Positions 1 to 38,322 of a stretch of DNA of 38,322 bases are shown in pieces. The stretch covers positions 1 through 38,322 of IMG/VR virus record IMGVR_UViG_3300044970_001715; one strand, written 5' to 3'. Made by a program: the position numbers and the translations under genes. How positions within the stretch are numbered: the first letter of the stretch is position 1; each line of letters starts with the position of its first letter. The stretch is from a virus. The notes beneath the pieces were generated by a model. That model did no database searches. It had not been told where the DNA came from and worked only from the letters and a program-made list of their open reading frames with translations.

Positions 1-101
1 TCGCTGGCGCGGATACGCACGCGCCAATGCTTGCCGCGGGTAACGCTTACCAGCGTTACGCCTTCGGCTTCGCAGATTCGCGCGATGTCGCGTTCATTCA
101 T
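1..101 (-). CDS. Small phage protein, 5' part (complete copy at 37977-38183)
   Basis: The first 33 residues of a 68-residue protein are encoded here, from the ATG at 99-101 to the window edge. The same gene is complete at 37977-38183 because the ends overlap. See that entry for the description. Confidence 0.8.
   Translation of the reverse strand, partial: MNERDIARICEAEGVTLVSVTRGKHWRVRIRAS
40..59. repeat. Perfect inverted repeat, 8-bp arms with 4-base spacer
   Basis: GTAACGCT-TACC-AGCGTTAC lies inside the 68-residue gene, about 40 bases downstream of its start codon. It could be a regulator site or an mRNA hairpin early in the transcript. The two arms encode part of a valine/threonine-rich strand, so chance is also possible. 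It recurs in the right-hand copy of the terminal repeat. Confidence 0.4.
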
Positions 102-147
102 GGCGAGGCTCTCGGAGAGCCGCGGCGCGTGTTGAAGGGTTGCGCGA

Positions 148-909
148 TCAGCCCGCGGCGCCGTCGCCGCCATCCGTGCCGGTGGATTCGGCCGCGGTTT
201 CCGGCACGATGCCGGCGGCGCCCATGCGGAGCGCGTTGTCGGCGTCGAGGAGTTCGCATTCGTAGTCGGAGCGGCTCGCGAAGCGGACCGCCTGCGCGGG
301 GCTCGTCGCGATGATGATGCGCTCGCGGCCGGTTTCGGTGTGGCGGAGACGGTACTTGCGCGACTTGGCCGCGGCCTGCTGTTCGGTGGACATGGTTTCG
401 GTTTCCTGCGCCGCGGAGTGATTGGACGCCTGAGGCTGCGGCATTGCCTCGGGGTCCGGGAACATATCGGGTTGATCGTCGCAGCATCCGGCGACGAGCG
501 TCTCGCCGAGACGAATCTCGCGAACGCCGGCATCGTGGCCGGGCTCGAATTCGGGCATCTCGAACGTGAGGCCGTAGGGGTAGCCGTCGCCGAGAAAGCA
601 AGGGAGGGGAGGCGTCGCCCCGGGAGGGAGGAGTCGGGGATCGTCAACCTCTACCCATAGCGGGCGAATCTCGCTTTGCGGAATGCGGCGAAGCGCGCCA
701 TCCGGAACGAGCCCGAGGCGAGGGTCGAGCTCCGGGATGTCGGAGAACCAAAGCACCCCGCGCGGAGGCGGCCCGAGTTCCTCGATCATCGGGATCGGTT
801 CGCCTTCCCTGAGCTCCGGCCCGGTGAAAACGGGCGGCGGCGGAGAGGTCGGGACGCGCGCCGTCATCAGCCCCAGGGCGCGGAGTTTGTCGATGAGGGC
901 TCGAAACAT
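148..909 (-). CDS. Hypothetical phage protein, proline-rich, with a conserved small C-terminal domain
   Basis: The product is 253 residues. The ATG at 909 follows a strong GGAGGTGA ribosome site. Residues 1-170 are proline-rich and not recognised; they include a CC pair near 142. Residues about 179-230 are compact, basic then mixed alpha/beta (KYRLRHTETGRERIII and a following helix), and resemble a short domain found as a stand-alone protein in many phages of Gram-negative bacteria. An internal ATG at 393, preceded by AGGAAA, could start a second, separately translated C-terminal product of about 81 residues. The gene belongs to the leftward block. No function is assigned; the reading frame itself is well supported. 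Confidence 0.75.
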   Translation of the reverse strand: MFRALIDKLRALGLMTARVPTSPPPPVFTGPELREGEPIPMIEELGPPPRGVLWFSDIPELDPRLGLVPDGALRRIPQSEIRPLWVEVDDPRLLPPGATPPLPCFLGDGYPYGLTFEMPEFEPGHDAGVREIRLGETLVAGCCDDQPDMFPDPEAMPQPQASNHSAAQETETMSTEQQAAAKSRKYRLRHTETGRERIIIATSPAQAVRFASRSDYECELLDADNALRMGAAGIVPETAAESTGTDGGDGAAG

Positions 910-912
910 CGC

Positions 913-1218
913 TCACCTCCCCGCGTACATGGCAAGCGCGCAGAGCGCGGAGACGACGGCCCATCCGATGACGGACCAGCGCCGGCCGCGGATCGTGAGC
1001 GCGCGCGAGAATTTCCACGGCGTCACCTCCGCAGGCATCGCGCGATAGATCGAATCGCAGACGACGCGCGCGAGCGCTGCGTCCGGCTTGCCGAACTCCG
1101 GCCGCCGAAGCGGTTCCGGCGCCGGCCGCGGAGCGATGTCGAGCGTCCACAACCGCCGCAGCGGCAAGGCGCCCTGAACCTGGACGGGGAAAGTCAAAAC
1201 GCGGGCGCTGTCATTCAT
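913..1218 (-). CDS. Hypothetical protein with one C-terminal membrane segment
   Basis: The product is 101 residues, starting at ATG 1218 behind AGGAGG. The N-terminal 75 residues are soluble and arginine/proline-rich. Residues about 81-99 (WSVIGWAVVSALCALAMYA) form one hydrophobic helix followed by a short GR tail, giving a tail-anchored topology with the bulk in the cytoplasm. It overlaps the upstream gene by 8 bases and is separated from the next by 3, so it is co-transcribed and translationally coupled. A tail-anchored early protein could act at the inner membrane, for example in superinfection exclusion, but nothing in the sequence proves this. Confidence 0.7.
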   Translation of the reverse strand: MNDSARVLTFPVQVQGALPLRRLWTLDIAPRPAPEPLRRPEFGKPDAALARVVCDSIYRAMPAEVTPWKFSRALTIRGRRWSVIGWAVVSALCALAMYAGR

Positions 1219-1552
1219 GGCGAGCCTCCTCGGCTTCGGCGTTCATTGCGGCTATTCGGCGGAGGCGGTCGGCCTCGGCGAGCTCATCGTTCAGGCGTTC
1301 GATTCTCGCCTCCTCGCGCGCCTGTATCGCGCGCCATGCCGCCGCTTCCGTTTGGTAGCAGTTCTCGCGCGAGGTGCGGCGCTCGCGCCATGCTCCGCCG
1401 ACATGCTGCGCGATGAAAAGGAATTGATCCGTCTCGCGGATTACGTCGATCCGCACGGGAGATTGCGCGAACTCGGAAAGCACGCGCCACCATGCGGAGG
1501 TGGCGGGCTTGCCCGGCTCCTCGACGCTCGTTCGATAGAGGTCGATCGTCAT
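1211..1552 (-). CDS. Hypothetical protein with charged C-terminal helix
   Basis: The product is 113 residues, with ATG at 1552 behind GGAGTGA. The N-terminal half (tryptophan pair, then mixed beta/alpha) looks globular. Residues about 70-113 (EAAAWRAIQAREEARIERLNDELAEADRL...) are a continuous charged helix, probably coiled coil. It sits within the tightly packed leftward block, 4 bases after the upstream gene. I do not recognise the family. Confidence 0.68.
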   Translation of the reverse strand: MTIDLYRTSVEEPGKPATSAWWRVLSEFAQSPVRIDVIRETDQFLFIAQHVGGAWRERRTSRENCYQTEAAAWRAIQAREEARIERLNDELAEADRLRRIAAMNAEAEEARHE

Positions 1553-1556
1553 CGGG

Positions 1557-1877
1557 TCACTCCGGCGCGCGCTCGGCGCGCGAAACGAAAAGATGCGGGA
1601 GCCCGGGACCGGCTTCGCGTTTCGCTTTTCGCGTCGCGGCCGTGAGCGCTTCGATGAGCGCGTCGCCCTCCTCGATCGTCAGCAGCGCGAACACCGATGC
1701 CGCCGCCTCCGGCGTTTCGGCGTGGCCGTCCGATGTTGCGATCCGGAGAAAGATCGGGCGCGCGTCTGACGAGCTCCCGCTCGCTTCGATATGCGAAGCC
1801 TCGAACTCGACCGCGAGTCGCTCGGCGATGACGGCCGGGCCGGTTTTCGCCTGGCGGATTTCCACGTTAAGACGCAT
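1557..1877 (-). CDS. Hypothetical early phage protein
   Basis: The product is 106 residues, starting at ATG 1877 after AGGAGAAATCCG. It begins with a likely beta strand (MRLNVEIRQ) and continues as alternating strands and an alanine-rich helix around residues 72-86. There is no cysteine, no membrane segment and no recognisable motif. It overlaps the upstream gene by 11 bases, which supports the reading frame through coupled translation. Function unknown. Confidence 0.65.
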   Translation of the reverse strand: MRLNVEIRQAKTGPAVIAERLAVEFEASHIEASGSSSDARPIFLRIATSDGHAETPEAAASVFALLTIEEGDALIEALTAATRKAKREAGPGLPHLFVSRAERAPE

Positions 1878-2106
1878 CGGATTTCTCCTCGAATGTGAGG
1901 CGCACTCCGGCGAGCCCGGCGCGCGCGTGTTTGGCGATATAGGAATTCGGACTCGCTACGGCGGCGATCCGTTCGAGAGCGTACCGCATCGCCTCGAACG
2001 CTTCGCCGACCTCCGCCTCAGTGACCGGCCGCGCCGGAGCCGGCGCCGCGAGTTTGTCGCGGAGGGCTTGGATTTTCGCGCGGTCGGCTTGGCTGAGGCG
2101 GGGCAT
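1867..2106 (-). CDS. Hypothetical helical early phage protein
   Basis: The product is 79 residues and almost wholly alpha-helical. Residues 4-22 (LSQADRAKIQALRDKLAAP) form a charged helix, then a proline/alanine linker, then a second helical pair around 30-65. The start at ATG 2106 has GAGGG about ten bases upstream, which is weaker than its neighbours. It lies 3 bases after the upstream gene. No family recognised. Confidence 0.6.
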   Translation of the reverse strand: MPRLSQADRAKIQALRDKLAAPAPARPVTEAEVGEAFEAMRYALERIAAVASPNSYIAKHARAGLAGVRLTFEEKSDAS

Positions 2107-2109
2107 TGT

Positions 2110-2376
2110 TCATTGACCCTCAAGGCGTCTTGCGAGGGCTGCGCGGAGGATTTCCATATCCTCATTCCGGATCATCCAGAATCCGCCGCCAGCTTTCTTG
2201 TGCGCATTGGCTGAAACGCGATCGCTTGCATTGACAATGCCGGCCACGACATCGCGGACGCTTTGCGCCTCCCTCTTTGCAATCTCTAGGGCGGAAAGAT
2301 TTCTAGCGTCGTCGCATGGGTGTTGCGGAAGGGTGGCGATTCGATCTAGTTTCTCTAGCACGTCTTTAGTGTTCAT
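2110..2376 (-). CDS. Hypothetical early phage protein
   Basis: The product is 88 residues. Its ATG overlaps the stop codon of the upstream gene as ATGA (2373-2376), the coupling arrangement repeated throughout this genome. The middle (residues about 28-52) is a helix rich in valine and serine, followed by a WMIRNEDMEILRAALARRLEG helix at the C terminus. No motif or family recognised. Local codon use is less GC-extreme than in the neighbouring frames. Confidence 0.65.
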   Translation of the reverse strand: MNTKDVLEKLDRIATLPQHPCDDARNLSALEIAKREAQSVRDVVAGIVNASDRVSANAHKKAGGGFWMIRNEDMEILRAALARRLEGQ

Positions 2377-2648
2377 AGCGTTACCCCGATCTTCGCGCAG
2401 TAATCCGGGTCAAATCTGGCTATTTCATCGCGCAGCGCTATGTATTCAGCGACGCCGTCAAGGCCATTTGCTTTCATCATCCTCGCGGCGAGAACGGCGG
2501 ACATCAAAAACGATTGCGCGTGTTCGGCCGATTTTTCTAGTACGTCTGCCGTCAGATCGGCGCTACCTGGAACCATGCCGGAATGATCGATGTACCGGAT
2601 TGTTTCGGCGGCATCTTTCATCGCTTTCACAACCCCGCGCGCGCTCAC
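2373..2648 (-). CDS. Hypothetical early phage protein
   Basis: I place the start at GTG 2648. It overlaps the previous stop as GTGA and follows GGAGG by five bases. The longer open frame back to 2804 would lie inside the preceding gene. The product is 91 residues and mainly helical, with an acidic central helix (SADLTADVLEKSAEHAQSFL) and an aliphatic one (SAVLAARMMKANGLDGVAEYI). No known family is recognised. Neighbours on both sides overlap it, so it is translated as part of the block. Confidence 0.65.
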   Translation of the reverse strand: MSARGVVKAMKDAAETIRYIDHSGMVPGSADLTADVLEKSAEHAQSFLMSAVLAARMMKANGLDGVAEYIALRDEIARFDPDYCAKIGVTL

Positions 2649-2938
2649 GACTGCCTCCGAGCGCAACGCGGAACGAAGCAATGCAAGAGCTTTCCGCCGG
2701 TCGGCGAGTTGTCGTCGCGGTCGAGGTGGCGGCGAATACCCATGATGTCGTGAGCGAAATCGAAGTCCGGCGCGAGCGCCAGCTTTTCGAGATCGAGCGG
2801 GCATCCGTTCGCGTGAACGGCGGAGATGTCCATCGTTACATCGAGAACGTCAAGCGACTGCGGGAACTCGCGTTTTGCGCGCTTCGCAATCTTGGCGATG
2901 GTCTGGCGCTCGGCAGGGGTAACATCGAAAGAAATCAT
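2645..2938 (-). CDS. DUF6874-like phage protein
   Basis: The product is 97 residues, from ATG 2938 behind GGAGAAACGAC. Two features recall the phage family DUF6874: an opening like MISFDVTPAERQTIAKIAKRA, and a central DLTA-like HANGCPL followed by DFDFAHDIMGIRRHLDR, ending in a short basic tail. That family is widespread in small-genome phages of proteobacteria and has no assigned function. It is the second gene of the leftward block, separated from the first by a 67-base spacer with a strong hairpin, so it may be expressed at a different level. Confidence 0.72.
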   Translation of the reverse strand: MISFDVTPAERQTIAKIAKRAKREFPQSLDVLDVTMDISAVHANGCPLDLEKLALAPDFDFAHDIMGIRRHLDRDDNSPTGGKLLHCFVPRCARRQS

Positions 2939-2969
2939 GTCGTTTCTCCATCGGGACGGATCGCCCGCC

Positions 2970-2995
2970 TATGCCGCCCCACGCGGAGCGGCATA
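2970..2995 (-). other. Hairpin between first and second genes of the leftward block
   Basis: TATGCCGC and GCGGCATA form a perfect 8-bp stem around a 10-base loop. In the leftward transcript it lies between the first gene and the DUF6874-like gene, without a following T run. It is therefore a possible RNA processing or attenuation structure rather than a clear terminator. Confidence 0.5.
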
Positions 2996-3005
2996 AGCTG
3001 GCGGC

Positions 3006-3647
3006 TCAGCCGTTGACGAACACGTAACGGACGCCGCCGAACACGTCGTTAAATGCGCTCGGCGCGTAGCGGTAGCAATCCGACATGCCATCGAACGAGC
3101 CGAGCTCGAACATGCTCGCGAGCTTTTCGGCTTTCGCGATGTCGGCGTCGGAGGTGCCGGACGGCATGCGGATATGGACGGAGCTCACGCCGGAGCCGCG
3201 GCCGGTGCGGATGCTGGCGGGCTTGAGGCCGTTCGCCTTGAAGTGGCGGCGGATGTTCGCGGCAACGGCCGCGCTGCGCGAGCGAGCGGTTTCGATGCGG
3301 ACGAGATGCGGGAACTCGGCGGCAACGGCGAGGCGGTCGGCGTCGAGCTTCGCGGCGCGAGCGGCGCCCGCGATGAGCTTCGCGCGCTCCTCGGCGCTGA
3401 GGCGGGAGCCGCCGAGGATTACCCAGGGGCGGAGGCCGTGGAACATCGACACCGGCACGGCGCGGAACTCGCGGCCGTCGTCGAGAACGATCGTGAACGA
3501 AGCGCCGGAGGTTTCCGGGGCGGTTACATCGACGACGGCGCCCTCGCCGCAGGGGTTCGCTACGTCGCCGGGGTAGCGGACGCGGGAGCCGACATGGATG
3601 CGGCGGGCGAGGGCGAGGAGGTCGAGGGCGGTCGAGGTCGAGAACAT
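3006..3647 (-). CDS. LPD29-like domain protein, first gene of the leftward block
   Basis: The product is 213 residues. Residues about 17-75 look like a small beta-barrel (VGSRVRYPGDVANPCGEGAVVDV...VLDDGREFRAVP). Residues about 115-213 resemble Large Polyvalent protein-associated Domain 29: an AANIRRHFKANGLKPASIR helix-strand, a GSGVSSVHIRM strand, and the typical FDGMSDCYRY segment near 185-194. LPD domains are found in phage and plasmid early proteins, sometimes linked to DNA transfer or host takeover, with no fixed activity. Its start (ATG 3647, CGGAGC upstream) lies just downstream of the leftward promoter and operator-like repeat, so it is likely expressed first after entry. Confidence 0.75.
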   Translation of the reverse strand: MFSTSTALDLLALARRIHVGSRVRYPGDVANPCGEGAVVDVTAPETSGASFTIVLDDGREFRAVPVSMFHGLRPWVILGGSRLSAEERAKLIAGAARAAKLDADRLAVAAEFPHLVRIETARSRSAAVAANIRRHFKANGLKPASIRTGRGSGVSSVHIRMPSGTSDADIAKAEKLASMFELGSFDGMSDCYRYAPSAFNDVFGGVRYVFVNG

Positions 3648-3662
3648 GGTCGGGCTCCGTTA

Positions 3663-3679
3663 GGTGGCGGGGTGCCACC
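3663..3679. promoter_or_regulatory. Operator-like inverted repeat GGTGGC-N5-GCCACC, copy 1
   Basis: GGTGGC-GGGGT-GCCACC lies between the leftward -10 box and the first leftward start codon, in the transcribed leader. The same arrangement recurs at 14585-14605 and, with one mismatch, at 5203-5221, each time at a predicted promoter. Placement just after the transcription start would let a bound repressor block RNA polymerase. It could also act as an mRNA hairpin. Confidence 0.55.
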
Positions 3680-3690
3680 GCTTGAGGCGC

Positions 3691-3718
3691 AGAATACCAG
3701 AGCGGGCCGGGGTGTCAA
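3691..3718 (-). promoter_or_regulatory. Leftward sigma70-type promoter
   Basis: On the minus strand a perfect -35 TTGACA (3718-3713) is followed after 16 bases by TATTCT (3696-3691). This is the best sigma70 match I noticed in the window and faces the whole leftward gene block. The start point should be near 3684, just upstream of the operator-like repeat. The intergenic region is shared with the divergent rightward HTH gene. Confidence 0.65.
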
Positions 3719-3765
3719 TAGGGCACTTTTCGGGTATGCTCGCCCCGAACGAGAGGAGGTCGGCC

Positions 3766-3972
3766 ATGCCGAAGCCCGAAAAGCGAGACAAGTTCCACGC
3801 CCACCTGAAAGCCCGCGGACCGATTACCCGGGAAAACGCCGAGCTCATCCGCATAGCGGACGAAACCGGCTATTCCGCGGATCATCTGTTCAAGATCGCG
3901 ATCGGCGCCCGAGAGCCCTCGACGCGCTGCCGGAAGGCGATCGAGAGAGCCGGCGCGCAGGTTGGCGCATGA
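3766..3972 (+). CDS. Small helix-turn-helix protein, candidate Cro/repressor-type regulator
   Basis: The product is 68 residues from ATG 3766, which follows GGAGG by seven bases. An upstream in-frame ATG at 3664 would run through the promoter region and is unlikely. Residues about 24-55 (ELIRIADETGYSADHLFKIAIGAREPSTRCRKAIERA) have the spacing of an HTH of the XRE/Cro class: helix, turn with GYS, recognition helix, then a GxRxPS loop. It is divergent to the leftward block and next to its operator-like repeat, the classical place for a phage switch regulator. Its small size suits a Cro-like protein. Regulation of the GGTGGC-N5-GCCACC sites by it is an inference. Confidence 0.65.
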   Translation: MPKPEKRDKFHAHLKARGPITRENAELIRIADETGYSADHLFKIAIGAREPSTRCRKAIERAGAQVGA

Positions 3973-4169
3973 CCGCGGCGCGCGCCCTGGACGCCGCCGA
4001 GCTTCGCGCTGCGCGCGCCGTGTGCGTGGGCGGGCTCGGGCTCGACCTGTTCGGCGTCGAGGATGACGGCTTGCCGCCTGCGGCCGTTGTCGCCGCGGTC
4101 GCGGCCGATCCTGGCCGTCTGGCCGAAGTGATTCCCTTCCCGGTTGCCTCGCGCCACCGGACGCGGTAA
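3969..4169 (+). CDS. Small hypothetical protein coupled to the HTH gene
   Basis: The product is 66 residues. Its ATG overlaps the stop of the HTH gene as ATGA. The sequence is alanine/valine-rich with helices around 8-20 and 36-52 (PPAAVVAAVAADPGRLAEVIPF) and a basic end. It contains neither cysteines beyond one nor a membrane helix. No family recognised. Its position suggests a partner or co-expressed regulator of the HTH protein, which is inference only. Confidence 0.5.
   Translation: MTAARALDAAELRAARAVCVGGLGLDLFGVEDDGLPPAAVVAAVAADPGRLAEVIPFPVASRHRTR
4142..4158. promoter_or_regulatory. Possible weak operator variant GGTTGC-N5-GCCACC
   Basis: GGTTGC-CTCGC-GCCACC differs at one arm position from the repeat at 3663-3679 and has flanking CC/GG that extend the symmetry. 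It lies inside the end of the coding region at 3969-4169, with no obvious promoter, so it may be a chance match. Confidence 0.25.
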
Positions 4170-4175
4170 AAGAAA

Positions 4176-4205
4176 GCCCCCGCGACGCGAACAACGTCCG
4201 GGGGC
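4176..4205. terminator. GC-rich hairpin after the HTH operon
   Basis: GCCCCCG (4176-4182) pairs with CGGGGGC (4199-4205), and the stem can extend with GACG/CGTC around one bulge. On the plus strand there is no T run after it; on the minus strand it is followed by CTTTCTTTT. It probably reduces read-through from the two-gene HTH unit, or terminates leftward transcription, but is not a textbook case in either direction. Confidence 0.4.
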
Positions 4206-4557
4206 ATGGGTTACGTGGTAACGGACACGAACCGGCGCCGATCCTATCGCGATCCGCCAGCCTTTCAAGTCCCTACACGCCACGTCACCCGCTCGCAGTG
4301 TGCGCGGGTAACGGCGACGCACTGAGTTCTAAGCGCTCGATCGTGGGATAGGGTCTGAGACAGAGCGGCGCCCCGTAGTCATCGCAGGGCGCGACCCGGA
4401 TAAGGCGATGGCCGGCATGTCGGCTCCGCATTGCAGCGCGCCCCATCCGAAGCATCTCGACTCGCTCGGGATGCTTTCGGCCGTCTCACCGCTTGCAGTG
4501 AACTCCGAAACCCCTTGCTCTTGCTCTATCCTCTCCGAAGGTTGAGAGAGTGAATTC
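4206..4557. other. Non-coding stretch before the nuclease gene
   Basis: I see no supported gene in these 352 bases. It holds a short inverted repeat GTTAC-GTG-GTAAC (4209-4221). Open frames here on the minus strand are overlapping antisense frames without ribosome sites and look like GC shadows. The nuclease start at 4558 has GAGAGAG nine bases upstream. A promoter for the nuclease gene should lie here, but I could not find a convincing -35/-10 pair. Confidence 0.4.
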
Positions 4558-4887
4558 ATGGCAAAGGGTCGAAAGGTTTTCGCATCAAAGAAAGACGCGA
4601 CGCATGACGAAATCGCTCGTCGCTTTCGTGAGCTCGGTTGCAGCGTTGTCGAGACGAATCTCCCTCCGGTTCCTGGCTTCCCGGATTTGATCGTCGGTTG
4701 CATCGGAGAGAACCATCTCGTCGAGGCAAAGAATCTCGGAACCGACTATGGTCGAAAAGGGTTCAACGCGAATCAGTCAGCGTTCAATCGAGATTGGAGA
4801 GGCGAGCCGGTTGAGCTCGCAACATGCGCCGACGATGCGTCGGCATTGGTTCAGAAGTGGCGCGCTCGCGCAAAGGTGAAACGATGA
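4558..4887 (+). CDS. VRR-NUC-like PD-(D/E)xK nuclease
   Basis: The product is 109 residues. It has the core of the PD-(D/E)xK superfamily as seen in small phage VRR-NUC nucleases: an N-terminal helix with E18, the strand-turn PGFPDLIVG with D43, then HLVEAKN with E56-x-K58, and a later Q73. E18, D43, E56 and K58 are the likely metal and catalytic residues. Stand-alone proteins of this size often act as Holliday-junction or flap endonucleases in phages and are often near replication genes. It is co-transcribed with the next small gene through an ATGA overlap. The fold call is fairly secure; the DNA substrate is unknown. Confidence 0.75.
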   Translation: MAKGRKVFASKKDATHDEIARRFRELGCSVVETNLPPVPGFPDLIVGCIGENHLVEAKNLGTDYGRKGFNANQSAFNRDWRGEPVELATCADDASALVQKWRARAKVKR

Positions 4888-5105
4888 GCTTTCTCCCTCC
4901 GATGCCGGAACCGAAACAGTCGATCGAGCATCTGGGATCAGGGTCGCGCGCGCATGCGCAACTCGGGTCGATCAATCTCGCGCTTTCCATCGCGATTCCG
5001 CTCGCTCGCTGCCCGCTGATTCCTGGTCGATGGCGCGCGCGAATGCTCGTCGCATTGCAGGCCGCATTGACGCGCGCGCTTGCGAGACTTCCGCGCGAGG
5101 AGTAG
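4884..5105 (+). CDS. Hypothetical protein coupled to the nuclease
   Basis: The product is 73 residues, with ATG overlapping the nuclease stop codon (ATGA). The first 30 residues are polar (MPEPKQSIEHLGSGSRAHAQ). Residues about 31-70 are amphipathic helices containing leucine, alanine and arginine (INLALSIAIPLARCPLIPGRWRARMLVALQAALTRALARL). It could associate with membrane or nucleic acid, but there is no uninterrupted membrane segment. It is the last gene before an intrinsic terminator. Confidence 0.55.
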   Translation: MSFLPPMPEPKQSIEHLGSGSRAHAQLGSINLALSIAIPLARCPLIPGRWRARMLVALQAALTRALARLPREE

Positions 5106-5132
5106 GCGGCGCCGTCACCGAATCAGACTCCG

Positions 5133-5161
5133 ACGCCTGGCGAAAGCCGGGCGTTTTCTTT
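5133..5161 (+). terminator. Intrinsic terminator, GAAA tetraloop
   Basis: A 9-bp stem, ACGCCTGGC with GCCGGGCGT (one G-T pair), closes a GAAA tetraloop and is followed by TTTTCTTT. It ends the 4558-5105 unit, just upstream of a new promoter. Confidence 0.85.
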
Positions 5162-5177
5162 GCCTCAATCTCAGGGC

Positions 5178-5206
5178 TTGCAACCCGCCGGGCTCCCTGT
5201 TATGGT
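5178..5206 (+). promoter_or_regulatory. Rightward promoter with extended -10
   Basis: TTGCAA, 17 bases, then TATGGT, preceded by TGT (extended -10). Predicted start near 5213, 22 bases ahead of the ATG at 5235. It lies right after an intrinsic terminator, so it should drive the whole 5.2-10.6 kb block. An operator-like repeat overlaps the -10 box. Confidence 0.65.
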
Positions 5207-5221
5207 GCCGCTACGCCACCA
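5203..5221. promoter_or_regulatory. Operator-like inverted repeat TGGTGCC-N5-GCCACCA, copy 2
   Basis: This site overlaps the -10 box and the start point of the rightward promoter at 5178-5206. It matches the repeat at 3663-3679 and 14585-14605 except for one arm position (TGGTGCC instead of TGGTGGC). A protein bound here would directly exclude RNA polymerase. Confidence 0.55.
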
Positions 5222-5234
5222 ACGGAGCCGAGGC

Positions 5235-5492
5235 ATGCCGCAGGGGAAAAACGTCGCTCTCGCCATCGTTCGCCGCAGTCGCGAACGTCTCCGCATGATG
5301 GAGCCCAGGCACACGGCCGCGAGCCGCTGTTACCTGTTCGCCGCGCGCGCCTGCCAACTCGCGGCGCGCCTCGCCATTCGAGCCGGCGCGCTCGGCGTCG
5401 GCATCTCTGCGCTCAAGCGCGGTTGTGCGTTCGCCGGAGCGAGCGTCGCAGCGATGAAGCGTGTCGAGCCGCGCGGGAGTGTGCGCCCGTGA
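5235..5492 (+). CDS. Hypothetical basic helical protein, first gene of the rightward block
   Basis: The product is 85 residues, with ATG 5235 behind CGGAG and directly downstream of the predicted promoter. It is strongly basic and helical: VALAIVRRSRERLRMMEPRH, then an alanine-rich helix (CYLFAARACQLAARLAIRAG) and a second one with lysine and arginine. The helices are amphipathic rather than membrane-spanning. No family recognised. Being first in the operon it is probably made early and in quantity. Confidence 0.6.
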   Translation: MPQGKNVALAIVRRSRERLRMMEPRHTAASRCYLFAARACQLAARLAIRAGALGVGISALKRGCAFAGASVAAMKRVEPRGSVRP

Positions 5493-5722
5493 TTCTTTCC
5501 CCCGCTCTCATCGAGCCGTGTTGCGCAAGATGTCGGCACAGCGTCGAAATGCCTTCCCTCGAACATGCGCGCGTCATCGGGTATTGCGCGCGTCGCGGCG
5601 GGACGACGGTTGAAACTCAGCGCTACGCGCGGAGCCCGGATGGCGAGTGCGGCGCTCGCGCGGAGTTTTTTGAGGGGCCGCGAATGGTGCGCGCGCGGCT
5701 TGACTGCATGCCGGAGGCTTGA
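5489..5722 (+). CDS. Small cysteine-rich protein
   Basis: The product is 77 residues. The GTG start at 5489 overlaps the previous stop as GTGA and has GGGAG upstream. Cysteines fall at C11, C12, C15 (CCARC), C33 and C54, a pattern consistent with a small zinc-binding fold or with the ferredoxin-like arrangement of short phage cysteine proteins. A charged middle follows. No family recognised. It belongs to a run of small putative zinc proteins at 5.5-8.7 kb. Confidence 0.6.
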   Translation: MILSPALIEPCCARCRHSVEMPSLEHARVIGYCARRGGTTVETQRYARSPDGECGARAEFFEGPRMVRARLDCMPEA

Positions 5723-5723
5723 G

Positions 5724-6041
5724 ATGCCGCACGTCCGTTGCTCTCTCTGCCGCGCGCGTCAAACGCTCACGATGCATCCCGAGGAATACGTCCGCGTTCC
5801 GCGCTGTCCGTACTGCCGGAAAAAGATGTTCGCGCACTGGCAGCACGACCGCCGGCTCCCGCATTGGTACGTCGATCGATACCGCTCGAAGTTCGAGGCC
5901 GGAGGCCCAAACCGGCCGAAGCCGTGCAACTGCTACGGCTACAGTTTTCCCCACCATCGCGGGCGCGGATTCTGCGAACACAATCCGAAGCTCGACACCG
6001 CGGCGCTACAGGCGCGCGCGGAATCAGGTTGCTACGCATAG
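5724..6041 (+). CDS. Zinc-ribbon phage protein
   Basis: The product is 105 residues, starting at ATG 5724 right after the previous stop. C6-x2-C9 and C28-x2-C31 form a four-cysteine zinc ribbon. A basic middle (DRYRSKFE) precedes CNCYGYSFPHHRGRGFCEHNP, with C68, C70, H77, H78, C84 and H86 able to bind a second metal. Proteins with this arrangement are common and uncharacterised in phages of proteobacteria. It is probably a nucleic-acid or protein-binding accessory factor. Context: single-direction block of small early genes. Confidence 0.7.
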   Translation: MPHVRCSLCRARQTLTMHPEEYVRVPRCPYCRKKMFAHWQHDRRLPHWYVDRYRSKFEAGGPNRPKPCNCYGYSFPHHRGRGFCEHNPKLDTAALQARAESGCYA

Positions 6042-6051
6042 GAGAACGATC

Positions 6052-6396
6052 GTGACGAAGCGTCATCGCTGCAACTGGCCCGGCTGTTCGCGTCACGTCA
6101 AGGCGCGCGATTGGGCTTGCCCGAAGCATTGGAACCGCCTCCCGAAGCGCCTCCGCGCTCCGATCCTCGCGGAGGCGCCGTCGTCGCCTGGCGGGCTTGG
6201 CGCGCACGCCGACGCTATCGCGTGGGTTCGCGCGCTTCCGGAAGCGTCGGCGCCGCGCAAGCGAACGCTCCGCATCCGCGCGCTTCGCGCTCAGGATCGG
6301 CGCCGCATGCCGCGCGCGCCGGAGCTTGCGGAGCTCGTCGAGGTCGGGGCGATTCGTGGGCGCGGGTGGGATGCCGGGGTGGATCGTGGCGACTGA
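6052..6396 (+). CDS. Small zinc-binding phage protein, CxxxxC...CxxH type
   Basis: The product is 114 residues from GTG 6052, behind AGGAGA. C7, C12, C23 and H26 (CNWPGC...WACPKHW) form a compact zinc site followed by a basic helix (NRLPKRLRAPIL). This N-terminal module recurs in many small phage proteins. Residues 45-114 are helical and arginine-rich. It overlaps the next gene by 11 bases. DNA binding is plausible from the charge, but not shown. Confidence 0.65.
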   Translation: MTKRHRCNWPGCSRHVKARDWACPKHWNRLPKRLRAPILAEAPSSPGGLGAHADAIAWVRALPEASAPRKRTLRIRALRAQDRRRMPRAPELAELVEVGAIRGRGWDAGVDRGD

Positions 6397-6796
6397 CGCT
6401 CGCGCGCTCGAACTCACGTCCGCCGCTGCGGCGAAAGACATCTCCGCCGTTTTGCTTCGCCGGCACGTCCGGGCAATGACGCGCGGCGGGTTCAGCGCTG
6501 CGGAAATCGCGCTCTCGCTGAGCCTCAGCGAGCCGGAAGTCGCGGAACTCGCTTCGGATCGAAGCGCGCGGGGCGGCTACGTCTGCGCGCGAGGGATCGA
6601 GCTCGACTCCGGCGACGTAACGCATGAGCTCCTCGCCGGTCCGATGCCGGACGCCGAGGTTTTCGACCTCTGCGCGATGGTCGGGCGCCTGGCGTATGCG
6701 CTGAACGCCGCCGATCCTTCCGCCGCTCTTGCGCCGCGCGCGCTCGCGCTGCTGTCGCGGCTTGGTTATGACTTCATCCCGAGGGCTCGTCGATGA
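6386..6796 (+). CDS. Hypothetical protein with HTH-like segment
   Basis: The product is 136 residues. I use GTG 6386; it lies 11 bases inside the previous gene and follows a GGGGTGG stretch. The region about 32-55 (MTRGGFSAAEIALSLSLSEPEVAEL) has the length and spacing of a helix-turn-helix with S-A-A-E-I in the first helix and LSEPEV at the turn, as in sigma-70 region-4-like or resolvase HTHs. The C-terminal half is helical and acidic. It could be a transcription factor; no close family is recognised. Confidence 0.55.
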   Translation: MATDARALELTSAAAAKDISAVLLRRHVRAMTRGGFSAAEIALSLSLSEPEVAELASDRSARGGYVCARGIELDSGDVTHELLAGPMPDAEVFDLCAMVGRLAYALNAADPSAALAPRALALLSRLGYDFIPRARR

Positions 6797-7143
6797 GCGT
6801 CCCGAGTATCTACATTCACGCGCCGAAGGCGATCGACCGCTCCGCGCTCCGCTCGCGCTGCCCGGTCTGCGAACGCCGGAGCGTCATCCTGTCGTTCTAT
6901 GTCGCCTGGTACGGATGGGACTCGACCTGTCTGCGCTGCGGCGAGTCGTGGGCGAGCGGAGAGCTCAAGCCGCGGCCGTTCATGCCGAAATGGCGCGAAG
7001 CCCGGCGCGACGCCGCGCGCGCTCACTGGCGCCGTCTCGGGACGCATGTCGAGTTCGAGGCTCGGCGTACCTGTGAATTCTGCGGAGGTCCGCGCCCGGG
7101 GCGCGCGGATGCGATCCATTCCGCCGACTGCCCCGCCGCATAG
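6793..7143 (+). CDS. Zinc-ribbon phage protein with two metal sites
   Basis: The product is 116 residues, coupled by ATGA to the preceding gene. C23-x2-C26 and C46-x2-C49 make a zinc ribbon around a SFYVAWYGWDSTC strand, a signature seen in a widespread uncharacterised phage family. After it come a basic PRPFMPKWREARR helix and a second potential site (C94-x2-C97, H109, C113). It ends nine bases before the first parS-like site. Binding of nucleic acid or of a host protein is likely but not provable here. Confidence 0.7.
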   Translation: MSVPSIYIHAPKAIDRSALRSRCPVCERRSVILSFYVAWYGWDSTCLRCGESWASGELKPRPFMPKWREARRDAARAHWRRLGTHVEFEARRTCEFCGGPRPGRADAIHSADCPAA

Positions 7144-7146
7144 GAG

Positions 7147-7160
7147 GTTCCACGTGAAAC
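7147..7160. promoter_or_regulatory. parS-like site 1
   Basis: GTTCCACGTGAAAC matches the conserved chromosomal parS core GTTnCACGTGAAAC recognised by ParB. The site begins at the last G of the AGGAGG ribosome site and contains the GTG start codon (7154) of the next gene. Confidence 0.75.
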
Positions 7161-7654
7161 TGTTTCGAGACATCGGCGCGCGCATTGCCGCCGTCTGGTC
7201 CGCGCTCTGGTCCGGCTACCCGTCCGGCGGCTATGCCGCACCGTCGCCGGGCGAGCCGTTCGTCTATGGAATCGACATGGCCTCGCGCCCGCCCGAGACG
7301 CGGGTCGAGCTTTTCGCTTCCGATGCCGGTGGCCGCGAGCTCCGCGTCGAGCTCGTCGGCCGCTACCTCTCGCCCGGGAACATCGATGCGCTGTTCGCCG
7401 GCTTCGATGCAAGCCGGGTCGGATACCTCGAAACCGGGGTCACACTGTCGGCAGGCGATACGGCCGTTATTTCTGTCGCTCGCGTCATCAGCGTCGAGGA
7501 GGTTCACCGCCTTCGGGACATGGTGAAGCGTTGCGCGCCGAGCCTCGGCGGCGTGGTGGTCATGCACGACGGGATGCGGCTCGACGGAAAGATTGAGGCT
7601 GAGCGAATCGTCGAATCGAAGCTCGGCGGTGCCGCCGAAGCGTCGGAGCCCTGA
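7154..7654 (+). CDS. Hypothetical protein whose start lies inside a parS-like site
   Basis: The product is 166 residues. The GTG start sits in the centre of the parS-like site and AGGAGG is seven bases upstream, so the ribosome site and the ParB-type site are physically merged. Residues about 40-115 are beta-rich (ETRVELFASDAGGRELRVELVGRYL). An HRLRDMVKRCAPSLGGVVVMHDG segment follows, then a charged tail. There is one aromatic/hydrophobic N-terminal helix (about 8-20), not long enough for a clear membrane span. No family recognised. If ParB binds this site, both transcription and translation of this gene could be affected. Confidence 0.6.
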   Translation: MKLFRDIGARIAAVWSALWSGYPSGGYAAPSPGEPFVYGIDMASRPPETRVELFASDAGGRELRVELVGRYLSPGNIDALFAGFDASRVGYLETGVTLSAGDTAVISVARVISVEEVHRLRDMVKRCAPSLGGVVVMHDGMRLDGKIEAERIVESKLGGAAEASEP

Positions 7655-7655
7655 C

Positions 7656-7907
7656 ATGGACGGACTCAGCATCACGGCCGCGGCTTCGTTCCTGGTCGCC
7701 CTGGTCGCGCTCGCGCTAATCATCGGCGCGTGGGGCTTGGCGGGGGCGCTGTTCCTCGCCTGGTTCGATCGCGACGGCGAGGTTCAGGCATGGGCGGAGC
7801 GGGCGCCTCATGGCTCGCTCTTGATCTTGCTCGTCCTCCTCTGGCCGGTCCTGGCGGCGACCGCTCTCATCATCCGTTTCAAGAGGTGGCGTCATGGGCG
7901 GGAGTAA
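7656..7907 (+). CDS. Small membrane protein, two transmembrane helices
   Basis: The product is 83 residues, with ATG 7656 one base after the previous stop. Hydrophobic segments lie at about 6-32 (TAAASFLVALVALALIIGAWGLAGALFLAW) and 49-72 (SLLILLVLLWPVLAATALIIRF), separated by a short charged loop and ended by basic residues. The topology suggests an inner-membrane hairpin. It is far from the lysis genes, so exclusion or membrane signalling is as likely as a holin-type role. No family recognised. Confidence 0.6.
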   Translation: MDGLSITAAASFLVALVALALIIGAWGLAGALFLAWFDRDGEVQAWAERAPHGSLLILLVLLWPVLAATALIIRFKRWRHGRE

Positions 7908-8544
7908 TCTCAGGCTGAACCTCAGCGTCCGGGTCGATCCCGAGGCCGCGCGCGCCTTCCGCTATGTTCCACGTGAAACCGACGCGAGCCGGATCGCCTC
8001 CGAAATCCTCGCCGACCCCGATGTTTTCGACGCGGCGCGCGCGCTGGCGTGGGCGCGGCACCGCTACACCGCAACGGCCGGCTATCTCGAAGTTCAGCGC
8101 GCGCGGCCTGCGGCTCTGCGCTGGGAGCCGCTCCCGAGGATTCATGCGCTGGAACGGCGATGGCGGAAGCGGGTCCGCAAGCTGTCCGCCGAGATGGTCC
8201 GGGTCACGTCTCGCGCAATGTCACGCCGGATCGCGGCGGAGTTCGTCCGTCAGTTCATGGCGGCGGCCGTGGTGTGCGAGGTCAGCCCGGAGGCGCCGGC
8301 TGCGTATGCCGAAACGTATCAGGCCGCCATGACGCCGCCGGATTCGTTCGTCGGCCTTTCCGGCGAGGGCGCCTACCGCGCACGGACCGGGATCGAGGTC
8401 GCCTCGGATCAGTCGCGCGCCGCGACTCACACCTGTTCGGCCACCATCCGCGCGCTTGATCGTTCGTCGGTCTGCCCGCTTCCGCCGGAGGTGAGCGTCT
8501 ACATGGACGGCGATCGGCCGACGCATGTTCCACGTGAAACCTGA
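7894..8544 (+). CDS. Hypothetical protein with two parS-like sites in its coding region
   Basis: The product is 216 residues from ATG 7894 (AGGTGG upstream; 14-base overlap with the previous gene). The parS-like sites at 7966 and 8527 are read in frame as YVPRET and as the terminal HVPRET, so the protein begins and ends its first and last thirds with the same tetrapeptide dictated by the DNA element. The middle (RRWRKRVRKLSAEMVRVTSRAMSRRIAAEFVRQFMAAAVV) is a long basic helix. No known domain is recognised. DNA constraint rather than protein function probably explains the repeated peptide. Confidence 0.6.
   Translation: MGGSNLRLNLSVRVDPEAARAFRYVPRETDASRIASEILADPDVFDAARALAWARHRYTATAGYLEVQRARPAALRWEPLPRIHALERRWRKRVRKLSAEMVRVTSRAMSRRIAAEFVRQFMAAAVVCEVSPEAPAAYAETYQAAMTPPDSFVGLSGEGAYRARTGIEVASDQSRAATHTCSATIRALDRSSVCPLPPEVSVYMDGDRPTHVPRET
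7966..7979. promoter_or_regulatory. parS-like site 2
   Basis: GTTCCACGTGAAAC, identical to site 1, is located inside a coding region 72 bases after its start. It is preceded by T, as in the full 16-base parS consensus. Confidence 0.75.
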
Positions 8545-8713
8545 GCCGCTCAGCCCGTGGGCGGATGAGTTCGGGCGCCTGTCGTGTGAGCTCTGCGACA
8601 GGGTGAGCGAGACAGAGGAATCGGCGGCGCTTGCTTCCGGGTGGGCGGTTACATGGGACGGGGCGATTTGCCCCGGATGCTGCGAAAAACTGAAAGAGGA
8701 GCGTTCCACGTGA
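8525..8713 (+). CDS. Small CxxC-CxxC zinc protein starting at a parS-like site
   Basis: The product is 62 residues if ATG 8525 is used, or 59 from the GTG inside the site (8534). Neither has a strong ribosome site, and the gene overlaps the end of the previous one. C21-x2-C24 and C49-x2-C52 indicate a treble-clef or ribbon-type zinc site around an AVTWDGAIC strand. Such mini zinc proteins are common and uncharacterised in phages. The gene ends as GTGA with the next start. Confidence 0.6.
   Translation: MFHVKPEPLSPWADEFGRLSCELCDRVSETEESAALASGWAVTWDGAICPGCCEKLKEERST
8527..8540. promoter_or_regulatory. parS-like site 3
   Basis: GTTCCACGTGAAAC, preceded by T. It covers both the end of one gene (7894-8544) and the start of the next (8525). 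Confidence 0.75.
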
Positions 8714-8716
8714 AAC
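8703..8716. promoter_or_regulatory. parS-like site 4
   Basis: GTTCCACGTGAAAC, followed by A as in the full consensus. It contains the GTG start codon (8710) of the winged-helix gene and begins two bases after its GAGGAG ribosome site. Confidence 0.75.
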
Positions 8717-9255
8717 AGTCGCAATCGAAAGCAACCGCGGCGCTGCCGGCGATCTTGCTCCGGATGCTGTCCGCCCCGGAATCGGGATGGCTCACGCTCG
8801 ACGAGCTCCGCCGTGTCGGGCAATGCTCCCGCGCGTCGGCATACCGGCACCTGTCCCGATTGGAGGCGGTCGGCTGGCCGATCGAGCGCGAGCATTCCCG
8901 GGAAGCCTTCATCGTCGGCGCGCCGCCGGAGCAACGGTTCCGCATCCCGTACCGGCTGCGCATGCGAGACGGGAGCGACAGCATCGAACCGCTTCGCTCC
9001 ATCTCGCCTCCGTCGCTTCCGCCCGCGCCGGCTGCGCCGATGCCTCGCGACCCGCCGCGGGGCGCTCAGGCGCGCGGAGAGGGGCGTCCGTCGCTGTTGC
9101 GGCCTGCCGTGAAGGCGTGCGCGCATTACTTCCCCAGCGGCGCGCCCTGCGCTTTCTGCGGGGCTCCGAACCCGGCGCCGCCTGGCGTCGGCGACTTCAT
9201 CCGCACGGCCGCCGCCACGCTTGCCGATGGTGAGCCGGCGCCGTGTTCCACGTGA
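8710..9255 (+). CDS. Winged-helix/HTH protein starting inside a parS-like site
   Basis: The product is 181 residues from GTG 8710, with GAGGAG upstream. Residues about 10-60 fit a winged helix: LPAILLRML, LTLDELRRVGQCSRASAYRHLSRLEAVGWPIERE, with QCSRASAYRHLSRL as recognition helix. Residues 80-125 are a proline-rich linker. The C-terminal part has C139, C148 and C151 in CAHYFPSGAPCAFCG. The organisation (N-terminal wHTH, linker, small metal site) could suit a replication-origin binder or a transcription regulator. It is the best DNA-binding candidate among the genes around the parS-like cluster. It is not a ParB: no ParB N-terminal CTPase motif is present. Confidence 0.6.
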   Translation: MKQSQSKATAALPAILLRMLSAPESGWLTLDELRRVGQCSRASAYRHLSRLEAVGWPIEREHSREAFIVGAPPEQRFRIPYRLRMRDGSDSIEPLRSISPPSLPPAPAAPMPRDPPRGAQARGEGRPSLLRPAVKACAHYFPSGAPCAFCGAPNPAPPGVGDFIRTAAATLADGEPAPCST

Positions 9256-9258
9256 AAC
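9245..9258. promoter_or_regulatory. parS-like site 5 (full 16-base consensus)
   Basis: GTTCCACGTGAAAC, flanked by T and A, so that 9244-9259 reads TGTTCCACGTGAAACA, a complete match to the TGTTnCACGTGAAACA consensus. It overlaps the stop codon of the winged-helix gene and lies just before the GGGAGG of the next. Confidence 0.8.
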
Positions 9259-9269
9259 AGGGAGGCGAC

Positions 9270-9605
9270 ATGCTTTCGACTATCGAACTCGCGATCATCC
9301 TTCACGCGCTCGGCTTGGATCAGTACGGCGGCGGCGAGTCCTATCGGCGCCGCTACGTCATCGGTCCCGGCGGCGACCGTTACCCCGACTGCATGTCGCT
9401 CGTCGAGCGCGGCATGATGACCCGGCAAGAGAACCCGCACGTCTGCGGCGGAGTGATCTTTTTCGTCACGGAAGCCGGCGAGCGCGCCGCGCGCGCCCAG
9501 GCGCCGGAGCGTCCGAAACTGACGCGCGGGCAAGAGCGGTACAGGCGCTATCTCCGGCATGATTCATCGCTCAGCTTCGGCCAATGGCTCAGGGTGTACG
9601 GATGA
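9270..9605 (+). CDS. Hypothetical phage protein
   Basis: The product is 111 residues. ATG 9270 follows GGGAGG by six bases and is preferred to the in-frame GTGs at 9243 and 9252 inside the parS-like site. Residues about 3-70 (STIELAIILHALGLDQY... MSLVERGMMTRQENPHVCGGVIFFVTEAGERAAR) resemble small phage proteins with a winged-helix-like layout: helix, variable loop, helix, strand ending in VTEAGERAAR. The C-terminal RYRRYLRHDSSLSFGQWL is a short motif often appended to phage proteins. Function unknown. Confidence 0.65.
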   Translation: MLSTIELAIILHALGLDQYGGGESYRRRYVIGPGGDRYPDCMSLVERGMMTRQENPHVCGGVIFFVTEAGERAARAQAPERPKLTRGQERYRRYLRHDSSLSFGQWLRVYG

Positions 9606-10096
9606 AACTTCGCGAACCCGAGGAGCTACTCGAAACCGTTCGAGTCGCCGTTCTCACCTACACGGATCAGCCGAACAATGTCGAGGCGTCGCGTTTGGGC
9701 GCTGCGGCGCGCGCGGCAAAGCGCGGCGGCGATTCGATCGACCACGGGCTTTCTCTGCTGTTGGAGTTACACGCGCGCGGTTACGGCATCGTCAGAGTCG
9801 ATCCAATGCCAGCCGCCGAGGCTGATAAGCGGCGCGCGCTTTCGTCGTCTCCGACAGAAATCTCCGCCGCGTTCGAGTATGCGGTTTCACTATGGGATCG
9901 CGGGCTCCGCGCAGACGAGCGTCCCGGCATCGTTCGTCACCGAAGCGTTTTCGACATCGGCGCCGCTGGCGCGACTCGCGTCACGCCGGAGGAGGAGTTC
10001 GAGGTTCCTCTCATCGTGTGGGCGTACATGCTCGGCGCCGTGTTCGGCATCGGGGATCATCTCTGCCGCCGTGAAGTCGCCGGAGGTGGGCCGTGA
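9602..10096 (+). CDS. Hypothetical phage protein
   Basis: The product is 164 residues, coupled by ATGA to the previous gene. The N terminus is helical and charged (LREPEELLETVRVAVLTYTDQ). A mixed central part and a hydrophobic-aromatic helix (EVPLIVWAYMLGAVFGIGDHLCRREV) lie near the C terminus; the latter is probably a buried helix rather than a membrane span. No recognised domain. Confidence 0.6.
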   Translation: MKLREPEELLETVRVAVLTYTDQPNNVEASRLGAAARAAKRGGDSIDHGLSLLLELHARGYGIVRVDPMPAAEADKRRALSSSPTEISAAFEYAVSLWDRGLRADERPGIVRHRSVFDIGAAGATRVTPEEEFEVPLIVWAYMLGAVFGIGDHLCRREVAGGGP

Positions 10097-10164
10097 CGCG
10101 CTACACGACCGACCTCCCGAAATACGGGCTCGAATCCGAGCTATGCGCGGACTTCATCGCATGA
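10093..10164 (+). CDS. Possible 23-residue mini-gene
   Basis: A GTG-started frame of 23 codons overlaps the previous stop as GTGA and the next start as ATGA, giving seamless coupling on both sides. The peptide (MTRYTTDLPKYGLESELCAD...) is too short for a domain. It may be a real micro-protein or just the bridge that lets ribosomes reach the next gene. Confidence 0.35.
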   Translation: MTRYTTDLPKYGLESELCADFIA

Positions 10165-10337
10165 AGGTAAGCCCGACGCGATGGATGACGCCGAGCGGAC
10201 CGTCTGCGGAGACATGGCTCATCCCCGGCACGGTCCGCGGGCAATGGGTGAGAGGCACGCTCCCGAGGATCGAGGAGACGGCCCCTGAGGTTTACGCGAG
10301 CATCCTCGCGGAGGTGCAACGTGACGAAGCGCCATGA
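10161..10337 (+). CDS. Small hypothetical protein
   Basis: The product is 58 residues, with ATG 10161 overlapping the preceding stop (ATGA). It has a basic, tryptophan-containing N-terminal half (RWMTPSGPSAETWLIPGTVRGQWVRG) and an acidic C-terminal helix. It overlaps the next gene by 17 bases. No family recognised. Confidence 0.5.
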   Translation: MKVSPTRWMTPSGPSAETWLIPGTVRGQWVRGTLPRIEETAPEVYASILAEVQRDEAP

Positions 10338-10572
10338 CGAGATGCCGCCGGCTCCGAAATCGAAGCCCTCGCCCGGGTTCGTCGGCCTCCCTCCGCCGAA
10401 CCCGGGTTATCAGTATTCGCCGCCGACCCGCGTCCTGATTCCCGATCCCAGGCGACCGGGGCGAATGATCGAATGCGTCGAAATCGACGGCGGCGCGCTT
10501 TCGGAGATGGCGTTCCTTCACGAAACGATGGCGCTCCCGAGAAAGCCCGGGGAGCCTCAGGGCCGGAAGTGA
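10321..10572 (+). CDS. Small proline-rich hypothetical protein
   Basis: The product is 83 residues from GTG 10321, behind GGAGG. Residues 8-50 are proline-rich and probably extended (PPAPKSKPSPGFVGLPPPNPGYQ). A short IECVEIDGG strand and a helix follow. It is the last gene of the rightward block before the predicted lysis promoter. No motif recognised. Confidence 0.55.
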   Translation: MTKRHDEMPPAPKSKPSPGFVGLPPPNPGYQYSPPTRVLIPDPRRPGRMIECVEIDGGALSEMAFLHETMALPRKPGEPQGRK

Positions 10573-10573
10573 C

Positions 10574-10602
10574 TCGACGCGCGCGCGCCGTGGTGTTGTA
10601 AT
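10574..10602 (+). promoter_or_regulatory. Candidate promoter of the lysis cassette
   Basis: TCGACG, 17 bases, TGTAAT, with TGT before the -10 (extended). Four and five of six consensus positions match. It lies in the 54-base gap before the endolysin and would start near 10609, just ahead of the GGAGG at 10614. Confidence 0.5.
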
Positions 10603-10626
10603 GCGCCAACTTCGGAGGGCGCAGAC

Positions 10627-11079
10627 ATGGGATTCAAGCTGAGCGATCGATCGATTTCCCGCCTCGACGGCGTGCATTCCGAATTGCGCGCGATCGTGAC
10701 GGATGCGGCGGCGCGCTGCCCGTTTTCGTTCATCGTGACGGAGGGCGTTCGCACGAAAGAGAGACAAGCCGAGCTCTACGCGCAGGGCCGGACCAAGCCC
10801 GGGAAAAAGGTGACGTGGAGCATGGACTCCCGTCATCTCCGCAGCGGCCCCGACAGCACGGGAAAAGCGGTTGACCTCTGCCCCTGCGACGCGAAAGGCA
10901 ATCCGCTATGGGAGGATCGCGCGAAGTTCCTCGCCCTCGGGAAGCTCATGTTCTCGATCGCGGCGGAGCGCGGCATCCGTATTCGGTGGGGCTACGATTG
11001 GGACGGCGACGGAATCACGATGGAAGCGGGTGAGTATGACGGCCCGCATTTCGAGTTGGTCCGCGCGGTCTATCCCTGA
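10627..11079 (+). CDS. Endolysin, M15-family peptidoglycan peptidase
   Basis: The product is 150 residues, behind GGAGG. It has the M15 (VanY / L-alanyl-D-glutamate peptidase) zinc site: SRH with H70, GKAVD with D83 and GPHFEL with H141. The substrate-pocket pattern SEGVRT appears as TEGVRT near 38-43. These enzymes cut the peptide stem of cell-wall murein during host lysis. There is no signal peptide, so release requires a holin, and two membrane proteins follow immediately. Length and motif order are normal for phage T5/phi-type endolysins. Confidence 0.88.
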   Translation: MGFKLSDRSISRLDGVHSELRAIVTDAAARCPFSFIVTEGVRTKERQAELYAQGRTKPGKKVTWSMDSRHLRSGPDSTGKAVDLCPCDAKGNPLWEDRAKFLALGKLMFSIAAERGIRIRWGYDWDGDGITMEAGEYDGPHFELVRAVYP

Positions 11080-11104
11080 GGCGCAACCTATGGACGGGGG
11101 GAAC

Positions 11105-11512
11105 ATGGGCGCATTTTTCAAGATGGCCGTTTCTGCGGCCTCACTCGCTCTCGGCGTCGATGGTGCCGCGGCGATTGTCTCGCATGCCGGCGCCGCGTCC
11201 TGGACGGTGCCGGTTTCTGTTTTCGGCGGCGCGGCGATTGGTGCCGGCGTCTCGCTGCTGTTCGGCGATCCTGTCCGGACTCGCCGCGCGCTATGGGCGC
11301 AGATCGTGGGCGCATGGATACTCGGCGGCGCCGGTTCCGTGTTGCTCGCCGAGGGTACGGGGTGGACGTGGGCGATCAATCATCCCGCTTACTTCGCGCT
11401 CGTCGCTGCGGCCGTGGTGCGGTGGTTTCTCCCGGTGACGATCGAGCGGGGGAAACAAATCATTAAGGAATACCGGCTCACACTTTCCCGCAACAAGGGA
11501 GACGACCGATGA
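11105..11512 (+). CDS. Membrane protein, candidate holin
   Basis: The product is 135 residues from ATG 11105, preferred over ATG 11090 because GGGGGG lies at the right distance. Hydrophobic segments occur at about 35-53, 63-82 and 92-110, with a weaker one at 6-26. A basic C-terminal tail follows (IERGKQIIKEYRLTLSRNKGDDR). Multi-span topology, a charged tail and a position between the endolysin and the spanins support a holin-type role in opening the inner membrane. The next gene is also membrane-bound, so either could be the holin or an antiholin. Confidence 0.6.
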   Translation: MGAFFKMAVSAASLALGVDGAAAIVSHAGAASWTVPVSVFGGAAIGAGVSLLFGDPVRTRRALWAQIVGAWILGGAGSVLLAEGTGWTWAINHPAYFALVAAAVVRWFLPVTIERGKQIIKEYRLTLSRNKGDDR

Positions 11513-11970
11513 ACGCAAGCTCTGTTCTGTTCGATGCCTCGATTTCGATCGGGGCGTTCCTGATTCTGTTGACCATGTATGCGAGGTTGAATGACCTCCG
11601 CGCGGACCAGCGTTCGCCGATATGGTGGGTTCGCCGTTTCGGGTTCCTCTGCGTCATCGGCGCATGCGCGATGCTCATCGCCTCGCCACTGCCTTTCGTG
11701 TCGAAATTCGACGGCTTCGATGAGTTCGCTCGACTGCTGTTCGTGTGGGGTGTTTTCTGGACGTTTTTCACGTCCCCGTATCAAAAGCCGTGGTGGGAGC
11801 TCATCCTCGGCGAGCATCGAAAGGAATCCGCAGGAAAGCCGGTGCGCGCGCGCCTGGCCGACGAGTTCAAGGCGTTGCGCCGCGGGTTCTCGCGAACGCC
11901 GATCGACGAGCGGCGCAGAGGTCCGGACGATCGTCGTGTTTCGAGGAGCTCGCGAGGTGACGCGCGATGA
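11509..11970 (+). CDS. Membrane protein in lysis cassette, second holin candidate
   Basis: The product is 153 residues, coupled by ATGA to the previous gene. Three hydrophobic segments lie at about 7-25, 44-65 and 72-92 (FARLLFVWGVFWTFFT). The C-terminal 60 residues are long, cytoplasmic and very basic (KPVRARLADEFKALRRGFSRTPIDERRRGPDDRRVSRSSRGDAR). A gene of this type between holin and spanin is common in phages of alphaproteobacteria. Assignment as holin, antiholin or lysis regulator is unresolved. Confidence 0.55.
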   Translation: MNASSVLFDASISIGAFLILLTMYARLNDLRADQRSPIWWVRRFGFLCVIGACAMLIASPLPFVSKFDGFDEFARLLFVWGVFWTFFTSPYQKPWWELILGEHRKESAGKPVRARLADEFKALRRGFSRTPIDERRRGPDDRRVSRSSRGDAR

Positions 11971-12398
11971 AACTCTCCGGCCTCATCATTCCGCCGTGGG
12001 CGAAGGTTCTCGCCCTGGTCGCATTCCTCGCCGCCGTTGCGGCGGCTGGCGCATGGGCTCAGCGCCGCGCCGATGCCGGCGAGCGCGAACGGCTTCGCGG
12101 TGCGCTCGGAACCGCTGCGGCGGAACTCAAGGCGGCGAATCAAGCCCTCGCGGGCTCCGCGCGCGCCTTGCGCATTGTCGATGCCGAAACCGCCGCCGCG
12201 ATCGAGCGGGAAAAGGCGGATCGCCAGCGGGCGGAGGATGCGGCGAAAGTCGCGCGCCGCGCAGCGGCCGAAGCCGACCGGCGTGCGGCGGACTACTCGA
12301 AACGACTCCGCGCGGCGGCAGCGCGCCGGCCGGGTTGCGCCGAACTCCTCGCGGTGGATGTCGAGGAGGTTTGCGGTATCAGCGGGGAATCGAAATGA
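11967..12398 (+). CDS. Rz-like i-spanin
   Basis: The product is 143 residues, coupled by ATGA. A single N-terminal signal-anchor helix (about 12-31, AKVLALVAFLAAVAAAGAWA) is followed by a long alanine-, glutamate- and arginine-rich coiled coil to about residue 120, and a C-terminal part with two cysteines. This is the architecture of the inner-membrane spanin subunit that spans the periplasm and fuses the membranes in the last lysis step. The next gene carries a lipobox, as expected for the outer-membrane partner. The sequence itself does not resemble lambda Rz closely. Confidence 0.75.
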   Translation: MKLSGLIIPPWAKVLALVAFLAAVAAAGAWAQRRADAGERERLRGALGTAAAELKAANQALAGSARALRIVDAETAAAIEREKADRQRAEDAAKVARRAAAEADRRAADYSKRLRAAAARRPGCAELLAVDVEEVCGISGESK

Positions 12399-12901
12399 AC
12401 GAGCAGGATCAGGCGGAAGAAATCCGCGCGCTCATCTTTGGAATCGAAGTCGTCACCGCAGAGGCGGAGGCGAAGGTCGAGAGCATTCGTTCAGCAGAGG
12501 CGCAGGCACGGGCAAGCGCGGCGATCCGCGCGGATTTCGATCGGCTGTTCCGAACGGACGCGCACGGACGTATGGTCGATCGCCGCGGCAAGCCGAACCG
12601 CCTCTCCGCTGCGATCGGCATCGGCATTGCGGCGGCTCTCGCCCTGAGCGGTTGCCGGACGAACCCGGCGACGCCGACCGTCCCCGAGGTGACGCGCGTC
12701 AAGGTGTCCGAGCGAGCGCGCCTTCCGGCGTGGGCGCTGGACGAACTCGACGAGCACCCCGAAGCGAGTCAGCGTGTCGGCGACAAGCTCGAAGCGGGGG
12801 AGGCGAGGCGCGAGGAAATTCGCGCGGAAAACTGCCGAAAGCGGTTGCTCCGTCGTCTCGACGCTGGCGAGGCGGTCGATCCGCGGGAATGCGGGACATG
12901 A
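12395..12901 (+). CDS. Rz1-like o-spanin lipoprotein with unusual 60-residue N-terminal extension
   Basis: The open frame from ATG 12395 (ATGA-coupled) encodes 168 residues. Residues 1-59 are an acidic helix. Residues 60-87 form a lipoprotein signal: MVDRRGKPNRL, a hydrophobic stretch (SAAIGIGIAAALALSGC) and C87 as acceptor of lipid after LSG. The following part is proline-containing, then charged and helical. An internal ATG at 12572 (M60) would give a normal 109-residue o-spanin. Either the gene makes two products, or the spanin has a cytoplasmic extension, or 12395 is only a coupled reading frame. Role: outer-membrane half of the spanin pair. Confidence 0.65.
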   Translation: MNEQDQAEEIRALIFGIEVVTAEAEAKVESIRSAEAQARASAAIRADFDRLFRTDAHGRMVDRRGKPNRLSAAIGIGIAAALALSGCRTNPATPTVPEVTRVKVSERARLPAWALDELDEHPEASQRVGDKLEAGEARREEIRAENCRKRLLRRLDAGEAVDPRECGT

Positions 12902-13206
12902 CCACTCCGGTCTATCGTCATCGCGAGGAGGTTCGCGTCTCTGGCGCAATCTCAGGCGACCTCGAAAACCTCGGGATGACCGGGGTTTTCGCGCGTCTGT
13001 ACTCTCAGCCCCGCGGCGGCAATTCGATTCTGTCGCTCACGGCGCAAGCCCTCAGCGGATCGACATACGTCGTCTATTTCGACACGGCCGCGCTGCCCGC
13101 GCCGTCTGGTGAGGTCGGCGCGCGTTATTACATCGACATCGAAATTCAGCGCGGCGCGGCGCCTCCGATTCTGTCTCCTCGCCTCGAATTCAGGCTCACG
13201 CCGTAA
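12898..13206 (+). CDS. Hypothetical small beta-rich structural protein
   Basis: The product is 102 residues, with ATG overlapping the previous stop (ATGA). It is predicted mainly beta: [59 protein letters not shown]. The pattern resembles small N-terminal modules of baseplate or upper-fibre proteins of phages. It precedes, with a TAATG overlap, the collagen-like protein, so both may form an accessory tail or head fibre. Function inferred from context only. Confidence 0.5.
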
Positions 13207-14270
13207 TGGGCGAATTCCGCATCTCTCATCGGTTCGAGCGGTTCATTGCCTCGCATACGTTCTATGTCGGGGAGATGGCGATTCAGCCTCCGCAGATCGC
13301 GACCACGGCTCCGGTTGTCGCCGCGGCGGTCGCGGGCGTACCTGGCCCGCCTGGTGCCGATTCGGCGGTTCCCGGCCCGCAGGGTCCGGCAGGTCCGGCA
13401 GGTCCGGCAGGTCCGGCCGGCGCGGCCGGTGCGGATGGTGCTGTCGGCCCACAGGGTCCGCAGGGTGTCGCCGGCCCGCAGGGTCCGGCAGGTCCGGCAG
13501 GTCCGGCCGGCGCGGCCGGTGCGGATGGTGCTGTCGGCCCACAGGGTCCGCAAGGTGTCGCCGGCCCGCAGGGTCCGGCAGGTCCGGCCGGTGCGGATGG
13601 TGCTGTCGGCCCGCAGGGGCCGCAGGGTGTCGCCGGCCCGCAGGGTGTCGCCGGGAAAAGCATCCTGAACGGCGCGGGCGCCCCAGGCGCCGGAGTCGGT
13701 GTCGATGGCGATTTCTACCTCGACACCACGAACACGCGCCTATATGGGCCGAAGGCATCGGGAGCATGGGGCGGGTTCGTTTCGCTTGTCGGCCCGCAGG
13801 GTTCGCAAGGTGTCGCCGGTCCGCAGGGTTCGGACTCATGGACCTATGTCAAGCTCGCGGCGAATCAAGCCTTTTCGACAACAGCGCATGCGGCAGTCAC
13901 AGGGATGACTTTCGCCGTTGCCGCGAACGTGCGTTATGAGGTTGAAGTTTTCGGCGCGTTTCAATCTGCCGCCACTACTACGGGCGTCGCGATTGCGCTA
14001 GACATCCCCTCCGGATCGGTGATCGGCTTCGTCGATCATCCCGTAAGCGCGACCGCTCCGGGCTCTGCAATCCAGCGCGCTGACGCTACCACTACCGGCG
14101 CGACGACTGGCGTCGATACGATCAATGTCAATGTTCCGATTCGCGGTCGGTTTCTTGTCGCGAATGGCGCAACGGCTGGGAGTGTTGGGCTTATGTGTCG
14201 TTCGGAGGTTGCCGCCTCCGCGGTCACATTGCAGGCCGGGTTATTCATGCGATACCGCGTCGTCCCGTGA
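13206..14270 (+). CDS. Collagen-like (Gly-X-Y) phage fibre protein
   Basis: The product is 354 residues. Residues 44-150 are uninterrupted Gly-X-Y triplets, mostly GPQ, GPA, GAA and GVA, expected to form a trimeric collagen-like shaft. A linker ([38 protein letters not shown]) is of a kind often seen in phage fibres, and a second short triplet run lies at 196-209. Residues 210-354 form a beta-rich, threonine/valine/alanine-rich globular head. Such proteins decorate tails or capsids and bind host surfaces. Near-identical DNA blocks with 90- and 72-base periods encode the shaft. A strong terminator lies 47 bases downstream. Confidence 0.8.
13335..13655 (+). repeat. Near-identical DNA repeats encoding the Gly-X-Y shaft
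   Basis: Blocks beginning GCGGATGGTGCTGTCGGCCC start at 13431, 13521 and 13593, giving periods of 90 and 72 bases. The copies are almost identical in nucleotide sequence, including silent positions, so they arose recently by duplication. Length variation between isolates by slippage or recombination is expected. Confidence 0.85.
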
Positions 14271-14316
14271 TACATTGGCCGCGCTTGCCGTGGCCTGGAC
14301 TCCCGAAGCGAGCGCG

Positions 14317-14340
14317 AAAGGCCGGGCATGCCCGGCCTTT
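14317..14340. terminator. Perfect 24-base palindromic terminator
   Basis: AAAGGCCGGGCA and its exact complement TGCCCGGCCTTT form a perfect palindrome, so the hairpin is the same for both strands, with A/T ends on each side. It lies between the end of the rightward collagen gene and the end of the solitary leftward gene and probably stops both transcripts. Confidence 0.8.
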
Positions 14341-14350
14341 CGTTTGATCG

Positions 14351-14569
14351 TCATCGGTTCGAGACGTTGCGCTCGGCGATCCTGAGGTTTCGTTCGGGCG
14401 CCGGCCTCACTGCCGACAAGATGCGCTGAGGTTCGAGGCGCATCGCTCTTGCTTCGGCGAGGGCGGCGGGTATTGCTCGGCTGAGCCTCGGCTCATCAAC
14501 ATCGAATCGGACGGGCTCAGGTTGCCCGCCTTTCCCCTGTGGTACGCATGCGATCGTGATTCCGTACAT
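14351..14569 (-). CDS. Solitary leftward gene, unknown product
   Basis: The product is 72 residues from ATG 14569, with GGAGA six bases upstream. A longer frame reaching 14746 would cross the operator-like repeat and is less likely. The sequence (MYGITIACVPQGKGGQPEPVRFDVDEPRLSRAI... helix, basic end) has one N-terminal strand and then helices. No family recognised. It is the only leftward gene in 32 kb of rightward genes and carries its own candidate promoter, operator-like repeat and terminator. That marks it as an independently regulated insertion (a moron-type cargo, or an immunity or control function). Confidence 0.6.
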   Translation of the reverse strand: MYGITIACVPQGKGGQPEPVRFDVDEPRLSRAIPAALAEARAMRLEPQRILSAVRPAPERNLRIAERNVSNR

Positions 14570-14584
14570 CGTTCGTCTCCGGTC

Positions 14585-14605
14585 ATGGTGGCAGCGCGCC
14601 ACCAT
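14585..14605. promoter_or_regulatory. Operator-like inverted repeat ATGGTGGC-N5-GCCACCAT, copy 3
   Basis: ATGGTGGC-AGCGC-GCCACCAT has perfect 8-base arms with the same 5-base spacing as the repeat at 3663-3679. It lies 3 bases after the predicted -10 of the solitary leftward gene and 4 bases before its ribosome site. The same element therefore appears at the promoters of both leftward transcripts and of one rightward transcript. Confidence 0.6.
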
Positions 14606-14608
14606 CGC

Positions 14609-14637
14609 AAGGTAGCGCGATGCGATCCCGCGCGCAA
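14609..14637 (-). promoter_or_regulatory. Weak candidate promoter of the solitary leftward gene
   Basis: On the minus strand TTGCGC (14637-14632), 17 bases, TACCTT (14614-14609). Only three of six positions match at each box, so the call rests mainly on the spacing and on the adjoining operator-like repeat. Confidence 0.35.
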
Positions 14638-14689
14638 GCGCGATGCGCGGGAGGTGGCGTGTGTCCATTCGTGCGGCTATCCTGCCGGC

Positions 14690-15043
14690 ATGCCGCGAAA
14701 GCCTCCGACCTATCGCCCGACCTATGCTCGACCCGTCGCCGTGCATCGCGGTCCGTCGAGGGACAGACAGGCGGCGCGCCTACTCGCGACGAACGCCGAG
14801 GCGTGGCGCGCGCTGCGCCTGGTCATCCTCGCCGAGGAGCCGCTTTGCCGGCACTGTCTCGCGCGCGGAGTGATCGCGGCATCGACGGAGGTTGACCACA
14901 TCGACGGCCGCGCCGCGACGGCTCACGACTACAGGCGAGAGAACTTGCAAGGGCTATGCGAGAGATGTCACTCGATCAAGACGGCAAGGGAGAACGGCGG
15001 GTTCGGTCGCGCCTCGGCGCCAACGTCCGAGGGTGTGCCGTGA
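14690..15043 (+). CDS. HNH endonuclease, packaging-associated
   Basis: The product is 117 residues from ATG 14690. The beta-beta-alpha metal fold is complete: C53-x2-C56, D69-H70 (VDHIDG), N85 and C90-x2-C93-H94 (CERCHSIKT). In HK97-like phages an HNH protein of this size directly before the small terminase works with the large terminase for cutting at cos. The N terminus (MPRKPPTYRPTYARP) is basic and probably binds DNA. Its location, 316 bases before the small terminase, agrees with that role. Confidence 0.85.
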   Translation: MPRKPPTYRPTYARPVAVHRGPSRDRQAARLLATNAEAWRALRLVILAEEPLCRHCLARGVIAASTEVDHIDGRAATAHDYRRENLQGLCERCHSIKTARENGGFGRASAPTSEGVP

Positions 15044-15359
15044 CCTTGCGCGCCTCCGCGCGGCGCCGTGCGCGCAGCCCTGCCGGCGACCGGGCGGAGG
15101 TGGCGCGGTGCGCGCGGGCGCGCCCTGGCGCCCCTCTGCGCGCCCCTGCGGAGGGTGGGGGGGGTGAAAAGTTCGCCTCCCCTCCCTTCCGATACGTCGG
15201 CCGAGTCGTTTTTTTGCGCCCGCGAAATTGGACAGGGGGGGGCATGGGCGCGGCGGCCTTCAATGCGCAAAAACTCCCGAGAAAATCGCGGTTCGCGGAG
15301 GCCCGCGGCGAACCTGTTTCGCTGTTGCGGGAGCGCCGAAATCAGGGGGAGGGGGCGGC
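15044..15359. other. Non-coding GC-rich region between HNH and small terminase, possible cos
   Basis: No gene is supported here. The sequence is rich in G runs: GGTGGGGGGGGTGAAAAG about 15154-15171, C runs CCCCTCCC about 15179-15186, GGGGGGG near 15235-15242, and a TTTTTTT at 15210-15216. In phages with HNH plus P27-type small terminase the cohesive-end site lies in this interval. The G-tract next to TGAAAAG is the most likely place, but no cut position can be read from sequence alone. Confidence 0.4.
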
Positions 15360-15839
15360 ATGACCAGAGGACGAAAGCCGAGGCCGACCCATCTCAAGGT
15401 GATCGAAGGCAATCCGGGAAAGCGTCCGATCGACGCCGCGGCTGAGCCGATGCCGGAGGGGTTGCTTGTCGATGCTCCGGATTGGTTCGATGATTCGCAG
15501 CTTGAAATCTGGAACTATGCGATTCAGTCGGCGCCGAGCGGCCTGCTGCGGCACATAGACCGCGAGGCGTTGACGATTTGGGTTGTCGCTGCGGACCTTC
15601 ATCGGAAGGCGGCGATCCAACTCCGACGCGGGATGACAAAAAAGTCTGCGGTCAAAGGCATCCCGGAGCAAAGCCCTTACATCGCGATCGTCAACAGGCA
15701 GGCTCAAATAATGCTCAAGGCCGCCGCCGAGCTTGGGTTCACTCCGTCGAGTCGCGCAAGGTTCGGCGCTGCCGGCGGCGGCGGAAGGAATACGAACCCG
15801 TATAACAAATTCGCGGGGATAGGTGAGCGCCAGCATTGA
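15360..15839 (+). CDS. terS: Terminase small subunit, P27 family
   Basis: The product is 159 residues from ATG 15360, which follows GGGGGAGGGGG. It opens with the P27-family signature TRGRKPRPTHLKVIEGNPGKRPI. Then come a helical DNA-binding and oligomerisation region (about 50-125) and a glycine-rich end (FGAAGGGGRNTNPYNKFAG). It binds the packaging start site and recruits the large subunit. The gene overlaps the large-subunit gene by 17 bases, as usual. Confidence 0.9.
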   Translation: MTRGRKPRPTHLKVIEGNPGKRPIDAAAEPMPEGLLVDAPDWFDDSQLEIWNYAIQSAPSGLLRHIDREALTIWVVAADLHRKAAIQLRRGMTKKSAVKGIPEQSPYIAIVNRQAQIMLKAAAELGFTPSSRARFGAAGGGGRNTNPYNKFAGIGERQH

Positions 15840-17526
15840 ACGCGACTACATCGCGATAGCTGTCGATTACGCACGTCGCGCGGTAGCGGACAAGAAAGGG
15901 AAGCGCTTCGGGAAGTGGGCGAGGCTTGCGGCTGCGCGGTTCCTTTCCGACCTAAAGCGATCCGAAAAAAAATCATCGCCGTTCTATTTCGATCGGCGGC
16001 ATGCCTGCGATCCGTGCCGATTCATCGAATGCCTCCCGCATGTCGAGGGAAAATGGGATTCGGAGACGATCGTTCTACACCCCGCGCACGTATTCGCCAC
16101 GGTCAACATCTTCGGTTTTCGCAACCGCGACGGGACGCGAAGGTTCACGACGGCGCTTTTTGCTGTCGCGAGAAAGAATGCTAAATCGACATGGGCGGCC
16201 GGGGTTTTGCTCTACTGCGAACTATGCGAAGGCGAGGTCGGCCCGCAAGTCGTATCGGCTGCGACCACGGGCGCGCAGGCGCGAATTGTTTTCAATATTG
16301 CAAAACGGATGGTCGAGCGCGAGCCTGATATGCGGGAGCATTTTCAATGCGACGCATTCGCCAACGCGATAGCGTGTTACAAAAACGGCGGCACGTTCAA
16401 GCCGATCAATGCTAAGGCGTCAACTCAGGACGGACTTAATCCTAGCGCTGTCGGGCTTGACGAATTGCACGCGCACAAAACGCACGACCTATTGAACGTG
16501 TTGAAGTCTGCGGCCGGCGCAAGATCGAACCCGCTTTTTCTTTTCACCACGACAGAGGGCTATGAGACGCCGGGGCCGTGGCCGGAGCAGCGCGCGTTCG
16601 CAAAGCAGGTGCTAGAGGGCGCGGTAGAAGCCGAGCATTATTTCGCGATCATCTATGCGCTCGACGACGACGACGAAGATTTTTGTGAGTCGGCATGGGA
16701 GAAAGCGAACCCGCTAATTACGGTCAATCGCGTGCTGTCGTCAGAATTGAAAAAGGAATCAATCGAAGCAAAGCAGATGCCCGGCCGCCTCGCCGAGTTT
16801 CGCATCAAGCGGCTCAATCGGCAGAGCTCAGTCGCTAACGGATGGATCAATATCGTTCGATGGAAAAACTGCGGCGGCGCTGTCGATCTTGATTTCCTGA
16901 GGCCGCATCCGTGCTATGCCGCTCTTGACCTCGCAAGCACCCGAGATTTAACGTCGTTCCGTCTGGTGTGGAATGTCGGGGGGGTGCTCTACACGTGGGG
17001 CCGGCGTTGGGTTCCGGAGGATGCCGTGAGGCAGCGAACGGAGCGCGGAACTGTCCCCTATGCCGGATGGGTTGCCTCCGGATTGATTGAGCAAACGCCG
17101 GGGGACGTTACGGATTATGAGGTGATCGAGGCGGCAGTTAAAGGCGAGTTCGATCGGTTCAATGTGCAGCGGATCGCGTATGACAAATGGAATGCGCTTG
17201 ACCTGGTGAATAGGCTCGTCGCCGCCGGCTTGCCGATGGTCGAATTTCGGCAGGGGCCGCAGTCCTATCATCCGGCCATGCAAGGGCTTGAACGCGCATA
17301 CCACGCCGGCCGCCTGGCCCATGCGGGCGACCCGGTTCTCCTCTGGTGTGCATCTAACTTGGTGCCGCGCTATGATGCGAATATGAACTCCGCCCCGGAT
17401 CGGCGGCGATCTACGGACAAAATAGACGACATGGTTTCTTTGCTCATGGCGACCGGGCTTTCGATCAGCGAGCAAGGCGAACCGCAAAACCTCGACGACT
17501 TTCTAGACAATCTGGTGATCGCATGA
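15823..17526 (+). CDS. terL: Terminase large subunit, HK97-like
   Basis: The product is 567 residues. The start GTG 15823 lies within the end of the small-subunit gene. The ATPase has a Walker A of the deviant type (ARKNAKST, 116-123), a Walker B with glutamate (VGLDELH, about 210-216) and the coupling motif FTTTEG near 241. The nuclease domain follows (CYAALDLASTRDLTSF near 364-379, then YDKWN near 452). It converts ATP hydrolysis into DNA translocation and cuts concatemers. Length and order are normal for the Terminase_1 family of cos phages. Four cysteines in the first 72 residues are a minor peculiarity. Confidence 0.93.
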   Translation: MSASIERDYIAIAVDYARRAVADKKGKRFGKWARLAAARFLSDLKRSEKKSSPFYFDRRHACDPCRFIECLPHVEGKWDSETIVLHPAHVFATVNIFGFRNRDGTRRFTTALFAVARKNAKSTWAAGVLLYCELCEGEVGPQVVSAATTGAQARIVFNIAKRMVEREPDMREHFQCDAFANAIACYKNGGTFKPINAKASTQDGLNPSAVGLDELHAHKTHDLLNVLKSAAGARSNPLFLFTTTEGYETPGPWPEQRAFAKQVLEGAVEAEHYFAIIYALDDDDEDFCESAWEKANPLITVNRVLSSELKKESIEAKQMPGRLAEFRIKRLNRQSSVANGWINIVRWKNCGGAVDLDFLRPHPCYAALDLASTRDLTSFRLVWNVGGVLYTWGRRWVPEDAVRQRTERGTVPYAGWVASGLIEQTPGDVTDYEVIEAAVKGEFDRFNVQRIAYDKWNALDLVNRLVAAGLPMVEFRQGPQSYHPAMQGLERAYHAGRLAHAGDPVLLWCASNLVPRYDANMNSAPDRRRSTDKIDDMVSLLMATGLSISEQGEPQNLDDFLDNLVIA

Positions 17527-18848
17527 GCGCTTCATTCTGGCATCGGTTCGAGGGTTGGGCGCTTGGCGGGTTCCGCCCGTTTGGCGCGAGCAGGCAAAGC
17601 GCATCGCCTTTCCTCGGGGCGCGGAGTTCCTCCGGCGCCGTGGTCACGCCTGAAAAGGCGTTGAAACTTTCTGTTTTGTGGGCATGCGTGAATTTGCGTT
17701 GCTCGACGATGTCATCGCTGCCGCTTCACTTGATTGGCGCAAACAAGAAAGCCGCCACCGATTACCCGCTCTACAACGTGCTTCACTCCTCGCCGAATGC
17801 GGACATGACGGCTTCCGAGTATTGGGAGATGATGCATGCGAGCGTCGATCTTTGGGGGAATGGGTACTCGCGAAAAATGCTCGACGGTCGGAGAGTTATC
17901 TCCCTCGAACCCTGGCGACCCGAAGGTGTGACGCCTTTCCGGGATAACGCGGGCAACCTGCGTTATCGGTACAAAAACGGCGAGACGGAGCTCGACCTCC
18001 CCGCGACGGAAGTTTTTCACCTCAAGGGTTTTACGGTCGATGGACTCGTCGGCCTGAGTCCGCTCTCCTATCACGCCGACACCATCGGCGCGCAGATAGA
18101 CGCAAATTCCGCGGCATCGACTCTGTTTCAAAACGGATTGAAAGCCGGCGGGTTTATGAAAACCGGACCCGGCACGCTCACGACAGAGCAGCGCGACAAG
18201 ATCAAAGCGGCGCTCGCCGAGTTCGGACTCCCGAAAAATGCCGGCCGCTGGATGGTGCTTGAGGCCGGATGGGAGCCGGTCCCTCTTGCCGACAGCCTTC
18301 GTCTCTCCCCGCATGATGCGCAACTTCTCGAATCCCGCGTTCTCGGGAACGAGGAGATATGCCGGGCTTACGCGGTTCCTCCGGTCCTGGTCGGAATCGT
18401 GGATAAGGCGAGCTCATGGGCGAGCTCGATCGAGAACCTTAATCTCGGGTTTCTCATGTACTCGCTCCGGCAGCGATTGGTCCGGACGGAGCAAGCCATC
18501 TCGAAACAACTCATCCCGGCAGAGGATCGCGCGAAGCTCCGCCCGAAACACAATATCGAGGGGCTCTTGCGCGCGGACTCAAAGTCTCGCGCCGAGTTCT
18601 ACAATGCCGGGCTCAATGATGGGTGGCTTACTCGGAACGAGGTTCGTGAGCTTGAGGATCGCGAACCGTTGCCCGGCGGCGATATCCTCACGGTTCAGGC
18701 TCAGATGGTTCCGCTCGACGAGCTCGGGAAACCGATCAAGCCTCCGAAAGAACTCGCCAAGTCGGAGACAGTGATCGTTCTCGGCGACGGCCGCGCGGTT
18801 GCGGTCCCGGTCGAAAAGTTCCTCCCGCCCCCGGTGGCGGATCAGTAG
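17523..18848 (+). CDS. Portal protein, HK97 family
   Basis: The product is 441 residues, coupled by ATGA to the large terminase. Recognisable family segments are VLWACVNLRCSTMSSLPLHL (about 51-70), EYWEMMHASVDLWGNGY, EVFHLKGFTVDGLVGLSPL, and the crown and stem part ICRAYAVPPVLVGIVDKASSWASSIENLNLGF (about 281-312). Twelve copies form the ring through which DNA passes at one capsid vertex. The C terminus is proline-rich and variable. No truncation. Confidence 0.92.
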   Translation: MSASFWHRFEGWALGGFRPFGASRQSASPFLGARSSSGAVVTPEKALKLSVLWACVNLRCSTMSSLPLHLIGANKKAATDYPLYNVLHSSPNADMTASEYWEMMHASVDLWGNGYSRKMLDGRRVISLEPWRPEGVTPFRDNAGNLRYRYKNGETELDLPATEVFHLKGFTVDGLVGLSPLSYHADTIGAQIDANSAASTLFQNGLKAGGFMKTGPGTLTTEQRDKIKAALAEFGLPKNAGRWMVLEAGWEPVPLADSLRLSPHDAQLLESRVLGNEEICRAYAVPPVLVGIVDKASSWASSIENLNLGFLMYSLRQRLVRTEQAISKQLIPAEDRAKLRPKHNIEGLLRADSKSRAEFYNAGLNDGWLTRNEVRELEDREPLPGGDILTVQAQMVPLDELGKPIKPPKELAKSETVIVLGDGRAVAVPVEKFLPPPVADQ

Positions 18849-18878
18849 TGGCGCCTCGGCGTCTGCTGTAGCAGAATA

Positions 18879-18898
18879 GGCCCGGCCCACGCCGGGCC
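18879..18898. other. GC hairpin between portal and protease genes
   Basis: GGCCCGGC-CCAC-GCCGGGCC is a perfect 8-bp stem with a 4-base loop, not followed by T residues. It lies just ahead of the GGGAGAG ribosome site of the protease gene and may tune message stability or translation. Confidence 0.5.
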
Positions 18899-18910
18899 GG
18901 GAGAGCAGAG

Positions 18911-19561
18911 ATGACCATCCGAATCAAGCGGCTTAATGTCCCGTTCGAGCTCAAGGAAATCGACGAGACGGGCACGTTCAGCGGTTACGCCTCCGTTTTC
19001 GGCGTCATCGACGGATACCGCGAGCGCGTTCTCCCCGGCGCGTTCAAAGGCACGCTCAAGGAATGGGCGAAGCGAAAGATTCTCCCGCCGCTCCTCTGGA
19101 ATCACAACTCCGACACTCCCATCGGACCGCATACCAAGATCGAGGAGGATGATGTCGGCCTCTACATCGAAGGCCGCCTCTTGGTCGGCAACGTGGTCAA
19201 AGCGACAGAAACGCATGCGCTGTTGAAAGCTCGGGCCGTGTCCGGAATCAGCATCGGATATTCGACGATCAAGAGCCGCCGGAACTCCGATGATGGCGTT
19301 ACGGAATTGCAAGAGCTCAAGCTCTGGGAAAACTCGATCGTTACGTTCCCCGCGAATGAAGCGGCGCGCGTCGAGGATGTCAAGAGTTCGATCATGTCCG
19401 GCGAACTGCCGGACCTCAAGGAATTCGAGAGCTTCCTTCGCGAGGTCGGAGGCTTCTCGAAATCGCAGGCGGCGGCGATCGTCTGCAAAGGCTATGCCGA
19501 TCTTTACCGGAGCGAGTCCGGCGATCCGGTTGCCGAAGCGTTGCGCATTCTCCAATCCTGA
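18911..19561 (+). CDS. Prohead maturation protease, peptidase family S78
   Basis: The product is 216 residues from ATG 18911. Family features include FSGYASVFGVIDGYRERVLPGAF at 23-45, the catalytic histidine in LLWNHNSDTPIG (H65), and the catalytic serine in VSGISIGY (S114). The acidic stretch TELQELKLWENSIVTFPAN follows. It cleaves the N-terminal delta domain of the capsid protein during maturation. The downstream capsid gene has a delta-type coiled coil, so the two form the normal HK97 pair. Confidence 0.9.
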   Translation: MTIRIKRLNVPFELKEIDETGTFSGYASVFGVIDGYRERVLPGAFKGTLKEWAKRKILPPLLWNHNSDTPIGPHTKIEEDDVGLYIEGRLLVGNVVKATETHALLKARAVSGISIGYSTIKSRRNSDDGVTELQELKLWENSIVTFPANEAARVEDVKSSIMSGELPDLKEFESFLREVGGFSKSQAAAIVCKGYADLYRSESGDPVAEALRILQS

Positions 19562-19584
19562 AATTCAACCCGAGGGAATCTCTC

Positions 19585-20946
19585 ATGTTCAAGAAAAGCA
19601 AAGGCTATCGTTCCGCCTTCGCGCTCCTCGCCGTTCTCGCGATGCTGGCATTTTTCGCGACCGACGCGGCGGCGGCGACCGGCGGTTTCTTTTCCGCTCA
19701 CGGCGCCGACATCCTCGGCATGTTCGGCGTGGGCGCGGCTGGCGTGGCGAAGGCGAGCGCGCTCCCGGCCGTCACCCTGGAAACGCTCCCCGCACTCGCA
19801 AACGAGCTCAAGTCGAAATGCGAGGAGGTCAAGCAAATCGGCGAGGAGCTCAAGGCGAAATATGGTGAAGGCGGAAAAGCCGTCACCGACGAGCTCAAGG
19901 AAAAAGCCGACAAGAATCTGACCGAACTCAACGGCCTCAAGGCGCGGATCGACGAGTTCGAGCAGAAGCTCGCGCGGCAGGCCGACCCGCAGAAGCCGGC
20001 GGGCGCGAAGTCGATCGGCGCCCAGGTGTCCGGGTCGGAAGCGGTCAAGAAGCTCCGTCAGCAGGGCGGCAAGGGCTCCGTTTCGATCGCGATCGAGGTC
20101 GGCGAAAAGAGCATCACCTCGGCGAACGCTCCGGGCAATTCCCAGCGCGAGACGGAAATCGTCGGGCGGCCCCGGCGCGTTCCGACCGTGCGCTCGCTGT
20201 TGAACGTGGTTCCGACCGACTCGAAGGCCATCGAATATTGGGTTCAGACGTTGCGGACCCTGAACGCGGCGCCGGTCGCCGAAGGCGCGACGAAGCCGCA
20301 GAGCTTCCTCGAATGGACGGAGCGGACGGCCAACGTCAAGACGATCGCGCACTGGTTCAAGGTCAGTCGGCAGGCGCTGGACGACGAAGCGCAACTCGCG
20401 GGCGAAATCGACACGGAAGGCCGCTACGGCCTCATGCTCGCCGAGGAAGCGCAACTCCTGTTCGGCGACGGCACCGGCCAGAATCTCCACGGCCTGGTTC
20501 CGCAGGCGACGGCCTATGCGGCTCCGTTCGCGGTCCCCGGCGAAACCATGATCGACAAGCTCCGTCTCGCCATGCTGCAAGCGTCGCTGAACCTCTACCC
20601 CGCGGACGGCTCGATCCTGCATCCGACCGACTGGACGCGGATCGAGCTCACGAAAGACGCCGAGAACCGTTACATCTTCGCCAACCCGATGCAGCTTTCC
20701 GGCCCGGTCCTGTGGGGCTTGCCCGTGGTGCCGACGCTGGCGATGACGATCGACAAGTTCCTGACCGGCGCTTTCCGCGCCGCCGCGACGCTCTACGATC
20801 GCATGGCGCCCGAGGTGCAGATCAGCAGCGAGAACGAGGACGACTTCATCAAGAATCGCCTCACGATCCGCAGCGAGGAACGGATCGCGCTCGCCGTGAA
20901 GCGTGCCGCCGCCCTGGTTTACGGCGACTTCGGCAACGTCGCCTAA
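19585..20946 (+). CDS. Major capsid protein, HK97 fold, with signal-peptide-like N terminus
   Basis: The product is 453 residues. From about residue 150 it is a standard HK97-type capsid protein (VPTVRSLLNVVPTDSKAIEYW, TIAHWFKVSRQALDDEAQL, GDGTGQNLHGLVPQ, the C-terminal DRMAPEVQISSENEDDFIKNRLTIRSEERIALAV). Residues about 60-135 form the scaffolding delta domain as coiled coil. Unusually, residues 1-33 are a basic start (MFKKSKGYRS), then a hydrophobic run (AFALLAVLAMLAFFA) and an AAAA stretch, which looks like a signal peptide. The ATG has GAGGGAA upstream and no better internal start exists; M46 lacks a ribosome site. Confidence 0.92.
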   Translation: MFKKSKGYRSAFALLAVLAMLAFFATDAAAATGGFFSAHGADILGMFGVGAAGVAKASALPAVTLETLPALANELKSKCEEVKQIGEELKAKYGEGGKAVTDELKEKADKNLTELNGLKARIDEFEQKLARQADPQKPAGAKSIGAQVSGSEAVKKLRQQGGKGSVSIAIEVGEKSITSANAPGNSQRETEIVGRPRRVPTVRSLLNVVPTDSKAIEYWVQTLRTLNAAPVAEGATKPQSFLEWTERTANVKTIAHWFKVSRQALDDEAQLAGEIDTEGRYGLMLAEEAQLLFGDGTGQNLHGLVPQATAYAAPFAVPGETMIDKLRLAMLQASLNLYPADGSILHPTDWTRIELTKDAENRYIFANPMQLSGPVLWGLPVVPTLAMTIDKFLTGAFRAAATLYDRMAPEVQISSENEDDFIKNRLTIRSEERIALAVKRAAALVYGDFGNVA

Positions 20947-20971
20947 TCGGCGAAAGCGCAACACCACCCCG

Positions 20972-21006
20972 CAGGGGCCGGGCTTCGGCCCGGCCCCTGT
21001 CTTTTT
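20972..21006 (+). terminator. Intrinsic terminator after the major capsid gene
   Basis: A perfect 12-bp stem, CAGGGGCCGGGC with its complement, closes a TTCG tetraloop and is followed by TCTTTTT. Its position directly after the capsid gene would lower expression of downstream tail genes relative to capsid, unless antitermination occurs. Confidence 0.9.
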
Positions 21007-21018
21007 CGGAGAGATGAG

Positions 21019-21516
21019 ATGAATTCGCACAAGGTCACGCGCCCGTTTTGGGTGAACGCCGAAATCGGCGTCGCTGTCGAGGGACAAGAGGTTCCGATCG
21101 ACGATCCCATCCGGGCGCGTCAACTCATGTTGTCGGGCTTGATCGAGGATTCGCGCTCGGATGCGGAGAAAGCGGAGGACGCCGCGCGACATGGTCGCGT
21201 CGTCGGCATCGCGCCGCGCACCGTGGCAACGGACCCGATCGCGCCGCCTTCCGACCCGGAGACGGCCGCCGCCGCTGCCGCGCCCTCGGCGCCGGTCGCT
21301 GGCCCGGACGCCGCCCAGGCCGCCGCGGGCGCGCCGGAGACGGCCGCCGCCGCTGCCGCGCCCTCGGCGCCGGTCGCTGGCCCGGACGCCGCCCAGGCCG
21401 CCGCGGGCGCGCCGGAGACGGCCGCCGCCGCTGCCGCGCCCTCGGCGCCGGCCACCGGCCCGGATGCCGCCCAGGCCGCCGCGGGCGCGCCGCGGGCGCG
21501 TAGGGCGGCACGATGA
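21019..21516 (+). CDS. Small head-region protein with Ala/Pro-rich tandem repeat tail
   Basis: The product is 165 residues, behind GGAGAG. Residues 1-45 (KVTRPFWVNAEIGVAVEGQEVPIDDPIRARQLMLSGLIED) resemble short phage proteins found between the capsid and connector genes (DUF7302-like). Residues about 80-158 are three repeats of 26 residues, rich in alanine and proline with one GPDAAQAAAGAPET block each, then a basic RARRAAR end. The repeats should be a flexible or helical tail. A structural or assembly role near the head-tail joint is likely from position. Confidence 0.65.
   Translation: MNSHKVTRPFWVNAEIGVAVEGQEVPIDDPIRARQLMLSGLIEDSRSDAEKAEDAARHGRVVGIAPRTVATDPIAPPSDPETAAAAAAPSAPVAGPDAAQAAAGAPETAAAAAAPSAPVAGPDAAQAAAGAPETAAAAAAPSAPATGPDAAQAAAGAPRARRAAR
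21259..21492 (+). repeat. Three tandem 78-base repeats
   Basis: Units begin at 21259, 21337 and 21415, each starting GAGACGGCCGCC. The first two are identical over 78 bases apart from their upstream edge; the third has several substitutions (GCCACCGGCCCGGATGCC versus GTCGCTGGCCCGGACGCC). The repeat encodes 26 residues in frame, so copy-number change would keep the reading frame. Confidence 0.9.
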
Positions 21517-21704
21517 GCGCCGAGAAGCGGTCGCGCACCGTGAAGGCGCTCAAGGTGTTCCATCATCCCAAGATCGGCCATCGATCGATCGGCCAGACGT
21601 GGGAGGCTCCGCCGGAGCATGGCGAGACGATCGATGCGCTCATCGAGTCGAAGCATGTCGAGGAGGTGTCGGAAGCGGCGGCGGCACCGAAGGCGCGGAG
21701 GTAA
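21513..21704 (+). CDS. Small head-region protein
   Basis: The product is 63 residues, coupled by ATGA to the previous gene. Its core (KALKVFHHPKIGHRSIGQTWEAPPEHGETIDALIESKHVEEV) has the same strand-loop-strand-helix plan and ends like the previous protein's first domain, so the two may be distant duplicates of the DUF7302-like fold. The tail is alanine-rich and basic. Head assembly role inferred from position. Confidence 0.6.
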   Translation: MSAEKRSRTVKALKVFHHPKIGHRSIGQTWEAPPEHGETIDALIESKHVEEVSEAAAAPKARR

Positions 21705-21707
21705 CGC

Positions 21708-22262
21708 ATGCTCTCTCTCGTCGCGCCGCCGCAAGTCGAGCCTGTCTCCGTCGAGTTCGCGAAACGCCATATCGGCGTTTTCGGCTCGTCGCAAGATGAC
21801 TACATCGGCGCTCTTGTGGCCGCGGCGAGGGAGCGCGCCGAGAACATTTGCGAGCGCGCATTCGTCGCCGCAACTTGGGAGAGGCGAGTCGCCGAGTTCT
21901 CGGAAAGGATTCGCCTGTATCGGACGCCGATCGCATCGATCGAGTCGATGAGCTATCGCCCGGCCGCGGCGGCATCTCTTGCCGATCGCTTGGAAATCGC
22001 CGCAGCATCGCTTGCGGTTTCGCAGCATGGCGGGCATATCGAAATGGCGTCCGGCGCATCCTGGCCCGATGGGAGCGACATCATCATTCGATTCACAACC
22101 GGCCCGATCGAGATGGTTCCTTCGTCCGTGTGTGCGGCTATTTGCATGATCGCGGCCGACCTCTACAACAATCGCGAGGAAAGCGTCGTCGGAACCACTC
22201 GTTCCGACAACCCCGCAGTTATGAACCTACTTTCCCCGTTCATGCTTGGCGATCGAGTCTAG
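21708..22262 (+). CDS. Head-tail connector, gp6-like
   Basis: The product is 184 residues. It starts with the connector pattern PPQVEPVSVEFAKRHIGVFGSSQDDYIGALVAAARERAENICERAF, and ends with ICMIAADLYNNREESV, both typical of the HK97 gp6 / phage_connect_1 group. The middle is a beta-rich insertion. Twelve or thirteen copies form the ring under the portal. The position after the capsid gene agrees. Confidence 0.82.
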   Translation: MLSLVAPPQVEPVSVEFAKRHIGVFGSSQDDYIGALVAAARERAENICERAFVAATWERRVAEFSERIRLYRTPIASIESMSYRPAAAASLADRLEIAAASLAVSQHGGHIEMASGASWPDGSDIIIRFTTGPIEMVPSSVCAAICMIAADLYNNREESVVGTTRSDNPAVMNLLSPFMLGDRV

Positions 22263-22264
22263 TC

Positions 22265-22618
22265 ATGCGATCCGGAAATCTCCGTCACGTCTGCCGGATA
22301 GAAATTCAGGCCGAGCCAACGCGAGGCGGCGACGGCTCTTTCAAACCGTTTTTCTCGACGCTATACGATTCCGTTCCGATGGGGATCGTCCCTCTGTCCG
22401 GGAGGGAGTATGTCGCGGCCGGCGCTGAGCGCGCCGGCATAACCGCGCGCGGAGAGATGTTTCGTCCCGATGACCTTCCGGACCCGTCTGTTTTGCATCG
22501 CGGTCGAGTTGTAATGGAGGACGGGACCATCTACGCGATAGAACAGGCATTGCCTGACCCCAGCCATCGCCGATGGCTTTCGCTCATGCTGAGGGAGCCG
22601 CGCGACGATGGAACTTAA
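22265..22618 (+). CDS. Head-tail joining / stopper protein
   Basis: The product is 117 residues from ATG 22265, two bases after the previous stop. The family pattern of head-tail joining proteins (Phage_H_T_join, SPP1 gp16 group) is visible: an N-terminal RHVCRIEIQAEPTRGGDGSF strand pair, a central GREYVAAGAERAGITARGEMFRPDDL, and GRVVMEDGTIYAIEQALPDPSHRRWLSLMLRE at the end. It closes the connector and accepts the tail. Confidence 0.78.
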   Translation: MRSGNLRHVCRIEIQAEPTRGGDGSFKPFFSTLYDSVPMGIVPLSGREYVAAGAERAGITARGEMFRPDDLPDPSVLHRGRVVMEDGTIYAIEQALPDPSHRRWLSLMLREPRDDGT

Positions 22619-23114
22619 AGCAGACCTCAAGGGGCTCGGGGACATCGTCGCGGCGCTCAGGGCTATTCCCGAGGAGCTCAGAAAAAACGGCGGTCCGGTG
22701 AATTCCGGGATGAGAAAAGCCGCGCGCATTGTCCGGGATGAGGCGCGCCGTCTCGCCCCGAAAAAATCCGGGCGCATGGCGGAGAGCATCATCGCAGTTC
22801 GCGACCCGAATCCGCGCCGCACGCCTGGCGCGAGCGAGCGTTACGTTATCGGCGTGAAGGGCGGAGGCAAAGCGAAGTATGCGAACAATTCAAAAAACAG
22901 GCGCGCCCGCAAGGCCGGCGCCGAGTATGAAAAGCAGGGCAACGCCTATTACTTTCGATTCGTCGAGTTCGGCACAGAGAAACAGCCGGCGCAGCCTTTC
23001 TTGAGGCCGGCGATTCAGACAAAAGCAGGCGAAGCGATCGAGGCCGCCGCGGAGGCGATAGACAAGGGCATAACGCGCGCCGCTCGCAAGGCGCGCAAGG
23101 CTGCGAAAAAATGA
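22608..23114 (+). CDS. HK97 gp10-like tail-connector protein
   Basis: The product is 168 residues, overlapping the previous gene by 11 bases. Characteristic parts are LGDIVAALRAIPEELRK, MRKAARIVRDEARRLAPKKSGRMAESI, YYFRFVEFGTEKQPAQPFLRPAIQ, and a final charged helix that is very rich in lysine and arginine. The family is found at the head-tail interface in HK97-like phages and contributes to tail completion. Confidence 0.85.
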   Translation: MELKADLKGLGDIVAALRAIPEELRKNGGPVNSGMRKAARIVRDEARRLAPKKSGRMAESIIAVRDPNPRRTPGASERYVIGVKGGGKAKYANNSKNRRARKAGAEYEKQGNAYYFRFVEFGTEKQPAQPFLRPAIQTKAGEAIEAAAEAIDKGITRAARKARKAAKK

Positions 23115-23503
23115 CGCCTCCGGTTTTTCTTGCGCTATCGCAGCATGTCGAAACGGCAACGCTACTCGGGCCGCCGCCGATCCGCGCATTCCCCGCAGGA
23201 AGGGCGCCGCCCGGGGTTCCGTATCCATACGTGACATGGATTCTCGTCGTCGGCATCCCGGAGAACACGCTATCGGGAGTGCCTGAATTCGACGCGGAGA
23301 CTGTGCAGATCGACGCATGGGCGCAGGATTACGACAAGGCAAAGACGCTCGGCGCCGCGTGCCGAAAAGCAATCGAGCCCTTCGGCTATGTGACATCGTT
23401 CGGGATACCTCAGCCCGACCCCGATACGGGCGCGTATCGGGTTACTATTGAGGCTGAGTTCATTGTCCCGCCGCAAGGCGGGAACGTGATCGTCGAGAGT
23501 TGA
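23111..23503 (+). CDS. Tail terminator, DUF3168 family
   Basis: The product is 130 residues, coupled by ATGA. Recognisable family elements are the proline-rich N-terminal YPYVTWILVVGIPENTLSGVPEFDAETVQIDAWAQDYDKAKTL and the strand pair AYRVTIEAEFIVP at the end. Members cap the tail tube at the head end (tail completion). The position before the tube gene agrees. Confidence 0.8.
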   Translation: MTPPVFLALSQHVETATLLGPPPIRAFPAGRAPPGVPYPYVTWILVVGIPENTLSGVPEFDAETVQIDAWAQDYDKAKTLGAACRKAIEPFGYVTSFGIPQPDPDTGAYRVTIEAEFIVPPQGGNVIVES

Positions 23504-23544
23504 AATCCGCCCGCTTCCGCGGGCATTATTCGGAGCGCGCAGAA

Positions 23545-24000
23545 ATGGCAATCAAGACGCAAGGCACCCGCTTTTGGTTCAAGAAAGACGCGAACACGCT
23601 CGTCGAAATCGTCATCACTTCGCTCGGCGGCCTCAGCGGCGCCCGCGATCAGATCGACATCACGACGCTCGTCTCGCAGGAACGCGAATACCTGGCCGGC
23701 TTCGCAAGCCCGGACCCGGTACAGATCGGCATTAATTACGATCCCGCGAATACGGCTCAGCGCGACTTGCGCGCGCTCTACGATTCCGGCGCTACCGCGC
23801 GATGGATCGTCGGCCTCAGCGACGGCGTCGCTCCGCCGACGATCGCCGCGGATGTCATCACGCTCCCGACGACGCGAACATTCCTTTCGTTCGATGCCTA
23901 CGTCTCGAACTTCCCCCGCGAGTTCGGCATCAATGACGCCGTCCGCTCGAACGTCACCTTGCAGCGGTCGGGCAAAGTGACGACGAACGAAAAGGCGTGA
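23545..24000 (+). CDS. Major tail tube protein
   Basis: The product is 151 residues from ATG 23545, preceded by CGGAGCG; the upstream ATG at 23500 overlaps the previous stop but lacks the ribosome site. The order of strands (TRFWFKKDANTLVEIVITSLGG, REYLAGFASPDPVQIGINYDP, ARWIVGLSDGVAPP, RTFLSFDAYVSNFPREFGINDAVRSNVTLQRSGKV) is that of the siphophage tube fold. Many copies stack into the tail tube. A short GCCCGC hairpin (about 23509-23524) precedes the gene. Confidence 0.82.
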   Translation: MAIKTQGTRFWFKKDANTLVEIVITSLGGLSGARDQIDITTLVSQEREYLAGFASPDPVQIGINYDPANTAQRDLRALYDSGATARWIVGLSDGVAPPTIAADVITLPTTRTFLSFDAYVSNFPREFGINDAVRSNVTLQRSGKVTTNEKA

Positions 24001-24098
24001 CCAAAAAAACGGCCAACCCGTAACGGCACGATCTAACCCCGCGCCCTCTGCGCTGTAGGCCGTGGCGCATGCCGCGGGGAACGATCGAGGAACATGAC

Positions 24099-24476
24099 AT
24101 GGCACAGGATCAGAAAAAAACAGGGCTCGCACAGTTCGACGAAATCGGCGGTCTCGTTTCGACGACTGCGGTTGCGCGCGAAATCGAGTTCGAGGGGAAA
24201 AAGGCGACGTTCTATTTCCGCGAGCTCCCTTACTCCGAAGTCGAGAAAGCGCTCACCCCGTCCGAAGGGAAATCGACGAACCTCGCTTTCCTCTGCGCGA
24301 CCCTCACCGGGGACGAGTCCGGCGCGGATCGTCCGTCGATCGATCAGATCGACAGGATCAAACCGAAGTTGTTCCGGTTGCTCCTCGATGCTGCGTTCGA
24401 GGTCAACGGCGTCGGGAAAAAAGTCGAGGACGCGGCGGGAAACTCGACGGCGGAGCCGAGTTCTGGCACGAGCTAG
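24099..24476 (+). CDS. Tail assembly chaperone G (non-frameshifted product)
   Basis: The product is 125 residues from ATG 24099, with GAGGAA upstream. The sequence is mainly helical with an N-terminal beta part ([26 protein letters not shown]). Position between tube and tape measure, size, and the slippery heptamer near the end identify it as the short member of the G/GT chaperone pair that coats the tape measure during tail assembly. It terminates at the TAG at 24474-24476 when no frameshift occurs. Confidence 0.8.
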   Translation: MAQDQKKTGLAQFDEIGGLVSTTAVAREIEFEGKKATFYFRELPYSEVEKALTPSEGKSTNLAFLCATLTGDESGADRPSIDQIDRIKPKLFRLLLDAAFEVNGVGKKVEDAAGNSTAEPSSGTS

Positions 24477-24727
24477 CGCTCGCGCTCGGGATGACGATCG
24501 GCAGGCTCCGCCGAGAGATGTCTCATTCCGAATACATGCAATGGCTGGCCTACTGCGCGAAACACGGTCCATTGTCGCCGGAGAGGCGTTTTGACAGAGG
24601 TCCGGCTATCATTGCCGCGATGCTGTCGAAAGATGCAAAGACCGCAGATTTCATGCCCTGGCCCGCCGAGTTCGATCATACGCCTCCCGATGAGGCTAGC
24701 GCGGTTAGGCGGCTCATCGGAGGTTGA
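24099..24727 (+). CDS. Tail assembly chaperone GT, -1 frameshift product
   Basis: Translation up to 24443 in the first frame, then -1 into the frame ending at 24727, gives about 209 residues. The second part has no good independent start: it continues upstream of its first ATG (24491) as [20 protein letters not shown] and only makes sense as an extension. It reads [37 protein letters not shown], a typical T-domain. Only a small fraction of ribosomes is expected to make GT. Its role is to link the tape measure to the tube. Confidence 0.82.
24437..24443 (+). promoter_or_regulatory. -1 ribosomal frameshift site GGGAAAC
   Basis: The heptamer is read as G-GGA-AAC in the G frame, fitting the X-XXY-YYZ rule with X=G, Y=A, Z=C. 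Lambda uses GGGAAAG at the same place between G and T. The G-frame stop follows 30 bases downstream. Confidence 0.85.
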
Positions 24728-24765
24728 ATAGCCGGCCCGTACTCGGGCCGGCAGGAGTTAAGAGG

Positions 24766-27246
24766 ATGGCCGGCTCACGCTCTCTCGGGACACTTGTTCT
24801 TGATCTTGTGGCAAAGATCGGCGGGTTCGAGACTGACCTCGGCCGCGCTGAGCGCATCGCTCAGCAGAAATCGAAACAGATCAAGCAAGCCGTTTCCGGC
24901 GCGTTCGATGACGCAAAGAAAAGCGTTCTCGGATGGGCGGCCGGATTCGTCACGGCGCAAGCCGCATATAACGAGTTCATGGGCTCGATCAACCGGGCCG
25001 ACCAGCTTCGCGACTTTTCCATCCGAACCGGGATCAGCACTGAACGGCTGAGCGAACTCGACTACACGGCGCAGCAGACGGGCACCTCGCTAGAGGAGCT
25101 CGTTCCCATGTTCGGCAAGCTGTCGAAAGCGGCAGCCGAGGCGCTCGATCAAGATTCGAGCAAGGCAAAACTATTCGAGGCTCTCGGGGTTGGCAGAGAC
25201 AAGCTCTCCGATCTAAACGCGCTTATTCCTGCGGTCGCCGATGGGCTCGCTTTGCTCGAAGATGGCACGGCGAAAACCGCTATCGAGATGGAGCTCCTCG
25301 GCAAGTCGGGGAACACGGCTCGGGAGTTTTTCTCTCTCGGCTCGGAAGGCATGGCAGAGATGGCCGCGCGCGCGCGTGAGCTCGGGAACATCGTCGATTC
25401 CGAGACGGCGGCAGCGGCCGACGATTTCAACGACAAGCTCGGCGAGCTCAAAGCGACTACGCAAGGCTATGCGATGCAGATCGCCGCCGAGATGTTGCCG
25501 CGGCTTTCCGAGCTCGTCGATGAGCTTACCGCGCTCGTCGCCTCGGGCGAGAGTGCTCGCGAAACCGGGCAAGGGCTTATCGCTGTTTTCGATATTGGCG
25601 TTACCGTGTTTAAGGCGGTCGGCGATATTTTTATCTGGCTCGGGACCACGATCGGCGGTGTTGCCGCGGGGATGGCCGGGCTTTATGAAACCGCCGCCGG
25701 CCTGGTTAATCTGGACTGGAACAGAATCCGCGACGGATGGACGCAAGCGAACATCGGCGCCGACGCCGCCTATAGCGCATTTTTCCTCGGGAAAGATACT
25801 CAGGGGCAATCGCTCTATAACCTGGACAAGCCGGCGCCGGAGAGGAAAAAGCCGGAGCCGATCATCATCACGCCGGAGTCGCTCGCCGAGGAGGACCGAA
25901 AGGCGGCGGAAGAAATCAAGCGCCGCCGCGCCGCTGCCGCGCGCGTGCAAGCGCTCCTCGGCGAAGGGTCGGGCGGCGGGTCGAAATCAAACGCGGAGGC
26001 CGCAAAACGCCAGCGAGAGCAGGCTCAGGCGATGCGAGAGCAGCAGCAGGCCGCGGAGAAATTCTCTGACGCGCTGTCGAAACTCCGCGGCGAGGTCGGC
26101 GGGCCGTTGAAGCAAGCGGAAATCGAACACCTCGAAAGGCAGCGACAGCTAGAGGAACTCGCCAAGTCCGGCAAGGTTGGCGCCGATGATTTGCGCGAGG
26201 CACTTGATCTTGAGGCCCAGGCTTACGCCAAGTCGAAAGAGGAGCTCCGCGGGAAATTCGATGCGCTTGTCGCTACGTTGAACGGCCCGCTCGCCGAAGC
26301 GGAAAACGCGCATATCGCGCGACTCCGCGAAATCGAGGAGGCCGGAAAAGCGGCCGGCGCAAGCGCCGATGAAATCGCGGCGGCAAAGCAAAAAGAAATC
26401 GAGGCCCATAACAAAAACGTCATCGCGATAAAGGAGCAACTCGACCCGACACAAAAGCTCATCGAAAACATGCGATTCGAGCTTGAAACTATGGGGATGT
26501 CGAACGAGCAAAGGGAGAAAGCAATCCTGTTGCGCGGCCTCGACAAAACGGCGACGGCCGCGCAGCGCGAGGAGATTTCGCAGCTATACGACGAGATACA
26601 GAAGCAAGCCGAGATGCGGCAAATTCTCGACGGAATACAGTCGTCCGCCGAGGATGCCTTCATGGCGTGGGTTACTGGCGCAAAGTCGGCGAAAGAGGCG
26701 TTCCGCGACATGGTGACGGACATCCTGAAACAGGTTGCCCGAATCCTGATTCAGAAAGCAGTGACGCAACTCCTTACCTCGATTTTCGGCGGGATGGGCG
26801 GCGGTGGGTATGGCGGCGGTTACGGCGGCTATGGCGCGAGCGGGACGGGCGGATTCGACTCCGGCGGCTTCACCGGATACGGCGGCAAGTATGAGCCGGC
26901 GGGGACCGTGCATCGCGGCGAGTTCGTTTCTCGTTCCGAGGTTGTGCGCGAGCCTGGCGCCCGCGATTTCCTCGAACGGTTCAACCGCTACGGCATGCGG
27001 ATTCTCCGCGGCTACGCGGACGGCGGGATGGTCGGCGGAATGCCCGCGGCTGTTTCCTCCGGGGCTCCATCGTTCCATATTGAAACGAACGTCTATATCG
27101 ACGGAAACGGCGTCGCGACAACGGACACAAAGGCGGGAGGCGAGTCGGATCAGCAGAGCAAGGCGCTGGCGGAACTCATCTCCTCGGGAACGAGAAAGAC
27201 GATTCAGGACGAGATGCGCCCCGGCGGCATCTTGTGGAGGGGGTGA
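24766..27246 (+). CDS. Tape measure protein
   Basis: The product is 826 residues from ATG 24766 (GGAG and AGAGG upstream; the ATG at 24724 is less likely). The start ([27 protein letters not shown]) is typical. Hydrophobic helices lie at about 270-315, which may insert into the host membrane, with a long charged coiled coil at about 385-620. A glycine/tyrosine-rich stretch follows at about 676-709, then a C-terminal [20 protein letters not shown]. Its length sets the tail length, and it leads DNA ejection. It is the largest tail gene other than J and follows the G/GT genes as expected. Confidence 0.88.
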
Positions 27247-27247
27247 C

Positions 27248-27580
27248 GTGGCGGAGCTTTTCACATGGGTTCCGAAAATCGAATCCGCAAAGGAAACGAC
27301 CTATCGCGTCATGCGCGCGCAGTTCGGCGACGGCTATCGACAGCAGGTCAAAGACGGACTCAACAATGCGGGGCGGACGTGGTCGCTCAGCTTCACGGGG
27401 ACCGCCGCGTATATCGACGCGATCGAGGCGTTTCTTGACACGCGCGGCGGAGAGCCGTTCTTGTGGGCGCCGCCTGGCAAGCCGGTTGCGCTCTACACGT
27501 GCGAAGCGCAAAGCCGAACCGAACACGGGCTCGGGCGTGCCACGATTTCCGCGACGTTCGAGATATTCAATTCGCCATGA
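27248..27580 (+). CDS. Minor tail protein M-like
   Basis: The product is 110 residues from GTG 27248, with GGAGGG upstream. Family features of the lambda M group: FTWVPKIESAKETTYRVMRAQFGDGYRQQV, then WSLSFTGTAAYIDAIEAFLDTRGGEPFLWAPPGKP and a final beta strand RATISATFEIF. It belongs to the distal tail between the tape measure and the tip. Directly followed (ATGA) by the L gene. Confidence 0.82.
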   Translation: MAELFTWVPKIESAKETTYRVMRAQFGDGYRQQVKDGLNNAGRTWSLSFTGTAAYIDAIEAFLDTRGGEPFLWAPPGKPVALYTCEAQSRTEHGLGRATISATFEIFNSP

Positions 27581-28269
27581 CCACGACGACAGAGCAGGTT
27601 CAAAAACTTGCGCCCGGAGAGCTCGTCGAGTTGTATGAGCTCGACGCCTCAAGCCTCGGGGCCGGCACCTTGTATTTCCATCCCTACCCTCAGCAGGGGG
27701 CTATCTGGTGGCAGGGCGTCGAATACTCCGGATACCCCGTCGAGGCGAAAGGATTCGCCCGAACATCCGACAAGCAACCGACGCCGACGCTCACCGTCGC
27801 GAACGTGGGAGGCGCAATCACTGCGCTATGCCTAGCGTTCGATGATCTTGTCGGGACGAAAGTGACGCGCCGCCGCACATTCGGCCGATTTCTCGACGCC
27901 GCCAATTTCCCCGGAGGCAATCCGGAAGCGGACCCCGGCGAGGAGATGACGCCGGAGGTATGGTTCATTGAACGAAAGGCGAGCGAGTCTCCGATTTCGG
28001 TTCAATTCGAGTTGTCGTCTGCGATGGATTTTCAGGGCGTCATGGTTCCGCGCCGTCAGATCATCGCGAATCAATGTCCGTGGAGGTATCGGCTCGACGC
28101 CGAATGCGGATACACGGGCGGGCCGGTTGCGACCGTGACGGATCAGCCCACGACGAACCCGGCTCTCGACAGGTGCAGTCACAAAATATCGGGATGCAAA
28201 CTCAGGTTCGGCGAGAACGCCGAACTCCCTTTCGGCGGGATGCCGGCGGCTGGACTCATGCGGACATGA
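27577..28269 (+). CDS. Minor tail protein L-like, with four conserved cysteines
   Basis: The product is 230 residues. The N-terminal LVELYELDASSLGAGTLYFHPY and the central EVWFIERKASESPISVQFELSSAMDFQGV match the lambda L group. C167, C177, C200 and C207 in the C-terminal part (NQCPWRY, AECGYTGG, DRCSHKIS, GCKLRFG) are the ligands of the iron-sulfur cluster known from L. All four are present, so a cluster is expected. Role: tail-tip ring, next to the M ring. Confidence 0.85.
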   Translation: MTTTTEQVQKLAPGELVELYELDASSLGAGTLYFHPYPQQGAIWWQGVEYSGYPVEAKGFARTSDKQPTPTLTVANVGGAITALCLAFDDLVGTKVTRRRTFGRFLDAANFPGGNPEADPGEEMTPEVWFIERKASESPISVQFELSSAMDFQGVMVPRRQIIANQCPWRYRLDAECGYTGGPVATVTDQPTTNPALDRCSHKISGCKLRFGENAELPFGGMPAAGLMRT

Positions 28270-29027
28270 AGCAGGAAACAATCGACGCGATCGGCGCGCA
28301 TGCCGTTGACGAGTACCCTCGCGAATGCTGCGGGGTTGTGATCGTCGAAAAGGGGCGCGAGAAATACATTCGGTGCGCGAACGTCGCGACATCGAAAGCC
28401 GAACACTTCGCCATCTCCGGACGTGACTACGCCGCGGCAGAGGAGCGCGGAGAGATTGTCGCAATCGCGCACTCTCACATCGACGCGCCTCCGGTTCCGA
28501 GTGAGGCCGATCGCGTTTCGTGCGAGGAGCACGGCGTCCCATGGATCATCGTCTCCGTTCGCTCTGACGCCGGCAGGGTTGCCGCGGCGGAGTCCGTCGT
28601 TTTCGAGCCGCAAGGCTATTCCGCGCCGCTCGTCGGCCGCGATTTCGCGCATGGTGTCCTGGACTGCTACGCCATTGTGCGCGATTGGTACGCGCGTGAG
28701 CGCTCGATCGAGCTCCCGAATTTCCCCCGCCGTGACGGATGGTGGGATGCCGGCGAGAACCTCTACATGGACAATCTCGAAGCCGCAGGATTCGAGCGAG
28801 CAACGGGAGCGCTACAGGTTGGCGACGTTATCCTAATGCACGTCCGCAATCCTGCCGATGCGAACAAGCAAAGCCCGGACGCAATCCCCGGTGTCGCGAA
28901 TCATGCCGCCGTCTATATCGGAGATGGCGTCATGCTTCATCACCTTTACGGACGGCTCTCAAGTCGCGACGTTTACGGCGGCTACTGGCAAGAGGTCACG
29001 CGCTGCGTTGTCCGGAGGAAAGCATGA
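28266..29027 (+). CDS. Tail assembly protein K-like, JAMM peptidase plus NlpC/P60
   Basis: The product is 253 residues, coupled by ATGA. The N-terminal JAMM/MPN domain has E20 and the complete H69-S-H71-x7-S79-x2-D82 zinc motif. The C-terminal NlpC/P60 cysteine peptidase domain has C134 (VLDCYAIVRDWY), H213 (NHAAVYIG) and H225 or H226. Both active sites look intact. In lambda-type phages the protein helps tail-tip assembly and may cut peptidoglycan during infection. Confidence 0.88.
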   Translation: MKQETIDAIGAHAVDEYPRECCGVVIVEKGREKYIRCANVATSKAEHFAISGRDYAAAEERGEIVAIAHSHIDAPPVPSEADRVSCEEHGVPWIIVSVRSDAGRVAAAESVVFEPQGYSAPLVGRDFAHGVLDCYAIVRDWYARERSIELPNFPRRDGWWDAGENLYMDNLEAAGFERATGALQVGDVILMHVRNPADANKQSPDAIPGVANHAAVYIGDGVMLHHLYGRLSSRDVYGGYWQEVTRCVVRRKA

Positions 29028-29737
29028 GCGAAACGCTTCGGGTTGTTCGCCTCTACGGCAAGATGGGCGCCCGCTTCGGGCGTCGCTTCCTGTTGGCCGT
29101 GTCGTCTCCGGCCGAAGCCGTGCGCGCGCTTTGCTCCCAGCTTCCCGGGTTCGAGCAATACCTCATGGGCGCGAAAGACAAGGGGATCGGGTTCGCCGTT
29201 TTCGTCGGCCGCCGCAACCTGAGCGAGGGTCAGCTAATCGAGCCTACCGGGTCGGAGGAAATCAGGATCGCGCCGATCATCATGGGCGCGAAAAACGGAG
29301 GCGTTTTTCAGATCATCATGGGCGCCGTTTTGATCGTCGTCGGCGTTTTCATCACGGGGCTTTCATGGGGCGCCGCCGCGCCGATCGGATCGGCATTGAT
29401 CGGGATGGGTATCAGCATGATCGTCGGCGGAGTGATTCAGCTTTTGTCGCCGCAGCCGAAAGCGCCGAAAGCTCAGGATCGAGTGGACAATAAGCCGAGC
29501 TATGCGTTCAATGGTCCCCTCAATACCCAGGCGCAAGGCAACCCGGTTCCGGTTCTCTACGGCGAGCTTACGGTCGGCTCCGCCGTCATCTCTGCCGGTA
29601 TCAGCGTTCAGGACGGATTGACGGCGCCGACAGCGCCGCCGGCCGGCAGCGGTTCGTTTGGCGGCGGCGGCGGCGGCGGCAGCGCATGGTCGCGCATCAT
29701 TCGACAGATCATCGAAAACCAAAGCAACCCGACATGA
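29024..29737 (+). CDS. Tail assembly protein I-like
   Basis: The product is 237 residues, coupled by ATGA. The start is ubiquitin-like (TLRVVRLYGKMGARFGRRFLLAVSSPAEAVRALCSQLPGF). A hydrophobic hairpin follows at about 92-143 (FQIIMGAVLIVVGVFITGLSWGAAAPIGSALIGMGISMIVGG), then a polar C-terminal part with a glycine run (GSFGGGGGGGS). The order matches lambda I, needed to assemble the tip before J. The next gene is J. Confidence 0.85.
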   Translation: MSETLRVVRLYGKMGARFGRRFLLAVSSPAEAVRALCSQLPGFEQYLMGAKDKGIGFAVFVGRRNLSEGQLIEPTGSEEIRIAPIIMGAKNGGVFQIIMGAVLIVVGVFITGLSWGAAAPIGSALIGMGISMIVGGVIQLLSPQPKAPKAQDRVDNKPSYAFNGPLNTQAQGNPVPVLYGELTVGSAVISAGISVQDGLTAPTAPPAGSGSFGGGGGGGSAWSRIIRQIIENQSNPT

Positions 29738-32700
29738 CCGACAACGCTCACGAACTCGAACACGTCTCCGGCGCGAAGGGCGGGAGCCAGCAGTCGCGCA
29801 CGCCTGTCGAGTCTCCGGACTCGCTGCAAAGCCTGGCGATTGCAAGGATTCTCGACCTTGTGAGCGAGGGCGAAATCGAGGGCTTCGCCGATCCGGCGAA
29901 GCCGTTGACGTGCGTTTTTCTCGACGAGACGCCGCTCGCCAATCCTGACGGAAGCCTCAATTTCAAAAATGTTCATGTCGAGACGCGCGCCGGAACTCTG
30001 ACTCAAAGCTACATTCCGGGGTTCGCCAGCGTCGAAAACGAAATCGCAATCGCCGTCGAGTTCAAGGCGTCGCAGTCCTGGACGCGCGCTTTCACGAATC
30101 TAAACCTATCGGCCGTGAATGTCCGCCTGAGCGTTCCGGCACTGACGAAGCAAAACACCTCGAACGGTGACATTACCGGGCACACGGTTTCGTATTTGAT
30201 CGAGGTCGCGACGGACGGCGGCGCTTTTCAAGAGGCCGTGTGGGGCGCGTTCTCCGGAAAGACCACGACGAAATATGAGCGCCGGCACCGGATCGACCTT
30301 CCGCGCGCGCTTACCGGATGGACGATCCGAGTTCGCCGACTCACCGCAGACACGACGGCGAGCAACATACAGGACGCGACGTTCGTCGAGAGCGTGACTG
30401 AGGTCATCGACGCGAAGCTCCGCTATCCGATGAGCGCGCTCGTCGGCATCACTGTTGACGCTTCGCAGTTCCGCAACATCCCGACGCGCGGCTATAGGCT
30501 TCGCGGTCGCCGCGTTCGAGTTCCGTCGAATTACAACCCGACAACGCGCGTCTATACCGGGATATGGGACGGAACATTCATGCCGGCATGGACGAACAAT
30601 CCGGCGTGGGTCTACCTCGACATGGTGACGCATCGTCGCTATGGCCTCGGGCATATCGTTTCCGATGCGATGGTCGATAAGTGGTCGCTCTACAAAATAG
30701 CGCGCTACTGCGACGAGCTCGTTCCCGATGGGAAGGGCGGAACGGAGCCGCGCTTTCACTGCAACCTGTACCTACAGCAGCGCGCGGAGGCTTATCGCGT
30801 GTTGCAGGATATGGCGAGCATCTTCCGCGGCATCGCGTTTTGGACCGGCGGAAGCATCATCGCCGCCGCGGACATCCCGCAAGACCCCGTCTATACCTAC
30901 ACGAACGCGAACGTCGTCGAGGGTCAGTTCACCTATTCCGGCAGCGCGAAGCGCGCGCGGCACACGGTCGCGCTTGTGGCCTGGTCCGATCCCGACGACT
31001 TCGGGCGGGCGAAAGTCGAATACGTCGAGGATGATGAGGCTGTCGCGCGCTACGGCGTGATTCCGACCGAAGTCACCGCGATCGGCGCGACTTCGCAAGG
31101 CATGGCGCGTCGCATCGGAAAATGGATTCTCCTCACGGAAAAGCTCGAAACCGATACGGTCACGTTTTCGATCGGGCTCGATGGTACGTTCGCGGTTCCT
31201 GGTCAAGTCGTCCGCATCGCCGACGAGAAGCGGGCGGGGAAGCGCATAGGCGGGCGCGTGTCGGGTTCGCCAGCCCTCGACACGATCATTCTCGATCGGC
31301 TCCCTGAGCCCGCTCCGGCGGCCGGGGACACTCTCACGCTCATCCTCCCGGCCGGAACCCCGGAGACTCGCGTCATTGCGAGTGTCGATTCGATTGCGGG
31401 ATCAGTCTCGACGACGGCGCCGTTCACCTCGGCGCCGGTCGATGGTGGAATCTGGACGATCGAGAGCGCCGCATTGCAGGCGCAGCTATTCAGGATCATC
31501 AGCGTCGTCGAGGGTGAAGGGTTGACCTTCACCGTCACGGCGCTACAGCACAACGCGAGCAAGTTCGCGGCCGTCGATTTCGACGAGCCGGTTCAGGTTC
31601 CGCCGACGAGCGTGATCCCTTCGCCCGTTGTCCCGGCGCCGACCGGCGTGACTCTTGCGTTTTTCGAGCGGGCGAGCGAGTACATCGCGCAGCCCGTCAT
31701 CCGTTCGGATTGGGACGCGATCCCCGGCGCCGTCGCGTATCAGGTGCAATGGCGAAAGGATGACGGCGAGTGGTCATCTCCGCAGCGGACGAGCTCGAAC
31801 TCTGCGGAGTTCGAGAACGCATTCCCGGGGACGTACAGGATCAGCGTTGCGACGGTATGGGTTGGCGGCCGTGTCTCGCCGCCGACCATCCCCGCGGCGC
31901 TCGTCGTCGAAAGCACGGTTCCGCCGACGTATGTCGAATACATCGGGACCGTTGCGAGCGACGCGCTACTCGCCGCCGCAAACGCTCAAGCCGCGGCAGA
32001 CGGGACCATCGACATTTTCCGGCAGGAATCCGCGCCGACTGTCGCGAAGTTCGGCGACTACTGGCAGCGAGTCAGCACCGGGCAATGGTACGTCAACACC
32101 AGCACGGGCAGCACGCCGGCATGGTCGGACGCAACCGACACCAGAATTCCGGAATCGCTCACGGCTGCGTCAAACGCTCAGGCGACAGCGAACTCGAAAA
32201 ACCGGATTCACTACAGCGAGACGCAACCCGCCTCGGGGTATCAGCTTTTCGACCTTTGGGTTAAGCCGTCAACGGAGGAAATCTTCCAATACAACGGGAG
32301 CGGATGGTCGAAGGTCGCCGAGAACTCTCAATCGCACCTCACGCGCTACGTCGCGAATCCGAGTTTCGAGCTCCCGCTCAGTGTCGGATGGTTCGATGTC
32401 TACGGCAACGGCGCTACGGGGTGGTACACGGAAGCCGGCGGATTCACCGGATCGCGTCGCCTGGTGAAGTATGCCGGCGTGAACGGAAGCTCCGGGCTAT
32501 TTCAGCAGGCCGCCGCGGGCGGACTGGCGATGCCTGTCTCAGCGGGGCAGCGCGTCAGCGTTGTCTATACGGCATGGTGCAACGGGGTGAGCGCTGGCGA
32601 GCTCGCAATCGGCGCAGCGTTCTACGATTCCACGGGCGCCAATGTCAACAATGACAGTTGGGCGCCTGGCGCAACCGGGAACGTCAGCGCCGCGATCGGC

Positions 32701-34872
32701 ACGGGCGGGACATGGAAAACCTTCCGGAAGGTCATCACCGCGCCCGCCAACGCACAGAGCGCGCGCCTTGTCATTGCGGCTCATGGCTATGCCGGCATCG
32801 GCGCATGGGCGATCGATAACGTCAGCATCGCGCCGGAGCTTCAAAGCCTCGACGAGATTCCGAACGGCGCGACGAATAGCTCCGTCCTGACTTCGCAGGT
32901 TCAAAACGGCGTGTTGCCGCCGTACAGCTTCGGCGAGGAACTCGTCGGGAACGGATCATTCGAGCTCGTCGCAGCCGGCGGCGGATCGGCCTCCGCTGCG
33001 GTTGGCGCGGTCATGGCGGACGGCTGGCAGATTCTTGAGGTCGGCGGGACGCTGCAATTCACGGCGGCCGTCGAGGCGAACAATTCTCCGCGAACCGGCA
33101 TCCGCGCGCAGTTCATCGGGAACGAAGCCGGCAACGCATCTCCCGGCTATAACTATACGATCGTCGGCACAAAGCAGACGTTCCCAACTGCCGAAGGCGA
33201 GCGCTTCATCATCCGCACCGGAATTCGGGAGGACTACGCGGCGGCGATCCCTGCGAACATCACGCGCGAGGTGTTCGTCGGGCTCAGGTTCTACACTGCG
33301 GCCGGCGCCTATGTCGGGCAGGGCGGCGCCCTGTATCAGGACACGTCTGCGAGCGGACGAAACATTCCGAGCGCGATGAGCGTGACGAGTGGGCGCGTGG
33401 AGAAAACGCTCGTCGCTCCGGCCGGCGCCGCTATTGCTCGCCCTATTTTCTACGTCGCCGCGATCAATTCGACGGGCGCGCCGATCGCGTGCGCGTGGGC
33501 GGTCACGCATGTTCGCATCGACGATTTCAGCGCGCGCCGGATCAGTTCCGCATCGACCGGCGCAAACATGCTTCGGAATTCGGAGTTTGGCCTCGGCGCT
33601 ACCGCATGGGGCAACGTCGGGACCATCACCTCCGTTCAGGACGGGAAGCGGATGACCTATGGTCCGCTCGGGGCTGGCGCTACTGCGGTCCCGTATCAGG
33701 ACGTGACTTTCGCGACAACGCTTCCGAAGGGCTCACCTCTCTCGGCGAGCGTTGAAGTGATCCTCGGCGGGCTTGCCGCGGACGCGCAAGCCTATCTCGA
33801 AATTCAGACGAATAGCCCTACCGCGGGATGGCGTTCGCTTGGATACTCGAACATCGTTCGCGCCGCGAACCTTGCCTCGAACGGGATTGCGAAGCTCGAA
33901 ATTAACGGCGTCGAGATTGTCGATGCCGACATCAACACCGTTCGATGGTTGACCGTGTTCGTCGGCGCCGCGTCGAGTTGTCAGTTCCGAAAGCCGAAGC
34001 TCGAACGCGGCCTCATCGTGACGCCGTATGTCGAGGATGAGGCCGGCGTCTATGGAACTGAGCTCACTCAGCGCGGATCGCGGCGACTCCTCGGCGGACC
34101 GCGGAACATTCCGGTCGGGCAGACAATGGGCGCCGGCAGCATTCGGACGACGACAGCGCTCTCCGCGAACTCGTCGGGACAAGTCAGCGTCGCCGCGCAT
34201 AGCGTCGAATTGAACGGAGAGACGGTCAGCTATTCGGCCGTCTCGAATGCCGTCGTCGGCTTGACGCAAAATTTGACATACGTCATCTACACGCTCGACC
34301 CCTATGCGGACGGCGGATCGCGCACCTGGTATGCGGCGGCGACATACCTCGCGGCGCAGACGGCAGGCGAGGGCGTCGTCATCGCTGGCGAAATCCTGAT
34401 TCCGACATCGGGGACATCGACCGGCGGACAAGGCGGCAACGGCGACCCCGGCGATTTCTGCGTCGGGATGGATACGGTTCTCCCGGATGGCCGTCTCGTC
34501 AGAGAGCTCCGCCCCGGCGACCTGGTGCCGTGCGTCGATGTCACTGCGCCCGTTCTCTGTGTCGAGATGCATCCTGTCGTGTCGATCGACTTCGGCGCCG
34601 AGCTCTGCTATCGGCTTGTCTCCGACTGCGGCGCGTCTATCGTGCAATCGGCATCGACCCCGATGACGATCCCGGACGGCCGCACGCTGCGAACGCCTGA
34701 GATGTTCGGCCGCCCCGTGGTGAATGGCGGGCTCGAAACGCGGCAGGTCTGCGACCTTGTTCGCCTCGACGTGCGGCCGGTGGTTAAACTCAATGTCGGC
34801 GGCCGAATGTATCTCGCCGGAGAGCGAGCGGAAGCGACGCTCGCAACCCATAACGCAAACGCAAAACCCTGA
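29734..34872 (+). CDS. Tail tip attachment protein J (host specificity) with C-terminal Hint-like domain
   Basis: The product is 1712 residues from ATG 29734 (ATGA). Residues 1-600 are the conserved J core (SLQSLAIARILDLVSEGEIEGF, RYPMSALVGITVDASQFRNIPTRGYRLRGRRVRVPSNYNP, YLDMVTHRRYGLG). A fibronectin type III-like unit follows at about 634-725. Three beta-sandwich modules, each starting NxSFE- or NSEFG-like at about 874, 1072 and 1281, resemble carbohydrate-binding modules. The last 137 residues begin C1576 (CVGMDTVLPDGRLVRELRPGDLV) and end THNANAKP, a Hint/intein-like arrangement with H1706-N1707. It binds the host receptor and triggers ejection. Confidence 0.85.
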   Translation: MTDNAHELEHVSGAKGGSQQSRTPVESPDSLQSLAIARILDLVSEGEIEGFADPAKPLTCVFLDETPLANPDGSLNFKNVHVETRAGTLTQSYIPGFASVENEIAIAVEFKASQSWTRAFTNLNLSAVNVRLSVPALTKQNTSNGDITGHTVSYLIEVATDGGAFQEAVWGAFSGKTTTKYERRHRIDLPRALTGWTIRVRRLTADTTASNIQDATFVESVTEVIDAKLRYPMSALVGITVDASQFRNIPTRGYRLRGRRVRVPSNYNPTTRVYTGIWDGTFMPAWTNNPAWVYLDMVTHRRYGLGHIVSDAMVDKWSLYKIARYCDELVPDGKGGTEPRFHCNLYLQQRAEAYRVLQDMASIFRGIAFWTGGSIIAAADIPQDPVYTYTNANVVEGQFTYSGSAKRARHTVALVAWSDPDDFGRAKVEYVEDDEAVARYGVIPTEVTAIGATSQGMARRIGKWILLTEKLETDTVTFSIGLDGTFAVPGQVVRIADEKRAGKRIGGRVSGSPALDTIILDRLPEPAPAAGDTLTLILPAGTPETRVIASVDSIAGSVSTTAPFTSAPVDGGIWTIESAALQAQLFRIISVVEGEGLTFTVTALQHNASKFAAVDFDEPVQVPPTSVIPSPVVPAPTGVTLAFFERASEYIAQPVIRSDWDAIPGAVAYQVQWRKDDGEWSSPQRTSSNSAEFENAFPGTYRISVATVWVGGRVSPPTIPAALVVESTVPPTYVEYIGTVASDALLAAANAQAAADGTIDIFRQESAPTVAKFGDYWQRVSTGQWYVNTSTGSTPAWSDATDTRIPESLTAASNAQATANSKNRIHYSETQPASGYQLFDLWVKPSTEEIFQYNGSGWSKVAENSQSHLTRYVANPSFELPLSVGWFDVYGNGATGWYTEAGGFTGSRRLVKYAGVNGSSGLFQQAAAGGLAMPVSAGQRVSVVYTAWCNGVSAGELAIGAAFYDSTGANVNNDSWAPGATGNVSAAIGTGGTWKTFRKVITAPANAQSARLVIAAHGYAGIGAWAIDNVSIAPELQSLDEIPNGATNSSVLTSQVQNGVLPPYSFGEELVGNGSFELVAAGGGSASAAVGAVMADGWQILEVGGTLQFTAAVEANNSPRTGIRAQFIGNEAGNASPGYNYTIVGTKQTFPTAEGERFIIRTGIREDYAAAIPANITREVFVGLRFYTAAGAYVGQGGALYQDTSASGRNIPSAMSVTSGRVEKTLVAPAGAAIARPIFYVAAINSTGAPIACAWAVTHVRIDDFSARRISSASTGANMLRNSEFGLGATAWGNVGTITSVQDGKRMTYGPLGAGATAVPYQDVTFATTLPKGSPLSASVEVILGGLAADAQAYLEIQTNSPTAGWRSLGYSNIVRAANLASNGIAKLEINGVEIVDADINTVRWLTVFVGAASSCQFRKPKLERGLIVTPYVEDEAGVYGTELTQRGSRRLLGGPRNIPVGQTMGAGSIRTTTALSANSSGQVSVAAHSVELNGETVSYSAVSNAVVGLTQNLTYVIYTLDPYADGGSRTWYAAATYLAAQTAGEGVVIAGEILIPTSGTSTGGQGGNGDPGDFCVGMDTVLPDGRLVRELRPGDLVPCVDVTAPVLCVEMHPVVSIDFGAELCYRLVSDCGASIVQSASTPMTIPDGRTLRTPEMFGRPVVNGGLETRQVCDLVRLDVRPVVKLNVGGRMYLAGERAEATLATHNANAKP

Positions 34873-34882
34873 GGGCTCAGCG

Positions 34883-35428
34883 ATGGAAAGAATCAAGCTC
34901 CCGACGTACCCGGAGAAAGTCCCCGACCATATCGAGGTCCGGGATTACCGGCTCGACAGCGGCCGTTACGCGCGCGTCCGGATGACGATCGCCGTCCGCG
35001 AGCTCGCCAACGGCGAGCGCATGGTCGAGCTCTCCGGGCAGGCTTTCGAGATGACGGCCGAAGGTGTCCCGGCGCTGTCGCCCATCGGCGAGCCGTCCCG
35101 GTGCGGAAGCTCGTCGAGCTCGGCGTCGGCGTCGGCTTTCGGAAAGACGGTCGCGATCGATGATGCATGGCTCCCGCTCCCGATCCTGTTCGATCCTTCC
35201 GAGCCGGGCGATGTCGAGACGGTCGATGCGATCCCCTCGGCTCCGGGTGTGCGCTACGGCGCGCGCGTGTACGTCGTGCCCGAGGCGCGCGTCTACGCCT
35301 GGACGGAAGGTTTCGCCGACACCTTCGCGCGGACGAAGGTCGCGGACCTCGAAACCGTGATCGCGAACTCGAACCCGCTCTCCGGCTTTTTCCGCCGCAG
35401 CGATGCGACGGCCGGGGGCTCGGCGTGA
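34883..35428 (+). CDS. Hypothetical protein downstream of J
   Basis: The product is 181 residues from ATG 34883. The N-terminal part is beta-rich (HIEVRDYRLDSGRYARVRMTIAVRELANGERMVELSGQAFEMT). A serine run at 73-82 (CGSSSSSASASA) acts as linker, then a second globular part follows (RYGARVYVVPEARVYAWTEGFADTF). No known domain. Position after J in the late transcript suggests a virion or tail-tip accessory protein; codon use matches that of its neighbours. Function unknown. Confidence 0.6.
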   Translation: MERIKLPTYPEKVPDHIEVRDYRLDSGRYARVRMTIAVRELANGERMVELSGQAFEMTAEGVPALSPIGEPSRCGSSSSSASASAFGKTVAIDDAWLPLPILFDPSEPGDVETVDAIPSAPGVRYGARVYVVPEARVYAWTEGFADTFARTKVADLETVIANSNPLSGFFRRSDATAGGSA

Positions 35429-35940
35429 CGGCTGTCCGTGTCGAGGTGCCGGGCACGCCGGCAGGCGCCGAGAACTTCCGGCTCCCGGATGGTCGGGTTT
35501 TCCGCGTGTTGCTTCGGCTACTGACTCCGCCGGAAAAGCTCGCGACCGCCGCTGAGGTCGAGGTCGAGACGGAAGCTGTCGAGGTGACGGCCTCAGGCGA
35601 GTTCGTCGTCGAGGCCGGCGCTCCGGTGGTGTTGCCGCGGCGGCGGGCGATCGTCCCGCTCGAACGTGTCCGCGCCGGCCTGGACACCATGCGCCCGGGG
35701 TGGCGTCGGTTGCCGCTGGCGGGCGCGGCCCTGGCGGCGGAGCTCGATCGCCTGCCGAACTCGATCGATGAGCCCGAGCTCGCCGAGCCCGGCGACCGGA
35801 TCAGAAAGGGCGGCGCCGTGTTCGAGTACGGGCTCGGCGTCTATGCCGACATCCGCGAGGGCCGGCTCCGGGAGGTTCCGGCGGCGGCCCTGAGCGACAC
35901 CTCCTCGGATGCCCCGTCTGTCGATTCCCTGAGGCCGTGA
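35425..35940 (+). CDS. Hypothetical protein, last rightward gene
   Basis: The product is 171 residues. GTG 35425 overlaps the previous stop as GTGA. An acidic, valine-rich beta part (KLATAAEVEVETEAVEVTASGEFVVEAGAPVVL) is followed by arginine-rich helices (RRRAIVPLERVRAGLDTMRPGWRRLPLAGAAL) and a final EYGLGVYADIREG stretch. No family recognised. A structural role is possible. It ends 35 bases before a terminator that faces the opposite way, so its transcript meets the leftward block head-on. Confidence 0.6.
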   Translation: MTAVRVEVPGTPAGAENFRLPDGRVFRVLLRLLTPPEKLATAAEVEVETEAVEVTASGEFVVEAGAPVVLPRRRAIVPLERVRAGLDTMRPGWRRLPLAGAALAAELDRLPNSIDEPELAEPGDRIRKGGAVFEYGLGVYADIREGRLREVPAAALSDTSSDAPSVDSLRP

Positions 35941-35974
35941 GAGGCGCGCCGGAAAATCCGGTGTAGGGGTAGCT

Positions 35975-36004
35975 AAAAAAAGAGCGGCCCTCAGCGGGCC
36001 GCTC
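35975..36004 (-). terminator. Intrinsic terminator of the leftward block
   Basis: GAGCGGCCC-TCAGC-GGGCCGCTC is a perfect 9-bp stem. On the minus strand it is followed by TTTTTTT (35981-35975), so it ends the leftward transcript coming from 36036. On the plus strand the A run precedes the hairpin, and it may also help to stop rightward transcripts. Confidence 0.9.
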
Positions 36005-36035
36005 CGTTCGTTCTACGGCATGCGCCGCGGCTGAA

Positions 36036-36494
36036 TCATCCCGCTTCGTGATTGACCGAATAGAACCCGTCAACATCGACGCCGACCGGCGTCGAGCTCG
36101 GCGCCTTGTCCACGACATAGGCGCCGGGCGCGTGGAGCGCGATGACCGGCCGCGCTTTCGTGAGCTCCGCCATGAGCGTCAAGCCGCCGGCCGTGTTGAC
36201 CTTGTAGACGGCGGCGCGGGCATCGTCGGGCAAGCCGTCGAGGTCGGCCGGGAGGGCGCCGTCCGTGCCAACCCCGGGCAGGGCGGAGACGAGCGAAAGC
36301 GTGACCTCCGCCGGAGCCGCGGCCCAACTCGGGGCATCGGCTGGCATCGGCGGCGCGATCGGCCGGGGATAGACGCGGATCGGAATCCCGTTCGGCTCGC
36401 CTTCGGCGACGAGTTCGGGCGGTCGCGCCGACAGCGCGCGCAGCGTGGTCGGGAGGATCAGCGACCCGGTGTAAAACGGTGTTTCGTATGGCAT
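36036..36494 (-). CDS. Hypothetical protein, last gene of the leftward block
   Basis: The product is 152 residues from ATG 36494, with AGGGA upstream. An alternative start at 36575 overlaps the previous stop (ATGA) and would add 27 basic residues encoded across a strong hairpin (36525-36549), so I prefer 36494. The N-terminal half is proline-rich (MPYETPFYTGSLILPTTLRALSARPP... VYPRPIAPPMPADAPSW). The C-terminal half is mixed with a valine/aspartate-rich end. No family recognised. Confidence 0.6.
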   Translation of the reverse strand: MPYETPFYTGSLILPTTLRALSARPPELVAEGEPNGIPIRVYPRPIAPPMPADAPSWAAAPAEVTLSLVSALPGVGTDGALPADLDGLPDDARAAVYKVNTAGGLTLMAELTKARPVIALHAPGAYVVDKAPSSTPVGVDVDGFYSVNHEAG

Positions 36495-36524
36495 GAGAGT
36501 TCGTCCCTGGCGGAAGGTTGGAAC

Positions 36525-36549
36525 GCGCGCCGCCCCGCCTGCGGCGCGC
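36525..36549 (-). other. Leader hairpin upstream of the last leftward gene
   Basis: GCGCGCCGC and GCGGCGCGC form a perfect 9-bp stem with a 7-base loop, between two leftward genes. It may separate their translation or processing; no T run follows. Confidence 0.5.
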
Positions 36550-36571
36550 GCCGTTTCAATCTTTCGAGCGG

Positions 36572-37462
36572 TCATGCTCGATCGCGACGCCTTCCGAAGT
36601 GGTCGCGGAAAGACTCGCCGTCTTTCGACCAGCAGTAAGAGCCCGACGCTTCGGAAGGCAGGCGCCCGAGGCTTTGGTCCCAGGGGCGCCCGAGGAGGAT
36701 CGCGATGAGATGCCGGAGCATCGTCACGGCCTGGTCGCGATCGAACTCGACCAGCTTCCGCGCGAGCTCATCGGATCGGAGTCCCGTCACCTGGAAGCCG
36801 CGCGGAGTGGAAGTCTCGCTCCCGAACGATCCCGCGGGCGGCGGCTCGATCCCTCGCGCTTCGCAGCGCGAGCGGAGCTCATCCTCGACGCTCTGAATCG
36901 ACCGGCGTTGACGAGCCCAGCCGGCCGCGCCGATTTCGATATGCTCGACGACGATCATCTCCGGGAGCTCGCCGCTGTTCGCCGCGCGCGCGAGGTAGGC
37001 GTTCGCCCGTTCCTCGGCGATCGTGATCGCTTCGCGGTAGGCGCCCCATGATCCGCCGTTCGCGAGCGCTTCGGAGACGCGCGCCTCCTCCTCCGGCGAG
37101 ATGTCGTCGAGGTCGCGGACAACGGCGCGGAGCTCGCCGCGGAGAACGGCAGCGAGGCGCTCGAACCCGCGGCGCGACGGCGGCGGGATTCCTGCGGCGC
37201 GCTCGGCGGCAGCGCGGACGCCGGGAGCCTTGAACGATTCCGGCGCGATCGGCTCCGGGGTATTTGATCCGATGAGGGCGCCGAGCCGGCGCCATTCGGA
37301 AAGCTCGCTCGAACCGGCATCGGCGCCGGCTTCCGCGGCCTGGTGGTGATAGTGCAGGATCGCGAACTCGCGGCGCGTGATCGCGACGGAGTCGGCGTCG
37401 CGGCGGAGCCCGCCGTTCTCGAACCGGAGCCGCAGCTTTTCGAGGGTTTCGGAGACGCTCAT
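36572..37462 (-). CDS. Hypothetical protein, leftward block
   Basis: The product is 296 residues. I place the start at ATG 37462, which overlaps the previous stop as ATGA; the longer frame to 37624 would lie in the preceding gene. It is mainly helical and charged: EKLRLRFENGGLRRDADSVAITRREFAILHYHHQAAEAG at the N terminus, a long EEEARVSEALANGGSWGAYREAITIAEERANAYLARAAN helix in the middle, and RSDELARKLVEFDRDQAVTMLRHLIAILLGRPWDQS near the end. No known domain. Largest product of the leftward block and without cysteine-rich or membrane parts. Confidence 0.65.
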   Translation of the reverse strand: MSVSETLEKLRLRFENGGLRRDADSVAITRREFAILHYHHQAAEAGADAGSSELSEWRRLGALIGSNTPEPIAPESFKAPGVRAAAERAAGIPPPSRRGFERLAAVLRGELRAVVRDLDDISPEEEARVSEALANGGSWGAYREAITIAEERANAYLARAANSGELPEMIVVEHIEIGAAGWARQRRSIQSVEDELRSRCEARGIEPPPAGSFGSETSTPRGFQVTGLRSDELARKLVEFDRDQAVTMLRHLIAILLGRPWDQSLGRLPSEASGSYCWSKDGESFRDHFGRRRDRA

Positions 37463-37980
37463 CGCGCACCTCCGGCGAGGAGACGGTCGATTTCCGCGGC
37501 GATGAATCCGCCGGCCTTTTCGAGCTCGCGGATGCGGTCGCCGCGCTTGAACCATTCCACATCGAACGGCCAAAGGCCGGCGATGATGTCGTCGGGAAGC
37601 TCGCCAGCGGGCAGCGCGTAACATGCGGCGGCAAACGCGAGCTCGCCTTCGGAGTGTTCGAGGTCATGCTCGCGGTCGAAACCTTCCTCCTCGATCGCGC
37701 GGAACCGCTCGCGCGCGATGCGGAACAGGCCGGGCGACAGCTTCGCGCGGCTCAGAGCTTCGGCCGGATCGACGGCATAGCCGAACGCTTCGCCGAGGGC
37801 GACGAGCGAGCTCGTCGCGACCTCGTCCGTCTCGAAAGGTTCCGACGTGGCGAGGATGGTTCCGGTCGGCGAGACGAGACGCCATCGGCGCTTGCCTGCG
37901 GAGTCGGAGAAATAGTCGATGCGCCCGCGTCCGTCCGCGCGCGCTGCGCGCCTTCCGGCGCGGGGTGCTTTGTCGTTCAT
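37459..37980 (-). CDS. DUF1508-like domain fused to a conserved phage C-terminal domain
   Basis: The product is 173 residues from ATG 37980 (ATGA overlap with the previous gene). Residues about 20-52 (RIDYFSDSAGKRRWRLVSPTGTILATSEPFE) match the DUF1508/YegP-type strand pattern with its R/W-x-W-R-L and ATSE. Residues about 86-168 (RIARERFRAIEEEGFDREHDLEHSEGELAFAAACYA... LWPFDVEWFKRGDRIRELEKAGGFIAAEIDRL) belong to a very common phage domain of unknown role, usually found as a stand-alone protein. The fusion is less common. It belongs to the leftward block. Confidence 0.75.
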   Translation of the reverse strand: MNDKAPRAGRRAARADGRGRIDYFSDSAGKRRWRLVSPTGTILATSEPFETDEVATSSLVALGEAFGYAVDPAEALSRAKLSPGLFRIARERFRAIEEEGFDREHDLEHSEGELAFAAACYALPAGELPDDIIAGLWPFDVEWFKRGDRIRELEKAGGFIAAEIDRLLAGGAR

Positions 37981-38183
37981 GCCTGGACTCCTTTTGCGAA
38001 TGCGCGGAGGTCGCGCCGTTTGTTTCGTTCGGCCCGAACGTCGCTCGGGGAACACGGGAAATTGAGGTTTCTTTCGCGCCCGTCGCTGGCGCGGATACGC
38101 ACGCGCCAATGCTTGCCGCGGGTAACGCTTACCAGCGTTACGCCTTCGGCTTCGCAGATTCGCGCGATGTCGCGTTCATTCAT
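37977..38183 (-). CDS. Small phage protein, HicA-like size and layout
   Basis: The product is 68 residues from ATG 38183. The order is helix (MNERDIARICEAEG), two strands with GKHWRVRI, a turn, then a NLNFPCSPSDVRAERNKRRDLRAF loop and helix. This is a common small phage protein with a layout like the double-stranded-RNA-binding-like HicA fold, though the catalytic histidine context of a toxin is not clear. An inverted repeat sits in its gene (copy at 40-59). It is also partly present at 1-101. Confidence 0.65.
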   Translation of the reverse strand: MNERDIARICEAEGVTLVSVTRGKHWRVRIRASDGRERNLNFPCSPSDVRAERNKRRDLRAFAKGVQA

Positions 38184-38322
38184 GGCGAGGCTCTCGGAGA
38201 GCCGCGGCGGTGTTGAAGGGTTGCGCGATCAGCCCGCGGCGCCGTCGCCGCCATCCGTGCCGGTGGATTCGGCCGCGGTTTCCGGCACGATGCCGGCGGC
38301 GCCCATGCGGAGCGCGTTGTCG
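38083..38322. repeat. Right copy of the terminal direct repeat
   Basis: Same sequence as 1-241 with one base missing near 38209. See the left copy. It shows that the window closes into a circle or is terminally redundant. Confidence 0.93.
38229..38322 (-). CDS. 3' end of the proline-rich gene at 148-909 (second copy)
   Basis: Last 30 codons plus stop of the gene described at 148-909, present because of the terminal overlap. The frame is the same as in the left copy, since the 1-base indel lies in the intergenic spacer downstream of the stop. Confidence 0.8.
   Translation of the reverse strand, partial: DNALRMGAAGIVPETAAESTGTDGGDGAAG

Follow-up and report, generated by a model that had tools for sequence, protein, structure and literature searches.

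Five exact copies of a chromosomal-type parS site are found in a phage genome in which no par genes are recognised, and the phage most likely borrows the partition protein of its host. The parS site is the DNA tag used by bacteria to pull chromosomes apart. Borrowing of the host ParB is the likely explanation because the phage has five exact parS sites but no par genes. Judging from the sequence, the five sites are very probably genuine parS that would load the chromosomal ParB of the host.

The phage genome and its five parS-like sites

The DNA analysed is the IMG/VR virus record IMGVR_UViG_3300044970_001715, and the window referred to here is its whole length of 38,322 bases (positions 1-38,322). 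The termini of the window repeat directly, positions 1-241 corresponding to 38083-38322 over about 240 bases with a single one-base indel. Because the two ends repeat each other, the window is probably a complete or near-complete phage genome, and the record is probably terminally redundant or circular. The structural set is that of a lambda/HK97-like siphophage and consists of terminase, portal, head protease, capsid, major tail, tape measure and minor tail genes; the portal, protease and capsid are of the HK97 type and the tape measure protein is long. A phi29-like phage (Salasmaviridae) was considered and rejected, since HK97-type genes are present instead of the phi29-type structural gene set. 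Leftward genes are found at both ends of the window, up to about 3.65 kb and from 36.0 kb on, and rightward genes run from 3.77 kb across the parS region and the structural genes. The features located outside the parS region are as follows.

3766-3972, + strand: small HTH-like protein, first rightward gene, at the divergent promoter region; weak candidate for a regulator
10627: peptidase endolysin
11967: spanin-like gene
15823-17526, + strand: terminase large subunit, the query for finding structural relatives

Some minor features of these genes can also be mentioned. The tail-fibre gene contains collagen-like tandem GPQG repeats (13370-13650), and a small gene that follows the capsid gene has a 78-base unit in three tandem copies (21256-21489), which encode a repeat rich in Ala and Pro. 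A short protein encoded on the minus strand at 3006-3647 has a weak match, below the curated cut-off, to LPD30, a large polyvalent protein associated domain.

A scan of the whole window finds GTTCCACGTGAAAC exactly at 7147, 7966, 8527, 8703 and 9245, all on the + strand, and no further exact copy elsewhere in the 38,322 bases. These are five exact matches to the 14-bp core of chromosomal-type parS, GTTNCACGTGNAAC. With two or fewer mismatches allowed, the core is found at these five sites only; shuffled sequences give a mean of 0.71 and none of 100 shuffles reaches five. When up to three mismatches are allowed, there are no sites with one or two mismatches and nine chance-like sites with three, so that the mismatch spectrum is bimodal. 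The five points lie inside 2.1 kb of 38.3 kb (p ~5e-5). Positions 4 and 11 of the parS 14-mer are free to vary, yet they are identical in all five copies. Sequence conservation among the copies ends at the 14-bp core. The flanks differ and are unrelated, which rules out a recent tandem duplication as the origin of the copies and indicates that the conserved unit is the parS core itself.

An earlier sequence-only reading had reported the five copies in one orientation with no other copy in the window, the improbability of even one chance match in 38 kb, and a single copy with the full 16-base consensus. All of this is borne out: the expectation for exact identity from base composition is 0.0014 (about 0.001) matches against the five observed, and the site at 9245 reads TGTTCCACGTGAAACA. 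Its count of 13 fixed positions, however, is incorrect, the parS 14-mer used having 12.

The site-bearing operon and the par genes looked for

The sites and the open reading frames (ORFs) around them are listed in order.

7147-7160, + strand: parS-like site 1, GTTCCACGTGAAAC; contains the start codon GTG (7154) of ORF 7154-7654, directly after an AGGAGG ribosome-binding site
7154-7654, + strand: orphan ORF, 166 aa, beginning inside site 1; no Pfam or PHROGs match and no viral relative
7894-8544, + strand: orphan ORF, 216 aa; contains site 2 and ends at site 3
7966-7979, + strand: parS-like site 2, inside ORF 7894-8544, read in frame as V-P-R-E-T
8525-8713, + strand: small ORF of 62 aa with cysteines (zinc-finger-like), between sites 3 and 4
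8527-8540, + strand: parS-like site 3; extends over part of the ATG (8525) that starts ORF 8525-8713 and over the final codons of ORF 7894-8544
8703-8716, + strand: parS-like site 4; contains the stop codon TGA of ORF 8525-8713 as well as the GTG (8710) at which ORF 8710-9255 starts
8710-9255, + strand: orphan ORF, 181 aa, with a winged helix-turn-helix at the N-terminus; runs from within site 4 to within site 5
9245-9258, + strand: parS-like site 5, with the full TGTTCCACGTGAAACA; holds the TGA of ORF 8710-9255 and lies ahead of ORF 9270-9605
9270-9605, + strand: ORF of phrog_13561 (unknown function, E 1e-16), just after site 5

In the rightward operon, whose genes are tightly packed, four of the five sites coincide in part with a start or stop codon, while 6% of the positions in the region would qualify; the corresponding p-value of ~7e-5 is approximate, the gene calls having been made in this analysis. 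This placement may be plain economy, because a fixed 14-mer costs the least coding sequence at gene boundaries. No sigma-70-like promoter was found between the five sites.

The protein encoded at 8710-9255 is not ParB-like. It has a HTH_11 match with an E-value of 0.005, below the curated cut-off, and its AlphaFold2 model reaches a pLDDT of about 75-80 over part of the winged helix-turn-helix only. In 398 genomes of the order to which the Dyella relative belongs, this protein has four weak partial matches only. Among viral contigs no relatives were found for the proteins of the parS region or for the leftward gene at 37459-37980.

The window was searched in six frames at E<=1 with the profiles of ParB_N (PF02195), ParA-type AAA_31 (PF13614), tyrosine integrase (PF00589) and serine resolvase (PF00239). 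None of the four has a match in the window at this threshold, and the same searches are positive in 11-14 of 14 control genomes. The earlier statements that the phage is without parA and parB and that no integrase is recognised are therefore upheld. A phage-plasmid with its own ParABS was rejected on the lack of a parA or parB gene in the window, and an integrating temperate phage on the lack of both the tyrosine and the serine integrase. Among the window proteins scanned, neither a replication initiator nor a repressor or plasmid maintenance gene could be recognised, so that a plasmid-like state stays putative. The lifestyle of the phage could be strictly lytic.

Relatives, candidate hosts and parS in other phages

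No parS site is found in the more distant structural relatives, neither in 80 terminase loci and 80 minor-tail loci (160 loci, 2.1 Mb) nor in the 50 complete records searched that contain a related terminase. The result for the 160 loci indicates that the array is specific to the non-structural region of this lineage and is not a property of the wider structural family. Two near-identical conspecific fragments, L125 and L126, cover no more of the window than 13.5-21.4 kb, which contains structural genes. L242 and L243, whose placement on the window was not mapped, have no parS site, and the exact flank pattern around site 4, sought to find conspecific copies, returned none. Plasmid-form relatives were rejected, every plasmid terminase being below 60% identity with the best at 36-39%.

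Related terminases are found, among others, in genomes of Dyella, Stenotrophomonas, Pseudomonas, Marinobacter, Haliea and Burkholderiales. Eight of the nine genomes holding terminase relatives have 1-4 parS-family sites each, mostly GTTCCACGTGGAAC. The related terminases and the shared parS family in these genomes suggest that the host may be a gamma- or betaproteobacterium with a compatible ParB.

It is important to compare the array with those of other phages, for which no survey of parS was found in the openly licensed literature. A search of named phages with the extended site ATGTTCCACGTGAAACAT gives 92 records, including duplicates and some possibly mislabelled bacterial contigs, against 0 for the reversed control. 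There are four sites in phi29, four in TBA3, three in PZA and two in B103. The phi29 sites have a single orientation and lie in early and late genes alike. In the close relatives phi29 (NC_011048) and PZA (M11813), the sites at 17244 and 17304 respectively, compared by position without alignment, are similarly placed and have opposite variants, as if changes at the free positions were tolerated and the core retained.

A motif scan of IMG/VR matched at least 120 stretches, and two large phages come from the matches listed. Among these matches, G089 (116.7 kb) has 24 parS sites; the asymmetric 16-mer TGTTCCACGTGAAACA accounts for 23 of them, all in one orientation, and 18 of the 24 are intergenic in a codirectional region, where the background is 14-20%. 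The nearest polynucleotide kinases to its own are from Streptomyces phages, and no parS sites were found in named large Streptomyces and other phages sharing this kinase. G071 (169 kb) has 12 sites among the matches listed, clustered near the ends of the record. It uses all four parS variants and has 36% GC in its first 19.5 kb. No ParB_N match is found in phi29, G089 or G071. Since the IMG/VR phages were picked by the motif, they indicate that ParB-less arrays exist and give no frequency. The window, phi29 and G089 are alike in having one orientation and a single variant, while G071, G090 and PZA differ. A general rule that phages with parS have all their sites in one orientation is rejected, because G071, G090, G087 and PZA are mixed.

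Probable loading of host ParB and the alternative explanations

The exact clustered sites, the bimodal mismatches, the conservation of the core only and the absence of the par and integrase profiles all argue for host ParB, and the arrays of the ParB-less phages (4 sites in phi29 and, among the matches listed, 24 in G089 and 12 in G071) and the search of named phages (92 records against 0) point by analogy in the same direction. Together with the parS sites in the host genomes of relatives and the use of Spo0J by phi29, they support the part of the sequence-only reading which held that the phage loads the host ParB. The consequence that it offered, whether an episome, DNA organisation, titration of ParB or silencing, is not settled by sequence. 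Against the explanation as a whole stand the lack of the sites in the structural relatives, the lack of a recognised gene for a plasmid-like state, the possibly lytic lifestyle, and the single variant and single orientation shared by all five copies, neither of which is needed for symmetric ParB binding.

ParB is a CTP-dependent DNA clamp. The chromosomal ParB of the host would enter at the five sites on the phage early operon, and after loading it would slide and accumulate across about 7-9.3 kb. The ParB-DNA complex could then be handled by the host ParA, possibly also by SMC, and the unintegrated phage genome would be positioned or partitioned while in a carrier state or a plasmid-like one, similar to the way in which phi29 makes use of the host Spo0J. 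Such partition or positioning is the likeliest of the benefits for which the sites may have been selected, with a probability slightly short of even. The whole explanation, from loading on the early operon to partition or positioning, could equally prove right or wrong.

Instead of serving partition, ParB loaded at the sites might spread to repress or time the operon at 7-9.5 kb, which would make them a host-linked silencer. The overlap of four sites with start or stop codons of one rightward operon and the mostly intergenic sites of G089 are consistent with this, and the ParB of P. aeruginosa reduces the expression of genes next to a parS inserted near a promoter (review PMC7022226). However, gene boundaries are also the cheapest place for an exact 14-bp motif, a sigma-70-like promoter was not found between the sites, and the sites of phi29 are not confined to early genes. 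We regard silencing as somewhat unlikely. The sites could also act as a decoy that titrates or redirects the host ParB and so disturbs the segregation of the chromosome or the division of the infected host. A phage genome with five sites has more than the 1-4 found in the genomes with terminase relatives, and replication would multiply the phage sites. Titration does not need placement in one operon, however, and ParB is dispensable for viability in several proteobacteria, so that a lytic phage would gain little. This dispensability is reported for P. aeruginosa (PMC5521831). In favour of a decoy, the parS mimics of SGI1 destabilise the plasmid whose ParB they use (PMC10954446), but this function seems quite unlikely for the window.

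The motif might be merely parS-like and be bound as an operator by a regulator that the phage encodes, such as the winged-helix protein 8710-9255, in the manner of start-associated or stoperator repeats in other phages. The uniform orientation and the gene-boundary position would fit an operator; so would the bracketing of this protein by sites 4 and 5 and the use of five identical copies of one variant, other parS variants being unused. However, the motif agrees with the near-universal bacterial parS at every one of the 12 fixed positions, which would hardly be expected of an unrelated operator, and a ParB-type domain was not found in the window. The four variants of G071 and the opposite variants at the similarly placed site of phi29 and PZA are also as expected for ParB recognition. 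An operator of this kind is thus judged very unlikely. Chance, or an artefact of coding or composition, is scarcely credible: the only point in its favour is the ability of the motif to code for FHVK where genes start, against an expectation far below one match and the lack of sites in 2.1 Mb of structural relatives.

Loading of host ParB, the preferred explanation, can be compared with known systems. The phi29 chromosome is entrapped in spores by the host Spo0J, a ParB protein, according to PMC9437464 (citing Meijer 2005). Like the window, phi29 has several parS of the same sequence class in one orientation and no phage ParB; its dependence on host ParB is described in that source, while host-ParB use is proposed for the window. 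The two differ in that phi29 is a podophage of a spore former with sites spread over early and late genes, whereas the window is a siphophage with its sites clustered in one operon and has no known sporulation link. In the openly licensed literature searched, capture of host ParB by a phage was found for phi29 only, where it is linked with sporulation. SGI1 is, like the window, a mobile element with parS mimics; its parS-like sites bind the ParB of the IncC plasmid ParABS and stabilise SGI1 (PMC10954446). It differs in being an integrative element and not a phage, with a plasmid-specific ParB/parS. Phi29 and SGI1 together suggest that the capture of another replicon's ParB is a workable strategy.

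G089 resembles the window in its array of one orientation, mostly intergenic in G089, and in the lack of ParB_N, but it is a much larger phage, unrelated to the window. The centromere sites in the genomes of P1, N15, the actinophages with parABS and the cyanophage Mic1 serve stable inheritance. These phage-plasmids have a ParABS of their own, with genes for ParA and ParB and element-specific centromeres, while the window has neither gene and carries chromosomal parS. The use of host ParB already has a precedent in phi29, and the window is an interesting new case and not a new kind of system.

It is tentatively proposed that unrelated phages, such as this siphophage and G089, have independently gained host-parS arrays at the boundaries of non-structural genes and rely on the host ParB for partition, positioning or regulation of their unintegrated genomes, as a general lifestyle free of par genes that extends beyond spore formers. 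If this is true, a par-less siphophage with five sites and others with 12-24 would make mimicry of the host centromere a recurrent phage strategy. It would also provide a defined test of ParB action on foreign DNA, be it partition, silencing or decoy.

A separate arrangement is seen in Pseudomonas phage phiPsa374 (KJ409772), where parS, at 390 and 98151, lies in the direct terminal repeat and is thus present at both ends of the genome.
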